Assembly: GCF_000176175.1 (NCBI RefSeq)
Contig: NZ_ACZP01000014.1
Span: forward strand, 62,001 to 126,000
Origin: Vibrio furnissii CIP 102972
GTDB taxonomy: Bacteria; Pseudomonadota; Gammaproteobacteria; Enterobacterales; Vibrionaceae
Reading direction: 5' to 3'
DNA length: 64,000 nt
Shown here: positions 1 to 64,000 of the stretch, piece by piece
How positions within the stretch are numbered: the stretch's first letter is position 1
Layout: the number at the start of each line of letters is the position of its first letter
Notes under the pieces: model-generated
What the model was told of the DNA's origin: nothing
Seen by the model: only the letters and a program-made list of their open reading frames with translations
Database searches by the model: none
Translations under genes and position numbers: made by a program

Positions 1-1368
1 GTCTTGACCTTGCGTGATAATCGATTCAATGCGGTTTTCAACCACAATGGGAGACAAGTTCCACAAGATCACTCGGCCATCCACTTCCGTATTCACTTCT
101 TTGAGGATTTCCCCTTGCGCCGCCAATTTAATTTGTGGAATCAGTTGGCGTTTCAGCACTGAAAACAGCGAATGATCGTCGGCGTTATTGCGCAGAAAGT
201 GCGAATGTGCTGACGGGTTCATACGAATCAATTCGCCCTCAGCCGTCCATAAAATGGTGGGTGACAGCGCAAAATTAAACAAATCTTCGAACTGTTTCTC
301 TTGATCGGATAAGCGCTGAAAGGTGTGCTCCAACGTTCGGCCAAAGTGGTCGAATTCATAGATTTTCGAGCCGGGGAAGAAGTCATCCAAGCCCCGCTCC
401 GCCACTTTGTGGGTGTAGGTCATCAAACCATCGATTTCGGATTCAATCCTACGCTGCAACCACCAGCGCGTGAGAATGGACACCCCAACCATCGCCACCA
501 AAGCAAACACCATCCAGAAATAGTAGTTGTTGCGCAGGCTCAGGGCGTTTTCGTTGCTTTGCACAGAATAGATGCTGAGATAGGTCGGCACCCCTTCCAC
601 TTCCAGCGCCGTTTTGGCCACCATATTTTTGTCGTACAAGGCATCGCTCAGGCCATCTTCCAGCACATCAAAGGTCGAATAGGATTCATCGCCATTGAGT
701 GTTGAAGCCAACACCTCAGAGCCCACCGTTAAAATCAGGTTTTGCGAGTTACTGCTGTCGCGGATGGTTTCAATCAACGTGAAGTTGTTGTTGAGCACGG
801 TACTGACATACAAAAAGCCAATCACTTCACCCGTTGCCGTATCCACAATCGGTGAGCGGCGAACCAATAAATACGCCGTGCCCAGCACCGATGGCGTTTG
901 AATCAGATGCCAGTTGCTGCTGATCGACACTTTGCGAATGATCTTATTGAGCTCTTTGGGGGGAACGCCGTAAAACTGCGAATTGCCATCTTCCCATACC
1001 ATCTCTTTGAGGTCGGTGATGAAACGAATGTCTGGTGTATTGTTGAGTTCGAGCTGATCGACGCTCAAGAAATACTGATCCAACGCAGCGCCGCTGTCGC
1101 TGTTTAACGCTTGAATAAGACTGGCATTTTTCGCGCTGCTGTCTTGGTGAATTTGCAACGTGGCGAGACGATAATTAAACAGGTTTTGAATCAGACTGGA
1201 GGTTTGGGTCGAGGTGCGTGCCACTTCTTGCGAAATCAAGCGGCTGCTGATTTGATAGCTCTGGAAAAGTACCGTCAATGTGAGCGCGCCGAGCACAGTG
1301 ACAATGGCTCGGCTGATGAAGGTCGCTATTTTTCTTTTCTGTTTGACTGTACTAGCCCTGATGCTCAC
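1..1368 (-). CDS. luxQ: LuxQ, AI-2 hybrid sensor kinase (N-terminal part only)
   Basis: Partial gene running off the left edge. LuxQ is the inner-membrane hybrid kinase/phosphatase that works with LuxP to sense autoinducer-2 and feeds LuxU/LuxO. The visible part has a short cytoplasmic start, a first membrane segment, a periplasmic sensor region of about 240 residues, a second membrane segment, then HAMP/PAS-like cytoplasmic sequence (motif FEDLFNFALSPTILWTAEGE). Kinase and receiver domains lie outside the window. I chose the GTG at 1368 because an AGGG ribosome-binding site precedes it and it follows luxP by 20 bp, giving a luxPQ operon. Identification rests on position after luxP and on overall architecture. 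Confidence 0.9.
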   Translation of the reverse strand, partial: MSIRASTVKQKRKIATFISRAIVTVLGALTLTVLFQSYQISSRLISQEVARTSTQTSSLIQNLFNYRLATLQIHQDSSAKNASLIQALNSDSGAALDQYFLSVDQLELNNTPDIRFITDLKEMVWEDGNSQFYGVPPKELNKIIRKVSISSNWHLIQTPSVLGTAYLLVRRSPIVDTATGEVIGFLYVSTVLNNNFTLIETIRDSSNSQNLILTVGSEVLASTLNGDESYSTFDVLEDGLSDALYDKNMVAKTALEVEGVPTYLSIYSVQSNENALSLRNNYYFWMVFALVAMVGVSILTRWWLQRRIESEIDGLMTYTHKVAERGLDDFFPGSKIYEFDHFGRTLEHTFQRLSDQEKQFEDLFNFALSPTILWTAEGELIRMNPSAHSHFLRNNADDHSLFSVLKRQLIPQIKLAAQGEILKEVNTEVDGRVILWNLSPIVVENRIESIITQGQD

Positions 1369-1388
1369 TCAGTGTTCCCTGTTGCCGA

Positions 1389-2905
<1,517 letters not shown>

Positions 2906-3196
2906 TTAATTCAGTGAAGGCAGTGGATGCTGATCCAAGATCAGACGCTCTTTTTGTACTTTAGAGAGCTGCTTGATGCGGTACTCCAGTTTGAGCGCAT
3001 CACCTTTGCTTGGGCCAATTTCATGTTGCCAAGCCAGCGTCAACGGTCCTTTGCCCCGCAGCGCTTTGGCACCTTGCCCTTTTTGATGCTGAGTAAAGCG
3101 CCGTGCGACATCCGTCGTGATGCCGCAATACAGCGCGTTACTGGAAGTCCGAACCAGATAAATCCACCAGCTCGGACTCGAGATGTCTTCGTTCAT
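2906..3196 (-). CDS. GIY-YIG domain protein (UPF0213/YhbQ type)
   Basis: 96-residue single-domain GIY-YIG protein. The core shows [18 protein letters not shown] (the GIY...YIG equivalents), then [12 protein letters not shown] with the conserved Arg, and a C-terminal [10 protein letters not shown] with the expected Glu. Small proteins of this family are predicted nucleases, and some act in DNA damage tolerance; no specific role can be given. It ends a leftward group with the YceH-type gene, 10 bp upstream, so the two are probably co-transcribed. Confidence 0.85.
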
Positions 3197-3206
3197 GCCG
3201 AAGCGG

Positions 3207-3842
3207 TTACAGCTTTTGTTCGATCAACGCGCGCAGTTCCGCCACTTCGTCTCGCAGCGCCGCCACTTCTTGTTCTAACGCTTCAAGCTGTGAGTTGGAC
3301 GGTTCGCTGTCGGCAAAGCTTGCCAATGCATCAACATCCACATCGCCAGAAAACAGGTGCTGATAACGAGACTCACGCTTGCCCGGTTCACGTGGCAATT
3401 TCACCACCAATGAGCGATTGGCCAGCGCTTCCAGCACCGCTTCGGTTTCTTTTACGTCAGTAAAATTACATAAACGGTTCGTGCGCGTTCTCAGCTCACC
3501 CGGCGTTTGCGCGCCGCGCAGGAGCAAACAGCAAACCACGCCAAGCTCTTGCTCATTCAATTTCAAGTCGCCAAATTCGGTGTTGCAAAAACGGTGCTGG
3601 TATTTTGAGGCGCGGCTATTAAACGCACTTTCGTCACTCACCAAACGACGCGCGATCAACGCTTCAACCGTATCTTGCACATCCGCGTCCGATAACGACA
3701 ACACAGGTTCGCGATTGCTCTTCTGATTACACGCAGTGGTCAAGCTGTTGAGCGTGAGCGGGTAATGATCTGGGGTGGTAATTTCCTTTTCAATCAGGCA
3801 ACCAATGACACGGGCCTCTAGCGGGGAAAGTTCGTTACTCAT
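3207..3842 (-). CDS. UPF0502 (YceH/DUF480) family protein
   Basis: 211-residue protein of the YceH family. The family signature is clear at the N-terminus ([42 protein letters not shown]) and in the middle ([16 protein letters not shown]). The known fold is two winged helices, suggesting DNA or nucleoprotein binding, but the function is not established. The C-terminus ([19 protein letters not shown]) is a predicted coiled coil, likely for dimerisation. The start has a good GAAGGAAA ribosome-binding site. Confidence 0.9.
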
Positions 3843-3885
3843 TTTCGTTTCCTTCTTTTATCGAGGCTAGCCTCGTCTCCCATTC

Positions 3886-4083
3886 TTAATGTTCTGAAGT
3901 CGGTGAAAATCGCACAATGCGTCCGTTTTCATCAATCATGACAACTTTAGAACGGTTTAATTCAATTTCTACTAATTCAAGGCGTTGCCGTTCGCTGATA
4001 TAGGCTTGACGCAGTTTTGGCCGCAAATCTGGCTTGGCCGATTGCTCGTCGAGTTGGGGAACAACAATTTCTGAAGATTGCAT
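3886..4083 (-). CDS. Small hypothetical protein
   Basis: 65-residue, highly charged protein (RQAYISERQRLELVEIELN, then VVMIDENGRIVRFSPT). I do not recognise a family. It is leftward, 44 bp upstream of the yceH-type gene, and its internal sequence reads like a real protein. It has no membrane segment or signal peptide. Confidence is moderate because of the small size. Confidence 0.5.
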   Translation of the reverse strand: MQSSEIVVPQLDEQSAKPDLRPKLRQAYISERQRLELVEIELNRSKVVMIDENGRIVRFSPTSEH

Positions 4084-4272
4084 GCTCGAATCATTGTTTC
4101 GTCATCAATGGAGCCCATGATATAGCGCAATTTCAGGCAAGTACAATCTCTGCGAAGACCGAGTGACTATTTATTGGTCAAGGTGTCGTCAGGTTTGATC
4201 TAAAGGCTGTTATGAGCCTTGATGTTGTGTTTTAATCATTGACAGTTGCATTCATTTTAGGAAAAGGGACCT

Positions 4273-4590
4273 ATGAACAGCGTATTTGAAATCGTGAGTC
4301 TGGCTCGCCGCAAAAACAAACTAAAACGTGAACTTCTAGACAACGAGAAGAAAGTTCGTGACAACCGTAAACGTGTTGATTTGCTAGAAAACCTGGTGGA
4401 TTACATCAAACCTGACATGACTCAGGAAGAAGTGATCGCGATTGTGAAAAACATGAAAGCGGATTACGAAGATCGTGTGGACGACCACATCATCAAAAGT
4501 GCAGAAATCTCTAAAGAACGCCGTGAAATCAGCCGTCGCATTCGCGAGCTGACCGAACAAGACAAACTGATTCATCAAGGCAAAAAATAA
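4273..4590 (+). CDS. tmaR: TmaR (YeeX/DUF496), pole-localised PTS regulator
   Basis: 105-residue coiled-coil protein of the DUF496 family. TmaR in E. coli sequesters Enzyme I of the sugar phosphotransferase system at the cell pole. Family landmarks are [40 protein letters not shown] and [20 protein letters not shown]. An AGGAAAAGGGA ribosome-binding site lies just before the ATG. Its downstream terminator is the prophage integration site, so the phage leaves the coding sequence untouched. Confidence 0.92.
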
Positions 4591-4611
4591 ACCTGATGCT
4601 TGAGTTTAAAA

Positions 4612-4632
4612 CCCGCCCATTGGCGGGTTTTT
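4612..4632. other. attL core, overlapping the tmaR terminator
   Basis: A CCCGCC-CATT-GGCGGG hairpin followed by a T run is the rho-independent terminator of tmaR. The same 21 bases occur at 41520-41540, beyond the tape-measure gene. An exact 21-bp repeat bracketing int at one end and the last tail gene at the other is what phage attachment cores look like. Using a terminator as attB lets integration rebuild host termination. Confidence 0.8.
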
Positions 4633-4751
4633 TATTCCCGCCACACCTAGCAAACCCCAGTATTTTCAATGCCTCCAGACATACTCAATCACCTTTATAT
4701 GTATCGATGTATAGTCTATGTGGTCAATTTGTGGATCATTTTCAGGCCACT

Positions 4752-5720
4752 TTAAAGGCTGTTTAAGGGGTTGAATCTGACTGCGTCTTGCAGGTAATCC
4801 GGCGCGAAATGCGCGTAGGTCATCGTTTGTTGAATCGTCGCGTGGCCGAGTATTTTTTGCAGCGTGAGGATGTTGCCGCCGTTCATCATAAAGTGGCTGG
4901 CGAACGTATGGCGAAGGACGTGGGCAGCCTGCCCTTTGGGTAAATCGAAATTGCACTGTTTGAGCTGCACATAGAACTCGGCGTAACAATCTTTGAACAG
5001 TCGGCCAGATTTGCCTGTGACGATTTCATCTTGCAGTTCTTGGCTGATCGGCACCGTGCGGTCTTTCCCGTTCTTGGTATCGAGAAAGGTCACTTTGCCA
5101 TGGCTGACCGTGCTGCCCTTTAACTCCTCCGCTTCGCCCCATCTGGCCCCTGTTGCCAAACAGAGCTTGGCAACCTTGTAGCTATCGCCGGAAAGCACAC
5201 TGAGCAAGTGATTCATTTCATCAACCGAGAGAAATGCCATTTCGCGCGTTTTGGGGACTTTCAACTTGAAGCCAGAAACCGGGTGCGGGTTGTGGAACTC
5301 CTTCACCGCGATGAGCGCGGTAAACACGTTGCTCAAACAGTTCATTTTGCGATTAAAGGTAGTCATCGCCCTGCCCTTGTTAAGCTGAGCCATTCGGTAA
5401 TCTGCGAGCAGTTTGTGGGTGATCTGGTGCGCTTTAGGAAAGCCGAGTTCTTTGTCGACCAGTTTCACTTCCTTCAGGTAGGCTTCGGCGGTTTTCTTCG
5501 ATTGCCCTTCGTACTTCCACCACAGTGCAATCAACTCACTTAAAGTGCGGCGATCGGCAGGCTTCTCTAACCACTCTTTATCATGGGCCGTCGCCAGAAC
5601 ATGCTTTTCATATTGGGTGGCTTCAAACTTGGTATCGAACTGGCGGCGGTAGCGCTTACCGTTCCGGCCCTGTGGCCGCAAGTCAACCAACCACTTCTTG
5701 CCCTCTTTCTTAATGCTCAT
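4752..5720 (-). CDS. int: Phage tyrosine integrase (P2 type)
   Basis: 322-residue site-specific recombinase. The catalytic set is complete: R193 (TGARWGEAEEL), K219 in the beta hairpin, H267 and R270 (HVLRHTFASH), H293 (LGHATIQQT) and nucleophile Y302 (TMTYAH). The N-terminus (IKKEGKKWLVDLRPQGRNGKRYR) is an AP2-like arm-binding domain, followed by a SAM-like core-binding domain. The ATG at 5720 begins the recognisable domain; longer in-frame extension upstream has no family resemblance. The gene points toward attL 120 bp away, as in P2. Its first eight codons recur in a remnant at 41585-41608. Confidence 0.95.
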   Translation of the reverse strand: MSIKKEGKKWLVDLRPQGRNGKRYRRQFDTKFEATQYEKHVLATAHDKEWLEKPADRRTLSELIALWWKYEGQSKKTAEAYLKEVKLVDKELGFPKAHQITHKLLADYRMAQLNKGRAMTTFNRKMNCLSNVFTALIAVKEFHNPHPVSGFKLKVPKTREMAFLSVDEMNHLLSVLSGDSYKVAKLCLATGARWGEAEELKGSTVSHGKVTFLDTKNGKDRTVPISQELQDEIVTGKSGRLFKDCYAEFYVQLKQCNFDLPKGQAAHVLRHTFASHFMMNGGNILTLQKILGHATIQQTMTYAHFAPDYLQDAVRFNPLNSL

Positions 5721-6007
5721 AATCTGCTCACTCAACAACATGAACAGAAATAATAAATCACAACTGTACATAAACACAGTGTTTAACTCACACAGAAATG
5801 CACATTGATGCGTAATTGTGGTGATAAAGACCAAACCGATCACACCAAAAGACGCAGTCGTTTGATACTGTTGATGTGTGTCAGTTGTGAACACATGAGG
5901 CTACCAAAGCGTATGTGCCCAATTTGGCAAGGTGTATTAGATAAACACTGTCTGCATTTTGTTCTGGATTTATACAGACAAAGTCTAGTTAAAAGAGACT
6001 GTTAAGT
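5721..6007 (+). promoter_or_regulatory. int/cassette leader ending in an integron-type crossover site
   Basis: Divergent region between int and the first cassette. It carries the int promoter and probably a promoter for the cassettes. A clearly related copy lies at 41609-41843. Similarity runs up to GAGACTGTTA in both, and the copies then diverge completely. GTTAAGT at 6001-6007 fits the integron core consensus GTTRRRY, cut after the G. Just before it are two inverted repeats (GTCTG...CAGAC and AGTCT...AGACT). The motif CACAACTG at 5759 recurs near the repressor at about 11788, a possible regulator- or integrase-arm site. The attI-like reading is inference. Confidence 0.55.
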
Positions 6008-6037
6008 GCTTTCGAGTAATTTGTACATGGAGGTGAA

Positions 6038-6829
6038 ATGCAAGATGGTAAATTAATTTGGCATGTAGCGTGTGATGAATCAGGCGTAGATGGTCAGAAA
6101 TATTATGGTTTTGGTTCACTTTGGATGAAGTATCAAAGACGCGGAGACTTCGTTCGAATTATTCGAGAGCTAAGAGAAAAGCATAAATATGACAATGAAA
6201 TTAAGTGGCAAAAGGCTCATAAAAAGCATTATGCTGATTTTTATGAAGATCTAATAGAAACTTTCTTCAAGCATCAATGGTTAGCTTTTCACTGTATTGT
6301 TATACGAAAGGGCATGGTTGACAAAAAGTATCACGACGGTGACTACGACCTAGCAATGCGCAAGCATTTCACAAAATTAATTCAAACTAAAATAAGTTCA
6401 ATTCACAAAGCTCACCCTCAACGAAAATGTGAGTTTCGTATTGAAGTAGATCCTTTGCCTTCGCGCTACAAAAAAGCAGATGAGGCATTTCATAAAATCG
6501 CAAATAGCATGCTCAAAAATCAATTTGGTGGTGAAGTACCGATTCGTTCGGTTGTAACTAAAGATTCTAAGGAGTCGGAGCAAATTCAAATTGCCGACTT
6601 TTTATTAGGTGCAGTAATGAGTGCATTCCAAGGTAAGGCTAGTTCTCCCGCCAAGCTGAAAGTTGCTGAAAATATTGCGAGTTATCTGGGGTGGGATACT
6701 TTACTGCACGATACTAAACCGCATGAGCGAAAGTTTAATATTTGGTATTTTTATGATCCTACTAAAGGACCTCGTGAAGTTGAAACAAAAGAAGTTAAGT
6801 TAAAGTACCCGCTTCCAAAACGCACTTAA
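6038..6829 (+). CDS. Cassette gene: DUF3800 protein, RNase H-like fold
   Basis: 263-residue DUF3800 protein, a family of predicted RNase H-fold nucleases common in defence islands. Likely metal-binding residues are D13 and E14 (ACDESGVDG), E54 (NEIKW) and D187 (QIADFLLGAVM), the usual spread of acidic motifs. First gene after the leader. A GGAGGTGA ribosome-binding site precedes the ATG. Low GC compared with the surrounding phage genes, typical of Vibrio cassettes. Its stop codon lies inside the following attC. A defence role is inference from family and context. Confidence 0.8.
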   Translation: MQDGKLIWHVACDESGVDGQKYYGFGSLWMKYQRRGDFVRIIRELREKHKYDNEIKWQKAHKKHYADFYEDLIETFFKHQWLAFHCIVIRKGMVDKKYHDGDYDLAMRKHFTKLIQTKISSIHKAHPQRKCEFRIEVDPLPSRYKKADEAFHKIANSMLKNQFGGEVPIRSVVTKDSKESEQIQIADFLLGAVMSAFQGKASSPAKLKVAENIASYLGWDTLLHDTKPHERKFNIWYFYDPTKGPREVETKEVKLKYPLPKRT

Positions 6830-6866
6830 CAAAGCGTTTAAGAGCGATTCCGCAACGCGGCGTTAT
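6826..6866 (+). repeat. attC site 1 (very short)
   Basis: About 41 bp, beginning TTAACAAAGCGTTTAAGAG and ending AACGCGGCGTTAT. Outer AAC/GTT and inner GCGTT/AACGC pair to give a small cruciform with the GTTAT core at the end. Much shorter than the roughly 120-bp sites 2 and 3, but its two ends match theirs. Nearly identical to attC 4. Confidence 0.75.
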
Positions 6867-6895
6867 AAATCAAAAAGAAGAAAGAAGAAGGTTGT

Positions 6896-7741
6896 ATGGG
6901 TTTCGAAAAAGCTAATTTTGTTGGTTCTCAATGGGTTGATGTTAATGGGACAAAAGTCCTTCACGTTGAAGAATCGCATGCATTGATAATGGCAGCAGGC
7001 TATTTAAAACATAATTCACTTGAAGGGGTGTATTTTAGAGGTCAGTCTAATATTTATCCTGAGTTAAGACCCGCATTGTATCGAGGGATCGATAGTGATG
7101 CCGCAAAATATAGGCGGGAAAGTAAGTTACTGGCGAAGATCGATGATTATAAATCTAAATGTAACTGCCTTGTTAAAATGAATAATTACGTTCCTGAGCC
7201 TTTACTACAGCACTATGGTTTACAAACAACGTGGTTAGATTTGGTAGACAATATTTGGGTTGCGTTGTGGTTTGCATGTCATGAAGCTAAAGTTACTCGG
7301 GATGGACACTTCCTGCACTTTCAAAAGCGAATAGTTAACTCTGATAATCAGTATGCTTATATATATCTAGTCGGAGCGGACTTGGACAAGCGTAATAAAG
7401 GGAAGCCTGGATATTGGAATGGTGAAAACACCGAGCTAATTGACCTACGAATAGCCGCACCTTCATACTTCTTGCGTCCGCATGCACAACACGGATTATT
7501 ATTCCGCTGTAAAGGCAAAGAGAATGGAAGACCGTTGGACTATTCAAAACAGGTTAGAGGATTGGTTCGAATCCCACTTGAAAAAGCTATGGACTGGTTG
7601 GGTGAAGGGCATGTAGTTGGCATCCATTCTTTGTTTCCGCCAGCTTATTATGATAACGGATACAAGATCTTGCTTCAGTCTGGAGTGACTTTTGACAACA
7701 AAGAAAAATACATAGGAGTTGTTCATTCCGTGGGTGCTTGA
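6896..7741 (+). CDS. Cassette gene: FRG domain protein
   Basis: 281-residue protein with an FRG domain, named for its Phe-Arg-Gly motif: VYFRGQSN at residues 45-51 followed by LRPALYRG. The second landmark is LLQHYGLQTTWLDLVDN from about residue 103, with VALWFACHEA after it. FRG domains are thought to have an ADP-ribosyltransferase-like fold and occur in toxins and phage-defence loci. An AAGAAGAAAGAAGAAGG stretch serves as ribosome-binding site. Single-gene cassette between attC 1 and 2. The cellular target is unknown. Confidence 0.8.
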   Translation: MGFEKANFVGSQWVDVNGTKVLHVEESHALIMAAGYLKHNSLEGVYFRGQSNIYPELRPALYRGIDSDAAKYRRESKLLAKIDDYKSKCNCLVKMNNYVPEPLLQHYGLQTTWLDLVDNIWVALWFACHEAKVTRDGHFLHFQKRIVNSDNQYAYIYLVGADLDKRNKGKPGYWNGENTELIDLRIAAPSYFLRPHAQHGLLFRCKGKENGRPLDYSKQVRGLVRIPLEKAMDWLGEGHVVGIHSLFPPAYYDNGYKILLQSGVTFDNKEKYIGVVHSVGA

Positions 7742-7744
7742 TTT

Positions 7745-7866
7745 ATAACAATCTGTTTAAGAGTGATTCGCAACGCGTGGCATTTTCGCTATGCGTTGTG
7801 TTTAGTGTTTAAGGTGGCATGCTGTAGCATCGGCATTGCGTTGCTCACACCTTAACAGGGCGTTAG
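7745..7866 (+). repeat. attC site 2 (full length, VCR-like)
   Basis: 122-bp site starting ATAACAATCTGTTTAAGAG and ending CACCTTAACAGGGCGTTAG, with internal CAACGCGTGGCATTTT and ATGCGTTG boxes. Arrangement and size match Vibrio chromosomal-integron repeats. Confidence 0.9.
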
Positions 7867-7879
7867 AGAGAGTGATGAT

Positions 7880-8440
7880 ATGGAAAGTTGGTTAGCAATT
7901 ATCAATCGTAATATTCAGAATAAAAATGACGAAATCATTTCTCAACTTTATTCAGAGTTGCTTCAGTTTATAGTTGAAACTGAGTACAAAGGTGGTTGTC
8001 ATGATACATCTGCCGTTCTACATGTTGTGTTGAATGAACTTGGTATTAAGAACTCACTCTGTATCGGTGAAGTGAAAACGGGTGAGAAATATTTCGACCA
8101 TTCGTGGATAGAAATTGATGGCAAGATCTATGATGCTGCGATTTGCATGCCATTAGATGGTGGTCGCTGGCATCCTCCTGTGTTTGCTTCCATAGATTTG
8201 GATAGCGAAACTAAAACCGAGCTGGGTTATGGTATCCCTTCTCCAGTAGGGTTGGATGAACCAGCTAGGAGCATAGCGCAAATAAACTTAGGTAACTATG
8301 CGTTACAAGACCCCATGCCTAATCGCTTGTGGTTTATGGCAGAACAGTTTGCCTCAGAGTTAGGGTATGAACTGGATGCAGAAGAATTGGCGCAAAAATA
8401 CGCTTCAAAGCTTCGAGTATTACGTGGGGACTCTCTCTAA
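7880..8440 (+). CDS. Cassette gene: transglutaminase-like cysteine enzyme
   Basis: 186-residue protein. The likely Cys-His-Asp triad is C40 (KGGCHDTSAVLHVVL), H74 (DHSWIEIDGKIYDAAI) and D85 in the same stretch. Cys at the start of a helix, then His and Asp in adjacent strands, is the pattern of transglutaminase-like/papain-like enzymes, which can be proteases, amidases or cross-linkers. There is no signal peptide, so it is cytoplasmic. The phage-core protein at 17380-17847 has nearly the same triad spacing. The substrate is unknown. Confidence 0.65.
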   Translation: MESWLAIINRNIQNKNDEIISQLYSELLQFIVETEYKGGCHDTSAVLHVVLNELGIKNSLCIGEVKTGEKYFDHSWIEIDGKIYDAAICMPLDGGRWHPPVFASIDLDSETKTELGYGIPSPVGLDEPARSIAQINLGNYALQDPMPNRLWFMAEQFASELGYELDAEELAQKYASKLRVLRGDSL

Positions 8441-8558
8441 CAAACAATTTAAGAGTGATTCGGCACGTGTGGCATTTTTACTATGCGTTGGTTTTAGTGG
8501 TTAAGGTGGTATGCGGCGGCTTCGGTATTGCGTGCCTCACACCTTAATTGGGCGTTAT
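8437..8558 (+). repeat. attC site 3 (full length, VCR-like)
   Basis: 122-bp site starting CTAACAAACAATTTAAGAG and ending CACCTTAATTGGGCGTTAT, overlapping the stop codon of the preceding gene. Same layout as attC 2. Confidence 0.9.
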
Positions 8559-8594
8559 GTGTCTGATATTTCGGAATTGTAAGGTAGTTGTTAG

Positions 8595-9566
8595 ATGGAT
8601 AATTTAATAGAAATAAAGCAGTGGAAAGATGTTGACGATGATTCATGGCGAAATCTGTTATTAGGAAATGGCTTTAGTATTGGAATTAGTGATAAGTTTC
8701 ATTATTGGACTTTGTTAGATAACGTTAAAAAGCTCGGAATCAAAATGTATCCGCATGCCCAAGAGATATTTGAGAAGGTAGATACGGTCAATTTTGAAGA
8801 GGTTTTAAGGATTATTTACCATGCATATATTGTTAACTTTTACAATCTCGATGCAATAAAGTCGCTATATCTGAATGTTAGAAAATCGCTAATAGAAGCT
8901 GTAAATGCATCACACGTGACCTATGGCGGTGTACCGGCACTAAATATAAACACTCAGCTTAGGAAATTTCGCTCGATATATACGACTAATTATGACTTAA
9001 TTCCTTATTGGTCAGTGATGAAATCCAATAGTGACAGTTTTTGTGATTTTTTTTGGAACAAAGCGTGTGTCTTTAATTTATCTGACACTAACATAATTGG
9101 TTCTAAATCAGCCTTATATTATCTTCATGGTGCAATACACCTTCAAGAGTCACCTGACGGTTACACATTTAAGGTTACAGCGACCCAAGAGACATCGATC
9201 TCTGAAATTATCGATGAGTCAGGCTTCAAAGACACTCCATTGTTTATTTCTGAAGGTAAATCTGAATTCAAGTTAAGGCGCATACGCTCAAACGATTACT
9301 TGAATTTTTGCTACAACCGATTTTCTAAAGCGCCAGGTAACTTTGTTGTTTTTGGGCATTCACTAAGCGAGGACTATGATGCTCATATCTTGAGTGCTTT
9401 AAAGGAAAATAATGCTGAAAAAATCGCCATTAGCGTGTTCACAGGGATGGAGGAAAAAGATAAATCAAAGTTTATCAATGAAGTTCAAACCTACTTTCAC
9501 GGTTCAAAGAAAGAGATTGTATTCTTTGATTCTAGCTCCCATCCTTTGGGGCAGGTAAAAACATAA
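8595..9566 (+). CDS. Cassette gene: SIR2-like domain protein (DUF4917 type)
   Basis: 323-residue protein with SIR2-like motifs: nucleotide-binding LLLGNGFSIGIS (residues 21-32), TTNYD (130-134), a likely catalytic His in YYLHGAIH (H178) and FGHSLSEDYDAHI (253 on). This is the DUF4917/SIR2-like pattern. SIR2-like proteins in several anti-phage systems deplete NAD+ on infection and stop the cell, so an abortive-infection role is plausible. An AAGG ribosome-binding site lies upstream. It is strongly AT-rich and is the sole gene of its cassette. NADase activity is inferred from family, not shown. Confidence 0.75.
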   Translation: MDNLIEIKQWKDVDDDSWRNLLLGNGFSIGISDKFHYWTLLDNVKKLGIKMYPHAQEIFEKVDTVNFEEVLRIIYHAYIVNFYNLDAIKSLYLNVRKSLIEAVNASHVTYGGVPALNINTQLRKFRSIYTTNYDLIPYWSVMKSNSDSFCDFFWNKACVFNLSDTNIIGSKSALYYLHGAIHLQESPDGYTFKVTATQETSISEIIDESGFKDTPLFISEGKSEFKLRRIRSNDYLNFCYNRFSKAPGNFVVFGHSLSEDYDAHILSALKENNAEKIAISVFTGMEEKDKSKFINEVQTYFHGSKKEIVFFDSSSHPLGQVKT

Positions 9567-9603
9567 CAAAGCGTTTAAGAGCAATTCCGCAACGCGGCGT
9601 TAT
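9563..9603 (+). repeat. attC site 4 (very short)
   Basis: About 41 bp and nearly identical to attC 1 (one G-to-A change in the middle). The near identity of two such compact sites in one array suggests a recent common source. Confidence 0.75.
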
Positions 9604-9632
9604 GCCTCAGAGGTCATCAGGAAAAATAGATA

Positions 9633-10214
9633 ATGGAATTAAGACCAACCAAAGCCGAAGAGCAATTTCTTAGCTTAGGATACAACCGATTTTATGATCT
9701 TTTTGATGAGGTCATGGCTGATGACTTCTGGGATAAAGACTCTCGCTATAGGTTTAGCAGAGTATCGAGTGTTTTTGCTGTTTACGCTGAAATCTTGTCA
9801 TATGAACCATTTCAATATGTCCTTAAAGATTTGAAAGTTACACGTCCTCCTATGGAGTCGGAGATTGGTGGTCCTATGTTTAAGTTTGTTCGCAATGTAT
9901 TGGCTCACTTTCCCTTTTTCGATACATGGGATGATGTTTGGATTAGTAGAGACTTAGTAAATTGGCAACGAGAGGGACTAACGATCGACAAGTTTCTCAA
10001 AAAATACGTTGGCTCTAAAGAAGTTAAATATCGGTTCTGGGAGTCCAAGAAAAAGCGAATGACTTACATGAGCATAAACTTCCCGTCAGAGTATGGTGAA
10101 AATAGAATCCATTTAAAGGATATGCTTTCAGAAAAAGACGGAGTGAAGTTCTGTCTAATAATGATGCGTCAAATTTTAAATACGCAGGTAGAGTCCGTGG
10201 GTGAAAAGGCATAA
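9633..10214 (+). CDS. Cassette gene: uncharacterised, HEPN-like motif
   Basis: 193-residue protein of no family I can name. It is mostly helical and has an RNVLAH motif at residues 87-92, which fits the R-x4-6-H active-site motif of HEPN ribonucleases, followed by FPFFDTWDDVWISRDLVNW. HEPN proteins are frequent toxins and defence effectors, and the neighbouring cassettes encode similar effectors. No signal peptide or membrane segment. The HEPN assignment rests on one short motif. Confidence 0.55.
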   Translation: MELRPTKAEEQFLSLGYNRFYDLFDEVMADDFWDKDSRYRFSRVSSVFAVYAEILSYEPFQYVLKDLKVTRPPMESEIGGPMFKFVRNVLAHFPFFDTWDDVWISRDLVNWQREGLTIDKFLKKYVGSKEVKYRFWESKKKRMTYMSINFPSEYGENRIHLKDMLSEKDGVKFCLIMMRQILNTQVESVGEKA

Positions 10215-10282
10215 CAAAGCATTTAAGAGTGATTTCCAACGCATGGTACTTTAGGTTTCATGTTTCCGCGTTGATAGCCGAC
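10211..10282 (+). repeat. attC site 5 (degenerate)
   Basis: Begins like the others (ATAACAAAGCATTTAAGAGTG, CCAACGCATGG) but ends GACGCTTAAT in place of GCGTTAT, so the crossover core is damaged. It closes the left array. Confidence 0.6.
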
Positions 10283-10305
10283 GCTTAATACCCACATACA
10301 GCAAC

Positions 10306-10341
10306 GGCTCCAGAGTGATCATAAACCATCACTTTGGAGCC
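10306..10341. repeat. Hairpin shared by both cassette modules
   Basis: GGCTCCA-AGTGAT pairs with ATCACT-TGGAGCC around an 8-base loop. It lies just beyond the stop of the leftward EACC1-like gene and may terminate it, though no strong T run follows. A close copy lies at 46447-46482; sequence shared by the two modules starts again a few bases to its left. Confidence 0.7.
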
Positions 10342-10360
10342 ATTGTAACTTTCAGGTTCT

Positions 10361-10713
10361 TCAGCCAAGGCCATCTTTAGCAGGCTCAGACTCTACGAAA
10401 ATTCCCGCTTTCTCTTTCTTGTTGAAATAATATTCAACTTCTTCTTTGGTATGATGACCTTCGAGTGTGATCGATGTGTTGTCTGCATACTGAATATGTA
10501 CTTTTCGGTTTTGCTTCGTTCTAATCCACGCAATTAGAACACTCGCAATTGAGGCATAAGGTACCGTGTTGATTAACAGTGATAAGATATCTGGAACGGC
10601 TACACTAAAGCGCTTCACATTTCCTAGTTGGTTTTCAACACTTTCTTTAGTCACAATTCTGAAAGCTCACTTAAGTCTTCCGGATTTCCATCTATGCTGA
10701 GGTATCGTGACAT
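10361..10713 (-). pseudogene. EACC1-like small protein, frameshifted near the start
   Basis: The readable 97-codon frame has a membrane segment (VPYASIASVLIAWI) and then KVHIQYADNTSITLEGHH, resembling EACC1 (effector-associated constant component), small proteins encoded beside toxin or effector genes. A likely true start lies upstream at 10713, with an AAGGA site, giving MSRYLSIDGNPEDLSELSEL. That frame stops because one A is missing relative to the copy at 46.5-46.9 kb, where SELSELLTKESVEN is continuous. So the gene is probably broken here by a 1-bp deletion, unless translation begins at an internal ATG at 10654. Confidence 0.5.
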
Positions 10714-10985
10714 GTATTTATTTTCCTTATCGAGTAAGACCTTCACCATCCGCTTACAGATATTCTTTATGCTTTTAGAAAAGGCTTTCGTGTTCCTAGT
10801 AACAGGTAAAGCGTATTGGGTCGGCAGTATTACCCCACCCCAAAATCCAGCCGAAAAAGATAAAAGCTCATTGCCTGTAGATGCGAGAATCTTCGAGTTA
10901 TCTCAAGTAGACAAAATCTACGAACGTAACTCTCTCAATGATTAATTCCAAAACGCAAAAAGCCACCTATCAGGTGGCTCCATTT

Positions 10986-11711
10986 TTAAAAAATCTTCTT
11001 AAACACTGGCGCGATGGCTTTGCCGATAATCTTAAAGTTGCGCCCGTTCTTGTGGTTGATCTCGAATGACTCGTAGGTCGGGTTGTCTGAAATCACCTGG
11101 TAAATCCCTTTCGGAATGTTCCATTTCAAACGTTTTACGTAGACCGCATCGTCGATGCGAATCACGTATACCCCATCCGTGACCGGGTGTTGTAGTTCGC
11201 GGGTATCAACCAGCAGCCTGTCTTTGTGGCTGAGGGTGGGTTCCATCGAATTGCCGTCAACGTAGATGATGGCTGCACAGTTCGGTGCAAGGCCAAACTC
11301 GGCCAGCAGGCTTTTGGGAATGATGAGCTTGTCTATCTGGTACTCGCTGTGCACCAGTGAGCCCGCCCCTGCTGCTGCGTGAACGTCAAACACGGGTAAT
11401 TCGCACCAGTCTCTGACTTCCGCCAGTGGCACGATTTTAGAAACATTACTTGGTTCTGGAGCTTCCTCTTTTGTAGGTGCTTCCAGTGCCATCAGCGCTT
11501 TTGCTTCGCCTGGGTCCGTGATGTATCTCTCAATTAACTGCTTTTTTACGTCAGCATGGAAATTAGAGATATGGTATTCAAACGCCCGCCCCTGCCCTGA
11601 CGCCTTTCTTCTTAACCATTTGTTTCTTTTAGATTTTTGGCTAATACCCTCTAGGGTATTAGGCGTACCGTCGAGCTCAACTAGCTCATTACTGGTATAC
11701 CATTCGCGCAT
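10986..11711 (-). CDS. Phage repressor, LexA/S24 type with Mu-type DNA-binding N-terminus
   Basis: 241-residue lysogeny repressor. Residues 1-65 (EWYTSNELVELDGTPNTLEGISQKSKRNKWLRR) resemble the Mu-type winged helix. Residues about 105-241 are an S24 peptidase domain with catalytic S155 (VDGNSMEPTL) and K193 (YVKRLKW) and an Ala-Gly cleavage region at AAAGAG (112-117). Such repressors self-cleave with RecA after DNA damage, so the prophage is probably SOS-inducible. Divergent from the excisionase-like gene, forming the lysis/lysogeny switch. Confidence 0.9.
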   Translation of the reverse strand: MREWYTSNELVELDGTPNTLEGISQKSKRNKWLRRKASGQGRAFEYHISNFHADVKKQLIERYITDPGEAKALMALEAPTKEEAPEPSNVSKIVPLAEVRDWCELPVFDVHAAAGAGSLVHSEYQIDKLIIPKSLLAEFGLAPNCAAIIYVDGNSMEPTLSHKDRLLVDTRELQHPVTDGVYVIRIDDAVYVKRLKWNIPKGIYQVISDNPTYESFEINHKNGRNFKIIGKAIAPVFKKIF

Positions 11712-11858
11712 AAGTACCTTATTTAGCCCTTAATCTATACCTTAATTGATCATTTAATTGAGCAAAATTAACCAAACACAAGTAAGCACAACTGCACACG
11801 ATGAAGTTTTGAAGGCATCTACGTGAGCATTTATGCACAGTTATGTATGGAAGATACC
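11712..11858. promoter_or_regulatory. Repressor/excisionase divergent control region
   Basis: AT-rich region with repeated units: CCTTAATCTATACCTTAAT and two neighbouring copies of TTAATTGA(T/G)CA at 11742-11764. These are good candidates for operators bound by the repressor and the opposing Cox-like protein. The CACAACTG motif at about 11788 also occurs in the int leader. Confidence 0.5.
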
Positions 11859-12317
11859 ATGACCCCGCTGATTAAACTAGATATGCCGTACCTGCCGATC
11901 GAAGAGTATGCGCGACGTCAACATATTGATTTGGTTGAGTCGGAGCAACTGATTGAGGCCGGAAAGCTGCCCATGAAGGCCGCGACACGCTGCGAGAAGA
12001 AGCGCTTCGTCAATATGGTCACCCTTTCACGCATGCGTTTGTGTAAAGAGTTCAAAGACCAACCTGACCTATTGGAGAAGCTAAATATGCACGTTTCAAT
12101 TCAACCCGATTCCCCGATCCTCCCTACCTGTGAACTGGCCCGCCGTTGGGGTGTGTCTGAAAACTCGATTCGCAACATGATTCGCGAAGGAAAGCTGCCT
12201 GTGATTGAGCGCGATGGCGCCAAGGGCAAGCACTACGTGAACATGGGCGCGCTGTGGCAACACGCCATTGAAGATTCTGAAAAGCCTGAAAACGACCACT
12301 TTTATCATTCGTTTTAA
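11859..12317 (+). CDS. Cox-like regulator/excisionase with two HTH units
   Basis: 152-residue protein in the position of P2 cox, divergent from the repressor. It contains two related winged-helix units: LPIEEYARRQHIDLVESEQLIEAGKLPM near residue 10 and LPTCELARRWGVSENSIRNMIREGKLPV near residue 90, each ending in the IxxGKLP wing of MerR/excisionase proteins. Cox proteins repress the lysogeny promoter and direct excision. I chose the ATG at 11859 because GGAAG lies five bases before it; a GTG at 11823 is possible. The doubled domain is unusual for Cox. Confidence 0.75.
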   Translation: MTPLIKLDMPYLPIEEYARRQHIDLVESEQLIEAGKLPMKAATRCEKKRFVNMVTLSRMRLCKEFKDQPDLLEKLNMHVSIQPDSPILPTCELARRWGVSENSIRNMIREGKLPVIERDGAKGKHYVNMGALWQHAIEDSEKPENDHFYHSF

Positions 12318-12374
12318 GTGAGCAGCCATTGCGGCTGTGAGCTCATTTCACTTGCGACAAGGTGAGTATCAAAT

Positions 12375-12914
12375 ATGGACATGAACACTTCAATGTACGT
12401 TTTCCTTGAGGGCAAACAAAAGGCATTTGATGAGGCGTGCTGCGCGTTCCGGGCGGCCAACAAGGTGTCGGCCATTGCCGCTGCTGTTGGCTTAGATGCA
12501 TCGGTGCTGCGCAATAAGCTCAACCCAGAGCAGCCCCATGTTCTGACGTGCGCCGAGCTGGTTGCTATCACCAAAGCCAGTGGCGACTACACCATCATCA
12601 ATTCTCTTTTGCTTGGCCTTGGTGTGGTGACCGCACAACTGCCACAAGAAGAGAAAACCGAAACCTTCCTCAAGCGGGTGCTGGAACATTCAATGCTGTC
12701 GGGCGACCTGTCGCGCATGGCATTAGACCATGGCGGCGACACCCGCCTGCCCCGCACGACCCGACACAAAATTATCTCAAAGGCACAGGCCAGCATCGGC
12801 AACCTGATGCTTTTAATTTCTGATCTTGAAAACCGCACCTCTGGGGCGACGCCGTTCTTTGCGATGAGCGTGGATTTTATCACCCAAGGCGCGCCAATTC
12901 CGGGCCTGTCCTAA
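12375..12914 (+). CDS. Phage regulatory protein, CII family (P2-like)
   Basis: 179-residue protein in the early operon. The N-terminus (FDEACCAFRAANKVSAIAAAVGLDASVLRNKLNPEQPHVLTCAELVAI) is the HTH region typical of the CII-type regulators of Vibrio P2-like phages. The C-terminus is helical. Its neighbours are cox and the replication genes, so it is expected to act in early transcription. Confidence 0.8.
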   Translation: MDMNTSMYVFLEGKQKAFDEACCAFRAANKVSAIAAAVGLDASVLRNKLNPEQPHVLTCAELVAITKASGDYTIINSLLLGLGVVTAQLPQEEKTETFLKRVLEHSMLSGDLSRMALDHGGDTRLPRTTRHKIISKAQASIGNLMLLISDLENRTSGATPFFAMSVDFITQGAPIPGLS

Positions 12915-12923
12915 GGAGCCAAG

Positions 12924-13256
12924 ATGAATCAGCTAGCCAGAAACGCACACACCCAACACACGCCGCCAGCGCAAGAGAGCATCGCCGCGTGCAAATCGCT
13001 GTTTAACGGCGCCGCCACGCGCTGCCAGTTGAAGAAGATGTTCAACGAGCTGCCAGAGAAAAGCCGTGGTTTGGTGCTGATCGCCGGCGGCCTGCCCGCA
13101 CGCGATTACAACCGAGAATTCGAATCGTTCGATGACCTGGAACTTCAAAAAATCCGCACCGGAATGCAGTACCTGAAAAACCTGACGGTCACGTTCGACA
13201 GCAAGGTTGGCGATGTTCGCCGCCTCAAGCACTACCAGTTCAGCAACACCCATTAA
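12924..13256 (+). CDS. Hypothetical early phage protein
   Basis: 110-residue protein beginning 10 bp after the CII-like gene, with a TAAGGAG ribosome-binding site. Sequence such as CKSLFNGAATRCQLKKMFNELPEKSRGLVLIAGGLPARDYN suggests a small soluble helical protein. I do not recognise the family. Its position corresponds to the small genes between cII and gpA in P2-like phages. Confidence 0.7.
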   Translation: MNQLARNAHTQHTPPAQESIAACKSLFNGAATRCQLKKMFNELPEKSRGLVLIAGGLPARDYNREFESFDDLELQKIRTGMQYLKNLTVTFDSKVGDVRRLKHYQFSNTH

Positions 13257-13267
13257 CCTAGCCAACC

Positions 13268-13303
13268 TTTGCCCCCGTGGTATTCCTCTAGGAATGGGGG
13301 CCT
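13268..13303 (+). terminator. Rho-independent terminator in the early operon
   Basis: GCCCCC and ATTCC pair with GGAAT and GGGGGC around a short loop, followed by CTTTTTC. It would reduce read-through from the regulatory genes into the replication genes. Confidence 0.75.
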
Positions 13304-13328
13304 TTTTCGTCTCAGCGTAGGAGCAAAG

Positions 13329-13640
13329 ATGATGAATGACCCAGTAACCAAAGCCGCGTTTGAACGCGCGATTCTCGCCACCATCACCAGCCTGTATGAG
13401 CTGGCCATCGACAGCGCCGATGTGATGAGCGTGCGTATCGAATATTCCTCAAGCATGAAGATGTTGAACGTGGTGATCTTCTCCGCCACCACAACCGACC
13501 ACGCCCACAGCATTGTGTTGCTCGATAGCAAACAAGCCCTGAAAGACCTGTTGGACATCGAAGATGACCTGATTGAGCGCATCGCTGCGCGTCGCGATGA
13601 GTTGGATAAGGAGAAAACGCAATGCAATACGCCGCAGTAA
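13329..13640 (+). CDS. Hypothetical phage protein
   Basis: 103-residue protein. The ATG at 13329 is preceded by TAGGAGC. Sequence such as AAFERAILATITSLYELAIDSADVMSVRIEYSSSMKML is compact and soluble. I do not recognise it. It overlaps the next gene by 19 bp and sits in the gpA operon. Confidence 0.65.
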   Translation: MMNDPVTKAAFERAILATITSLYELAIDSADVMSVRIEYSSSMKMLNVVIFSATTTDHAHSIVLLDSKQALKDLLDIEDDLIERIAARRDELDKEKTQCNTPQ

Positions 13641-13849
13641 TGCTGTGTTCCGATGGCGGAGTGATCCGCCACGAACAAACCCAAGAAGTCGCCAACATTC
13701 TGATTGGCGATTTCGATTCGATGGACGATGCCGTACATCAGGCATGCGCCGAGCTAAACTGCAAACACCTTCGCAATGGCGTGATCAGCAAAGGCGAAGG
13801 CAAACCGGGCTTTATGTTGGTGACTACGCAAGAGCTGGAGTCTGTGTGA
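13622..13849 (+). CDS. Small hypothetical phage protein
   Basis: 75-residue protein (VANILIGDFDSMDDAVHQACAELNC). Its stop overlaps the GTG start of the replication gene (GTGTGA), so translation of the two is likely coupled. Family unknown. Confidence 0.65.
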   Translation: MQYAAVMLCSDGGVIRHEQTQEVANILIGDFDSMDDAVHQACAELNCKHLRNGVISKGEGKPGFMLVTTQELESV

Positions 13850-16476
13850 ACACCCTCACCGCCCCCGCTGAAATCGACCTATACGAATTCCCATGGCAAG
13901 CCCCTTTAACGGAAGTTGAAGCGGGCTGCTTTGGTGATCGCCGATTCAATGAAGTAATCCAGCCAGATAGCCTGAGTGTACTTGAACGCAAACTGTTTGA
14001 AGCCAACCCGGACGATTTTTCCTGGGCGCAATCGCGCATCCAAGACTTGCCCGATTACCTGACCAAATACTTCGTCACACGCTACATCAGCGTGTTTGAA
14101 AAACTCGGCCGTAAAGAGGCCAACATTTTCCTGCGTGAACGCATGGCACCCGCAACGGAACGCGCGCAAAAGGTCTTGGAAAAATACAGCAAACTACCCA
14201 CCACGCAAAAAGTGGCGATGTTCTCTAAAGAATTCGAAAGCGGCGATAACGCATTCGCCTCCGTGTACTTTACAGAGCACAGCCTGCCTGAAGACTTTCA
14301 GCGCCCTCAGCTCTCTTTTGACTTCGACCAAGCCGAAAAACATACCAAGCCAGAGAAGAACCGCAGCGTTGCCGAACTTGAACCAGACGAACTCAGAGAC
14401 ATGGCATTCAAGCTGTCGCAAATCGCCTCTGCCCGTCACCAACGCTTTGCGGCTTCCGCCATCAAAGAAGTGAAAGCGGATCTGGCGAAGCGCGAGGTCA
14501 AAGCCTCTGAATCGAAAATCGGCGAGATTGCTGTGGTGAACACCTACCACAAGCTGGCGGCTTTCGTGAATGAGTTCGGCATCAAAGCGCCCCGCAAGCG
14601 CAAGAAGCAAACCGAACTAACGGCCCTGAACGACATCTCAAGAATGCTCGATGAAAAATGGTGGCGCGGCCGATTAGTGCACATTCGCAAAATCATGCGT
14701 GAGCATCTGGCAATCGCCATGGGGCAAGTGAGCTACAAAGCCTCGCCTTATGCCTCTTGGGATTGTGTCCGTGAGCATCAGGAGCAGCAGAAAGCCAACT
14801 ATGAATACATTAAGCAGTGCCAGCTCATCGACGAGATTACGGGCGAAGAAGCCGACTTGTGGGACATGGCGAAAAAGAGCCTGTCGAATCCGGCTATCCG
14901 CCGCCATGAGCTGATGGTGCGCTGCCGAGGCTGCGAAGACATCGGCAATGAGCTTGAGCTGCAAGGTTTGTTTCTCACGCTCACTTCGCCGTCCAAGTAC
15001 CACAACAGCTACAAGAAAGGCGGCTTTATCGACCATTGGAACGGCGCTAGCCCGCGCGATACACAAGCCTACCTTAACAATGTGTGGCAGCGCATTCGCG
15101 CCAAGCTAGGCCGTGAAGAAATTCGCTGGTTCGGGGTTCGTGTGGCCGAGCCGCATCACGATGGCACGCCGCACTGGCATTTGCTCATCTGGGTGAAGCC
15201 GGAAGATGTCGCGCAGGTGCGTGATGTGTTCATTTCCTACGCCGTCGAGGAAGACAAGGAAGAGCTTTTCCCACAGTTCGACCGCAATCCAAAACGCGCC
15301 GAGAAGAAACAGGCCTTTCACGGGCCGTTCAACTACAAGCCACGCTGCGACTTTGGCTATATCGACCCAGCCAAAGGCACGGCAACCGGCTACATCGCCA
15401 AATACATTTCCAAAAACATCGACGGCTTTGCCATGGATGATGAGATGTCCGACGAAACAGGCAAGCCCGTGAAAGACATGGCCAAGAATGTGAACGCCTG
15501 GAAAAGCCGCTGGGGTATCCGCCAGTTTCAGTTTTTTGGTGGCGCTCCGGTCACGACTTACCGCGAGCTGCGACGTTTTGCCAACAATGACAAAGCCAGC
15601 TTTAACCAGTACCTCACTCAGCTGAACTATGAAGAGCTGCTGACCATTTACGAAGAGTTGGACGTCCGCGAAGGCCTCAAGTTGATCGGTCCGCCTATTC
15701 CGGCAGAGCTGATTCGCCGCCATAAGAAGTTCGACAGCAAGTATCTGTTTGTGCTGCTCACGCAGGTTTATCAGGCCGATCTGGAACACGAAAACGGCAC
15801 CGTCACGGAAGTGATGAAAGCCGCCGACCGTGGCCAGTGGCGCGATTACATCATGGGCCAAGGTGGCCCGTTCGTGAAACGTGCCGATCTGCTGATCACC
15901 AACGTTTATGAAGAGTTGCCGTTTGCCTCTCCGCACGGCGAAACCGTTCGCAAGTTGGATGGGTTTGACGCTTCCGGCGTGTTCATCAAAACACGCCTCA
16001 GAGTCTGGACGATTAAACAGAAATCCAAGGTTGACGATGATGCGGAAGCGATCGCCCAAGGGAGCGCAGCGACCGTCATTGGCGGCACCGCCGCCTCTCG
16101 GAGTTCTGTCAATAACTGTACGGAGCCCCGCGAGGATCAGGTCAGCGATCAGCTCACCAGGTTGTTAGCACCAGAACGAAGAAAGGCGAATAAACCGCCA
16201 AATATTGATGAAGCGGCACTGGCCGCACTCAGAAAAGGCAGTTCAATTCGCATCGATGATGAACGAAGTATCCAAATCCGCCCTGCGGAGGTAGACGAGT
16301 ACGGCGAAAAACGCCCGGCTCAGCTGGTCGAAGTCAGCCGAGTGCCTGCCGATGATTTGTCGTGGATGAAATTTGAAGGTTGGGATGAAGTGTTAGCCCA
16401 ACCTGAAACCAAAGAGTATCAACAACCGGACCTGTCGTTCTTCCCAGAACTGGAAGACGACTGGCCGTTAGCGTGA
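13846..16476 (+). CDS. Replication initiator, P2 gpA family (HUH endonuclease)
   Basis: 876-residue rolling-circle initiator. It nicks the phage origin and stays covalently attached to the 5' end. Motif 1 is LFLTLTSPSKYH; the metal-binding HUH motif is PHWHLLIW (H443, H445); the tyrosine motif is YIAKYISKNI (Y516, Y520), two tyrosines four residues apart as in P2 gpA. I chose the GTG at 13846 because it overlaps the previous stop and the gpA-like sequence begins there; an open frame extends upstream but overlaps two other genes. As in P2, the origin probably lies inside the gene. Confidence 0.93.
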   Translation: MNTLTAPAEIDLYEFPWQAPLTEVEAGCFGDRRFNEVIQPDSLSVLERKLFEANPDDFSWAQSRIQDLPDYLTKYFVTRYISVFEKLGRKEANIFLRERMAPATERAQKVLEKYSKLPTTQKVAMFSKEFESGDNAFASVYFTEHSLPEDFQRPQLSFDFDQAEKHTKPEKNRSVAELEPDELRDMAFKLSQIASARHQRFAASAIKEVKADLAKREVKASESKIGEIAVVNTYHKLAAFVNEFGIKAPRKRKKQTELTALNDISRMLDEKWWRGRLVHIRKIMREHLAIAMGQVSYKASPYASWDCVREHQEQQKANYEYIKQCQLIDEITGEEADLWDMAKKSLSNPAIRRHELMVRCRGCEDIGNELELQGLFLTLTSPSKYHNSYKKGGFIDHWNGASPRDTQAYLNNVWQRIRAKLGREEIRWFGVRVAEPHHDGTPHWHLLIWVKPEDVAQVRDVFISYAVEEDKEELFPQFDRNPKRAEKKQAFHGPFNYKPRCDFGYIDPAKGTATGYIAKYISKNIDGFAMDDEMSDETGKPVKDMAKNVNAWKSRWGIRQFQFFGGAPVTTYRELRRFANNDKASFNQYLTQLNYEELLTIYEELDVREGLKLIGPPIPAELIRRHKKFDSKYLFVLLTQVYQADLEHENGTVTEVMKAADRGQWRDYIMGQGGPFVKRADLLITNVYEELPFASPHGETVRKLDGFDASGVFIKTRLRVWTIKQKSKVDDDAEAIAQGSAATVIGGTAASRSSVNNCTEPREDQVSDQLTRLLAPERRKANKPPNIDEAALAALRKGSSIRIDDERSIQIRPAEVDEYGEKRPAQLVEVSRVPADDLSWMKFEGWDEVLAQPETKEYQQPDLSFFPELEDDWPLA

Positions 16477-16485
16477 GGAGATCCC

Positions 16486-16737
16486 ATGTTAATCACTTGC
16501 CCTATTTGCGGAAGCAAAGCACGTATTGCGACGTCCAAAGCGATGAGTAACGAAACGCGCGAAGCCTATTGCCAATGTCTGAACCTAAACTGCGGTCGTG
16601 CGTTTACCACGCTGACCACGGTTAACCGCATTATTGAACCGACTGGCGCCAAACCAGACCCAGAACTGCAACCGGAGCTGTGCAAGGGAGATGTGGATCA
16701 GATGGACATCTTCAGTGCCTTTGAGCAAATCCAATAA
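16486..16737 (+). CDS. ogr: Ogr/Delta zinc-finger late-gene activator
   Basis: 83-residue activator of late transcription. The Cys pattern is C5-x2-C8-x22-C31-x4-C36 (TCPICGSKARI...CQCLNLNCGRAF), the Ogr/Delta zinc finger. In P2 it binds upstream of late promoters and contacts the alpha subunit of RNA polymerase. An AGGAGA ribosome-binding site follows the gpA stop. In P2, ogr sits on the other side of attP; here it follows gpA. Confidence 0.93.
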   Translation: MLITCPICGSKARIATSKAMSNETREAYCQCLNLNCGRAFTTLTTVNRIIEPTGAKPDPELQPELCKGDVDQMDIFSAFEQIQ

Positions 16738-16755
16738 ACCGGAAGTCTAGACTGC

Positions 16756-16986
16756 ATGAAAATTAATGTCATTCCATCACAGCGTCTGAACGCACTATTG
16801 GATGTTCTGCCTCTGCGCGAAATTCCAGAGCAAACAAGATCGGCACTGAGGCTCGTCTTTGAGTCAGGTTATTCATACGAACTCGCGTCCCTGAGAACGG
16901 GCGTATCGAGCAAGCGTATCTCTCTGGCTGCTCGCAAATTAGACCAAATAGATAGGATACTTCTCAAAGCATATAGGTTGTCATGA
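16756..16986 (+). CDS. Small HTH protein, KorA/TrfB-like
   Basis: 76-residue helix-turn-helix protein: PEQTRSALRLVFESGYSYELASLRTGVSSKRISLAARKLDQID. The HTH with conserved spacing resembles KorA/TrfB plasmid repressors. Its stop overlaps the next start (ATGA), so it heads a translationally coupled three-gene unit with the terminase-like and transglutaminase-like genes. It probably autoregulates that unit. Confidence 0.65.
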   Translation: MKINVIPSQRLNALLDVLPLREIPEQTRSALRLVFESGYSYELASLRTGVSSKRISLAARKLDQIDRILLKAYRLS

Positions 16987-17342
16987 TGAACATAGATTCA
17001 ATCGAATTGCACATTTGCAAAAATGCCCTAGTCGACGCGATTCAAACAAAGGAAAATCAGATATTCTTGTCTGCGTCGACAGATGAGAGCGAGAGGATTC
17101 GAGAGCGTATCATTGAGTTGGCGAGCTCGTACGGGCTGACTCTGTCTGGAAACCCGCTTATATTGCCCAATGGTACAACGCTGACGTTCTTACTCCCTAA
17201 CAGCCAAACATCTGCAGGCTATTCAGGAAATGTTTATGTGTTCAACTGCTTTGATGACACTAACTTTTCCTATATAAATGAATTAGTTTCGTCATGGACA
17301 ATGCTCAAGAAACATCGAGCTATATTTTTATCCATTGGCTAA
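16983..17342 (+). CDS. Mini-protein resembling part of the large terminase ATPase
   Basis: 119 residues, no catalytic function expected. Residues 12-118 align with residues about 180-285 of the phage's own large terminase (31357-33117). NQIFLSAS (25-32) matches NQVFLSAS; LPNGTTLTFL matches LSNGATFYFL; TSAGYSGNVYVF matches TSQGFNGHVYF; KKHRAIFLSIG matches KYRTTYLSTP, the coupling-motif region. The Walker B acidic pair (DE in the terminase) is replaced by NC, and the Walker A part is absent. This could be a decoy or regulator of packaging, aimed at this phage or at rivals. Sequence likeness is direct; function is inference. Confidence 0.65.
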   Translation: MMNIDSIELHICKNALVDAIQTKENQIFLSASTDESERIRERIIELASSYGLTLSGNPLILPNGTTLTFLLPNSQTSAGYSGNVYVFNCFDDTNFSYINELVSSWTMLKKHRAIFLSIG

Positions 17343-17379
17343 TCACCCAATATTTTTACTTCTCATTTCGGGACTATCG

Positions 17380-17847
17380 ATGGTCAATATTCAAATCTTG
17401 AGACGCGAAGCACTTAGGCTTCGTACTGCAATGGATTCCTGTGACAAAGATTCCTCTACGATATTGACTAATTCCTTTCCCATCATGAACTGTAAATTCG
17501 CCTCACTGTTGCTCGCTTTTCACTACTTTCAACGTCTAAACAACATAGAAATAACCTGCGTAACGGGTTATGGCGAGAATATGGTTTCACACGTTTGGTT
17601 GGAGATAGAAGAACATGTAGTTGATATTACTGGTGATCAGTTCAACTTGATTGATCATGTTCAACTCAATGAAAAGATACTCAAGTACAGACCTTTCTCC
17701 AAAATCCACGTAACCAAAGTTACTCAGAGTTACTTACCCATAGTGTTCAAAAGAACGGAGAGAATAGGTTTAGACAAAGATTTTTCGGATTTCAAAGCGA
17801 GCTTTATCGACAAAATGAAGTCTTCTTACTCTACCCTAATTGTGTAA
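17380..17847 (+). CDS. Transglutaminase-like cysteine enzyme, phage accessory
   Basis: 155 residues from the ATG at 17380; an in-frame start at 17335 overlaps the previous gene and would add a poor leader. A Cys-His-Asp triad is likely: C38 (IMNCKFASLLLAFH), H71 (VSHVWLEIEEHVVDITGDQF) and D82. The HVWLE...VVDITGDQF region is typical of transglutaminase-like proteins. Last gene of the unit starting at 16756, more AT-rich than its phage neighbours and so probably acquired. The role is unknown. Confidence 0.6.
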   Translation: MVNIQILRREALRLRTAMDSCDKDSSTILTNSFPIMNCKFASLLLAFHYFQRLNNIEITCVTGYGENMVSHVWLEIEEHVVDITGDQFNLIDHVQLNEKILKYRPFSKIHVTKVTQSYLPIVFKRTERIGLDKDFSDFKASFIDKMKSSYSTLIV

Positions 17848-17921
17848 AGATCTTCTTTTCAAAAAAAACGATCAAAAACGCACGTTTGCGATCCCGGCGC
17901 TTCTCTAAATCCCCAATCTAA

Positions 17922-17953
17922 AACAGCCCTGAGTTCAGTTCCCATCAGGGCTG
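17922..17953. terminator. Strong hairpin after the accessory unit
   Basis: ACAGCCCTGA pairs perfectly with TCAGGGCTGT (10 bp). The T run after it is weak, so it may be a terminator or a protein-binding dyad before the late tail operon. Confidence 0.55.
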
Positions 17954-18018
17954 TGGTGCAATAACCCTACCTAATTATTTTGCGTCTCTGATTGCGCAAA
18001 ATTGCAGTGCTGAATTTT

Positions 18019-18075
18019 GGTGCGGAGGGAGGGGTGAGTCCGAATTAGGCCTGAGCGCCCTTCCCCGCCATCATT
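18019..18075. other. GC-rich G-tract segment, possible cos region
   Basis: Non-coding DNA before the gpN-like gene contains GTGCGGAGGGAGGGGTGAG and, 25 bp on, a C-rich CCTTCCCCGCC. P2-type cos ends are also G-rich (GGCGAGGCGGGG in P2). The gene-free location at the start of a late operon would suit a cos site, but in P2 cos is next to gene Q, which is 12 kb away here. Weak. Confidence 0.2.
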
Positions 18076-18126
18076 TTTCCAGCCTGCTGCCTTCTTTGAT
18101 TTGTTTAAGATGAAGTGAGAGCTTTC

Positions 18127-19317
18127 ATGTGGGAACGACAGTACGAGCGCGGGCGATGGAACGGGCATCAGCTCAACATCCTGGCGACTGCCATTGATGG
18201 CGGCCAGCGCCTGCACGTCAGCGAAATTCCCTACGCCGAACTACCCAACATCCGTGTGATGGGCAGTAAATCCCGCACCATCAAACTCGATGTCGTCTTT
18301 GTCGGCGCCGACTCGCTGGCCGATGCCAACGCATTCATTGCTAACCTGGAGTCTTCCCCTGCCGGAGAGCTGGAGCACCCGTGGCTGGGCGAACTGACGC
18401 TGGTGTTCGACACCTTTTCCCAAAGCATTAGCACCAAGCGCGGTGTGGTCACACTCAGCCTGAGCTTTGTCCGTGCCGGCACGCAGCCGACCATCAACAC
18501 GTCAGCGACCGTTCGGGTGAAGCAACAGGCCAGCGCAGTGGAAAGTGTCTCAGCGCAGTCGTTCGCCCGTGATGTAAAAAGCCTCAGCGTGGCCGACATC
18601 AACCAGACTCAGAACGATTTCACTCAGTCACTCAACGTGTTGGTGGACATCACCCACCGCCTGAACCTCGCCGATGACAAGCTGCAAAGCATCAACTCAG
18701 CCATCAACGAAGCGTTTGGTGCCATCAGCAGCATCAGCAGTGCGCCGGATAAGTTCGCCACGCTGTTGAGCACCGCCGTTGATCGCGTCGCTGAGGGCGT
18801 TCAGTCTGAGCCTGACTCCGACAGTGAGGCCGTCGACAACGCGCGCACTGCGCAGCAGCTGATGTTGGGTCAGGTCAAAGAGGACGCTGTTACCCCTCAT
18901 CACAACATTCAGATGGTGACCGGAGCCGTGAAGGTCAGCAAAGATGTCACCCGTTTGGAGAAGCAGGACCAGTTTGATATCACTGCCGTGAGCAAACAGC
19001 CAGCCATCATTCAAAGCGACCTCTCGGCGCTGATTGACGGCATTGATGAACGCGTGACAGAAACAACAAACGTCTCAACGGTTGAGAGCTTAGACATCTT
19101 CGATGCATTGACAGCGCTGAAAGGCGGCATTCAGACGCAGCATGACAAAGTCATCAAGGGTACTGCGGCGCACCGCGTAATTGAGCAGCCGCGCAGCAAA
19201 CCCGCCCTGACCATCGCGCACGACCAGTACACGGCAGAGCCGATCGTTACCGCGATGAATGCGTTGCAGCACCCTCTGTTTCTGCGTGGTGACATTGCCG
19301 TGAGGAACCCGCAATGA
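18127..19317 (+). CDS. Mu gpN-like DNA circularisation/tail protein
   Basis: 396 residues from MWERQYERGRW. The N-terminal domain (WERQYERGRWNGHQLNILATAIDGGQRL...ELPNIRVMGSKSRTIKLDVVFVGADSLADANAF) is the DNA circularisation N-domain of Mu gpN-type tail proteins. First gene of the second half of the Mu-like tail operon, overlapping the next gene by 4 bp. In Mu it directly follows the tape measure; here integration and replication genes intervene. Confidence 0.85.
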   Translation: MWERQYERGRWNGHQLNILATAIDGGQRLHVSEIPYAELPNIRVMGSKSRTIKLDVVFVGADSLADANAFIANLESSPAGELEHPWLGELTLVFDTFSQSISTKRGVVTLSLSFVRAGTQPTINTSATVRVKQQASAVESVSAQSFARDVKSLSVADINQTQNDFTQSLNVLVDITHRLNLADDKLQSINSAINEAFGAISSISSAPDKFATLLSTAVDRVAEGVQSEPDSDSEAVDNARTAQQLMLGQVKEDAVTPHHNIQMVTGAVKVSKDVTRLEKQDQFDITAVSKQPAIIQSDLSALIDGIDERVTETTNVSTVESLDIFDALTALKGGIQTQHDKVIKGTAAHRVIEQPRSKPALTIAHDQYTAEPIVTAMNALQHPLFLRGDIAVRNPQ

Positions 19318-20252
19318 CCCAGCTTACGATGCACATCAATGGCGCGCAGACCGCGTTTTATTCGGCTGAGCTCAGCTACTCTCTTGAGCAGCTCGCGCAC
19401 ACCTTTCGCTGCAAGGTGCCAATGATGGCCATTAACCAGCCACTGCCGGTGAGCTTCTACCTCGACGGCCAGCTCATCCTGAAAGGACAAATTGACCAGG
19501 TAGAGTCTGCCACCGATTCAGGCAGCCGCTCAGTCACCATCACTGGCCGCTCCGTCAGTGCCAACATGATTGACTCGCGCATCACCATGGACGCGCTTTA
19601 CGACCAGCCGATGGACAAATTACTGCGCCGTCTGGCCGCTCCGTTTGGCTTACAGGTAGAGAGTCTGGTCTCCGCGTTGAAGGCCGTACCTGAGTTTCAG
19701 ATCAACGCAGAGTCGCCAGTAGAAAACATCGCACAGCTCATTCGAGAGCAAGGCTTGGCGCTGATTGAACGCAATGGTGTACTGACGATTGAGAACACCG
19801 CGCACAGCATCATTCAGGGCATCGGGCTTGAAGTCGGCAACAACATCGAACGCCTTGAAATTGCCCGTCAATTCCATACCCGCTTTCACCGCACCGAAGT
19901 TCAGGGCGCGTGGGACGATGCCAGCGCGGCGGTCACCGCAGCCGATGTTGATGCTTCGCGCACGCGGGTGATTATCTGCGATCAGTTACAGTCTGCCGAC
20001 GCGTGTTTATCCCGCGCCCGATACGAACACAACCTTGCGATTGCGCAGAGCCTGACGGCCTCAGCAAGCATTGCCGGACTGTTCCCGGCACTCGCCATCG
20101 ACGGACTCAACCGGGTCATCCGGGTTATCGACAAGACACAGCAGTTCAGTGAAATGTTGGTCATCAAAGCCTTGAGCCTGTCCGTCTCGGAAAGCGCACA
20201 AACCACTTCGATAACACTGTTCCGGCCATTCAGGGAGCAAAGCGATGTCTGA
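19314..20252 (+). CDS. Mu gpP-like baseplate hub protein
   Basis: 312-residue baseplate hub protein of the Mu gp44/gpD family, which sits above the tail spike. The N-terminus QLTMHINGAQTAFYSAELSYSLEQLAHTFRCKVP and the domain VSFYLDGQLILKGQIDQVESATDSGSRSVTITGRS are characteristic. Overlaps both neighbours by a few bases in the tail operon. Confidence 0.85.
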   Translation: MTQLTMHINGAQTAFYSAELSYSLEQLAHTFRCKVPMMAINQPLPVSFYLDGQLILKGQIDQVESATDSGSRSVTITGRSVSANMIDSRITMDALYDQPMDKLLRRLAAPFGLQVESLVSALKAVPEFQINAESPVENIAQLIREQGLALIERNGVLTIENTAHSIIQGIGLEVGNNIERLEIARQFHTRFHRTEVQGAWDDASAAVTAADVDASRTRVIICDQLQSADACLSRARYEHNLAIAQSLTASASIAGLFPALAIDGLNRVIRVIDKTQQFSEMLVIKALSLSVSESAQTTSITLFRPFREQSDV

Positions 20253-20820
20253 CACACTGCTGGCTCGTTTGATGAGCCGAATTAAGAATCTGGTTGGCAC
20301 CGGCACAGTCACAGGTGCGGAGACGCAGTGGCTACAGATTAAGACCGCCACGGGCCGCACCAACGATCGCATCCGTCGCGTGCACAACTACGGCTTTATG
20401 AGCCGTCCGTTAGTGGGCGCCAAAACCTACAACCTGTTTATCGGGGGCGTCACCGCGCGCGGTATCACGGTGAATGTGGAAGACGAACGTTACCAGATGG
20501 CGCTGCAACCGGGAGAGGTCGCCATGCTCGATGACAAGGGGAATCTGGTCCATTTCACCGCAGACGGTATCAAGGTGAACACCAAGGCAAAACTGGATAT
20601 CACGGCCGCAGGCGATGTCAGCGTGACTGCGCCCAAAGTGGATGTCACCGCCCCCCAAGTTTCGTTCTCCGGCAATGTGGACATCGGCGGCAACCTCAAC
20701 GTCGCGGGCAGCGTTGGCGGCAGCTCCGGCAAGTTTGCGGGCGTTACAGTGGAAACCCACACTCACGACTATCTGGACGACAACAACCAACGCACTTCTG
20801 ACGGGCCAAACAAATCATGA
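20245..20820 (+). CDS. Mu gp45-like baseplate assembly protein V/tail spike
   Basis: 191-residue central spike protein. The N-terminal OB-like region carries GAETQWLQIKTATGRTNDRIRRVHNYGFMSRPLVGAKTYNLF. The C-terminal repeats (ITAAGDVSVTAPKVDVTAPQVSFSGNVDIGGNLNVAGS) form the expected beta-helical needle. It pierces the outer membrane in Mu-like and P2-like phages. Confidence 0.88.
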   Translation: MSDTLLARLMSRIKNLVGTGTVTGAETQWLQIKTATGRTNDRIRRVHNYGFMSRPLVGAKTYNLFIGGVTARGITVNVEDERYQMALQPGEVAMLDDKGNLVHFTADGIKVNTKAKLDITAAGDVSVTAPKVDVTAPQVSFSGNVDIGGNLNVAGSVGGSSGKFAGVTVETHTHDYLDDNNQRTSDGPNKS

Positions 20821-21203
20821 ACTATTTCCGTTTAAATGCGGTCACGGCACCGATGAACTCTGAGGAAGGCATGACACACGCCGTCTGGCAGAGCATTTAC
20901 AACCACAGCGAGTCGACACAGAACGACCGCGCGCGAATGGCCGAAGACGAACGCGGCGGCAACTGGAGCGACGAACTGCTGAGCATCGTAGGCTCACGCG
21001 ACTGGACCCTGCGCCGCGATAAGCTCACTCCGCAGACGCTCGTCATGGCCAAACGCTTTTATGAAGAGGCGCTGGCCTGGCTCATCACAGAGGGCCACGC
21101 CAAAGCCGTGACGGTTTCCGTCTGGGAAGCGAAACCCAATCAGATGGGGCGTGATGTGATCATTACCCTCACCGATGACACCACGTTTAAGGTCACACTA
21201 TGA
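20817..21203 (+). CDS. Mu gp46-like baseplate wedge protein
   Basis: 128-residue protein of the gp46 family (GPW/gp25-like baseplate wedge). It contains WSDELLSIVGSRDWTLRRDKL and AKRFYEEALAWLITEGHAKAV, typical of the family. ATGA overlap with the preceding gene and a 4-bp overlap with the next. Confidence 0.85.
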   Translation: MNYFRLNAVTAPMNSEEGMTHAVWQSIYNHSESTQNDRARMAEDERGGNWSDELLSIVGSRDWTLRRDKLTPQTLVMAKRFYEEALAWLITEGHAKAVTVSVWEAKPNQMGRDVIITLTDDTTFKVTL

Positions 21204-22246
21204 GTACACAACGCAGCCTGCAGACACTCATCGATCGCGCCAAATCGACACTGATGGCGAAAACCGGGCAGAACACACCGGCGATCGATGCCATCGCGTG
21301 CGCGATTGCGGCCGTGAGTTACGGTCAGTACGGCTATCAGGATTTGCTGTTTCGCCAGCTTCACCCGGAAACCTGCTCCGAAGCCTGGCTTTATCTGCAT
21401 GCCAATCGTCATGGCACGCCGCGCCTGCTGCCCACGTTCGCATCAGGCACCGTCCGGTTTACTCAGCTTGGTGGTGTGGTGGTCATTCCCAAAGCAACTT
21501 TGCTGACCGATGCTACCGGCAATGAATACGAAACCACCCAAGAGCAATACAGTGACGTGCCGGTCAGCGTGATTGCGCGCGTGTCCGGCACGGCCAGCAA
21601 TCTGCCAGCCGGAAGTACCCTGACCCTGTCCGAAGGCTTAGGCGGTATCGACCCGAATCAGGTTCAGAGCCTTGGCATTGAGGGCGGCGCCGACATCGAA
21701 ACTCTCGAACACTGGCGCGCCCGGGTGATTGTGGCCTACGAGAAAAACGACCTGATCGGCAAAGCGGAGGATTATGAAGCCTGGGCAACGTCTGCCCATG
21801 CCGATGTCGACTTTGCCTGGGCACTGGATAACACCCCGGAGCGCGGCATGGTGGAAGTGTATATCGGCCGCCGCACAGCAGACCCGACACTGAGCAGCGA
21901 AGTGATAATCCTTGTTCAGCAGACCTTCGAAGCGCATCGTCTGGCAGGTTGTCATCCCATCGCCTTACTGCCTGAGCATGTTCTGCTGAACATTGAGATT
22001 CAGGGCATTGAAGATCAGTCTGTCCGTGATGACGTGGTCACTGCGCTGCAGAGCCTGACACAAAGCAAAATGGGCAAAATCAACACCGCGACGGGCAATC
22101 CTGAATCCATCACGCCGACGGAAATTGTGCTGACGGTGTCGAATGTCACCACCAACTTCATTGTGAAATCACCAACCGATGAAGTGACGATTCAGAGCCA
22201 TCAGATTCATGTATTAGGAGACGTTACATGGACACCTCCAGCGTAA
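21200..22246 (+). CDS. Mu gp47-like baseplate J protein
   Basis: 348-residue baseplate protein J. It has LASGTVRFTQLGG-type beta domains (SGTVRFTQLGGVVVIPKATLLTDATGNEYETT), then GTASNLPAGSTLTLSEGLGGIDPNQVQSLGIEGGADIET, the conserved baseplate J core. It forms the baseplate wedge that links hub and fibres. Confidence 0.92.
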   Translation: MSTQRSLQTLIDRAKSTLMAKTGQNTPAIDAIACAIAAVSYGQYGYQDLLFRQLHPETCSEAWLYLHANRHGTPRLLPTFASGTVRFTQLGGVVVIPKATLLTDATGNEYETTQEQYSDVPVSVIARVSGTASNLPAGSTLTLSEGLGGIDPNQVQSLGIEGGADIETLEHWRARVIVAYEKNDLIGKAEDYEAWATSAHADVDFAWALDNTPERGMVEVYIGRRTADPTLSSEVIILVQQTFEAHRLAGCHPIALLPEHVLLNIEIQGIEDQSVRDDVVTALQSLTQSKMGKINTATGNPESITPTEIVLTVSNVTTNFIVKSPTDEVTIQSHQIHVLGDVTWTPPA

Positions 22247-22707
22247 TCATCGATTACAGCGCGGAAGACTTTGCGCAGGCCATCCGCGCCCTGTTGCCCA
22301 AAGGGCAATACTGGCAGGAAGTCGACAACCCGGAGCTGACCAGCCTGATTGAAGCAATGGCCACCGACTTCAAAGCCACGCACGATGACATTGAACTGTC
22401 TCTGCTGACTGACTTTCAGGAAGCGCTGTTCGGCTGGAAAATCAGCGACTATCAGGCGCTGCTGTACACCCAGGCCGGCGATGATGCCGGAACCGTCTCT
22501 GATGACCGGACCACGCCGAATCTGATTTATGTCGCGCTGCAGGAAGATGCCCGAATCTCATGCGCGCAGGCCTGGGCCGCGTTTGAGGAAAAGCGTCTGC
22601 CGCATACTGAAATTACCTGGACGTATCAGTCCCGGCTTGATGTCCATCATCAGCTTGCTAACTGCCGGCATATCCGCAATCAACACAATTACGAGGTCAC
22701 CCAATGA
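22228..22707 (+). CDS. Mu gp48-like tail protein (DUF2313)
   Basis: 159-residue protein of the DUF2313/gp48 family. Landmark: YSAEDFAQAIRALLPKGQYWQEVDNPELTSLIEAMATDF. It is a baseplate component before the fibre gene. The 19-bp overlap with gp47 and 4-bp overlap with the fibre are typical of this operon. Confidence 0.87.
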   Translation: MDTSSVIIDYSAEDFAQAIRALLPKGQYWQEVDNPELTSLIEAMATDFKATHDDIELSLLTDFQEALFGWKISDYQALLYTQAGDDAGTVSDDRTTPNLIYVALQEDARISCAQAWAAFEEKRLPHTEITWTYQSRLDVHHQLANCRHIRNQHNYEVTQ

Positions 22708-23936
22708 GCTTACTCATCACCCATGCCGGGATTGCCGCCGCGATTCGTGCCGGTGATCTGGGCATTGAATACAAAATCACTCACATCAGCATCGGCTCTG
22801 CCGGTTATGTTCCGAATCCGGAGCAGACCGCACTCGTTGCTGAAATCCGGAAAAAAGCCATTACCCGCGGCGCGTTGGTGGCACAAGGCCAACTGCATTT
22901 TGAAACGGTCTGGGATGGCGAAGAAGAGTTTGAAGGCAAAGAGCTGGGTTACTGGCTGGAAGACGGGACGCTGTTCGCGGTCGACAGTCGTGACGGAGAG
23001 ATCATCACCTACAAACGCAAAAACACCGTGGTCACCGAAGCGTGTGAACTGAATCTGTCGGCATCCACCATTGAGAACATCACGGTGGAGTTTCTTGGTT
23101 CTCCTTACGCAACAGAGCAAGTATCCGGTACAGCGAAAATCGCTACTTCTGATCTTGTGATTGCAGGAGTCGATGACACGACTATCGTGACACCGAAGAA
23201 ACTGAACAAGAAAATGGCAGCTCATAAGGAGGAAGATAACCCTCATGTTCAATACCCTTTAGCGGCTATGACTCAAGGCCTGCCATACAGCAATACCCGC
23301 ATCTATTATCTAGGCGAAGTCTGCTATACCAAAGACGAGGAAACAGGCAAAGTCAGCTATTGGGAGTGGTATTCCAACACCGAATCATTAGCAGGTAAAG
23401 ACCCTCTGGATCAAGCGAATCGTCGACCGGGCTGGTCTGACACCACAAAACCTTTTTATTGGAAACCTTTCTCCTCCAAAACACCGGGTGAAACCATGGC
23501 TTGGGATAGTGAATTGGTTCCAGAACATATGATTGTAGCAATGGGACAGCAACTTCCCGTGACTGTCTATCACTCTCTAGCAGCAGCCAAGCCAGAATGG
23601 ATTGATGATACAAATCCATTGGTCCTTAATATCCCGGACCGACGAGGACGATTTACTCGTGCTGCCGATGGATCTCATTGGCTTGCTGGGCAATCTCATG
23701 ATGATGCAATCCGAAACATCACCGGTTCGTTCAATGCCAGTGGTACTACTGGTTCTGCATCTTCAACTAAAACTCAAGGGGCTATTGCTCTAAGCAATAC
23801 GTCATCATGGCCCAATTATGTGAATGGTCAATCTGGGGCTGGCTACAATTTATTGTTTGATGCATCGAATGTCGTTCCGACATCGGAAGAAAACCAACCT
23901 AAAGGTTATATTGAATGGATGGGATACGCGCTATGA
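22704..23936 (+). CDS. Tail fibre/receptor-binding protein
   Basis: 410-residue tail fibre. The N-terminal region (LLITHAGIAAAIRAGDLGIEYKITHISIGSAGY) attaches to the baseplate as in P2 gpH/DUF3751 fibres. A connector TEQVSGTAKIATSDLVIAGVDDTTIVTPKKL follows near residue 135, and the C-terminus (SASSTKTQGAIALSN, then PKGYIEWMGYAL) is a distal receptor-binding tip. GC content drops from about residue 130 on, showing the distal part was exchanged, the usual way phages change host range. Confidence 0.88.
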   Translation: MSLLITHAGIAAAIRAGDLGIEYKITHISIGSAGYVPNPEQTALVAEIRKKAITRGALVAQGQLHFETVWDGEEEFEGKELGYWLEDGTLFAVDSRDGEIITYKRKNTVVTEACELNLSASTIENITVEFLGSPYATEQVSGTAKIATSDLVIAGVDDTTIVTPKKLNKKMAAHKEEDNPHVQYPLAAMTQGLPYSNTRIYYLGEVCYTKDEETGKVSYWEWYSNTESLAGKDPLDQANRRPGWSDTTKPFYWKPFSSKTPGETMAWDSELVPEHMIVAMGQQLPVTVYHSLAAAKPEWIDDTNPLVLNIPDRRGRFTRAADGSHWLAGQSHDDAIRNITGSFNASGTTGSASSTKTQGAIALSNTSSWPNYVNGQSGAGYNLLFDASNVVPTSEENQPKGYIEWMGYAL

Positions 23937-24496
23937 ATCAGTATTATTACAACTACAACAAAGACACATTAATCGTTAACCAAACACCCCTGTCAGCGAA
24001 TTGCTACTCCGCCATACCGGAATTCCCCAAAAACGCTCTATTAACTGCGCCATTACCACCAAAAGAAGGTTTTGCTGTAAGAGTTTGTGAATTCAAGGAT
24101 GGGAGACCAACAAGCACAGAATATGTGATAGACAACAGAGGGAAAAACATCTTCCACACTGAATCCCCTTCCCTATCAAAAAGAATGGAAGAATTAGGTG
24201 ACCTTGAAGATGGCTGGACGCTTTCAGCGCCTTCAACGCCTTATGATGAATGGGATAAACTTAAAGGCTGGGTAACGAATAGACAAAATCAATATGAATC
24301 TGATTTAGAAAAAGTCAGAGAAATACGTGAGCTACTCTATACGCAGATTGTGGATCGCCTGAACAATGAAGCGAAAATGATTCGCCGTGTGGAAGGTAAT
24401 GAGGCAAAAGCCGCTGAATATGAAGCTCAGGCGGATGCCGCTTATCTGAAAATTCGGGCCGACAATCCTTGGCCTGTTGCACCAATCACCGAATAA
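23933..24496 (+). CDS. Tail fibre assembly chaperone
   Basis: 187 residues from the ATG at 23933, overlapping the fibre stop (ATGA). The C-terminal helix-rich part (KVREIRELLYTQIVDRLNNEAKMI, then AAYLKIRADNPWPVAPI) is typical of tail fibre assembly proteins. Low GC matches the distal fibre, so fibre tip and chaperone were acquired together. Confidence 0.82.
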   Translation: MNQYYYNYNKDTLIVNQTPLSANCYSAIPEFPKNALLTAPLPPKEGFAVRVCEFKDGRPTSTEYVIDNRGKNIFHTESPSLSKRMEELGDLEDGWTLSAPSTPYDEWDKLKGWVTNRQNQYESDLEKVREIRELLYTQIVDRLNNEAKMIRRVEGNEAKAAEYEAQADAAYLKIRADNPWPVAPITE

Positions 24497-24499
24497 CCA

Positions 24500-24524
24500 A
24501 ACCCGGCCTCAGCGCCGGGTTTTC
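24500..24524 (+). terminator. Terminator after the fibre genes
   Basis: CCCGGC-CTCAGC-GCCGGG followed by TTTTC, 5 bp after the chaperone stop. It ends the baseplate/fibre operon. Confidence 0.85.
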
Positions 24525-24611
24525 TACATCCCCCATCTAGAAACCGCTTCAATATCAGTGAGTAATTCGGGGCGATACACTGGCCTTTGTTCATTCAACG
24601 AAGGTTAAACC

Positions 24612-25028
24612 ATGAAAGCACTGGCAACCCAACTCATCAAAAAACACGAAGGGCTGCGGCTGAAACCTTACCGCTGCAGCAATCAAAAACTCACCATTGG
24701 CTACGGCCGCAACCTGCAGGATAACGGCATCAGCCAACAAGAAGCGGAAACCCTGCTTCAGCACGACCTCGATGCCGCGGTGAAAGAGGCAGAAACGCTG
24801 CCCTATTTCGCATCGCTTAACGAAGCGCGTCAGGCGGTCATCGTCGACATGATTTTCAACCTTGGCCTACCCCGTTTTGGCATGTTCAAGAAAATGATCG
24901 CCGCCATCGAGCAGCAACTCTGGCATGTGGCCGCCAACGAAATGCTCAATAGCCGCTGGGCACGTCAGGTTGGCAAACGGGCGAAGACACTCAGTGAAAT
25001 GATGCGCACCGGCGCGCCGCTGCAATAA
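24612..25028 (+). CDS. Endolysin, T4-type lysozyme (GH24)
   Basis: 138-residue muramidase that cuts the glycan strands of peptidoglycan. The catalytic triad is E13-x8-C22-x5-T28 (KHEGLRLKPYRC...KLTIGYG), with Cys in the position that is Asp in T4, as in some P21/P22-type endolysins. There is no signal-anchor-release segment, so export needs a holin; the two small membrane genes downstream are candidates. Confidence 0.93.
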   Translation: MKALATQLIKKHEGLRLKPYRCSNQKLTIGYGRNLQDNGISQQEAETLLQHDLDAAVKEAETLPYFASLNEARQAVIVDMIFNLGLPRFGMFKKMIAAIEQQLWHVAANEMLNSRWARQVGKRAKTLSEMMRTGAPLQ

Positions 25029-25038
25029 GGAGAGCACC

Positions 25039-25269
25039 ATGAACTTTTTAACCAGTATCCTCGGCAAAACACTATGGGAAGTTCTGAAAGGTCTGTTTTT
25101 TCAGGTTGCCTGGAAAGTCATTCTGGAACGCTTTGCCAGCCGCCTGGTAATTTGGGGATTAGAGAAAATCAAAACCCTGTCCACCAATGATGTGACGCAG
25201 GAAACCGTGAACGACATCATCCTGTCGCTGAAAGGCAAAAAACTCAAAGAGGTCGAGCAATGGGAATGA
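25039..25269 (+). CDS. Small membrane-associated lysis-region protein
   Basis: 76 residues with a hydrophobic, aromatic-rich N-terminal half (LWEVLKGLFFQVAWKVILERFASRLVIWGLEKI). It starts 10 bp after the endolysin and overlaps the next gene by 10 bp. Likely lysis function (holin or antiholin); I cannot name the family. Confidence 0.6.
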   Translation: MNFLTSILGKTLWEVLKGLFFQVAWKVILERFASRLVIWGLEKIKTLSTNDVTQETVNDIILSLKGKKLKEVEQWE

Positions 25270-25511
25270 CGTTGGACCCAAGCTGGGTGAATGCGGTACT
25301 CGCCTTTGGCACGTTCGTGACGTTGATCCTGAGTTTACTGATTGGTTACCTGTTCCGGTTGTCCAAAGAACTGGGCGAATACAAAACCCATGTGGCAGAA
25401 ACCTACGCGACGAAGGATGATGTCAAAGAACTCGGTGATCGGATTGAACGCAGCATGGTGAAAGAATTCGACCGGATTCATTCCCTACTGCAAGGGAGAG
25501 AAGTCGCCTAG
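25260..25511 (+). CDS. Putative holin or lysis accessory protein
   Basis: 83 residues with one membrane segment near residues 10-32 (WVNAVLAFGTFVTLILSLLIGYLF) and a charged coiled-coil tail (KDDVKELGDRIERSMVKEFDRI). This resembles small XhlA/DUF2730-type lysis proteins. Position after the endolysin supports a holin-related role. Confidence 0.6.
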   Translation: MGMTLDPSWVNAVLAFGTFVTLILSLLIGYLFRLSKELGEYKTHVAETYATKDDVKELGDRIERSMVKEFDRIHSLLQGREVA

Positions 25512-25542
25512 TCCGTCGGGAGCCACAAGGTTCCCGTTCCCA

Positions 25543-25752
25543 CTATTGAATCGAGAACTGACCCAGACTTTCACCTTGGCCATTCAAAATTTCTCCGGAG
25601 CTCGATTGCTCACAGAATGAAAAACTCACGTTTCTATCAAAAATGGGCAACTTTTGACAAACGTGTCGTCTCAAAATGTCGCTATTCAGTTGGTGAATCA
25701 ACCCAGACCATCGCTGTTCGTTGTGATTTAGGTAAAATTCTATTTTGAACAT
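25543..25752 (-). CDS. Small hypothetical protein opposing the lysis genes
   Basis: 69 residues from the ATG at 25752, which has an AAGGA site at suitable spacing. MFKIEFYLNHNEQRWSGLIHQL reads like a small structured protein. It is leftward against the late genes, a common setting for lysogeny-expressed accessory genes. Unrecognised. The next 400 bp (25753-26160) show no gene I can support. Confidence 0.45.
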   Translation of the reverse strand: MFKIEFYLNHNEQRWSGLIHQLNSDILRRHVCQKLPIFDRNVSFSFCEQSSSGEILNGQGESLGQFSIQ

Positions 25753-26204
25753 TCTTGTTTCTTTCCTTGTACGGATTCTTGTCCACGATTGGTATGATAC
25801 CAATAGATTTGTCGGCTGGTTCGTCTAGCCATAATAAATTCAACTTTTGTTTGGTTTACGGTAAGGCAGCATGACATTTGATAGTGACAGTCGTGCGAAC
25901 CTCAAAATACTTCGATAAAAAATGTATAGGGATACTTAAGCTATTTGATGGAATATAAAGAGAAAGTAATCGCAGGTATGTGACGAAAGGATTCGAAAAG
26001 ATACAGGGAAGAGACTTGAACTTGATGTTACATGAATAGCTCATATTTTATGAGCAAGGCACACTATACACGCAACAAACTAAATAGATAGTTTTTTCTT
26101 AGGGCATAACCATCCATAAACGTGGTGATAGCGTAAGCTCTGCTCTGGATGAATACAACTCCACGCCACAAAAGCCTACGCGATCTATGTCTCGAACATC
26201 AACT

Positions 26205-26605
26205 TTGGGTATGCAAAGAACTGGTCTACGCCTACGCGATGTGGATTAGCGCCAGGTTTCACCTGCAAGTCATCCGCGCATTCGACGCAATCACAAGCCA
26301 ACCGCAAATTGCACCGTCCGGTGTCACTCTCACCGCCAAACAAGCCCGGCTCTTACAATGTGCCTTTTCGCAGTTTGACGAACTCAAAGCGCCACGGGGA
26401 AAGCTACCGCCAGTATCAAACTATGCAGCAGCAAATCAACATGATGCGTTCGTTTTGCGATCATATGGAAAGCGAGCTTAAAGCGTTTCACTCGCAGGTA
26501 GACGCAGAAATTGATGCGATTAATCACATCAACTTATACAAGGGAATGGTGTTGGAATATCAAGGCGCTGACGAACTAAAGCGCTTCATTGAGCAAAAAC
26601 ATTGA
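26205..26605 (+). pseudogene. Truncated, frameshifted copy of the KilA-N gene
   Basis: From about 26205 to 26605 the DNA is nearly identical to 28466-28869, the 3' two-thirds of the intact KilA-N gene. The 5' part is missing, and GCGC became GC near 26390, so the frame is broken. The same downstream hairpin is present. It is a leftover of a duplication flanking the inverted cassettes. Confidence 0.85.
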
Positions 26606-26616
26606 TGAAAAATGAC

Positions 26617-26650
26617 TGAGCCTAGGCAACGTGAGGTTGTTCTAGGCTCT
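26617..26650. terminator. Hairpin after the KilA-N pseudogene
   Basis: GAGCCTAGGCAAC pairs with GTTGTTCTAGGCTC. Copy of the hairpin at 28882-28915. Confidence 0.65.
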
Positions 26651-26659
26651 GGTGGGCAG

Positions 26660-26725
26660 GCACATACACAGGCTTACTCAAACTAAAAAGGTCAGGAGTT
26701 GGGAATCACTCTTAGACAAATTGGT
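26660..26725 (-). repeat. Decayed attC, inverted
   Basis: Read on the minus strand: TTTGTCTAAGAGTGATTCCCAACTCCTGACCTTTTTAG, which follows the attC pattern GTTTAAGAGTGATTCGCAACGCGTGGCATTTT with substitutions. It lies just after the stop of the leftward 162-codon gene, where an attC belongs. Confidence 0.5.
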
Positions 26726-26734
26726 ATGTGTTTT

Positions 26735-27223
26735 TTACTGGTAAAGAAACTCTAAAGTGTTATTTTTCCCAAATATCCAAAAAGAATTTTTCTTACAGCC
26801 GTCTAAACGGTTTCCTTTTTTGTCATAAATATTTACAGTAGTAAAAAACTTCATATCCTCAGCATGTTCAACGTGTGCTTTGCAAGAATCTTCAGATATT
26901 TCATTAACTTGAATCTTAAATCCTTCGTAGTTATCCCCTATAGAGGAGATTGTTATATCTTCGTCCCACGAATCCTGTATAAAACTATGATTAATACTTT
27001 CATTATCTAAATATTTGTAGTTTTCATCTTCAGAAAAATACTTAACAATATCTCGACCAAGTTGAGATATACGATACGGACGAGACAGTTCATTCTTACC
27101 TGTTTCATATGTATCAACTGTATCCTTAACTAATATCACACTTTCCATTTTTGGAGATCCAGCATAGCTAAATAGCGATAAACTAGTAGAAATTACAAAG
27201 AGAAACCTACTTAATATTCGCAT
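26735..27223 (-). CDS. Inverted cassette gene: exported hypothetical protein
   Basis: 162 residues with a signal peptide (MRILSRFLFVISTSLSLFSYAG) and an acidic mature region with two Cys (EDSCKAHV, DGCKKNSFW) that could form a disulfide in the periplasm. Very AT-rich. No family recognised. It lies between a decayed attC and the attC at 27236, in opposite orientation to surrounding late genes. Confidence 0.6.
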   Translation of the reverse strand: MRILSRFLFVISTSLSLFSYAGSPKMESVILVKDTVDTYETGKNELSRPYRISQLGRDIVKYFSEDENYKYLDNESINHSFIQDSWDEDITISSIGDNYEGFKIQVNEISEDSCKAHVEHAEDMKFFTTVNIYDKKGNRLDGCKKNSFWIFGKNNTLEFLYQ

Positions 27224-27235
27224 TAATTTATTCCT

Positions 27236-27335
27236 TTTTTACTTATAGTTGACCACAAAATGTCCTGTTAAGGCGTGAGCAACGCATAGCGAAAATGCCA
27301 TGCGTTGCGAATCCGTTTCGAAGCGTTCGTTAGCT
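27236..27335 (-). repeat. attC site, inverted
   Basis: On the minus strand it starts GCTAACGAACGCTTCGAAACGG, continues CGCAACGCATGGCATTTTCGC and ATGCGTTGCTCACGCCTTAACAGG, and ends with a weakened core (GACATTTTG). About 100 bp, directly after the stop of the 100-codon gene. A clear integron site inside a phage, in reverse orientation. Confidence 0.8.
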
Positions 27336-27638
27336 TTATTTTGATGCCTCAACTACATTTTTTGCAGGCTTAAATATACACACAGCCCCTCCTGTAGTTA
27401 AACTTACGTTGTGACTTAAATCACAATTCAATGCTACAAACATAATTGGGAGCTGCTCATTTCCAAATGAGTTTGGTAGAAACGCAATTTTGCTTCCTTC
27501 TTTGCACTTACCTTCATTGTCAACAGCTTTCCAACTTACAGCTGTACACAGTGTTTCTTGATCAATGCCAAAAGCATTTACTTGTAAGGGAATAGATAAA
27601 ACAAGAGATGTTAAGAGGGCTTTATTGATAATTTTCAT
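27336..27638 (-). CDS. Inverted cassette gene: small exported protein
   Basis: 100 residues with a signal peptide (MKIINKALLTSLVLSIPLQVNAFG), four Cys in the mature part (ETLCTAV, EGKCKEG, LNCDLS, AVCIF) and so probably two disulfides. AGTTTC-rich leader with GGAG site before the ATG. Typical small Vibrio cassette product; function unknown. Confidence 0.6.
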   Translation of the reverse strand: MKIINKALLTSLVLSIPLQVNAFGIDQETLCTAVSWKAVDNEGKCKEGSKIAFLPNSFGNEQLPIMFVALNCDLSHNVSLTTGGAVCIFKPAKNVVEASK

Positions 27639-28029
27639 ATAGAAACTCCATTATATTTAAAATATCCAATGATGATTTTGTTTCGAATTTAAAGCTAAGA
27701 TTTATCAGTGCGTATGCGTGTCTAACTCGTTAAACCAGTTAAAACGCGCACAGTTAACTAGTTGTTTTGCAGAAAATTATCAGTTTTCCATCAATAAAAC
27801 CATGCAATATTGCACATATATGCAATTCCCCAAACCTATAATCTAACCCCATGTAACAGGCCGGAAGCGAGTTGCGGCAGCTTGCCAGGACTGATGGCGT
27901 CGTGCACAGTTACGCACATTTGTGTGTGGTAAAGCATTGACACCCTACCCTCGCCGCCCTTACCCTATCGCTGTACTGGCAAAATCCAGTACCGGGATTG
28001 AGACCCCGCTAATGATCACCGGCACATAA
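27639..28029. other. Non-coding stretch before the Ash-like/KilA-N genes
   Basis: Contains GC-rich DNA around 27930-28010 with an inverted repeat at TACTGGCAAAATCCAGTA. It likely holds the promoter and regulator sites for the downstream genes. No protein gene supported. Confidence 0.4.
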
Positions 28030-28236
28030 GTGCCAGCGTTTGCTGGTTTTTTTATGTGTGGCTTCGGCACACCTGTACATGGTGAATTTGCTGCGATTAT
28101 GCGCAAATACATCTCATCAATGGTGGGCTGGGCGGGGCAGCCTTCGGGCTGGCCGTATCGGTGGTGCGGTAGTCTCAACCCTGTTCAGTCCATCACCCGA
28201 AGATTGAGACCTTTGCGTGATGGTAAGCAATCCTAA
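28030..28236 (+). CDS. Possible Ash-family small phage protein
   Basis: Open frame of 68 codons; the part RKYISSMVGWAGQPSGWPYRWCGSLNPVQSIT resembles the MVGWAG-type core of phage Ash-family small proteins, often found just upstream of phage regulatory genes in enterobacterial prophages. A shorter start (ATG at about 28099) would suit this. Whether it is translated is uncertain. Confidence 0.4.
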   Translation: MPAFAGFFMCGFGTPVHGEFAAIMRKYISSMVGWAGQPSGWPYRWCGSLNPVQSITRRLRPLRDGKQS

Positions 28237-28251
28237 TCACCGGAGGTCGCT

Positions 28252-28869
28252 ATGACCCATCTATCTATTCTTTCCAAAGATATCCGCATCTTAGACGGCT
28301 TGTATTCTCTGAATGACCTGCATAAAGCAAGCGGAAACAAAGCCAAACACGCCCCTTTTCGATTCATGCGTAATGAACAAACCGTTGAACTAATCGCTGA
28401 AATAGAGCGATCACCAGATCTGGTGATCGGTTGCAAAGTGTTACGAGGTGGGAAACTCCAAGGAACTTGGGTATGCAAAGAACTGGTCTACGCCTACGCG
28501 ATGTGGATTAGCGCCAGGTTTCACCTGCAAGTCATCCGCGCGTTCGACGCACTCACAAGCCAACCGCAAATTGCACCATCCGGTGTCACTCTTACCGCCA
28601 AACAAGCCCGATTCTTACAATGTGCCTTTTCGCAGTTTGACGAACTCAAAGCGCGCCACGGGGAAAGCTACCGCCAGTATCAAACCATGCAGCAGCAAAT
28701 CAACATGATGCGTTCGTTTTGCGATCATATGGAAAGCGAGCTTAAAGCGTTTCGCTCGCAGGTAGATGCGGAAGTTGATGCGATTAACCACATCAACTTA
28801 TACAAAGGGATGGTGTTGGAATATCAAGGCGCCGACGAACTAAAGCGCTTCATAGAGCAAAAACATTGA
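28252..28869 (+). CDS. KilA-N domain phage regulatory protein
   Basis: 205 residues. The KilA-N DNA-binding domain spans about residues 10-100 ([57 protein letters not shown]), followed by a coiled-coil region ([23 protein letters not shown]). GGAGGTCGCT precedes the ATG. Such proteins are common phage antirepressor-like regulators. Intact copy of the broken gene at 26205-26605. Confidence 0.87.
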   Translation: MTHLSILSKDIRILDGLYSLNDLHKASGNKAKHAPFRFMRNEQTVELIAEIERSPDLVIGCKVLRGGKLQGTWVCKELVYAYAMWISARFHLQVIRAFDALTSQPQIAPSGVTLTAKQARFLQCAFSQFDELKARHGESYRQYQTMQQQINMMRSFCDHMESELKAFRSQVDAEVDAINHINLYKGMVLEYQGADELKRFIEQKH

Positions 28870-28881
28870 TGATAATTGACC

Positions 28882-28915
28882 TGAGCCTAGGCAACGTGGT
28901 GTTGTTCTAGGCTCA
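28882..28915. terminator. Hairpin after the KilA-N gene
   Basis: TGAGCCTAG pairs with CTAGGCTCA around a GC-poor loop with GCAAC/GTTGTT. No T run, so termination is uncertain. Identical arrangement after the pseudogene copy. Confidence 0.6.
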
Positions 28916-29037
28916 GGTGGATATGAATAAACTCACATTTGGACAAAGACACGTTATAGATAAAAACAATGTATAAAAAATATAGGAGAAGCACCTAACT
29001 TGCTTGGTTCTGTAGTGACGTCCCCCTGATTTGAGCC

Positions 29038-30255
29038 TTATTTCTTAAACTGCCAATAAGTGCCATTGCTGTTTTCAACTGGCTCTAATCCAGCTCTTTC
29101 AAATGCTCGCTTATGATGATGAATAAGGCTATAAATATCCATCATGACAGGCCGAACTTCAGCAAAAGTTGAGTGGTTAAGGAAACCTACACCAACATTG
29201 GTCACATCAATAGTATCAATACCTTCTACGATTACTGGCTCCCCACCTGAATAGCCTGCTCTTGAGTAACCGCCATGTATTGTCTTAGACATCATAAGTG
29301 CAACGTCCGTTGAAGAAACATACAAGGTAACCGAGCTGTTTTTACTTACCATTTTAGGGGCTATATCTTTCTTGAAAAGATCAGCATCAATATCAGGGGC
29401 GGCCAAAATAATCTCTTTGATTCGGCTCTTTGCCGAAGGAATGTCATCCATAACATCAAGGTATGCCTGTGTAAGTGCACGGGTTCCCATGCTATGAGCA
29501 ATCAAATAGATGTTTTGGGATGTCGTTTTTTCTAATACTTGGGTAATGAAATTCTTTATGTTGCCCTGAGACCACCTGATGTTATTTTCATCAGTCATAT
29601 AAGACTTCTCTTTCGCTTGAGATGGCCAACTGTAGAACACTGGTGCACCTTTAAAACTTAGATCATAAGCTATCTGAGCAGTTCTAAGTGCAGCATCCTC
29701 AAATGACACATTATATCCATGAATAAAGATAAGAAGATTTTCAGAATCAACAAACTGTGAACGTAACCTGTTAAAATATAGTGACTTATTAAGTATTTCT
29801 GTTTTCCTCAACATCAGATGGTCATCTGGATCCTCTGAAAACTCCAGTTTCCAATATGCTGGCCTTTCAATCTCTCCAATCTTGTGACCTTTAGGGATAC
29901 TAACTTCAGCCACTCCATAGGTTATATCTTTCGATCTTCGTGTCCCAAATGAAGTATTGTTCTCTGTATTATCAACACGTTGGCGATCTGTCGCATAGTA
30001 CACATCCATAACGACATGATTAGGTCTATCGTCTGCTGGACCGAATAACTCCATAAGCCAACACATCACCCCCCCACAAGCTTGCGTGACTTCTCCGCCA
30101 ATAGCAGCACTAGCTTGACCGGAGCCAGCAGGGCCCGCAGTATCAACTGCCATAACATTAGTATCTTCCGCTGGTCTCGTAGAGTCAGATTGGCTGACAC
30201 AACCTATAAGAATCAGTCCGGCTAAGAGACTGACGATTAATTTGTTACACTTCAA
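29038..30255 (-). CDS. Lipoprotein alpha/beta hydrolase (DUF900)
   Basis: 405-residue accessory protein. The lipoprotein signal MKCNKLIVSLLAGLILIGC points to membrane anchoring at Cys19. The hydrolase domain (about 95-380) begins VVMDVYYATDRQRVDN, a DUF900 hallmark, with FIHGYNVSFEDAALR, the nucleophile elbow LIAHSMGTRAL, the acid in LAAPDIDADLF and a late His in FLNHSTFAEV. It is leftward, AT-rich and set between the KilA-N gene and portal, so it is probably a lysogeny-expressed cargo gene altering the envelope. No attC seen beside it. Confidence 0.82.
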   Translation of the reverse strand: MKCNKLIVSLLAGLILIGCVSQSDSTRPAEDTNVMAVDTAGPAGSGQASAAIGGEVTQACGGVMCWLMELFGPADDRPNHVVMDVYYATDRQRVDNTENNTSFGTRRSKDITYGVAEVSIPKGHKIGEIERPAYWKLEFSEDPDDHLMLRKTEILNKSLYFNRLRSQFVDSENLLIFIHGYNVSFEDAALRTAQIAYDLSFKGAPVFYSWPSQAKEKSYMTDENNIRWSQGNIKNFITQVLEKTTSQNIYLIAHSMGTRALTQAYLDVMDDIPSAKSRIKEIILAAPDIDADLFKKDIAPKMVSKNSSVTLYVSSTDVALMMSKTIHGGYSRAGYSGGEPVIVEGIDTIDVTNVGVGFLNHSTFAEVRPVMMDIYSLIHHHKRAFERAGLEPVENSNGTYWQFKK

Positions 30256-30380
30256 AATATAATCCTTTATCTAAGAAATAACTCTGATTGGAAAAGGCCA
30301 AATAGTTAGATTGCTGGGGCAGGTTACTATATTCCTCCGACTCAGAATAGATTGGCGGATTCTTAAATTGGTTTGAGGCT

Positions 30381-31346
30381 TCAGCTCTCTTTTACCAAAC
30401 TCACGTACTCGTTGAGTTTCAACACTTCACTCCCCACAAAATCGTTCAATTCAGCCAGTGAATCAATCAGTGGCAGCAGCTCGTTTTTATGGAACAGCCA
30501 GTCCACCTTGTTAAGGTCGAGTGAGGTAATGCTTTCACGGCGAATGCTCATCAGCTCGATCGGTACGCGGTGCAGGGCCAATACGTCGTTCATCGTCTGG
30601 TTCTTCACGTCTTTGAACGAATCTTTTGCTTCCACCTGGCCGATGGGTTTAAGTTCCGGCGCTTTGGTGTCCTTACCCTTGGCATTCACAAACAGGTTTT
30701 TGAACGCCATCCCCTCTTTGGCCTGCAGCTTGTTGCGAATGTCGTTCTCTGTATCCTTGGTCATGCTAGGCTCGTTCATATACAGCAGGTAACCTGCGTG
30801 GGAACCATTGCGGTAATACTGGCGGCGGAACAGCGTGGCATCATCGTTGAGCCAAATAGAGGTCAGCCCGCTGACGTGTTGCGGCAGGCCGTACAACTCC
30901 TGCGCCACATCGTATTCAGCCAGGTGAAAAATCTGCCCGTCGCGATAATCAATCCGCCCTTCATTGCTGTAGGCGCGGGGCTTATAGGTGTAACCTAAAT
31001 CACCTCGGCGGCGCATGTAGAGCGCCGGAAGGTGTCTGATGTGAACCACCTGCCCGAACAGGTTGCGCACCACCTGAAAGTAGCCGTTGCCAAAGGTGAG
31101 GTAGTCCTGAATAAACCGTTTCAGGTCGCGGCGCGGCAGTACGTCGCTCACCGTAACGGCGTACGTCAGCGTGTTGCGTTTAAACTCAATCGCGCTCGAG
31201 TGCATCGGATTCACGCGCAGCGCTTTGGCCAGCGTATCAAGTGCAATCGGCGGCTCGTACAAATCATCAATCAGCGCCACTTCAAGGTAGCTGAGAATAT
31301 CGCTATTCATCACACTGACCGGGTTAGAAAATTCAATCTCAATCAC
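30381..31346 (-). CDS. Portal protein (P2 gpQ family)
   Basis: 321 residues from the GTG at 31346, which has AGGAGACAG before it; an upstream in-frame ATG would overlap the terminase gene. PBSX/P2-type portal: IDDLYEPPIALDTLAKALRVNPMHSSAIEFKRN, FIQDYLTFGNGYFQVVRN, IFHLAEYDVAQELYGLPQHVSGL. It forms the dodecameric DNA gate of the head. Leftward with terminase, as the PQ operon of P2. Confidence 0.93.
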   Translation of the reverse strand: MIEIEFSNPVSVMNSDILSYLEVALIDDLYEPPIALDTLAKALRVNPMHSSAIEFKRNTLTYAVTVSDVLPRRDLKRFIQDYLTFGNGYFQVVRNLFGQVVHIRHLPALYMRRRGDLGYTYKPRAYSNEGRIDYRDGQIFHLAEYDVAQELYGLPQHVSGLTSIWLNDDATLFRRQYYRNGSHAGYLLYMNEPSMTKDTENDIRNKLQAKEGMAFKNLFVNAKGKDTKAPELKPIGQVEAKDSFKDVKNQTMNDVLALHRVPIELMSIRRESITSLDLNKVDWLFHKNELLPLIDSLAELNDFVGSEVLKLNEYVSLVKES

Positions 31347-31356
31347 GTTCTGTCTC

Positions 31357-33117
31357 CTAGAAGAACGACACCGTGGTGTCATCCTCACTGTGAATATCAA
31401 TCGGCTCCCAGTGCATCACATGCATCGAAGCCCAGGCCAGGTCAGCGTGCGAGCCCACCTTGCTGCGGTTAGAAATAAAGGTCACCTGATTGCTGGCTTT
31501 GGTGGTCTGCTGGCGAATCATCAAAAAGGAATGCACTAGGTCATCCCATTCGCCGTCGAACTGCAGGCGCCCGTCGTTGATGATTTCGCGCGCCTTGTAC
31601 ACCATCATCCGTTTCACTTCCGGCGAGTAATCCAGCTCAATCAGGCTCGGGTAGAACTTGCGCACCAGCTCGGCCACCGCCGACCCGACGCCGCTGACAT
31701 CAATCGCCAGGTGCACCACGTTGTATTTTTCGGTCATGGCTTTAATCGCGAGCGCTTGCTGCTCGTAGCTGGAGCCTTTCAGGCGCGCCCGTTCAATCAG
31801 CCGGAACACGCCGCCTTTGCGTTTGGGTTTGAGCGCAACCACCAATCCGGCATCGTCGGACCCTTCGCCCTGACCGCCGCCGCGCGGGTCATAACCCACC
31901 AACACTTCGGCATTGCCCGCAGGCCGCGCTTTGTTGTGGTCCACGTCCTTCCACAGCGATGAATCGGTTTTACACGCCAGCAGCGCTTTGAGCGCAAAGA
32001 TGGACGCCGAATCATCGAGAAACACGCAACGCAGCAGGTTGTCGAATACGGTTTTGTCCGGGTACTTACGGCGCAGTTTCTCCATGTTGAAGAACGTGGC
32101 GCCTTTCTCAATCGCGTCATCAATGGTGATGATCTGGCGGAAAATGCCATCAACGCCCAGCGAGCCGTTCTTAAGCGCCGAATGGCTGATGTCAATGCCT
32201 TGCTCTTTCTTGCCCTGCCACTTCGGATACGCTTCATGCGCCACGGTCGACGGCGTCGACAAATACGTGGTGCGGTACTTGTCGTGAATCGACATCCCGC
32301 CCGCGTAATCGTCCAGCTCACCAAATTTGGGGATCCAGAACACTTCATCGAAATAGACATGGCCGTTGAAGCCCTGCGATGTGCGGGCGTTGGTGGAGAG
32401 GAAGTAAAACGTCGCGCCGTTGGAGAGTTGCAGCTCATCTTTGCCTTTGAGCTCCACGTCGCCAATCTCCAGCGCGAAACGGCGGATGTAGTTTTTGAAG
32501 ATCTCAGACTGTTTGCGCGAGGCCGACAAAAACACCTGGTTGTCGTCGTTCAGTACCGCATCCTCAAACGCTTCATAGGCGAAGTAATACGTCAGGCCAA
32601 TCTGGCGCGATTTGAGGTAGAAGCGGAACTCGTTCAGTTCGGGATTGCACTTGTGGGCGTGGATGTCTTTCTGGTACTCGAAAAACGTCTTCTCTCGAAA
32701 CTCGTCCAGCACCGTTCGGGTGATGTGCGACACGTCGTTCTTCACCTTGTTCGGCTTGCGGCCGCGCTTGTTGCCTTCGCTGTGGCTGCTCGCAGGCCGA
32801 TGCTGCCGGCTCTCGGCTTCATCGCGTTTGCGCTTTTGTGCCAGCAGCATTTCCAGCTCTTTGAGCTGCTCATCGTGCTTTTGGTCAAGCCACAGCAGAT
32901 AGGCAATCCGCTGGCGCAGCATCAGCTCTACGGGCGCATCGTCCCGCATCGCTTTCCAGTCAAATTTCGAAATCCATTGCTGGACGGTTCGCACGGCAAC
33001 GCCCACCGCCTGCGCGACTTCGGCAGGTTTGTACTGACGCAGATACAGCCCAAGCGCTTTGGTTTGGTCTGCAGTGTACATCGGGGAGGATTGCTCAATA
33101 GCCAGATTCGTTTTCAT
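31357..33117 (-). CDS. Large terminase subunit (P2 gpP family)
   Basis: 586 residues from the ATG at 33117 (33132 and 33081 are alternatives). The N-terminal HTH is KPAEVAQAVGVAVRTVQQWISKFDW. ATPase: Walker A-like KSRQIGLTYYFA (169-180), Walker B HVYFDEVFW (D257, E258), coupling motif YLSTP. The nuclease half includes VGYDPRGGG and AIDVSGVGSAVAEL. Cuts cos and drives DNA packaging. First gene of the leftward PQ operon, divergent from the capsid genes. Confidence 0.94.
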   Translation of the reverse strand: MKTNLAIEQSSPMYTADQTKALGLYLRQYKPAEVAQAVGVAVRTVQQWISKFDWKAMRDDAPVELMLRQRIAYLLWLDQKHDEQLKELEMLLAQKRKRDEAESRQHRPASSHSEGNKRGRKPNKVKNDVSHITRTVLDEFREKTFFEYQKDIHAHKCNPELNEFRFYLKSRQIGLTYYFAYEAFEDAVLNDDNQVFLSASRKQSEIFKNYIRRFALEIGDVELKGKDELQLSNGATFYFLSTNARTSQGFNGHVYFDEVFWIPKFGELDDYAGGMSIHDKYRTTYLSTPSTVAHEAYPKWQGKKEQGIDISHSALKNGSLGVDGIFRQIITIDDAIEKGATFFNMEKLRRKYPDKTVFDNLLRCVFLDDSASIFALKALLACKTDSSLWKDVDHNKARPAGNAEVLVGYDPRGGGQGEGSDDAGLVVALKPKRKGGVFRLIERARLKGSSYEQQALAIKAMTEKYNVVHLAIDVSGVGSAVAELVRKFYPSLIELDYSPEVKRMMVYKAREIINDGRLQFDGEWDDLVHSFLMIRQQTTKASNQVTFISNRSKVGSHADLAWASMHVMHWEPIDIHSEDDTTVSFF

Positions 33118-33251
33118 GCTGGCAGTGTGCAACAGAGCCCGCCGCGACTCAGCAGAGAGACTTTCTATATCGGGTATCTAGAATCGCCGTGAATACAAAA
33201 AGTTAAGGCCATTGGTTAGATTGGAATCATCGAAACGAGAAGAGATATTCC

Positions 33252-34079
33252 ATGTTTAAGTCAGAGCCAATTTGCATTCTGAAAGCTGGCCCCACTGTCG
33301 ACGGGCGAGATATCCCGCAGAAAGTGATTGACGATATCGCGGAAACGTACAACCCAACCAATTATGCCGCGCGAATCAATGACGACCACTACGACAGTGG
33401 CTGGAAAGGCGGCACCGTATTGTCGGTAGAAAAACGCGATGACGAACTGTGGGCTGAAATCAAACCCAACTCTCACCTGCTGCGAAACATCGAAAACGGT
33501 CAGTTGCTGCATACCTCATGTGAGTATCAGGAAGATTTCGCGAATAGCGGAAAAGCTTACTTAACCGGACTTGCCTTCACGGACAAACCCGCCTCGCTGG
33601 GTACCACGCAAGTGCATTTATCGGCCAAACGCAATGCAAAAAATGTGTTTCTTGTCTGTACCGGTCAAACGGTGAATTACAACGCATTGCATGTTTCACA
33701 ACCCGACTTGTCCGATGAAGACACGTCGCTGTTTCAAAAATTCAAAAGCTGGCTCAAAGGCGAAAACGCGCCCGAGCAGCTCTCTCACACTGAGGAAGAA
33801 GACGACATGAACAAAGAAACCGAAGAGCTGCTGCAGCAACAAATTGAGCAGAACACCAAGCTGAGCGATCAGCTCGGCCAACTGGTGCAGACACTCAGCG
33901 CCAAAGAGCAGCCCGCAGAGCCGGAAGTTAAAGACGAGCCGCAGAAAAGCGAGCTGGAAGAAAAAGTTGAAAAGCTCTCCTCCCAGCTTGGCGAACTGAC
34001 CACCAAACTGAGCAGCATCACGGATGAGCAGGCGCGCATCCTTGCGGGTCAGGATGCGGAACCCGAACAGTACCTGTAA
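33252..34079 (+). CDS. Capsid scaffold/protease (P2 gpO family)
   Basis: 275-residue scaffold with an N-terminal serine protease. Likely triad members are an early Asp (GRDIP), H46 (NDDHYDSGW) and the Ser in LAFTDKPASLGTT near residue 118. The C-terminal half (EELLQQQIEQNTKLSDQLGQLVQTL, then LEEKVEKLSSQLGELTTKLSSI) is a helical scaffold. Cleaves itself and the capsid protein during head maturation. First gene of the rightward head operon. Confidence 0.92.
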   Translation: MFKSEPICILKAGPTVDGRDIPQKVIDDIAETYNPTNYAARINDDHYDSGWKGGTVLSVEKRDDELWAEIKPNSHLLRNIENGQLLHTSCEYQEDFANSGKAYLTGLAFTDKPASLGTTQVHLSAKRNAKNVFLVCTGQTVNYNALHVSQPDLSDEDTSLFQKFKSWLKGENAPEQLSHTEEEDDMNKETEELLQQQIEQNTKLSDQLGQLVQTLSAKEQPAEPEVKDEPQKSELEEKVEKLSSQLGELTTKLSSITDEQARILAGQDAEPEQYL

Positions 34080-34121
34080 GCGCCGGCTTTAGTCTCTCAC
34101 CCCATTTGTATAGGTAAACAC

Positions 34122-35159
34122 ATGCAAGAGCATACCAAAAAGAAACTGAGCGCCTACGTTCAGGCGGTCGCGCAGCAAAACGGCGTCGAGAACGCCACCG
34201 AGATGTTTAACGTCTCGCCGAACGGCACCCAGCGCATCATCGCGGCCATTCGTGAAAGCAACTGGTTCCTGAGCCGCATCAACATCATCACCGTGAAAAA
34301 CCAGATTGGTGAAGCGATTGGTCTGGGTGTGAGCGGCATGATTGCCAGCCGCACCGACACCTCCGGCGACGGCGAGCGCAAGCCGAAAGACTACCACGGC
34401 ATGAAAGCCATGCCTTACGCCTGCGTGCAGACCAACTTCGACACGGCGATCCGCTATGCCAAGCTCGATGCCTGGGCGCACATGAAGAGCTTCAACCAGA
34501 TTGTCTCCAAACACACCCGCGAGCAGATCGACGCCAACAAAATCACCGTCGGCTGGTTTGGTCAAACCGCGGCCGCGGATACGGATGCCACCGCCAACCC
34601 GAACGGCGAAGACGTCAACAAAGGCTGGTTCCAGGCGATGCGCGAGCACAACGCCGAACGTTTAATCACCGAAGGTGCGGAAGGCTCCGGCGTTATCCGA
34701 ATTGGTGAAGGCGGCGACTTTACCAACCTCGATCTGGCGGTGCTGAACCTGAAAAATCTGCTGCACCCGGCATGCGAAAACGACTCTGACCTGGTTGCCA
34801 TCATCGGCTCTGATCTGCTGGCCTATGAGAAAGCCAAGTTCTACGACGCGCACGGCAATACGCCGACAGAAAAGAGCAAGATTCAGGAGCGTCAGGTCAT
34901 CGGTACCTATGGCGGCCTGCCTGCGGTGTCGGTTCCGGGCTTCCCGTCAACGGGCATCATGGTGACCAGCTACAACAACCTGTCTATCTACATTCAGGAA
35001 GACTCGGTTCGCCGCACGGTCGGTAAGAAAAACGACGCCAAAGACCAGATGGAAAACTTTGAGTCGATGAACATGGCCTACGTCATCGAGCAACTTGAAA
35101 AGGTGGCGGCGGTCGAGTTCGGCAACGTCAAACTGAAAATCAACGGGGCGTGGGTATAA
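34122..35159 (+). CDS. Major capsid protein (P2 gpN family)
   Basis: 345-residue HK97-fold capsid protein. N-terminus KKKLSAYVQAVAQQNGVENATEMFNVSPNGTQRI, then NIITVKNQIGEAIGLGVSGMIASRTDT, match the gpN family. Cut near the N-terminus by the gpO-like protease to form the shell. Confidence 0.94.
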   Translation: MQEHTKKKLSAYVQAVAQQNGVENATEMFNVSPNGTQRIIAAIRESNWFLSRINIITVKNQIGEAIGLGVSGMIASRTDTSGDGERKPKDYHGMKAMPYACVQTNFDTAIRYAKLDAWAHMKSFNQIVSKHTREQIDANKITVGWFGQTAAADTDATANPNGEDVNKGWFQAMREHNAERLITEGAEGSGVIRIGEGGDFTNLDLAVLNLKNLLHPACENDSDLVAIIGSDLLAYEKAKFYDAHGNTPTEKSKIQERQVIGTYGGLPAVSVPGFPSTGIMVTSYNNLSIYIQEDSVRRTVGKKNDAKDQMENFESMNMAYVIEQLEKVAAVEFGNVKLKINGAWV

Positions 35160-35163
35160 CCGC

Positions 35164-35213
35164 GCCAGACTGACACCCTCCAATGCAGGCTCTGTCACGT
35201 TATCAGTCTGGCT
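35164..35213. terminator. Hairpin after the capsid gene
   Basis: GCCAGACTGA pairs with TCAGTCTGGC across a 30-base loop, in the 108-bp gap between capsid and head completion genes. No T run; it may limit read-through or stabilise the capsid mRNA. Confidence 0.45.
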
Positions 35214-35267
35214 CCTACACAGATTGTTATTCGTGCACTGCTGCCTGCATTCCCTCAAAGGTGATGT

Positions 35268-35717
35268 ATGGAATTTATCGGCAATAAAAGCGATCTGTAT
35301 GCCTCCGAGCTGCCCACCACGGATAACTTTCCTGCGCTCAAAATTTCAGAGTTTCAGTCTCTGTTTCATTTCCTCAGCAATGAGACAGAGGCAGGCATTC
35401 TGCAACAGGCGAAAGTCTCGCGCATTAAGGTGCACCGCGAACTTGTGAATACCATCGCGCAGTACGAGAGCCTTGCCGCGCTCTCAAAGGACAAATTCGG
35501 CGATGAAGAATCCGGCACCACGCTCTACACCCAGGCGGTGTTTGCGCTGACGGCCAGCGAGCTGATCGGCATCCGCCTCAGCTCCGATGCCACCGCCGAA
35601 GCGGCCGAGCGTCAGGAAGCGCTGAGCAGCAAGAAATACCATTGCGAGGTGCAATACCGCCAAGCGGTGGACCTGCTGCTTCACGGGCAGGAAACCTACT
35701 GTTTTGAGGTGGTGTGA
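35268..35717 (+). CDS. Head completion protein (P2 gpL family)
   Basis: 149 residues. MEFIGNKSDLYASELPTTDNFPALKISEFQSLF and a C-terminal AVDLLLHGQETYCFEVV fit gpL, the head-tail joining protein. A 4-bp overlap with the next gene. Confidence 0.85.
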   Translation: MEFIGNKSDLYASELPTTDNFPALKISEFQSLFHFLSNETEAGILQQAKVSRIKVHRELVNTIAQYESLAALSKDKFGDEESGTTLYTQAVFALTASELIGIRLSSDATAEAAERQEALSSKKYHCEVQYRQAVDLLLHGQETYCFEVV

Positions 35718-36181
35718 TGAAAGCGCTGCAAAGTTTAACGGACCTGTTCAGAAAGCACGTGATTGATGCCAAGAACTTCACCGTCTGGGCCGAAGACGGT
35801 GCGCTGTTCTGCACTCAGGGCGACAGCGTCGACGGGTTTGAGCTTGAGTACACCGCCATCGTGTTCATGCAGGATGTCAGAGTGCAGCCGCACATTCTGA
35901 TGATGCACTTAGTCTCCTGGATGAATACGCACGACCCGTACCGGATGGAAAAAGGGTTGCCGTTTCCGACCTTCGCCACCGAGCTGCTGGATAACGGCCG
36001 CTGCGACATCAAAATCAAGATTGACCTGCGGGAAGCCTTTGCACTGCAAGCCCACCCGCAAGGAAACTGGAAGCAACACGGCGAGCGTTTTGAATGCGTG
36101 GGCGATTTTGCTGCCCGTGTCGACGAAGACGACCTGAACGAACTGGTGCTGTTTGTCGGCCATCTGGATGACTTGCCATGA
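35714..36181 (+). CDS. Tail completion protein (P2 gpR-like)
   Basis: 155 residues. The VFMQDVRVQPHILMMHLVSWMNTHD and FECVGDFAARVDEDDLNELVLF segments match gpR-type tail terminators that cap the tail tube. Located between gpL-like and gpS-like genes, the expected place; 4-bp overlaps on both sides. Confidence 0.85.
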   Translation: MMKALQSLTDLFRKHVIDAKNFTVWAEDGALFCTQGDSVDGFELEYTAIVFMQDVRVQPHILMMHLVSWMNTHDPYRMEKGLPFPTFATELLDNGRCDIKIKIDLREAFALQAHPQGNWKQHGERFECVGDFAARVDEDDLNELVLFVGHLDDLP

Positions 36182-36714
36182 ACGAACTCACACTGAAAAC
36201 ACCGGAGCAGCTCACTCAGGTGGTCGAGCGTCTGGTGCTGACCGCCACTGACAAACTGGATTTGAACCGGCGCATGGCCAATCGCGCGCGCCAGTTCTTC
36301 CGCGCTCAAATCCGGGCGCAGCGGGACATTGAGAATAACCCGTACCAGAGCCGCACGGGCCGCAAAAAAGTGAGTCTGCGGGACGGGACGTCACGCCATA
36401 CCGTCAACAACAAGAACATGTTGATGGGCCTGTCGAAATCCCTGCGCACGCAGGCCGATGAACACCATTTTGAAGTGGGTCTTGCGGGCGTCGCCGGGCG
36501 CATCGGCCAGGAACACAATCAAGGCAGCCAGCTCTCGTTTACCACCCGCGTGAATGGCTTCTTCGACAGCAGGACCGGACGCTGGCAAGGCGGGCGGCGG
36601 GTCAAGCAGAACTATCAGATGCCCCGACGTACCTTCATCGGCTGGACGCCGGAGATCGAACGCGAGCTGCTCGCCATGGCGGCCGAGCACTTTACAACTG
36701 ACGTGGAAAGTTAA
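36178..36714 (+). CDS. Tail completion/virion morphogenesis protein (P2 gpS family)
   Basis: 178 residues with RMANRARQFFRAQIRAQRDIENNPYQSR near residue 40 and MPRRTFIGWTPEIEREL near the C-terminus, both typical of the gpS/virion morphogenesis family. Works at the head-tail junction. Confidence 0.88.
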   Translation: MNELTLKTPEQLTQVVERLVLTATDKLDLNRRMANRARQFFRAQIRAQRDIENNPYQSRTGRKKVSLRDGTSRHTVNNKNMLMGLSKSLRTQADEHHFEVGLAGVAGRIGQEHNQGSQLSFTTRVNGFFDSRTGRWQGGRRVKQNYQMPRRTFIGWTPEIERELLAMAAEHFTTDVES

Positions 36715-36897
36715 ATGCAAACCATCAAAGTCAAACCACAAAAAGGGTTACTGGTTCGTGACCCGGATACCCGCGAGCCGTTAAAGACCGCGGGCGAAGA
36801 GAAGCCGCGTAACCCTTATTGGCTGCGTCGCATTAAAGATAAATCCGTCGTGCTCGTCACCACGAAAACGGCAACGAATAAGGAGAACGGCCAATGA
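36715..36897 (+). CDS. DUF2635 protein (Mu gp38-like)
   Basis: 60-residue basic protein, IKVKPQKGLLVRDPDTREPLKTAGEEKPRNPYWLRRI, the DUF2635 signature. Marks the change from P2-like to Mu-like tail genes: in Mu relatives it lies just before the sheath. Immediately adjacent to gpS and overlapping the sheath start. Confidence 0.85.
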   Translation: MQTIKVKPQKGLLVRDPDTREPLKTAGEEKPRNPYWLRRIKDKSVVLVTTKTATNKENGQ

Positions 36898-38027
36898 GCA
36901 TCAGCTTCTCAGAAGTTCCGGCCAGCGCTTATGTGCCCGGCATGTATGTCGAAATCGACAACAGCCTGGCCAACAGTGCGGAAGACCAGCAACTGTGCCT
37001 AGTGATCGGCAACGCGGTTGCGGGTGCCTCGGTGGCGCCCAACACCGTCGTATTGTGTATGGATGAAACCAAAGCGCAGGTGCAGTTCGGCGCTTCAGAC
37101 ATCGTCGACATGGTGACCTACTTTCGCAAGCAGGATGAAAGCATGCCCGTCTACGCCATCAGCGTGGACGCGGCCGATACCATGTCAGCACTGGCGGCTC
37201 TGGGTGATGTGCAGTACCACCACATCCTCTGCTCGCTCAATGATGACACCACCATCCGCGACTTGGGCGAGTTTCTGGAGAAACGTTATCAGGCGCTGCA
37301 GCAGATCCCAGGTGTGGCTTATATCCCGAAAAAAGGCACCCATGCGGAGCTGATTACCTTTGCCAATAAAAGCAACTGCCCGCTGATCAGCTTTATGCCG
37401 GTGAATGCGCTCGGTAACTCTGCCAATGAAGCCCTGTCGGATGCAGCGGCGATCGGTGCCTGGGCGGGACAAATTGCGCCGTCACTGGCTAACGACCCGT
37501 GCCGCCCGCTGCAAACACTCAAGATGAACGGCGTCTACTCCGTTGCGGACACCGAGTTTGACTGGGCCGAGCGTAATCTGCTGCTCCATGAAGGGATGGG
37601 CACGTACGTCGTCACCTCCACCAAAGAGGTGCAGGTGGAGCGCGCGGTCACCGCTTACACCGAAAACGCATCAGGCATCGCCGACAACAGCTACCTCGAC
37701 ATCATGACGCCGGCTACGGCGATGTATTTTCGTCAGAAACAACGCTCGCGCATCTTAAGCAAATACGCCCGTTTCAAAGTGGCCAAAGACGGCACCCGCT
37801 TTGCGCCGGGACAGGCGATTGTCACGCCCAGTATGTTCAAAACCGAGCTGCTGGCGCTGTACAAAGAGCTGGAATACAACGGCATCGTGCAGGACTTCGA
37901 CGGCTACAAGAAGTCGCTCATTGTTGAGCTCGATGACACCAACAAGCAGCGGATCAACTATCAGGACTCACCGCAGTTCGTGAACGGATTGATCATCGTT
38001 GCCGGCAAAATTCAATTCAGGAAGTAA
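36894..38027 (+). CDS. Tail sheath protein (Mu gpL-like)
   Basis: 377 residues. MSISFSEVPASAYVPGMYVEIDNSLA and LCLVIGNAVAG are typical of Mu-type contractile sheath; C-terminal VNGLIIVAGKIQFRK. It shows the phage has a contractile tail (myovirus). Confidence 0.92.
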   Translation: MSISFSEVPASAYVPGMYVEIDNSLANSAEDQQLCLVIGNAVAGASVAPNTVVLCMDETKAQVQFGASDIVDMVTYFRKQDESMPVYAISVDAADTMSALAALGDVQYHHILCSLNDDTTIRDLGEFLEKRYQALQQIPGVAYIPKKGTHAELITFANKSNCPLISFMPVNALGNSANEALSDAAAIGAWAGQIAPSLANDPCRPLQTLKMNGVYSVADTEFDWAERNLLLHEGMGTYVVTSTKEVQVERAVTAYTENASGIADNSYLDIMTPATAMYFRQKQRSRILSKYARFKVAKDGTRFAPGQAIVTPSMFKTELLALYKELEYNGIVQDFDGYKKSLIVELDDTNKQRINYQDSPQFVNGLIIVAGKIQFRK

Positions 38028-38030
38028 GCC

Positions 38031-38396
38031 ATGGGAACCACAATCACCAGCCGCGCCGTGCTGAACGCCGGCTCTCTGGGCCGCCTGCCCATTAAAGAAG
38101 GCGCAGAAATCGGGTTTGGTAACCTCAAGCGTGAAGCGGTCATGGGCGATGACGGCGTGCTGGGACACAGCGAAGTGTACGACGGCGCGCCCTACATCAA
38201 AGCCACCATCGTGCATGCCAAAGCGACCGATGAAGACGCCATCAAAGCGTTCGTGGATGAAAACATCACCCTTGAACTCAACAGCGGCAAAGTTTACACC
38301 CTCACGGATGCCTGGACGGTGGACCCGCTTACGCTGAACGTCAAAGACGGCCAGCTGGAAGTGCTGTTCAACGGCTACGAGCTCATTTCGCAATAA
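38031..38396 (+). CDS. Tail tube protein (Mu gpM-like)
   Basis: 121 residues. The KEGAEIGFGNLKREAVMGDDGVLGHSE and NITLELNSGKVYTLTDAWTVDPLTLNVKDGQLEV regions match Mu-type tail tube. Directly after the sheath, as in Mu. Confidence 0.92.
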   Translation: MGTTITSRAVLNAGSLGRLPIKEGAEIGFGNLKREAVMGDDGVLGHSEVYDGAPYIKATIVHAKATDEDAIKAFVDENITLELNSGKVYTLTDAWTVDPLTLNVKDGQLEVLFNGYELISQ

Positions 38397-38406
38397 GGAG
38401 CGTGAC

Positions 38407-39114
38407 ATGCTATCGATCTTGTTAAAACGTCAGGCTCAGCAACAAAAGGCGGCTCAGGCCAATCCGCTGCCAGCCGTGGCGCAACCCGTAGCGACGGGCA
38501 AAAGCGCCCGCCCGACGCTGGCCGACAAACCGTGGGAAGAAACGCAGGCCATGCTTAAACAGGATTTGGCGTTCCTGCGCACTCTGGCCGGCTCTCAGGA
38601 AAAAGACCCGTACAAAGCCGAGCTGGTGAAGAAATACCAGCCGCTGGTTGAGAAGCTTCTCACTACTCATACCGACCTCGGCAATCTCGATGTGGTGTGG
38701 TGGTTCTATCAGTGGCAGGTCGATTTAGGCCAACTGACGACGGTACACGACAGCTTCCGGGCGGCCATCGACATGGGACTGGAAACGCCGGACAGCTGGA
38801 AGTCAAACGGCCAGACCGCGTTCTGCGACATCGTGTTTCAGTACTCGCACAGTGCCTCGAAAGAGAAGCTGGCGTTTAACCGCGACTACCTGCTCCAGGC
38901 TGTCACCGATTTGCAGGCCGGAAACCTCGCCACCAACGCGCCGCTCAAAGTGAAGATGTTCCGTCTGGCAGGTGACTGGTATGACGCAGACGGCGACACA
39001 GAGAAAGCGTACGCGCTGTTTGATGCGGTGATGAAACTCGACCCGAACAAAGGCGGTCGCAAGACCCGGCTCAACGAACTGAAGGAAGAACTCGGTTATG
39101 GCAACTCCGATTAA
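38407..39114 (+). CDS. Small terminase subunit (P2 gpM family)
   Basis: 235 residues. ETQAMLKQDLAFLRTLAGSQEKDPYKAELVKKYQPLVEKLL and VWWFYQWQVDLGQLTTVHDSFRAAIDMGLETP are classic gpM. In P2, gpM lies between capsid N and L; here it sits between Mu-like tail tube and tail chaperone, so the head gene has moved into the tail operon. Confidence 0.92.
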   Translation: MLSILLKRQAQQQKAAQANPLPAVAQPVATGKSARPTLADKPWEETQAMLKQDLAFLRTLAGSQEKDPYKAELVKKYQPLVEKLLTTHTDLGNLDVVWWFYQWQVDLGQLTTVHDSFRAAIDMGLETPDSWKSNGQTAFCDIVFQYSHSASKEKLAFNRDYLLQAVTDLQAGNLATNAPLKVKMFRLAGDWYDADGDTEKAYALFDAVMKLDPNKGGRKTRLNELKEELGYGNSD

Positions 39115-39385
39115 CAATCAGGCTGAAGTGAAAACGGCCACACTGGCCACCCCTATCGTGAAAGATGGCGTGGAAATCAACACGGTGGACATTCGCAAAC
39201 CGCATTCAGGCAACCTGCGCGGGCTCAGCCTGATTGATGTGTGTGAGATGAAATTTGAGGCCGGCGAAATCCTGCTGCCGCGCATTTCGTCTCTGACTGA
39301 GCGCGATGTGCTGAACCTGCCACCGGAGAACTGGGCGCCACTTTTGACCACCATCGCCTCTTTTTTCGTGAATACGGAACTCTGA
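39098..39385 (+). CDS. Tail assembly chaperone (Mu gp41/TAC_7-like)
   Basis: 95 residues; KPHSGNLRGLSLIDVCEMKFEAGEILLPRISSLTERDVLNLPPENW matches the Mu gp41 family. Works with its frameshifted longer form on the tape measure during tail assembly. A TTTTTTC slippery run at 39361-39367, seven codons before the stop, leads in the -1 frame to a GpE-like extension. Overlaps gpM by 17 bp. Confidence 0.9.
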   Translation: MATPINNQAEVKTATLATPIVKDGVEINTVDIRKPHSGNLRGLSLIDVCEMKFEAGEILLPRISSLTERDVLNLPPENWAPLLTTIASFFVNTEL

Positions 39386-39528
39386 TAAACCGGGTTGAGG
39401 ACTACTACGCCGACATCGCCATGGCTTTTCACTGGCCGCCGAGCGAAATAGACGCCCTCAGCTACGACGATTTATTACTGTTCCGCGAGCTGGCACGGCA
39501 ACGAACCGAAACACAAGAGAGCGATTAG
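39364..39528 (+). CDS. GpE-like extension made by -1 frameshift
   Basis: In the -1 frame from the T run at 39361 the sequence reads FREYGTLINRVEDYYADIAMAFHWPPSEIDALSYDDL and stops at 39526-39528. DIAMAFHWPPSEIDALSYDDLLLFREL is the GpE family signature. No ribosome-binding site or start serves it, so it is expected as a fusion to the chaperone, as E+E' in P2 (T6G slip). Confidence 0.85.
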   Translation, partial: FREYGTLINRVEDYYADIAMAFHWPPSEIDALSYDDLLLFRELARQRTETQESD

Positions 39529-39539
39529 CTCTCTTTTTT
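39517..39539 (+). terminator. Terminator overlapping the GpE stop
   Basis: GAGAGC-GATTA-GCTCTC followed by TTTTTT. The stop codon TAG lies in the loop/stem, so termination is compact. Only 18 bp before the tape-measure start. Confidence 0.8.
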
Positions 39540-39556
39540 GTATGAAGGACATCCGG

Positions 39557-41443
39557 ATGAAGATGAACCTCTCCGTGGTGATGGGACTGAAAGACAAAGT
39601 GTCCGCGCCACTCAAAGGCATGGCGAGTGATTCCGACCACTACGCCAAAGCCATCAAAAAGATTCAGAAAGCGCAGGCGGATGACTCGGCCGCGATCGGC
39701 ATGATTGGCTCATTCAAAAACACCAAAAAGGCGATGAGCCAGAATGCGCTTGCGATGGCATCGGCCAGTGAAAAACTTCGGGAGCTGCAAGCCAACGCGG
39801 CAGCAGCGGGTAAACCGACCGCCGCCCTCACTGAGAAAATTGCCAAACAGCAGCAGCGGGTCGATAAGCTCACACAGCAGCAGGACCAGTACAAAACACA
39901 CCTGGTCAAATTGGGTGGTGAGCTGAAAAAGACAGGCGTCAAAGTGCACGACCTCGATGGCGAGAACAAGCGGCTGGAAAGTCGCTACAAAAAGCACGGC
40001 GCGGAAATTGACAAGCTGACAAAAAGGTACAATCGATTTCGGCTCGCGGTGACCCCTCTGCAAAAACTCAATAGCATGATCCGCCTGCCCAATGTGGCTG
40101 GTTCCGCACTCGGGAAAGGGACCGCCCTGCTCGGAGGTTTCAGCCTGGCCGGACTGGCAGCCGAGGTGAACAGCAGCGCGGCAGAGATGGACAAACTTGC
40201 CAAGAAATCCGCCAACCTCAATCTGCCGATCGGCGAACTGCAGGCCATGCAATCGCAGGCCGAACACGCGGGCGTGAGCGCCGATGCGCTGTCGGCCTCG
40301 ATGACCCGCTTTACCCGTCGTCTGGGTGTACTCCAAACCACCGGAGCGGGCGCACTGGGCAGTTATCTGAAAAAGAGTAAGAACGCCGCGTTCCGCGATT
40401 TACAGGGCGCGAAAGATACGCAGGAAGCCTATCAGATGCTGCTGGAGTCTTTCTCTAAACTTAAAACCGCGCAGGAGCAGATGGCGTTTGCGGATGCCGC
40501 CTTTGGTGACAGCGGGCGGGAAATGCTCATCATGCTGCGAGAAGGCACGCAGGGGCTGACTGCTGCGCGTCAGGAATTCAACGATTTGGGTGGTGGTGCT
40601 ACCGCCGAAGATGCGGCAAAAGCCGAAGCGTACAACGACGCAGTGCAGCGCATTTCAGAAAGCCTGCGCTCGATTAAGTTTGCCGCGCTGGCGCCGATTA
40701 TGGAGAAAGCTACCAGGCTGTTTACCGAGTTCTCGGAGAAATTCAAAAACACCCAGTGGCGCACCGAGTTTATGGACAAAGTGATTCAGACCGTCAACGG
40801 GCTGTATCAGGCGCTGGAGTTCTTGGGTAAAGGGCTGATTTTTGTTACGCAGAACTTCAAAGGCATTATCACCATGTTGGCGATCGCCAAAGTGGCGCTG
40901 ATTGGCCTCAATGCGGTGATCATGGCCAACCCGATTGGCATGATGGTCACGGCGATTGGTGCCGCAATTATTGCCATTACCTATCTGGTGGATAAGTTCA
41001 TCGGCTTAGACAAAGTTGTCAACTGGGTGAAGGATCAATTCAGCGGACTGTGGGACGGGATTAAGAAGCTCATCAACCTGCTGCCGGACTCTCTCATTCC
41101 TGACGGCTGGAAAACTGGTTTGGACGATGCCGGCACAGAAGTCGATAACCTGGCGAACAAACTCGACAGTATCAAAGACAAGAACGCCACGCTGGGAATT
41201 GTAACCAACGAAACCCGCAACCAAACAGACCGCACCAAAGCCTATACTGACGGACAAAGCAGCGGCCTATCGGCTGCCAAACCGAACAATCCCTATCAGC
41301 CAATCAAGAGCCAGACGTTGAACAGCCGATCGGAAGTCGCACTGACAATTAAGTCAGACAAACCGGTGACGGTGGACAAGGCAAAGAGCGACAAAGGAAC
41401 CGATCTAAATCTGGATGTCGGAAACTTAGGCTGGAGCTATTAG
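39557..41443 (+). CDS. Tail tape measure protein
   Basis: 628 residues from the ATG at 39557 (AAGGAC seven bases before). It sets tail length and probably helps DNA entry. N-terminal coiled coil (EKLRELQANAAAAGKPTAALTEKIAKQQQRVDKL), Mu/P2 tape-measure domain around 150-330 (AEMDKLAKKSANLNLPIGELQAMQSQAEHAGVSADALSASM), hydrophobic stretch near 460 (ITMLAIAKVALIGLNAVIMANPIGMMVTAIGAAIIAITYLVDKF). Last phage gene before attR. Confidence 0.93.
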   Translation: MKMNLSVVMGLKDKVSAPLKGMASDSDHYAKAIKKIQKAQADDSAAIGMIGSFKNTKKAMSQNALAMASASEKLRELQANAAAAGKPTAALTEKIAKQQQRVDKLTQQQDQYKTHLVKLGGELKKTGVKVHDLDGENKRLESRYKKHGAEIDKLTKRYNRFRLAVTPLQKLNSMIRLPNVAGSALGKGTALLGGFSLAGLAAEVNSSAAEMDKLAKKSANLNLPIGELQAMQSQAEHAGVSADALSASMTRFTRRLGVLQTTGAGALGSYLKKSKNAAFRDLQGAKDTQEAYQMLLESFSKLKTAQEQMAFADAAFGDSGREMLIMLREGTQGLTAARQEFNDLGGGATAEDAAKAEAYNDAVQRISESLRSIKFAALAPIMEKATRLFTEFSEKFKNTQWRTEFMDKVIQTVNGLYQALEFLGKGLIFVTQNFKGIITMLAIAKVALIGLNAVIMANPIGMMVTAIGAAIIAITYLVDKFIGLDKVVNWVKDQFSGLWDGIKKLINLLPDSLIPDGWKTGLDDAGTEVDNLANKLDSIKDKNATLGIVTNETRNQTDRTKAYTDGQSSGLSAAKPNNPYQPIKSQTLNSRSEVALTIKSDKPVTVDKAKSDKGTDLNLDVGNLGWSY

Positions 41444-41519
41444 AACCACACCTGAGGACAAAATGTGGTCATTAAATTTATACAAGCAATATAAATCAAT
41501 TACTTAAATTGAATATCAG

Positions 41520-41540
41520 CCCGCCCATTGGCGGGTTTTT
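41520..41540. other. attR core (21-bp repeat of attL)
   Basis: Exact repeat of 4612-4632, again a CCCGCC...GGCGGG hairpin with T run, about 80 bp after the tape-measure gene, which it could also terminate. Confidence 0.8.
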
Positions 41541-41584
41541 GTTTATCTGTATGAATTCAGACCAGATCTGGCAGTGACCTACTG

Positions 41585-41840
41585 TTTACCCTCTTTCTTG
41601 ATGCTCATAATCTGATCAACCAAACGAATGCACATTGATGCGTAATTATGGTGATAAAACCCAAATCGATCACACCAAAAGACTCACTCGTCTGATACTG
41701 TTGATGCGTTTCATTTGTCAGCTTTGAAACATGAAACTACTAAAGCGTATGTGGCCAGTTTGGTATGGTGTATTAGATAGACACTGTCTGTATTTTGTTC
41801 TGAGCTTATACAGATTAGGCCAAATTAAAAGAGACTGTTA
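41585..41840 (-). pseudogene. Remnant of int start plus duplicated leader
   Basis: The minus strand from 41608 reads MSIKKEG, the first codons of the int at 4752-5720, then departs into a stop. Beyond it, 41609-41840 is about 80-90% like 5721-6004 (CACATTGATGCGTAAT, GATCACACCAAAAGAC, GATACTGTTGATG, AAAGAGACTGTTA), with one deletion of the CACAACTG-containing part. Remnant of a second related element next to attR. Confidence 0.85.
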
Positions 41841-41858
41841 GCATTCATGAGGAAATAA

Positions 41859-42365
41859 ATGAGTATTGTAGATGATTTGAAAAGTTTGGATACGAATGCT
41901 GTAGTTATCATTTCTGTGTTTTTCGTATCTTTTATCGCACCAGCATTTTTACTAATTTATAAGTTGAATAAACCAATTTTTATTCAGTTGGATACAATTA
42001 AGTTAATTATACTGTCTATATCCATTGCATCACCCAGTTTCCTGTTTCTGTTTATTGTAACTTGGGTTTCGGATGCAGTCTTAGTGCATTTTAAGTATTA
42101 CCCAGCGGGGCACTTAGGAACAATGGCGGACTGGTTTGTTTTACAGGGCATGTCGAACACATCAATTTTATATATAGTATCTTTCTTAACTTATGCGTTT
42201 GATTTAACTGTTAAAAGCGTTGTTTGGTGGATGGTCGGCTTAATCGTGTTATATACAATCCATGAGTTCTGGCGTGTATTAGTAGTTGCGAAACGACCTG
42301 AATTCAAGGCTAGTGCACTGCGTATGAGCCCAAATGCTAACAAAGCGTTTAAGAGTGATTCGTAA
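41859..42365 (+). CDS. Cassette gene: integral membrane protein
   Basis: 168 residues with three or four membrane segments (VVIISVFFVSFIAPAFLLIY, LIILSISIASPSFLFLFIVTW, SILYIVSFLTYAFDL, VVWWMVGLIVLYTI). No family recognised. The reading frame runs into the attC, which encodes the last residues NKAFKSDS, a tail seen in other Vibrio cassette proteins. First gene of the right array, with GAGG site before the ATG. Confidence 0.65.
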   Translation: MSIVDDLKSLDTNAVVIISVFFVSFIAPAFLLIYKLNKPIFIQLDTIKLIILSISIASPSFLFLFIVTWVSDAVLVHFKYYPAGHLGTMADWFVLQGMSNTSILYIVSFLTYAFDLTVKSVVWWMVGLIVLYTIHEFWRVLVVAKRPEFKASALRMSPNANKAFKSDS

Positions 42366-42458
42366 CGCGTGGCATTTTCACTTTGCGTTGAGCATCGTGT
42401 TTAAGGCGCAATATTGAGGCTGTGGTGTTGCGTTACTCACACCTTAACGCGGCGTTAG
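42337..42458 (+). repeat. attC site 6 (full length)
   Basis: 122 bp, GCTAACAAAGCGTTTAAGAG to CACCTTAACGCGGCGTTAG. Overlaps the end of the preceding gene. Confidence 0.9.
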
Positions 42459-42476
42459 TTTTTATTAGAGGTTTAG

Positions 42477-43448
42477 ATGTCCCAAGATTTAGTTTTGAAG
42501 CAAATCCTACTAACAAAGCTGAACAATGTATTGAACCCGAATTATGTTAACAAAATTATACTGTTAACATTTACCCTAGGGGCGACTTTAATTGGAAAAA
42601 ATCTTTTAATTGAGCTTTTGTTATCTTTGGAGCTGATTACACGTGACTTTGTGCTTAAAGTGCAACTGTCTGATGGAGCGAGTACTACAGTTTTCTACGT
42701 AGGAGTGTTGTTTGTGCTTGTTTCACTTTGGCTGTTCTACAAAGCCCATCTTGAGCAAGGTGATAAAAGTTGCAAGCAGTTTGCTTCTCTAAAGAAAGCC
42801 ACACCAACATTAATAAAATTAATAGAAGAGAATGAGCGCGTATTTAAAGAATGTGGTCCTAATTCATCTCAGCACAATCAAGAAGAACTGCGTATGGAGT
42901 TTTCTGTGTGGAACAATGCTAAATTAGAGATTATTTTACCCAATAATGCGAAAATCTATCAAATAATCAGCACTATAAAGAGATTCACACCTGTAGAAAA
43001 ACGCATTATCGACAAAATGAAATCACATATTGAGCACTTTAAAGTTCATGTTGAAAATGGCGGCATTGATTATTCCAACCACCAGTTTCCACAAGAGTTT
43101 GCTGACCTAATTTATAGCTATAAGAAAGTAAGTAAAGCTCATCTACGTAGAAAAGAAAAATTGTCTGGTTGGTTACAGAGTGAGCTCTCAGGGTTGGATT
43201 TGGAAAGTGTGTATCTGTTTGGTAGCTTTTTGTACAACGAAAATTATCATGATATAGATATTTTAATAAAAACCAACTCATCTACTTTTGTAGGCATCAA
43301 AGAAGTGGCAAATCAACTCAAAGGTATTGTGGATAAGTGTAAAACCGAGAAAGGTGAAAGTTTGCATCTTTCTGTATTTAGTGAAATTGAGAAAGAAAGT
43401 TTCCTTTCTTTCAAGAGCAAAATTAAAAATTTGGAACAGGTAATTTAA
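42477..43448 (+). CDS. Cassette gene: membrane-anchored nucleotidyltransferase-like protein
   Basis: 323 residues. Two membrane segments lie in the first 90 residues (IILLTFTLGATLIGKNLLIELLL; TTVFYVGVLFVLVSLWLFY), then a helical cytoplasmic region with MKSHIEHFKVHVENGG, and a nucleotidyltransferase core: VYLFGSFLYNENYHDIDILI with G249, S250, D259, D261 in the GS...DxD pattern. This resembles MNT/pol-beta-type domains found in toxin-antitoxin and signalling defence systems. Forms a two-gene cassette with the next ORF, whose ATG follows the stop with no gap. Confidence 0.7.
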   Translation: MSQDLVLKQILLTKLNNVLNPNYVNKIILLTFTLGATLIGKNLLIELLLSLELITRDFVLKVQLSDGASTTVFYVGVLFVLVSLWLFYKAHLEQGDKSCKQFASLKKATPTLIKLIEENERVFKECGPNSSQHNQEELRMEFSVWNNAKLEIILPNNAKIYQIISTIKRFTPVEKRIIDKMKSHIEHFKVHVENGGIDYSNHQFPQEFADLIYSYKKVSKAHLRRKEKLSGWLQSELSGLDLESVYLFGSFLYNENYHDIDILIKTNSSTFVGIKEVANQLKGIVDKCKTEKGESLHLSVFSEIEKESFLSFKSKIKNLEQVI

Positions 43449-43835
43449 ATGGGAAAAGATCTACATTCTTCAATCCTGCCATTCTGGGAAAGAGCTTTAA
43501 ACAACCATTCTAACGTTGCGTCGTGGGAAAGAGTTACAGACCCATCGGACTATATCTATAGAGTTACGCGCGTAAGAGGTGGAGACATATTGATCCTTGC
43601 TTCGGATTGTTACCGCTACAGTCTTACTGATTTCTTAACTAGAAATGAACACATTGGCGCAGGGACTATGATTTACATGGCGAAACCTGAATCAAACTAT
43701 TGCCTTGAAGTAGCTGATGCTTGCAAAGAAGAGCATGTAACTATTGGTATGCTTGGTGAAATACTCGGAGCCTTAAATATAGATTCACACTGGAATTGGG
43801 AATCAAGAGACAGAAAAGAACGTCGTAAAAGATAA
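43449..43835 (+). CDS. Cassette gene: partner of the nucleotidyltransferase
   Basis: 128 residues directly abutting the preceding gene, so co-translated. It contains DILILASDCYRYSLTDFL and GAGTMIYMAKPESNYCLEVADACKEEHVTIGMLGEILGAL, an alpha/beta-looking fold. No family recognised. Pairing in one cassette suggests that the two products work together. Confidence 0.65.
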   Translation: MGKDLHSSILPFWERALNNHSNVASWERVTDPSDYIYRVTRVRGGDILILASDCYRYSLTDFLTRNEHIGAGTMIYMAKPESNYCLEVADACKEEHVTIGMLGEILGALNIDSHWNWESRDRKERRKR

Positions 43836-43838
43836 AAA

Positions 43839-43960
43839 CTAACAAACGCTTTAAGACGGATTTGCAACACTAGGCAGCTTTGGTTTTAATTGGCTTTTGT
43901 GTTTACGGCGCAATAATTGAGTGTTGTGGTAGCGTTGCTCATACCTTAATGTGGCGTTAT
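43839..43960 (+). repeat. attC site 7 (full length)
   Basis: 122 bp, CTAACAAACGCTTTAAGACG to CATACCTTAATGTGGCGTTAT. More diverged centre than the others. Confidence 0.85.
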
Positions 43961-43991
43961 GTGTTCGCGCACAAATGTGGGAGGAACTTCA

Positions 43992-44837
43992 GTGACTTTA
44001 AAACAAAAATTTCAGTATAAATTACTTCCTAAAGTTGTAGATAAATACATTGAGTTCCGAAATTCATGTATCGAAAAAAATCTACGTAAGCTCAAAGTTA
44101 CTTCAATTTTAGTGGACAACACAGTTCTGTTTCACGGTGTTACTCATGAAACCGCATGGATATCAAATGGTAGAAAAAAGTGGGGCGATACTACAATAGA
44201 TACTGGTTACCTATCTAGAATTCCAGTGCATAGAAAAGGTTGCAAATATCGTGAATTTGCCTCAATTAAATATTTGCCAAGTATTGTAGATTTAGCTAGG
44301 CGTGGTGTAATTGAACTGTGTCTTTCTGATGAATTGAAAGATGAACAATTAACTCAACCTATGGGAAGATTTCGAGGCTATAGGATGTTTGATAGCTCAT
44401 TATTTAAAGCGCTTGATATGCGAGTTATCCATGACCCCGATTATACATTTGCTATTGGCTCTGGCTGTAGAAGTCTTGAAGAGCAAAGAAAAGATAGGTT
44501 GGCATCAAAATCTGACCCACTTTATCATGACTTAATTCGAGTGCTAGGTAAGAAAAACTCACAGGATATCTGGCATATTGTCACGGCGGAAAGAAATGAC
44601 TGCTACTGTTTTTTAACTATGGATTTTAAGTTGGTAAAAAACCTAGAAGCACAGAAGAATAACCCTGCAGTTAGATCGTTAAAAACTAAGGTTCTGACGC
44701 CAGAGCAATTTGGTGTAGAAGTTAATCTGCCGTCAATTTCTCCCCGTTTTTACTCGTACCATATGGCAGATTGCCCCGTGAATAGCGAACTTAACTGGCA
44801 CGATTCGAAAAGACAGAAGCCGAGAAAAAACACATAA
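43992..44837 (+). CDS. Cassette gene: PIN-like domain protein
   Basis: 281 residues from the GTG at 43992, which has GGGAGGAAC before it (a longer frame opens inside the attC). Acidic motifs fit a PIN-like ribonuclease: D42 (SILVDNTVLF), ELCLSDEL near 115, D192 (SQDIWHIVTAERN) and D211 (YCFLTMDFKLV). Possible RNase effector; no separate antitoxin gene in the cassette. Inference from a dispersed motif set. Confidence 0.55.
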   Translation: MTLKQKFQYKLLPKVVDKYIEFRNSCIEKNLRKLKVTSILVDNTVLFHGVTHETAWISNGRKKWGDTTIDTGYLSRIPVHRKGCKYREFASIKYLPSIVDLARRGVIELCLSDELKDEQLTQPMGRFRGYRMFDSSLFKALDMRVIHDPDYTFAIGSGCRSLEEQRKDRLASKSDPLYHDLIRVLGKKNSQDIWHIVTAERNDCYCFLTMDFKLVKNLEAQKNNPAVRSLKTKVLTPEQFGVEVNLPSISPRFYSYHMADCPVNSELNWHDSKRQKPRKNT

Positions 44838-44860
44838 CAAAGCGTTTAAACGGGGCTAGA
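44834..44860 (+). repeat. attC 8 (5' half only)
   Basis: ATAACAAAGCGTTTAAACGG starts like an attC, but the rest is missing and the next gene follows at once. The site is probably inactive, tying the two cassettes together. Confidence 0.6.
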
Positions 44861-44876
44861 TTTCACAGGAAGTATT

Positions 44877-45308
44877 ATGCTTGAATTACCTTATGCGAAA
44901 GAAACATTTACCGTTGCTTTTACTGCTTTATTTAGTTTTATAATTTCATACCTTTTCTTTAAAAGGCAGGAAAAATTAGAAAAAAGAAAGGTGTTTTATG
45001 AAGCAGCATCATCGATGATAATCAAGTATATAGATGAGCTTATGTTTGCGTTATCTGATTTATCATACTCTACCAAGGACAATGAAGATGCTCTAAGAAT
45101 AGCGTTAATGAATGTAGTAAAGAAAAAACAAAATGTTGTTGAGAGTCGCCTCCTTCTGCTAAATGACAAAGACTTAGTTAATGAATTTGATTTGTTTCTT
45201 CAAGTATGTACAGCTTATAGTATCAATACTGGGTTCACAAAACCTAATAATGTGCCTATAACATTGGTTACAGTTCAAGCACATAAGGTATTGAAAAAAT
45301 TATTATAA
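44877..45308 (+). CDS. Cassette gene: small membrane-anchored protein
   Basis: 143 residues: one N-terminal membrane segment (FTVAFTALFSFIISYLFF), then a cytoplasmic helical domain (KRQEKLEKRKVFYEAASSMI). No family recognised. AGG site before the ATG. Confidence 0.6.
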   Translation: MLELPYAKETFTVAFTALFSFIISYLFFKRQEKLEKRKVFYEAASSMIIKYIDELMFALSDLSYSTKDNEDALRIALMNVVKKKQNVVESRLLLLNDKDLVNEFDLFLQVCTAYSINTGFTKPNNVPITLVTVQAHKVLKKLL

Positions 45309-45310
45309 AA

Positions 45311-45382
45311 TCTAACAATCTGTTTAAGAGTGATTCGCAACGCTTGGCATTTTCGCTTCGCTCACACCTTAATGGGGCATTA
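45311..45382 (+). repeat. attC site 9 (shortened)
   Basis: 72 bp: CTAACAATCTGTTTAAGAG, CGCAACGCTTGGCATTTTCGC, CACACCTTAATGGGGCATTAT. Central part deleted; core GCATTAT in place of GCGTTAT. Confidence 0.8.
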
Positions 45383-45435
45383 TGCAGCTAATTGCAATTC
45401 AAGAAAAATAATAGTTCTATTTAAAGAGAAGTAAC

Positions 45436-45903
45436 ATGTACAAGAAACTACTTATCCTTAGTCTACCTGTGTTTTTGGCAGCATGCGCTACTCCGAAGTA
45501 TACAGCGGAAGCAATCTCGCAAGAGAATCAGAGTAAAGAGATCACTATTGTCAAAGATAACGCGACACGAGAGATCTTCTTAGATTCAATGCAAGAGTGG
45601 TGTTTGGATACTGCGCATAAATGTACTGTTGTAAGTGATGGAACTACACCGAAAAGTTCGGAGCTTACACTTACCTATATATCACGTTGGAGCTGGGACT
45701 TCAGAACGTTTATCGCAGATGCCAAAGTTAAAGCGTATAAAAATAGCGAGAAAGTCGGTGAAGTCGAATTCAAGGCACCAAATAGTGCAAATTCAGATAA
45801 GTGGGGAGATGACCGTAAACGAATCATCGCAATGATGGATTTGTTGTTTGGTAAGCAGACCGTAAGTGAAGCTCAGTCCAAAATTAAGTCAGGTGAAATG
45901 TAA
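45436..45903 (+). CDS. Cassette gene: lipoprotein
   Basis: 155 residues with a lipoprotein signal MYKKLLILSLPVFLAAC (Cys17), mature part with two more Cys (EWCLDTAHKC). Acts in the cell envelope; family not recognised. AGAGAAG site before the ATG. Confidence 0.65.
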   Translation: MYKKLLILSLPVFLAACATPKYTAEAISQENQSKEITIVKDNATREIFLDSMQEWCLDTAHKCTVVSDGTTPKSSELTLTYISRWSWDFRTFIADAKVKAYKNSEKVGEVEFKAPNSANSDKWGDDRKRIIAMMDLLFGKQTVSEAQSKIKSGEM

Positions 45904-45906
45904 CAG

Positions 45907-46018
45907 TATAACAAACCGTTTAAAAGTGACTCGCAACATGTGGCATTTTTACTATGCGTTGCGTTTAATGTTTAAGGTGATTGGTATTGCGTTGCTGCTC
46001 CCCTTAACAGAGCATTAT
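45907..46018 (+). repeat. attC site 10
   Basis: 112 bp, ATAACAAACCGTTTAAAAGTG to CCCCTTAACAGAGCATTAT. Standard layout with a GCATTAT core. Confidence 0.85.
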
Positions 46019-46044
46019 TTTTGTATTTCAATGAGGAGTTTAAG

Positions 46045-46410
46045 TTGAAGAAGTTTACCATAATTATTGGATTATTTTTTTCTAGCATTGTATTTGCTGC
46101 CGAGCCTAGCTTTTCAGGGGTGTTTTACAGTGACTACCCTGGCGGTTTGACTGATAAAAATTGGACTGGCTATCCATCTCACAATGCATCTTACGCCGGA
46201 GATGGATATCTTTTCCAAAAGAATACTGACTCTGTCAATTATGTATCTAATCAAAAAAATTTGTTTATCAAAAACGCTCGAGAAGAAGCAAAAGAATTCG
46301 CGGTTTCTAATAAAAAAAATTCCTATGCTGTCGTAAACATGTCTTTCCAAGTTGTTAGAACTGAAAATACGACTGAGCTATACGCCGATTACTATGTTGT
46401 TGCGTGGTAG
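46045..46410 (+). CDS. Cassette gene: small exported protein
   Basis: 121 residues from a TTG at 46045, chosen because GAGGAG lies just before it and a signal peptide follows (KKFTIIIGLFFSSIVFAAE). The mature part contains GVFYSDYPGGLTDKNWTGYPSHNAS. No attC follows; the module's shared right end begins about 25 bp later. Function unknown. Confidence 0.6.
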   Translation: MKKFTIIIGLFFSSIVFAAEPSFSGVFYSDYPGGLTDKNWTGYPSHNASYAGDGYLFQKNTDSVNYVSNQKNLFIKNAREEAKEFAVSNKKNSYAVVNMSFQVVRTENTTELYADYYVVAW

Positions 46411-46446
46411 ATTAATATTTTTGGGTAACCTGAAACATACAACAAC

Positions 46447-46482
46447 GGCTCCAGAATGCTCATAAACCATCACTTTGGAGCC
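46447..46482. repeat. Hairpin shared by both cassette modules (second copy)
   Basis: GGCTCCA...TGGAGCC, copy of 10306-10341 with the inner stem slightly changed. Confidence 0.65.
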
Positions 46483-46505
46483 TTTGTAACTTTCACGCAG
46501 AACCC

Positions 46506-46927
46506 TCAACCAAGGCCATTTTTAGCAGGCGCAGACTCTACGAAAATTTCCGTCTTCTCTTTCTTGTTGAAATAATATTCAACTTCCTCTTTAGTATGAT
46601 GACCTTCGAGTGTGATTGATGTGTTGTCTGCATACTGAATATGTACTATTCGGTTTTGCTTCGTTCTAATCCACGCAATTAGAACACTCGCAATTGAGGC
46701 ATAAGGTACCGTGTTGATTAGATATCTGGAACGGCTACACTAAAGCGCTTCACCTTTCCCAAGTGGTTTTCAACACTTTCTTTAGTCAACAATTCTGAAA
46801 GTTCACTTAAGCCCACTTCAAACGCTCTATAGACACGCCTCGTCAGTTTCACCCGCTCCCTCACCCTGCCCTTTTGCTTACTTTTTGGACCAACAGAATT
46901 GGGTAATGACAAAACTGTGAACAGCAT
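46506..46927 (-). pseudogene. EACC1-like gene, broken second copy
   Basis: About 90% identical in DNA to 10361-10680. Here SELSELLTKESVENHLGKVKRFSVAVPDI reads through the spot that is frameshifted in the first copy, but a 10-bp deletion at about 46720 then gives a stop. The N-terminus is replaced by unrelated sequence (KSKQKGRVRERVKLTRRVYRAFEVG). Marks the right end of the remnant element. Confidence 0.7.
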
Positions 46928-47116
46928 TAAACGTTTGCGTAATCGCTAACCTTCACCGAACTCGTTTTTGAGGGTTTTATCACAATAACCCTGTTGTTAT
47001 AGTAATCATAGAAAACAACCGAACCATTCGAGGCATGGAGCATCCTCACTTATCTCACGACGAGAAGATTGGTACCGACACTGACACTGTTCGGCAAACT
47101 TAAAGAGGGTCAAAAA

Positions 47117-47377
47117 ATGGACATGAACATGGTTGAAATCATGGGCTACGCGGCATCAATCGGCGTGGCTATCTCACTTACGATGAAAGACATCGTCAAA
47201 CTTCGCGTTTTGAACTTTATCGGCTGTGCACTATTTGTTGTGTACGGTTTGATGATTAACGCATGGCCCGTGGTCGCGACCAACGCGTTCATTGCGTGCG
47301 TTAACGTATATTTCCTGTTCAAAATGCAGCAAGAAAAGAAGGCTGACAAAGCCGAAGGCGTGCAAAACGCCGCTTAA
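47117..47377 (+). CDS. Small inner-membrane protein (YgjV-like)
   Basis: 86 residues from the ATG at 47117, with GAGGGT before it. Three hydrophobic segments: MVEIMGYAASIGVAISLTM, LNFIGCALFVVYGLMI, VVATNAFIACVNVYFLF, the YgjV/SemiSWEET-like pattern. Host gene, GC and codon use like the flanks. Confidence 0.75.
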   Translation: MDMNMVEIMGYAASIGVAISLTMKDIVKLRVLNFIGCALFVVYGLMINAWPVVATNAFIACVNVYFLFKMQQEKKADKAEGVQNAA

Positions 47378-47403
47378 ATAAAAATAAAAAAAAGACGTGT
47401 AAA

Positions 47404-47433
47404 AAAAGCCCGGGCAATTGCCCGGGCTTTTAC
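47404..47433. terminator. Bidirectional terminator between YgjV-like gene and glpK
   Basis: AAAGCCCGGGCAA-TTGCCCGGGCTTT, a perfect palindromic stem with A and T runs on either side; serves both converging genes. Confidence 0.9.
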
Positions 47434-47494
47434 TTTTCCCCGATAACCGCTTCCCCCCTACGAAGAAACGGTCATTCACACAATGGTTGTTACA

Positions 47495-49015
47495 TTACTC
47501 TTCTTCGTGATGTAACTCAGCCCATGCTTGCGCACATTTCACCGCGCGTTTCCAACCTTTGTAACGACGTTGACGTTTCTCTTCATCGTGGTGAGGTTCA
47601 AAACTGCGATCAATTTCGGCTTTATCTTTCAATTCTTCCAAGTCATCCCAGAAACCAACAGCCAAGCCCGCCAAATAAGCGGCACCCAGTGCTGTGACTT
47701 CGGTGACTTTTGGACGATGTACTTCGGTATCCAGCACATCAGATTGGAACTGCATCAGGAAGTTGTTGGCAACCGCACCGCCATCCACACGCAGTGCAGA
47801 CAGGCGAATGCCGGAGTCTGCTTGCATCGCATCTAGGACGTCACGAGTTTGGTAAGCAATACTTTCCAATGTTGCACGGATGATGTGGTTTGAGTTCACG
47901 CCGCGAGTCAGGCCCACAATGGTGCCACGTGCGTAAGCATCCCAATATGGTGCGCCAAGGCCCGTAAATGCAGGCACCACGTACACACCGTTTGAGGTGT
48001 CTACTTTGGTTGCGAAGTATTCTGAGTCGTGCGCATCAGAGATCAGTTTCAGCTCATCACGCAGCCACTGAATAGAAGCGCCGCCCATGAATACTGCACC
48101 TTCCAGTGCGTAAGCCGGTTCGCCTTTCGGACCACAAGCCAGAGTCGTCAGCAGACCATTTCTTGACGTCACTTTTTCCTGACCGGTGTTCATCAGCAGG
48201 AAGCAGCCTGTGCCGTAGGTGTTTTTCGCCTGACCCGCTTTCACACACATTTGGCCGTACAGCGCCGCTTGTTGGTCACCCGCAATCCCTGCGATTGGAA
48301 TACGCGTACCGCCTTTACCACCGATGTTGGTTTGGCCGTACACTTCTGAAGAGCGCTTCACTTCTGGCATCATTGCCAGCGGAATGCCGAACTCTTTCAG
48401 GATCTTCTCATCCCACTGCAGTGAGTTGATGTTAAACAGCATGGTACGCGATGCGTTGGTGTAATCAGTCACGTGTACGCGACCTTGGGTCATTTTCCAC
48501 ACCAACCATGTATCGACGGTACCAAACAGTAGTTTGCCCGATTCAGCCGCTTCGCGTGCGCCTTCAACGTTGTCCAGAATCCACTTGATTTTGGTGCCCG
48601 AGAAGTACGGGTCAAGCACCAAGCCGGTGTTTTCGCGAATGTACGCTTCCAGTCCGTCACGAGATTTCAGCTCTTCACAGATTTCAGCCGTACGGCGACA
48701 CTGCCATACGATGGCGTTGTAAATCGGTTTGCCTGTTTCTTTGTCCCAAACGATGGTGGTTTCACGTTGGTTGGTAATACCAATCGCCGCGACTTCATCA
48801 CTACGGATCCCCGCTTTGCCCAGCGCTTCAACCAGCGTTGAACTTTGCGTCGCGTAGATTTCCATTGGATCATGCTCAACCCAACCCGCTTCTGGGTAGA
48901 TTTGAGTGAATTCACGCTGAGAAACGCTCACAATATTTGCATCGTGGTCGAGTACAACAGCTCGCGAGCTGGTGGTGCCCTGATCTAATGCAACCACATA
49001 TTTCTGCTCAGTCAT
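47495..49015 (-). CDS. glpK: Glycerol kinase
   Basis: 506 residues. Phosphorylates glycerol to glycerol-3-phosphate with ATP. FGGY kinase with [23 protein letters not shown] at the N-terminus, [31 protein letters not shown], and the second signature [23 protein letters not shown]. Full length. Downstream of glpF in a leftward glpFK operon. Confidence 0.97.
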
Positions 49016-49066
49016 GGTTTATTCCTTATAGTTTCACGTTCTTGCTAACTTCGAATTACTTTCATT

Positions 49067-49921
49067 TTAGACGTGTGCTTGTTCACTTTCTTCCACGTCA
49101 TCACACTGGTTCGGGATAGTACAGCCCGTTCCCACGGTTGGAAGATAAACCGCGATAAATTTCGGATATGCCCACGCACCAAAACATGCACCTAAAATTG
49201 GCGCTGCAATCGGGACGATGAAATATGGGATGTCTTTGGCGCCGCTCAGTGCATAATCCCAACCGGCCAGGTAAGCGAACAGCTTCGGACCGAAGTCACG
49301 CGCTGGGTTCATTGCAAAACCAGTTAGTGGACCAAGCGAGCCGCCGATGATTGCAATCAGAATACCGATCAACAATGGGTTCAGCGCATTACGGTGTGCA
49401 CCGTTGTTTTCATCGCCCAGTGCCAAAATCGCAAACATCAGTACGGCTGTAATGGTAAATTCGACCGCGAACGCACCGCCAAACGACAAGGCAGCATTCG
49501 GATACGTCGAGAAGATACCCGCAGTGGCCAATGCTTCTTGGCTGCTACGTACAAAATTGTGCGCGATTTCGTAATCGGTAAAAAGGTTGCTGTACAAGCC
49601 GTAAACCAATGCTGCCGAGCAGAAGGCACCCAGCACTTGCGCCACAATATAAGGAACCACTTTCGCTTTATCAAAACCATGGAAAGCGGCCAGAGCGATC
49701 GTTACCGCGGGGTTAATGTGAGCCCCTGAGACACCAGCTGTACAGTAGATGGCGATGGCAACGCCCATGCCCCACATGATACTGATTTCCCATTGACCAA
49801 ATTGTGCGCTAGTCAGCACGAGTGCTGCCACACAACCCACACCGAAGAAAATCAGCAGTCCGGTGCCGATAAACTCCGCGATACACTCTCCTAAAAGAGT
49901 ATGTTGTTTTGTTCGAGTCAT
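49067..49921 (-). CDS. glpF: Glycerol facilitator (aquaglyceroporin)
   Basis: 284 residues with six membrane segments and two NPA loops: SGAHINPAVTIALA and GFAMNPARDFGPKLFAYLAGW. Lets glycerol in for GlpK. Divergent from glpABC. Confidence 0.97.
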   Translation of the reverse strand: MTRTKQHTLLGECIAEFIGTGLLIFFGVGCVAALVLTSAQFGQWEISIMWGMGVAIAIYCTAGVSGAHINPAVTIALAAFHGFDKAKVVPYIVAQVLGAFCSAALVYGLYSNLFTDYEIAHNFVRSSQEALATAGIFSTYPNAALSFGGAFAVEFTITAVLMFAILALGDENNGAHRNALNPLLIGILIAIIGGSLGPLTGFAMNPARDFGPKLFAYLAGWDYALSGAKDIPYFIVPIAAPILGACFGAWAYPKFIAVYLPTVGTGCTIPNQCDDVEESEQAHV

Positions 49922-50454
49922 AAGTAAGAGTCCTGTTTATAGTTATGTACACAAACTTTGTGTGGGGCAAATCTGACACAGAAGAGCACTCTCGAAAATC
50001 GAATAAGGAAATTTATGAGCGTTCGAGCACAAATTTGTTAATGTCAAACTCGTTTTTTGTTAATTGGCGCATCATTTTGATCATTTCATCAGTAGGGTTA
50101 GTTTTTATCGCGCCATTTTCTAATCAAGAAACCCTAATAAACTGAGCAATTGCTTATTAAACAAGGCATCATACGTTTTCATTTGCCAACAACGTTCTTG
50201 ACTCCGCTTGCACATCAGACCAGCTCGTTAGCGCATTTATTCCTGTTTTCATCGATTTACATGTAACAAATATGTGCCTAACCCTGTTAAATATCAGCAA
50301 CATTGTTGGTTAATTTCTCCACACCGACACGAAACAATCACCAAAACTATCAATTTAACGCTCGTTCGCGCTTTTGTGAGCAATATATCGAACGTAAATG
50401 ATAAAAAAAGACATACTAGTTGTAAGTTTATTAAAGTTGCATAAGGTAAAGGTC
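49922..50454. promoter_or_regulatory. glpFK/glpABC divergent control region
   Basis: 530 bp without a convincing gene. GlpR-like elements: ATGAGCGTTCGAGCAC near 50015 and AACGCTCGTTCGCGCT near 50355, both built on the GCTCG/TTCG half-site. TGTGAGCAATATATCGA near 50374 is a weak CRP-like site. The pattern fits glycerol-3-phosphate induction and catabolite control of both operons. Confidence 0.45.
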
Positions 50455-52125
50455 ATGACGGCTTATCAACGAATGGAAACCGACGTTGTCATCATTGGCG
50501 GCGGCGCGACCGGCACAGGCATCATGCGAGACTGCGCATTGCGAGGCATCGCGTGCATTCTGCTAGAGAAAGATGACATCGCCTCCGGCACCACAGGTCG
50601 TAACCACGGCTTGCTGCACTCTGGCGCGCGCTATGCCGTCACTGATGCAGAATCGGCCAAAGAATGCATTCAGGAAAACCAAACGCTCAAACGCATCGCT
50701 CGCCATTGTGTGGAAGCGACCGATGGCCTATTCATTACCCTGCCTGAAGACGAACTCAGCTTTCAAGACACCTTTATTCAGGCTTGCGGCAATGCTGGTA
50801 TCGAAGCGACCCGTTTAACGCCGAGAGAAGCACTCGCGCTCGAACCGAACGTGAACCCAGCGCTGATCGGCGCGGTAAAAGTACCTGACGGCACGCTGGA
50901 TCCGTTCCGTTTGTGTGCCTCAAACGTCCTTGATGCCAAAGAGCACGGCGCGCGCATGTTCAACCGCACCATCGTCACCAGTTTGATTCGCCAAGGCGAT
51001 ACCATACTCGGTGTACGCTGTTTGCAATTGGGCACCAACCAACAGTTTGAAATCTTTGCCAAAGAAGTGATCAACGCCGCAGGCATTTGGGGACAACATA
51101 TCTGCGAATATGCTGACCTCAACATCAAGATGTTCCCTGCCAAGGGTTCGCTGTTGATCCTCGATTACCGCATCAATAACTTAGTGATCAACCGTTGCCG
51201 TAAACCTTCTGATGCCGACATTCTGGTGCCCGGCGACACCATTTCACTCATCGGCACCACGTCCGAACACATTGATTACGACCAGATCGATAACTTGCAC
51301 GTCACCGAACGTGACGTGGATGTGCTGCTGGCAGAAGGTGCGAAACTTGCGCCGATCATGGCCAATACGCGCGTGCTGCGTGCCTACGCGGGGGTACGTC
51401 CTTTGGTATCGGTAGATGACGATGGCAGTGGCCGGAATATCAGCCGCGGCATCGTTTTGCTCGATCACCAAGAGCGCGACGGCCTCAAAGGCCTCACCAC
51501 CATTACCGGCGGCAAACTGATGACCTACCGCTTAATGGCGGAATGGGCGACCGACTTAGTGGCGAAGAAACTGGGCAACACTCAAGCGTGCGAAACCCAC
51601 ACGCGCCCACTGCCGGGGTCAAACGAAACGCCAAAAGCCATCAAGAAAACCGCCAGCATCGCCAAACCGGTGTATGAATCCGCCATTTATCGCCATGGTG
51701 AACGCGCCACGCAATTCTTGTCTGACGATGCCAAGAGCCAAGCGATTATTTGTGAATGTGAAATGGTCACCGCGGGCGAAATTGAATACGCGATTAAACA
51801 GCTCGACGTCAACAACTTGGTCGATCTACGCCGCCGCACTCGCTTAGGCATGGGCCCTTGTCAGGGCGAACTGTGCAGCTACCGTGCGGCCAGCCTGTTT
51901 TCCGAATATGGTCAGGTCGATGGCTGTCAATCGAGCGAATTGTTGGTCGATTTTCTGGAAGAGCGCTGGAAAGGCATCAAACCCATTTTCTGGGGGGATG
52001 CGCTGCGCGAAGCGGAATTCAGCTATTGGATTTACGAAGGATTACTCGGTGCCAGCGACCTGCCCCAGCCCGCTCAATCAGAACACCCTCAAGCAGAACA
52101 ACAAAAACAGGAGGCGGAATTATGA
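50455..52125 (+). CDS. glpA: Anaerobic glycerol-3-phosphate dehydrogenase, subunit A
   Basis: 556 residues. FAD-binding subunit oxidising glycerol-3-phosphate to dihydroxyacetone phosphate. FAD motif VVIIGGGATGTGIMRDCALRG near residue 11, and a C-terminal BFD-like [2Fe-2S] domain with Cys in ICECEMVT and GPCQGELC, which marks GlpA rather than GlpD. The ATG at 50455 has AAGG before it and starts at the usual N-terminus. Overlaps glpB by 4 bp. Confidence 0.95.
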   Translation: MTAYQRMETDVVIIGGGATGTGIMRDCALRGIACILLEKDDIASGTTGRNHGLLHSGARYAVTDAESAKECIQENQTLKRIARHCVEATDGLFITLPEDELSFQDTFIQACGNAGIEATRLTPREALALEPNVNPALIGAVKVPDGTLDPFRLCASNVLDAKEHGARMFNRTIVTSLIRQGDTILGVRCLQLGTNQQFEIFAKEVINAAGIWGQHICEYADLNIKMFPAKGSLLILDYRINNLVINRCRKPSDADILVPGDTISLIGTTSEHIDYDQIDNLHVTERDVDVLLAEGAKLAPIMANTRVLRAYAGVRPLVSVDDDGSGRNISRGIVLLDHQERDGLKGLTTITGGKLMTYRLMAEWATDLVAKKLGNTQACETHTRPLPGSNETPKAIKKTASIAKPVYESAIYRHGERATQFLSDDAKSQAIICECEMVTAGEIEYAIKQLDVNNLVDLRRRTRLGMGPCQGELCSYRAASLFSEYGQVDGCQSSELLVDFLEERWKGIKPIFWGDALREAEFSYWIYEGLLGASDLPQPAQSEHPQAEQQKQEAEL

Positions 52126-53447
52126 TGCATTATGATGTGGCCGTGATCGGCGGCGGCATTGCGGGTTATACCGCTGCAATTCGCAGCCTGCAAGCTTGCA
52201 AAAAAACCGTGCTCATCAATCAAGGCCAAAGCGCGTTGCATTTCTCTTCCGGCTCCATTGATGTGCTGGCGAAATTGCCAGATGGCAGCGCGGTCACCCA
52301 CCCGTTTGATGCCCTCGACGCATTGCAGCAACAAGCGCCGTCCCATCCGTACAACACGGTGGGTCGCAGCACGCTGCAAAAAGGGCTGGAATGGTTTCGT
52401 CAAACGCTCGCTACCGCGAACGTGCCGCTATCGCATCAAGATGATTTGGCCAATCACGGGCGCATCACGCCGCTTGGTACGCTCAAAGCGACTTGGCTAT
52501 CGCAGCCATTTGTTTACCAACACCGCCAAGAAGTTTCGTTTGAGCGTATTGTGGTGGTTTCAATCGATGGCTATCGCGATTTTCAGCCACAAATGCTGAA
52601 AGATAACCTTCACCAGCATCCCGATTTTCAAGGCGTGCCGATTCACACGGTCACCCTGTCGATTCCGGGGTTTGACGGATACCGCCGCAACCCAAATGAG
52701 CTGCGCTCAATCGACATTGCACGTTTGCTGAAACACGATGCCGCGTGGACCGCGCTATGCGATGGTTTGATGCGTGCAGCCAATCGCAACGACTTGGTGA
52801 TCATGCCCGCGATCATGGGCAACGGCGATGGCCTAACGCTGCTCTCGAAGCTACGCGACACCACGCAACTGCAATTTCACGAAGTACCGACCATGCCACC
52901 ATCGCTGCTGGGTATTCGCATTGAAGAGGCGCTCAGTCGCACCTTCCTGTTGCTGGGTGGCATTCATCTCAAAGGCGACAAAGTGGTCAACGGCACGTTT
53001 GACGGCGAGCGTCTGGTTAGCCTGCAAACGCAAAACCTGCGCGACATGGCCATCAGCGCTGACAACTACATCATGGCAACCGGCAGCTATTTCAGCCAAG
53101 GGTTGCATGCCGAGCAACACGCCATCCAAGAACCGATCTTTGGCTTGCAAGTGACGCATAAACCAGCGCGCGTTGATTGGCGCAATCCGGCCTTCTTTGC
53201 CGACCGTTCACACCCTTTTATGGCATTCGGTGTCGAAACCAACGCGCAGCTGAACCCACAGCGCAGCGGCGTCACCATTAAAAACTTGTACTGCTGCGGC
53301 TCCATGTTGTCGGGTTACGATCCCGTGTTTGAAGGGTGCGGTGGCGGCGTCGCGATTGGCACCGCCTACCACGCCATCATGCAATGCCTAGAACCTCAAT
53401 TGTCAGCGTCTCACCCAAACCCATTCGATCAGGAGGTGCTCGCATGA
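52122..53447 (+). CDS. glpB: Anaerobic glycerol-3-phosphate dehydrogenase, subunit B
   Basis: 441 residues. FMN/FAD flavoprotein with YDVAVIGGGIAGYTAAIRSLQ at the N-terminus and IKNLYCCGSMLSGYDPVFEGCGGGVAIGTAY at the C-terminus. The ATG at 52122 has GAGGCGG before it and overlaps the glpA stop; the frame opens much earlier but only inside glpA. Confidence 0.95.
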   Translation: MMHYDVAVIGGGIAGYTAAIRSLQACKKTVLINQGQSALHFSSGSIDVLAKLPDGSAVTHPFDALDALQQQAPSHPYNTVGRSTLQKGLEWFRQTLATANVPLSHQDDLANHGRITPLGTLKATWLSQPFVYQHRQEVSFERIVVVSIDGYRDFQPQMLKDNLHQHPDFQGVPIHTVTLSIPGFDGYRRNPNELRSIDIARLLKHDAAWTALCDGLMRAANRNDLVIMPAIMGNGDGLTLLSKLRDTTQLQFHEVPTMPPSLLGIRIEEALSRTFLLLGGIHLKGDKVVNGTFDGERLVSLQTQNLRDMAISADNYIMATGSYFSQGLHAEQHAIQEPIFGLQVTHKPARVDWRNPAFFADRSHPFMAFGVETNAQLNPQRSGVTIKNLYCCGSMLSGYDPVFEGCGGGVAIGTAYHAIMQCLEPQLSASHPNPFDQEVLA

Positions 53448-54670
53448 ACGCGCCATTTTCAAAAGCTGCTCCTCTGAACACCAGCTTTGACCAATGTATT
53501 AAATGCACCGTCTGCACGGTGTACTGCCCCGTGGCAAAAGCCAACCCAGATTACCCAGGCCCGAAACAGTGCGGGCCGGATGGCGAGCGCCTGCGCATTA
53601 AAAACCCGGAATATTACGACGAAGCGCTTAAATACTGCACCAACTGCAAACGCTGCGAAACGGCGTGTCCATCTGGGGTGAAAATCGGCGACATCATCGC
53701 CGTCGCGCGGGGTAAACATGGCAAGAAACCGCTCAATCCGAAACTGATGCGTGACTACGTGCTGAGCCACACCGACCTGTTCGGCTCACTGGCCACGCCA
53801 TTTGCACCAGTGGTGAACTTCGCCACATCGATGCCACTGGTGAAAAAGATCATGCACAAAACCATCGGCGTGCATGACCACAAAGCGTTGCCGAAATACT
53901 CGCACGGCACGTTCCGTCGCTGGTTTAAACAAAATTGCACCAGCCAGCCGCTGTATCAGCGCCAAGTCACCTACTTTCATGGCTGCTACGTCAACTACAA
54001 CCACCCACAATTGGGCAAAGATCTGGTGAAGGTGTTGAATGCGATGAATATTGGCGTGCGCTTGCTGAACAACGAGAAATGCTGCGGCGTGCCTTTGATT
54101 GCCAACGGTTTTCATGACAAAGCGCGTAAAAACGCATTGCTGAACGTGAAGAACATGGAAACTGCGGTCAATGAATATCATACCAAAGTGATTTCAACCT
54201 CCTCGACCTGCTCGTTCACGCTGCAACAGGAATACCCGCATGTGCTCGGCGTCGACAACAGCCAAGTGTCCAACGACATTGAATACGTCACGCGCTTCCT
54301 ACTGAAAGAGTTTATGAATGGCAATGCGCCGAAAATGAAACCGGTCAACCTCAAAGTGGTTTATCACACGCCTTGTCACTTGGAACGCAGTGGCAACGTG
54401 ATGTTTACCATTGAGTTGCTGCGCATGATTCCGGGCCTAGAACTGATTGTCCTCGATAGCGAATGCTGCGGTTTGGCGGGCACCTACGGCTTCAAAGAAG
54501 AGAACTATGATGTGTCGATGAAAATCGGCTCGCACCTGTTTGACTCGATCAAAGCCTCCGATGCTGATTTTGCGATCACCGACTGCGAAACCTGTAAATG
54601 GCAAATCGAAGAGAACACCGCGCTGGAAACCATTCACCCCGTCAGCTTGCTGGCACAAGCACTGGCTTAG
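53444..54670 (+). CDS. glpC: Anaerobic glycerol-3-phosphate dehydrogenase, Fe-S subunit C
   Basis: 408 residues. Two 4Fe-4S motifs, CIKCTVCTVYCPVAKANP and CTNCKRCETACPSG, then two CCG domains (KCCGVPLIANG and ECCGLAGTYGFKEENYD). Passes electrons to the quinone pool. The ATG at 53444 overlaps the glpB stop (ATGA), after AGGAGG. Confidence 0.95.
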   Translation: MNAPFSKAAPLNTSFDQCIKCTVCTVYCPVAKANPDYPGPKQCGPDGERLRIKNPEYYDEALKYCTNCKRCETACPSGVKIGDIIAVARGKHGKKPLNPKLMRDYVLSHTDLFGSLATPFAPVVNFATSMPLVKKIMHKTIGVHDHKALPKYSHGTFRRWFKQNCTSQPLYQRQVTYFHGCYVNYNHPQLGKDLVKVLNAMNIGVRLLNNEKCCGVPLIANGFHDKARKNALLNVKNMETAVNEYHTKVISTSSTCSFTLQQEYPHVLGVDNSQVSNDIEYVTRFLLKEFMNGNAPKMKPVNLKVVYHTPCHLERSGNVMFTIELLRMIPGLELIVLDSECCGLAGTYGFKEENYDVSMKIGSHLFDSIKASDADFAITDCETCKWQIEENTALETIHPVSLLAQALA

Positions 54671-54724
54671 TCTCCCAACCCCAAAAAGGCGTCTTCAAAG
54701 AAAGTCGTTTCAACGCTCAACGTA

Positions 54725-54749
54725 CAAAAAAGCGGGCATTGCCCGCTTT
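54725..54749. terminator. Bidirectional terminator after glpC
   Basis: AAAAGCGGGCA-TTGCCCGCTTTT stem with A and T runs, between the converging glpABC and polysaccharide operons. Confidence 0.85.
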
Positions 54750-54816
54750 TCTTCTGTCACTTTCGTTTTTCGTTTGCTGCTGTATATCGCACCACAGCAT
54801 AGCGAAGGCTGTCGAC

Positions 54817-56292
54817 CTAACGAATGGTTACGTCAGATAAGCGATACCAGCCCGATGCCTGCAACCCTTCATTGGCCAGATTCACTTCTGCCTCAGCATG
54901 GCGATCGACCAAGGCCAACTCAAGGTAGTAATGGCCGGTGGGGATCGTTTCAGGCAAAGTGAAACTGCTGGAGGTCGCGTGTTCACCCGGCAGCCAACGC
55001 ATAACATCTGCGGTTGAGACGTTGAAAAACGCGGTTTCTTCGTCCTCATTCACCAATCGATACGCCAGATAATGGTGCTGATACGGTGGCGCATTTCCTT
55101 CGTTCACAAGCAAGGCCTGAACCGTCATGGTCGCGCCCGGCGTCAATTCAGCAGGGTGCACCAGCGTGTCCACACGCAGACGATAGCCAATTTGAGTCAA
55201 CGCATCGTCCAACAAATCACGATACTGAGTCGGCACCACGTGCGATTTCAGGTTCAATGTCGAAGCGTGCTGCGCAATCGCCCAATCTAAGCTCGCTTTC
55301 ACTTGCTCGCGGGTGTAATTGTACTTGCTCCACCATTCCGACATATTGCCGCACGTTTCCAAGGAAATTGGCGCGGTTTGCCATGCCTGATTGAACTTGG
55401 CATAGGTTTGCTGAGCCATGGCAAGACGATAAGGATAGTCGTCAACCATATGGCTCCATGTGTCGGAGAAGTTATGCCAGTCGCCCCAGCAGTCTGCGCG
55501 CCAACCTGCGCCCTTCTCAACCGCGTAAGCCAAGCTGTTTTCGCCGCTGATTAACATCACTTTAGGCGTGTTGGGAAACGCCGCAAAATGCATGTCGATC
55601 AACTTATTCAAATCATTGTCACTGTAGCGCTGATGCAACGACTCCAGCTCAGTAAAGTTACTGTTGTGCCATTCCCCCCAAGAGCCAACCATGCCGATAT
55701 CGATGTGACTCAAGTTGGTGTTGCCGTCGTAACGCTGACCAAACGCATTGAGCAGTTTTTCCACATAGTGCAGATACAAGCTGTCATCGAGATCCGGCAC
55801 GAAGGTTTTGCCATCGGACGTCCAGTTCCCGCGAATGCCTTTTTTAATCAGCCAATCTGGAATTTTGCTGCCGCTTTCAGGGCCGTCTGCCGTCATAAAA
55901 CGCAGCGCCACCATTTGTGATGGCAACGCGGCACGGTTTTGCGCTAGCAAACGGTCAACCATACCAAAGGCGTATTCGCCCTCTTCCGGCTCCAAATCGG
56001 TCCAGTAAAAACGAAAGTAATCCACGCCAGACTCGGGATAGAGCTCCAGCGGCAGTGGCACTTCCCAGTTGTTATGAAACGTTTCAACCCCAATGCCCGG
56101 GTTGGTGATCGGCCCCGACAATGCCGCCGGATGCACGGTAATTTTCTGCTCATCACGCGATACCGACGCGGTCGATGACGACGACGCATTCTTGCTCTCC
56201 GCCTGACACGCTGAAAGTGGCAACATCATCAGCAAAACCAACCCCGCTTGACTGGCCAAATTCAGCCGACACGCTGCTGTTCGTTGTTTCAT
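54817..56292 (-). CDS. DUF4832 lipoprotein (glycoside hydrolase-like)
   Basis: 491 residues with a lipoprotein signal (LVLLMMLPLSAC, Cys near residue 29). The large domain fits DUF4874/DUF4832: NPGIGVETFHNNW, YFRFYWTDLEPEEGEYAFGMVDRLLA, and HIDIGMVGSWGEWHN, a TIM-barrel, glycosidase-like pattern. Last gene of the leftward polysaccharide operon, so perhaps polymer processing at the cell surface. Its ATG overlaps the preceding stop by 4 bp. Confidence 0.75.
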   Translation of the reverse strand: MKQRTAACRLNLASQAGLVLLMMLPLSACQAESKNASSSSTASVSRDEQKITVHPAALSGPITNPGIGVETFHNNWEVPLPLELYPESGVDYFRFYWTDLEPEEGEYAFGMVDRLLAQNRAALPSQMVALRFMTADGPESGSKIPDWLIKKGIRGNWTSDGKTFVPDLDDSLYLHYVEKLLNAFGQRYDGNTNLSHIDIGMVGSWGEWHNSNFTELESLHQRYSDNDLNKLIDMHFAAFPNTPKVMLISGENSLAYAVEKGAGWRADCWGDWHNFSDTWSHMVDDYPYRLAMAQQTYAKFNQAWQTAPISLETCGNMSEWWSKYNYTREQVKASLDWAIAQHASTLNLKSHVVPTQYRDLLDDALTQIGYRLRVDTLVHPAELTPGATMTVQALLVNEGNAPPYQHHYLAYRLVNEDEETAFFNVSTADVMRWLPGEHATSSSFTLPETIPTGHYYLELALVDRHAEAEVNLANEGLQASGWYRLSDVTIR

Positions 56293-56696
56293 TGCATTAA
56301 CCCTTTAAACCAATCCCAAATCCCGAGTGAGTAGTTGGGAAAAATATCAATGCCCATGGCGGATTTGATCAAGTACAGCGCAAGGAATGACAAACCTAAC
56401 AGCGCGAGCAGCCCGACAATCATCAAGGATGTCACGACAAAATTCGCCCATTTGGATTCCGACGGGCGCAGTTGATGACGGCGATCGCGCCCCATCAACA
56501 ACACCAGGTAATACCGTTTACCAAACCAAGGTAAACTCTTGCGTACATCAACGCCGTGACGATGTACCAAGCCCACGCTTTTGATCGCGTGTTCAATCGC
56601 TTGTTTCTGTGTATCGGTGAGCTCTGCTGCCACTCGTTCATCAAGCGCATGATAGAACTGCGTCACCGTTTTGTTCTCTTTTACGGGTGTTGACAC
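56289..56696 (-). CDS. Hypothetical membrane protein of the polysaccharide operon
   Basis: 135 residues: a soluble N-terminal half (LTDTQKQAIEHAIKSVGLVHRHGVDVRKSLPWFGKRYYLVLLMG) and a membrane segment near the C-terminus (FVVTSLMIVGLLALLGLSFLALYLI). No family recognised. Abuts the glycosyltransferase upstream and overlaps the lipoprotein gene downstream. Confidence 0.7.
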   Translation of the reverse strand: MSTPVKENKTVTQFYHALDERVAAELTDTQKQAIEHAIKSVGLVHRHGVDVRKSLPWFGKRYYLVLLMGRDRRHQLRPSESKWANFVVTSLMIVGLLALLGLSFLALYLIKSAMGIDIFPNYSLGIWDWFKGLMQ

Positions 56697-57797
56697 TTAT
56701 TGCCCCACAACTTTTTGATACACCTGCATGGTTTGCTGCGCGATTTTTTCCCAGTCGTATTTGGCTAGGTACTCGGCGTAGTCCACACGGGCTTCTTCAC
56801 TTAATGCACTGAGTTTTTCACCTAATGCAGCCACATTGCCAACCGGGAAATAACAGGTTGGATCCAAGGCCACTTCCGTGTTCGCCGGAATGTCACTCAC
56901 CAGCGCAGGCAGCGAGAAGGACATGGCTTCAAGCAATGCGATCGGTAACCCCTCGTGATAAGACGGCATCACAAACAGTCGCGCTTGCGAAAATACCGCT
57001 TTGAGTGCGTCCCCTTTGAGAAAACCGGTCATGATCACGCCCGGCGTGCTACGCGCTTTCTCTTTCAGCGCAGCGCTGTAAGGGGTTTCATGGTCAGTAT
57101 CGCCCACCAGCACCAACGGCATGCTGAGTCCGGATTCACGATAAGCATCAATCAAATCATGAAAGCCTTTTTCCTCGACGAAGCGGCCCACGGCCACCAA
57201 GTAGTTTTGCGCCGTCAACTGATACTCACTCAACGTGGCGTTGATACTTTCGGCGCTGAGCGCCTCGGGCGCAAGCACACCGTTGTAGATCAAGTTGGCG
57301 TCGAAACGCTGATATTTTTGCTGCAAAATGCGATTAATGACTTCAGAAATCACAATCACTTCATTGGCCCATTTCGCGGCAAATTTTTCGCCAAGCATCA
57401 AAATTTTCTTGGCAAATCCGCCCCATTTCTGACGGTCATAATCTGGGCCGTGATGGGTAAACACCACTTTTTTGCCCAACAAACGCAGTAGCGGCACCAC
57501 TAAACCCGGGCCGATGGCGTGCACATGCACCACATCCGAACCATCAAACAGGGTCGAAAACGCAGCCAAGGTCGAATGTACAATCGCTTCCAGCGACTTT
57601 TTCTTCGGCGCCCAAATGGCTTTGGTTTGCACGCCCAAATAACTGGAGCGTTTGTATGGCACATACGGCGAACGCGCGATCACACACACCTCCACCCCAA
57701 ACTGTTTCACCAATTCAGGATAAAGATGCTGACAATGGGTTTCGACGCCCCCCAACACATCGGGAATGCCCCGCGTGCCCAATACAGTAATTTTCAT
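56697..57797 (-). CDS. Glycosyltransferase (GT4 type)
   Basis: 366 residues, GT-B fold. N-terminus MKITVLGTRGIPDVLGGVETHCQHLYPEL, acceptor-side HHGPDYDRQKWG, and the donor-binding motif MPSYHEGLPIALLEAMSFSLPALVSDIPAN. Adds a sugar to the repeat unit of the surface polysaccharide. The ATG at 57797 begins at the family N-terminus, one base after the stop of the previous gene. Confidence 0.88.
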   Translation of the reverse strand: MKITVLGTRGIPDVLGGVETHCQHLYPELVKQFGVEVCVIARSPYVPYKRSSYLGVQTKAIWAPKKKSLEAIVHSTLAAFSTLFDGSDVVHVHAIGPGLVVPLLRLLGKKVVFTHHGPDYDRQKWGGFAKKILMLGEKFAAKWANEVIVISEVINRILQQKYQRFDANLIYNGVLAPEALSAESINATLSEYQLTAQNYLVAVGRFVEEKGFHDLIDAYRESGLSMPLVLVGDTDHETPYSAALKEKARSTPGVIMTGFLKGDALKAVFSQARLFVMPSYHEGLPIALLEAMSFSLPALVSDIPANTEVALDPTCYFPVGNVAALGEKLSALSEEARVDYAEYLAKYDWEKIAQQTMQVYQKVVGQ

Positions 57798-57798
57798 G

Positions 57799-59010
57799 TT
57801 AAGCGGCCTCACCAACGAGTTGCTGATACAAATCTAATAAACGTTGTTCATGGGTGGTCAGTGAGTATTTATTCAGTAGTCGCTGACGTGCGTGACGCCC
57901 CATATCAACCGCGGCGTCTTTCTGGATGGCAAACTGATCCATCACCTCGGCTAACGACGCCGGGTTACCCGCTTCAAACAAACGGCCTTCCACGCCGTCT
58001 CTCACCTGCTCCGGGATCCCGCCGATGTTGGCGCCGATCACGGGTTTGCCATACGCCATTGCTTCTAATACGGACATGGAGCAGTTTTCATAACACTCTG
58101 AGGGCACAATCACCGCACTGGCTTTTTTGATCAAGCTGTGCAGCGCGTCGCCACTTTGAAATCCGAGAAAATCGATGTCGCTGTGCGCGGCCTTCAATGG
58201 TTCATACAACGGCCCGTCGCCCACCACTTTCAATGGCATACGCTTTTGCGATTGTTGATAAGCCTTCGCTAAGGTCGCCACGCCTTTTTCTTGGCTCAGA
58301 CGGCCCAGATACAAGAAATAGCCCTCATCGCTGCAACCGGTGGTGTCGACGTGTTCATCAATCCCATTGACGATCACATCGATACGATTGTTCGGTAACT
58401 TTTGGCGAATGATGTTGGCCAGAAACTCACTGGGCGACACAATCACATCCAGCGCTTGGTAGTTCCCAGCCATTGATTGATACACCGCCTCCAGCGACAA
58501 CAGTGCGCTCTTAAACAGTGATCCTTGCTGGCAGCGGTAACGGCACGCATTCCACACCGAACCATGCAGACACGCTTCACACGTGTGACCATCGCGATAC
58601 ATGGTGTAACTCGGACACGCGATTTTGGTGTCATGCGCGGTCAACACGGTTTTGCAGCCTAAAGACTTCGCCACTTTAATGATCGACGGTGTCAATTGGT
58701 GGTAAATGTTGTGAAAATGCACCACATCCGGGCGTTCTTGTTCAATCAGCACGCGAATTTTTTCACACGCTTCGCGATTGTGAATGAAATCCAACGCAGT
58801 ACGCAGGCTGCCCATCAAGCCGTGACCGTCGTAGTAATCGACGTTGGAGACAAAGAAATCTTTGTACGCAGAGTCGACGTTTTTCTCATGTTGCATAGAA
58901 AAATCGACGATGATAGCGCCAGATTTCATCAGCATCTCACGCTCTTGGAAAAAGACGGTTTCAGCGCCCCCTTTCAAAAAGAAGAATTTATTGACCAACA
59001 AAATTTTCAT
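57799..59010 (-). CDS. Glycosyltransferase (GT4 type)
   Basis: 403 residues, GT-B fold. N-terminus MKILLVNKFFFLKGGAETVFFQE, VHFHNIYHQLTPSI, and donor-site VPSECYENCSMSVLEAMAYGKPVIGANIGGIPEQV. Cysteine-rich insert CPSYTMYRDGHTCEACL (residues about 130-155) with the following CRYRC suggests a metal-binding loop, as known in some GT4 enzymes. Overlaps the upstream GT2 gene by 4 bp. Confidence 0.88.
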   Translation of the reverse strand: MKILLVNKFFFLKGGAETVFFQEREMLMKSGAIIVDFSMQHEKNVDSAYKDFFVSNVDYYDGHGLMGSLRTALDFIHNREACEKIRVLIEQERPDVVHFHNIYHQLTPSIIKVAKSLGCKTVLTAHDTKIACPSYTMYRDGHTCEACLHGSVWNACRYRCQQGSLFKSALLSLEAVYQSMAGNYQALDVIVSPSEFLANIIRQKLPNNRIDVIVNGIDEHVDTTGCSDEGYFLYLGRLSQEKGVATLAKAYQQSQKRMPLKVVGDGPLYEPLKAAHSDIDFLGFQSGDALHSLIKKASAVIVPSECYENCSMSVLEAMAYGKPVIGANIGGIPEQVRDGVEGRLFEAGNPASLAEVMDQFAIQKDAAVDMGRHARQRLLNKYSLTTHEQRLLDLYQQLVGEAA

Positions 59011-60005
59011 TGCTCTTCTCCTCGAATCACACGATTTTCCGGTGCGACCGCAGGATCTTTGAGCGACACGCCCAAGCCCCGTAAAAACCCAATCGAAAAC
59101 ATGGTGAGGTTAATGACACTCATGGCCGCATCTTTCAGTGAGCGGTTTTTCATGGTTTTCAGCGCAAAGAAGGCGACCAGTGGCAGCAACGCAATGCCAA
59201 ACCACATCCACGACAAGCACAGCAACGCAAACAGCACGCCCAGTAAATATACGGTGAAAATCACTTCGTTCTTCACTTCTTTCACCGCATGCATGAAATG
59301 AGGTTGCCCCCACGACGATTTAAGCAGCTCACCCGGCGCGCACAGGTAACGGCTGCGCCAGCGGTGTCGCAACAACGCAAAGGTCGACATCACGTGCGAG
59401 GTGTGGTGGAAATAAGGCACGTCCAAACGGCGCAATTTAAAACCGGCATGGATCAGGCGCATGCCGAGTTCCGCCTCTTCGTAAGCGTGTAAATTGCGGT
59501 TGGTGAGGTAGCCGATTTCATCAATCGCCGATTTACGATAAAGACCACCGCCCGCCAAGTGATCATTATCCCCCAGCGGGTAGATCAGGTGCAGACGCTG
59601 TTTACGTGATTTGAATTCGTAACTCACTGCTTCATCCATTTCGACTTCGCCTGCAACCCCAGCATAATCTGGATGGGTGTGCAGAAATTCGATGCCTTTT
59701 TCGATGAACCCAGGCGCCAATTGCATGTCACCATCCAACAGCAACAAGAATTCACCCTGTGCATGCAAATAGCCGAGCTGGTGCCCAACGCCACAACAGC
59801 GCTCTTCCCCATTCACTAAAGTCACCACCGTCGCCCCCAATTCCAGCGCAATGTGTTGGGTGTTGTCACTCGACAAACTGTCGGCGACGATAATTTCATG
59901 CGGGTACGCATGCAGATTTTCACGAATACTGTTGATGGTCTTCGCGATCCCTTTGGCTTCGTTGTAAGTCTTGATAATGACGGAGACGGTAGGAATTTCA
60001 CTCAT
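59007..60005 (-). CDS. Glycosyltransferase (GT2 family)
   Basis: 332 residues. GT-A core with VSVIIKTYNEAKGIAKTINSI, the ADSLSSDNT and LLLDGDMQLAPG (DxD-type) motifs, then two C-terminal hydrophobic segments (VIFTVYLLGVLFALLCLSW and IALLPLVAFFAL) that anchor it to the inner membrane. Coupled to Wzy by an 8-bp overlap. Confidence 0.88.
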   Translation of the reverse strand: MSEIPTVSVIIKTYNEAKGIAKTINSIRENLHAYPHEIIVADSLSSDNTQHIALELGATVVTLVNGEERCCGVGHQLGYLHAQGEFLLLLDGDMQLAPGFIEKGIEFLHTHPDYAGVAGEVEMDEAVSYEFKSRKQRLHLIYPLGDNDHLAGGGLYRKSAIDEIGYLTNRNLHAYEEAELGMRLIHAGFKLRRLDVPYFHHTSHVMSTFALLRHRWRSRYLCAPGELLKSSWGQPHFMHAVKEVKNEVIFTVYLLGVLFALLCLSWMWFGIALLPLVAFFALKTMKNRSLKDAAMSVINLTMFSIGFLRGLGVSLKDPAVAPENRVIRGEEQ

Positions 60006-61398
60006 AAGAACGCTCTCCCAGTGTGAGTACAGACTTGCGGATCACTAAAGCTGCACCTAGAGAAAAGAAAAACATAAATTGCATCATCGGAACCAACATT
60101 AAGATCTGGCTATAAGGAATACTCATTAATCCTGCAAGACCAAACGCAATGTACGCCGGTTGGTAGGCCACAAGTTGGATATCGGCCAAATCCATGTTGG
60201 CCCCATGCAGCATCGGTTTCGGAATACACACCCAAACCACCATACCAACCACCAACAGAAACAAACATGTGCCAATTAAACCGATTTCCCACAACAACAT
60301 GCTCATGGAGGTAGAATCTAAAAGCACATTAAACACATTATTGAGGAAACCTGGCGCGACCGAACTACCATGGTTTGTGGCATTCAGCCCATAGCCGAAC
60401 AATAGACTCGGCAGACCATATAAATCACTGTTTTTCAGCCAGAAAAATACGGTGGTCATGCGGCCTAACTCACCATTTTCCATGATGAAGTTCGGGTCAA
60501 AAATATATTCCATCGATTCAATGAACAGTTCAAACGCGCCTTTGCTCGGGTCAGCACCAAACGCCGATGAATACGACGAAGCAAGCGCAAAGACCGCCAA
60601 CACCAGCAAGGCCACCGAACCACCGATCATGATTAAGATGATTTTGGCGTTATACCGTTTCATGCCATGCATGTAGCTCGGTACAAACCAAACAAATGCC
60701 AATAGGATGGGCGCAATGAGAATGACGAATTTCACCTCACCCAAAATGCACATGATGAATGCGGAAATCACGTGAAACGCGGTGCTGGTTTTACTCGCCA
60801 CCCCGTGGCGGTATTCCGACACCTTCAACAGCATGATCAGCAAACAAAACAGACCGAGCGCGGCGGTATTCCCTCCGCCCATCGGGTCGCCGCCAAAAGT
60901 GCCCACCACCGAGTCCCACATTTCGAACTCGCCTTTGATGGCAACACGTTTGGGCACCACCACCATGAGCTGGTAGAGCATCACCGGAAACTGGGCATAG
61001 AAAATCCAGTACATTGTGCGAGTCAAGCGATGGATCTGCGACTCGCGGCAAAAGCCCATCAACAAACAAAACATCACCAGTGCAATCGCCAGTTCATTTT
61101 TCAAACCAACAATCGTGACCACCACGCCGTTTTGCAGCACGGTGGAGACCGTGGCCATTGCAAAGAAAGCGACAAACACCACAGCAATGATCCGCTCGCG
61201 GTGATCAAGCACAAACGGCGTGTAGCGCGTTTGCAGCATCATCAGCAATAACATGGCGCAGGCCAGCACAAACGGCAGCCACAACACCGCGCTGATCCCA
61301 GTGAAATATTGCACCATGCCGCAGACCACCAGTGTGACCCACAGGTAAATCTGCATGTAGAAACCGTTATTAAGCATCCGAGCCGTCCATTGACTCAC
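59998..61398 (-). CDS. Wzy-like polysaccharide polymerase
   Basis: 466 residues, about 11-12 membrane segments, with a large periplasmic loop near residues 275-350 (SSYSSAFGADPSKGAFELFIESMEYIFD) typical of O-antigen polymerase/ligase proteins. Joins repeat units at the periplasmic face. Sequence is too variable for a specific name. Overlaps the flippase gene by 29 bp. Confidence 0.78.
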   Translation of the reverse strand: MSQWTARMLNNGFYMQIYLWVTLVVCGMVQYFTGISAVLWLPFVLACAMLLLMMLQTRYTPFVLDHRERIIAVVFVAFFAMATVSTVLQNGVVVTIVGLKNELAIALVMFCLLMGFCRESQIHRLTRTMYWIFYAQFPVMLYQLMVVVPKRVAIKGEFEMWDSVVGTFGGDPMGGGNTAALGLFCLLIMLLKVSEYRHGVASKTSTAFHVISAFIMCILGEVKFVILIAPILLAFVWFVPSYMHGMKRYNAKIILIMIGGSVALLVLAVFALASSYSSAFGADPSKGAFELFIESMEYIFDPNFIMENGELGRMTTVFFWLKNSDLYGLPSLLFGYGLNATNHGSSVAPGFLNNVFNVLLDSTSMSMLLWEIGLIGTCLFLLVVGMVVWVCIPKPMLHGANMDLADIQLVAYQPAYIAFGLAGLMSIPYSQILMLVPMMQFMFFFSLGAALVIRKSVLTLGERSYE

Positions 61399-62602
61399 GC
61401 ATCTCGCGCGCGCGTTGATTGACTTTCAAGTAGATGAAGCCGTAACGCACGGCCGAAAGCACCGCAAACGCCAAAACCGACATGCCATAATCTGGGTGGA
61501 AATATGGCAACACCACAAACGCCAGCACAACGGCTGCCAATTGCTCAATTTGGATGCGCAAAAAGTAGCGCGGCGAGCCAAACACCAGTTCAATCACAGT
61601 TAACGGACACACGGCCAACGCCGGAAACAGATAGGGCAACATGTAGCGCGATGTCGGAACCGATTCGACCCACTCATGGCTCACCCAATGCTGCGCGTAA
61701 GCAAATTCCATCACCAAAGGATAGAAGAGGAATACGCCCGCAGTGGCGACCAAACCCAGGACAAACAGCAGCTTGCGAACCTTAATGAATTCCGGATAGT
61801 TGAAACGCTGATGACGAAAATCAATCGACCATTTGGAGAAAATTGAGTTGCGCACGGCGTTGCCGACGATCACCACTGGCGACAAACAGAACCGGCTCAC
61901 CACGGCAAAATAACCCGCAGTGACTGACGAGAACCAAAAGTTAATCAGCACCATCGGCAAGTTGTTATTGGCCATCGCCAGCACTTCAGCACTACCCACT
62001 TTCGAGATGTGATGATGATTGGCGCGATAGAAGTGACTCAGTTGTGTCCAAGAAAAATGACTCACGCGCACTTGTTTGAGCGGTGTGGAATAACCCAGCC
62101 ACACAATGATCAAACCAAACGCCAGCGATGCCCACGCCCAGTAGAACCAGATCGCCACATCAGACAGCGCAATCATCGAGATCACAACGATCGACATCGA
62201 AATCCGTTGCAGCGCCAGCAGCGCCATTTTTTCATCGCGCATCAGCAAGTTTTCAGAAATCAGCACCCACGCGTGAACCACAGTTAAGAGATAAAACAAG
62301 CCAAACGGCTTATCAAACAGCACCACCACGACCGCGGTAAACGGCAGGGCCAGAATCAGGCTCTGCAACAAGCAAAACACGATATTCTGCACCAGCAGGT
62401 CATCGTGCTGCTTGGGCAGGAGCAATTGGGAAGCGAAGGTACACACCTGCGCCCCAATCAATACGATGCTGTAGGTCAGTGCGTAGATCCCAACCTCACC
62501 CATGCCGTAGCGATGAGAGATGAGCCACAACGATGCCGCGCCAATCACTTGCGACAGCACCGAAGACCCGGCGATGGTTGAGATGCTTCTAAGCAGACTC
62601 AT
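61370..62602 (-). CDS. Wzx-like flippase
   Basis: 410 residues from the ATG at 62602 (MSLLRSISTIAGSSVLSQVIGAASLWLISHRYG), with about 12 membrane segments: the MATE/MOP-type export family. Moves lipid-linked repeat units across the inner membrane. An upstream in-frame ATG would overlap the preceding gene; the chosen start begins at the conserved N-terminal helix. Confidence 0.82.
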   Translation of the reverse strand: MSLLRSISTIAGSSVLSQVIGAASLWLISHRYGMGEVGIYALTYSIVLIGAQVCTFASQLLLPKQHDDLLVQNIVFCLLQSLILALPFTAVVVVLFDKPFGLFYLLTVVHAWVLISENLLMRDEKMALLALQRISMSIVVISMIALSDVAIWFYWAWASLAFGLIIVWLGYSTPLKQVRVSHFSWTQLSHFYRANHHHISKVGSAEVLAMANNNLPMVLINFWFSSVTAGYFAVVSRFCLSPVVIVGNAVRNSIFSKWSIDFRHQRFNYPEFIKVRKLLFVLGLVATAGVFLFYPLVMEFAYAQHWVSHEWVESVPTSRYMLPYLFPALAVCPLTVIELVFGSPRYFLRIQIEQLAAVVLAFVVLPYFHPDYGMSVLAFAVLSAVRYGFIYLKVNQRAREMRESMDGSDA

Positions 62603-62606
62603 AGGT

Positions 62607-64000
62607 TTACTCCGCCGTTGCGAACGTCGTGAAACTTCCCTGAGTGATAAATCGCTTGCTCTCCTCGCCTTGCAGGTTTTCTGCATTCACTTGGTTGAGC
62701 ACTGCGCCGACCACATCAATGTTGTCGCTGTGTAGCTTACGCAAATCATGGACAATCGCAGGTGCCTGACGTTGCTCTGCGCGCACCACCACCAACACCG
62801 TATCCACAGCTTGCGCTGCCAATTGGCTGTCTTTACTGTCGCTCAATGCGGGCAGGTTGACGATCACACAATCGTATTGCCCTTTGAGTTGGTTCATTAA
62901 AGCGCTGTAACGCTCGTGAGCAAACAGCACCAACGGTGATGCGGTCCACTCGCCGCGTGGCAAGAAATCGCATTGCGAACTCAAGGGTTGAATCAGCGTC
63001 TCAAGGTCATGCTGGTTGTTCACCCACTGCGCCACGCCAAGGGGTTCGGGTTGCGGGTTCGCGACCACGCTAAACGACAAGGCGCCAGTGCCACGATAAT
63101 CCAGATCCACCAGCAGTGTGCGCTCATTTTGGCTCCACGCTTTTGCCAGCAATTGCGCCAGCATTGACGCCCCTTCTTGCACCGTACTCGATGCAACCCC
63201 AATCACACGCGCTTGCGGCGCAGCCAGTCGAATGGCCGTTTTCAGGCCCAGAATCGTTTCCATCGCATACGGATTGGACTCAATCAGATTGACCAAATGT
63301 TCGCGCGGCTCTTCGCCATCAAAGTGCGGAATATCGGCCAGCGGTTTCAGCCCCAGTTTCGGTTGCACTTGGCTGAGCATATAGATCTTGCGATCCAGCC
63401 CGGCGCGAATGATCAAATACAGAATGCACAGCGCAGGCGTTAGAATGGCGACCATCGCCAACAACAACGCTTTGTTCGGTTTTTGAGGACGTTCTGCCGC
63501 TGCAGCGGGGTCATAAAGCACCGCATCCGGTTCGCGGTATTGCGAGGTTAAGCTTTGCTCTTTACTGCGCAGGAACAGTTGACGATACAAGTCTTCTGTT
63601 TTGTCCAAATCGGTTTTCAAGCTTTCATACTGGTCACGTTTGGCAACTAAGGTTTTGAAATCATCTTTTTGTACTTTAGCCAACGCTTTGTAGCGGTTTT
63701 CTTTCGCTAAATCGGTTTGGTACTGTTTCAACAAACCTTCTTTTAACTCTTGTAGCAGCAAGCGAGTTTGATCTTCAATCGCTTGAATTTGCGCTTTGGC
63801 TTCCAGCACTTTGTTGTGTTTTGGACCATAACGTAGCCCCAAGTCAGCCAGGTGACGTTTGGCTTGGATCAGCGCGATGCGCAGATCTTGCATTTGTGGA
63901 TGGCCCGAAACTTCTGGCATCGACGCAATATCTTCAATCGGCGCATCCATGTTACGCGCCACGATTTCATATTGTGCTTGAGACGCTAAACGGCGTTCTT
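62607..64000 (-). CDS. Wzc-like chain-length determinant, kinase site degenerate (5' end missing)
   Basis: Partial gene (about 464 residues) running off the right edge. Long coiled coil (DLAKENRYKALAKVQKDDFKTLVAKRDQYESLKTDLDKTEDLYRQLFLRSKEQ), a membrane segment (ALLLAMVAILTPALCILYLII) and a cytoplasmic ATPase-like domain. The Walker A position reads SSTVQEGASMLAQLLA in place of EGKS/T, the A' motif LLVDLDYRG is kept, Walker B is CVIVNLPAL with Asn for Asp, and no Tyr cluster ends the protein. Polysaccharide co-polymerase, most likely without kinase activity. Confidence 0.83.
   Translation of the reverse strand, partial: ERRLASQAQYEIVARNMDAPIEDIASMPEVSGHPQMQDLRIALIQAKRHLADLGLRYGPKHNKVLEAKAQIQAIEDQTRLLLQELKEGLLKQYQTDLAKENRYKALAKVQKDDFKTLVAKRDQYESLKTDLDKTEDLYRQLFLRSKEQSLTSQYREPDAVLYDPAAAAERPQKPNKALLLAMVAILTPALCILYLIIRAGLDRKIYMLSQVQPKLGLKPLADIPHFDGEEPREHLVNLIESNPYAMETILGLKTAIRLAAPQARVIGVASSTVQEGASMLAQLLAKAWSQNERTLLVDLDYRGTGALSFSVVANPQPEPLGVAQWVNNQHDLETLIQPLSSQCDFLPRGEWTASPLVLFAHERYSALMNQLKGQYDCVIVNLPALSDSKDSQLAAQAVDTVLVVVRAEQRQAPAIVHDLRKLHSDNIDVVGAVLNQVNAENLQGEESKRFITQGSFTTFATAE

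Follow-up and report, generated by a model that had tools for sequence, protein, structure and literature searches.

The window, the whole stretch of 64,000 nucleotides from Vibrio furnissii CIP 102972 analysed here (contig NZ_ACZP01000014.1), carries a P2-like phage in which a short gene is found after ogr, the gene of the late activator, and before the tail operon (Table 1). Its product, mini-TerL, is a standalone relative of part of the large terminase (TerL) encoded on the other strand of the same phage. In every context read (the window and loci L004-L009, L039, L054, L055 and L182-L185) the gene stands directly behind ogr, or behind ogr and a small HTH-like gene, and ahead of the tail operon; its start either lies within the end of the upstream gene or comes 9 bases after it. 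A scan for promoters and terminators gave no signal above that of shuffled sequences.

Table 1. Genes and sequence elements discussed in the text, with positions in the window.
Feature	Position	Strand	Remark
Ogr/Delta-like zinc-finger late activator, left slot border	16486..16737	+	Ogr_Delta 57.9 bits, cut-off 26.3
Small HTH-like protein ("KorA-like")	16756..16986	+	Overlaps the mini-TerL start; precedes mini-TerL in some alleles only
Standalone dead TerL-core protein (mini-TerL), 119 aa	16983..17342	+	ATG overlaps the TGA stop of the upstream gene
Codons Phe87-Asn88, opposite the Walker B Asp-Glu	17241..17246	+	D and E in 79/79 TerL rows
Codon Arg112, alpha3-beta4 loop, which in other motors carries the trans-arginine finger (D6E R158, phi29 R146)	17316..17318	+	Putative equivalence
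Transglutaminase/papain-like protein (by eye)	17380..17847	+	Start 17380 chosen from relatives
First gene of the tail operon, right slot border	18115..19317	+	Marks the phage type
Resident large terminase (TerL, P2 gpP-like), 591 aa	31357..33132	-	Pfam and PHROG matches
Resident TerL segment homologous to mini-TerL, aa 188-292	32257..32571	-	Pairwise alignment

The earlier note had described a 119-residue ORF that matches the large terminase of the same phage, and both length and alignment are borne out: mini-TerL and the resident segment share 37/105 identities and 56/105 positives (E 6e-16); the local alignment scores 140, and none of 1000 shuffles exceeds 54. The match persists in profile searches, where mini-TerL scores 35.9 bits with Pfam Terminase_6N (cut-off 22) and matches PHROG 3746 (TerL) at E 2.4e-21. 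Terminase_6C, the C-terminal RNase H-like nuclease domain, is detected by Pfam in the resident TerL and is absent from the 119-residue protein. When the resident TerL is compared by sequence with solved structures, the only matches are TerL chains at E 0.03-0.05 over aa 449-550 and two unrelated proteins.

Eleven distinct standalone alleles occur in P2-like phages of the Vibrionaceae, the other ten being 45-98% identical to that of the window. The window's allele is also found at L005-L007 and in genome G051; the remaining ones are those of L009, L008, G168, G173, L182, L183, L184, L185, G241 and G239. The G168 protein (64%) is the same as a copy on genome contigs of Vibrio sp. RE88. The alleles of G241 (code g3) and G239 (code g2) belong to two further genera of the Vibrionaceae. 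Length, start and place of the gene are the same in all three genera. A search of 329 genomes of the family yielded a standalone copy in six (G000, G051, G168, G173, G239 and G241). Among viral contigs, nine of the 52 loci are standalone (L045-L049, which lie on the contigs of L005-L009, and L182-L185), the remaining 43 being frames of at least 343 aa with TerL-like sequence. Beyond the Vibrionaceae, no intact standalone mini-TerL was found at E <=1e-12 in a sample of 394 genomes of the order, some of them of the family, and a sample of 350 genomes of the class; the small frames met there are a 97-aa frame with an internal stop (G548) and frames of 264 and 249 aa near a full TerL (G373, G675). 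The latter two sites (G373:C6:54544-56288 and G675:C1:19235-20979) combine adjoining TerL-like frames of 592-614 aa and 249-264 aa, possibly partial TerL duplications outside the Vibrionaceae. Searches of phage records gave 328 and 284 matches, of which the best 40 and 60 records were inspected, and plasmid records gave 69 (best 20 inspected); the one hypothetical-protein match examined among the matches listed is part of a full-length gene rather than standalone.

The reading frame is open in all 11 alleles. Synonymous sites are saturated in 27 of the 36 pairs formed by nine alleles, and the proteins still align end to end; for the three pairs whose dS is moderate, dN/dS is 0.11 between the window and L009 (dS 0.065), 0.21 between the window and L008 (dS 0.33) and 0.18 between L182 and L183 (dS 0.44). 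Because these ratios are well below 1 and the proteins remain alignable across saturated synonymous sites, the alleles are under purifying selection and are maintained as proteins. The L008 protein shares its first 86 residues with the window's protein and differs from it thereafter, with 33 of 40 base differences after base 257, which looks like the pattern expected of recombination with another allele. L006 and L008 carry the same IMG genome number (2912581116), that is, two related prophages with two mini-TerL alleles. The ORF is almost certainly a member of a conserved family of dead TerL cores.

Mini-TerL extends from the helix after the P-loop to just past the coupling-motif strand of TerL. 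The helix reads YYFA.EAL.DAI in TerLs and, for example, LYF..KAL.DAI in mini-TerLs. In an alignment of 79 TerL rows (57 of them distinct in the mini-TerL segment) with the 11 alleles, the P-loop block RLKSRQIG, shared by 77-79 of the 79 TerL rows in each column, is gapped or occupied by unlike residues in every mini-TerL; Walker A is thus absent, as had been proposed. The pair opposite the Walker B Asp-Glu had been given as NC; the alignment places FN there and makes the Cys the next residue. The Walker B Asp is Ile, Phe or Met in all 11 alleles, the catalytic Glu is Asn, and the Gln of T-[AS]-Q is Ala, Gly or Ser, although all three are found in 79/79 TerL rows. The coupling-motif end, which the earlier note included in the alignment, is kept in part: the strand and its Ser are kept, whereas the following Thr, present in every TerL row, is lost. 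Seven positions are conserved throughout TerLs and mini-TerLs (Ala15, Ala19, Gln26, Phe28, Gly82, Tyr85 and Ser117), and the residues fixed specifically in mini-TerLs are Asn88 and Trp105 (11/11) and Cys89 (10/11). Homology together with the loss of catalytic residues in all 11 alleles upholds the description of the protein as a dead partial copy of TerL.

One basic position of the motor is retained. The column of Arg112, just before the last strand, holds R in 78 and K in one of the 79 TerL rows, and R in seven and K in four mini-TerLs. According to the available part of the source on D6E TerL, R44 of the P-loop and E143 act in cis within ring-like oligomers, and the residue acting in trans is R158, which lies between alpha3 and beta4 (PMC5727402). 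We infer the equivalence of R112 to D6E R158 from secondary structure alone. Having lost the cis parts but not the basic residue of the alpha3-beta4 loop, mini-TerL would be unable to burn ATP, yet might still face a neighbouring subunit. The position aligned with NARTSQGF was also considered as an arginine finger lost in mini-TerLs and was discarded, since its column varies (R, K, N, S and others) among the TerLs themselves.

The AlphaFold2 models of mini-TerL have a mean pLDDT of 85.3 when the alignment includes TerL rows and of 86.0 when it consists of eight mini-TerLs only, so the predicted fold does not depend on the TerL rows. With VIA-align the model matches D6E TerL first (Z 12.4, rmsd 2.4, 117 residues), followed by the TerLs of Sf6 (11.5), T4, PhiV-1 (8dgc_E, 10.7) and P74-26. 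The first non-terminase chain ties with the last ranked TerL at Z 10.7, which marks the core as the common ASCE arrangement. Foldseek against the PDB places the PhiV-1 TerL of the Avs3 complex (8dgc_E) on top with E 6.4e-4, the sole match below 0.001; it is followed by a helicase domain and then, at ranks 3 to 9, by packaging ATPases of phages (P74-26, HK97, phi28 and phi29). In a viral structure library the matches comprise TerLs alongside proteins that are unnamed, uncharacterised or otherwise ATPase-like. Structure prediction thus yielded no different fold, and the model is closest to solved TerLs, in keeping with a predicted TerL ATPase fold. Mini-TerL resembles gpP of the P2 family (Terminase_6N, PHROG 3746) in ATPase-core homology and in this predicted fold; it differs in being a separate accessory gene that lacks the HTH-like N-terminus, the P-loop, the Walker B acids, the lid and the nuclease domain.

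The site between ogr and the tail operon varies between related phages. The phage type, recognised by its first tail gene, occurs at 28 places in 27 of the 329 family genomes; six places hold a mini-TerL, and a standalone mini-TerL was found only with this phage lineage among the family genomes searched. Nine of the 22 places without one carry SIR2-TPR, restriction-modification, HNH, HicAB or RES genes: SIR2-TPR proteins in four (G154, G203, G031 and G023), an MvaI/BcnI-type restriction-modification pair in G081, a protein with an HNH-effector-like N-terminus in G022, HicAB in G161 and G174, and a RES-domain protein, by Pfam, in G069. Elsewhere the slot holds a patatin-like protein just below the Pfam cut-off (G150), a GTPase (G039), other cargo (G118, G188, G099, G123 and G028) or the HTH-like gene alone (G187 and G019), and it is almost empty in G229, G230, G236 and the second G241 copy. 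PADLOC was run on proteins from 11 of the 22 places and gave clear matches in five (G154, G203, G081, G022 and G161), those to SIR2 reflecting a shared domain and not a whole known system; the slot genes of G031, G023 and G174 were named by resemblance to the scanned ones. The RES, patatin-like and some other slot proteins had no PADLOC match. From its gene content, the slot (loci L111-L133) is a cargo hotspot with frequent defence genes. Defence hotspots of P2-like phages have been placed between gpA and gpQ in E. coli P2-like phages and between cI and the integrase in K139-like Vibrio phages, as far as the available part of that paper describes them (PMC9122126). The ogr-tail slot shares with these that it is a variable site of P2-related phages housing anti-phage systems; by its position it is apparently a distinct hotspot.

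The genes flanking mini-TerL in the slot are not constant. A KorA-like label had been proposed for the small upstream gene; its matches to HTH and sigma-region-4 families fall below the Pfam cut-offs and its best PHROG regulator match has E 0.021, so that the label is weakly supported. The HTH-like gene precedes only some of the standalone alleles. The small HTH-like gene is also seen in slots without mini-TerL (genomes G187, G019 and G031; among loci L114, L123 and L124), so it may be a regulator of the slot rather than a partner of mini-TerL. The downstream gene encodes a protein of about 155-170 aa with the invariant motifs NC (Asn-Cys), SH.W (Ser-His) and D.TGDQ (Asp-x-Thr-Gly-Asp-Gln). 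Judged by eye, its conserved Cys, His and Asp would make it a transglutaminase/papain-like protein; sequence comparison with solved structures returned no match. It follows mini-TerL in the window and at L005-L007, L009, G173, G241, L182 and L184; only part of it remains in L183, and L004, L008, L055 and L185 lack it. A tight two-gene system of mini-TerL and this protein was rejected because of this incomplete linkage. A scan of viral contigs, which reaches close relatives only, found all seven loci of its close subfamily on mini-TerL-carrying contigs, whereas across the 329 family genomes it has matches in 37, of which four lie behind a mini-TerL.

Each of the 11 alleles is on average closer to the TerLs of other Vibrio P2-like phages than to those of its own lineage: mean identity is 35-43% with K139/PV94-type TerLs and 26-34% with resident-type TerLs, the P2/186/Dobby/FLC5 group lying between. 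Nineteen columns are fixed differently in resident-type and K139-type TerLs; of the 209 mini-TerL cells in them, 66 show the K139-type state and 23 the resident one, although the outgroup shares the K139-type state at several of these columns. Trees were built from six of the 11 mini-TerLs over 108 columns, with long mini-TerL branches; the branch that leads to the resident clade is long as well. Under LG+G4 the mini-TerLs (support 100) fall outside the resident clade (support 60). Under a mixture model mini-TerLs and residents are each single-sided (100/100), and a tree joining them is 0.08 log units worse. An AU test does not reject mini-TerLs and resident TerLs as one clade (p 0.488), and descent of mini-TerL from a foreign TerL clade was dropped as a claim on account of these last two values. 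The resemblance to K139-type TerLs is a property of the present sequences that a binding partner would see, and is not proof of origin. Given the AU result, the likeness to the TerLs of other phages may be no more than an outcome of rapid change in the resident clade.

Under our preferred reading, held tentatively, mini-TerL is a dead TerL core which has been domesticated and interferes with packaging motors; the motors concerned would probably belong to competing phages. The protein would have arisen from a large terminase of the P2 family, of whose ATPase core the part between the post-P-loop helix and the coupling-motif strand was retained, and would be made together with Ogr. It could then attach to TerL, either as a dead subunit or as a cap, and block ATP-driven packaging of co-infecting or co-resident P2-like phages with similar TerLs, while the diverged resident TerL would escape. 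Competitors are favoured over the own phage as targets because of the higher mean identity to other Vibrio P2-like TerLs and because of the slot mates, neither of which is decisive; the sharing of the slot with defence genes in several relatives suits a conflict between phages. More doubtful is the sharper version in which mini-TerL acts as a poison in trans on the motors of competing phages' TerLs, much like a virus-derived restriction factor such as Fv1. The traits that would fit such a poison are the loss of the cis-catalytic residues, a retained fold, a trans-finger loop that still has its basic residue, and alleles that have diversified in a slot used by relatives for defence. As to protection of the own phage, by a counter-defence gene or an insensitive target, its TerL is diverged and the neighbours of mini-TerL are not constant between alleles. 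Other observations count against motor interference. The close coupling to ogr suggests expression in the lytic phase, which is less typical of a lysogen's defence, and mini-TerL matches no family of the PADLOC-DB models at E 0.01. The protein may be unable to enter a motor, as it lacks the N-terminal HTH-like domain, the lid and the nuclease domain. K139-type TerLs occur in two of the six mini-TerL-carrying genomes (G168 and G241), and non-resident TerLs (K139-type and similar) in 55 of the 329 family genomes (E <=6e-17, mini-TerLs left out), so there is no sign of exclusion at the level of lysogens; a block of packaging would not prevent lysogeny.

The same lytic-phase expression would suit an anti-defence decoy, in which mini-TerL fills TerL-sensing receptors (Avs-type STAND ATPases) but leaves them inactive, so that the phage encoding it is protected while growing lytically. 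Although the TerL of the Avs3 complex is the first Foldseek match, this ranking is not specific, as D6E and Sf6 TerLs precede 8dgc_E with VIA-align. Avs3 reads the nucleotide-bound active site, and that site is absent from mini-TerL. Avs systems do sense portal and terminase proteins, according to the accessible part of the literature (PMC11364771), and a decoy appears on balance improbable; if true, it would be an anti-defence protein derived from the sensed protein itself. Much the same low credence is given to a repurposed fold, in which the TerL core has become the scaffold or the sensor of a two-gene accessory system whose other member is a new partner, for instance the adjoining transglutaminase/papain-like protein. 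The fixed Asn88, Trp105 and Cys89 exceed what mere inactivation would need, but they may simply fill the space of the missing P-loop; and the restriction of the neighbour's close subfamily to mini-TerL-carrying contigs, which concerns close relatives only, is set against its absence or fragmentation behind several mini-TerLs and the occurrence of its distant relatives away from them.

Regulation of the own phage, with mini-TerL tuning the assembly or timing of the resident TerL, would account for its coupling to the late activator gene and its confinement to this phage lineage, whose TerLs are on average 26-34% identical to it. Mini-TerL is, however, present in only six of the 27 family genomes with the phage type, and every allele is less similar to resident-type than to K139-type TerLs; we regard this explanation as quite unlikely, and as less probable than either the decoy or the repurposed fold. 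That the gene is a functionless, decaying TerL relic or a chance ORF, already disfavoured, is very improbable. Truncation, catalytic death and patchy distribution would be expected of a relic, but not an open frame in all alleles, alignable proteins across saturated pairs, dN/dS well below 1 or identical length, start and place across three genera; an isolated relic or chance match was rejected on the shuffle scores together with the selection on the alleles.

If motor interference is the function, prophage and satellite blocks of assembly or packaging offer precedents to which mini-TerL would be analogous. Tab and Tai are prophage-encoded accessory proteins that stop virion assembly by acting on tails, and Tai genes lie in immunity hotspots in some cases, as described in the available parts of two papers (PMC10884400, PMC11364771). 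Like these, mini-TerL is a prophage accessory gene; Tab, of 83 residues, has by the same text no similarity to proteins of known function, whereas mini-TerL is a copy of part of the motor. No counter-protein to mini-TerL was identified here. Among satellite genes, the portions available of a further source state that Ppi of SaPIs prevents phage packaging through interaction with TerS, and that Ccm is a capsid-protein homologue of the parasite element needed for size redirection (PMC5052747). As far as that source extends, both act through TerS or the capsid and are not derived from TerL, from which mini-TerL differs in being TerL-derived.

The blocking of virion assembly is a recently described form of host protection by prophages, and the blockers met here act on tails, the small terminase or capsids. 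No description of a standalone dead TerL fragment was found among the titles and abstracts listed in searches of open-licence literature, so that poisoning of the motor by mini-TerL, if true, would be the first case of large-terminase mimicry as far as that literature shows. It would amount to a dominant-negative copy of a phage's own machine turned on its relatives, and would provide a natural inhibitor with which to probe the docking of TerL subunits and the sharing of active sites between them. A single gene of 119 aa makes for a simple genetic test of motor mimicry in the competition between phages.

Elsewhere in the window, two ORFs at 26149-26481 (the shorter) and 28252-28869 share a long near-identical stretch and by eye look like a duplicated antirepressor-type gene.
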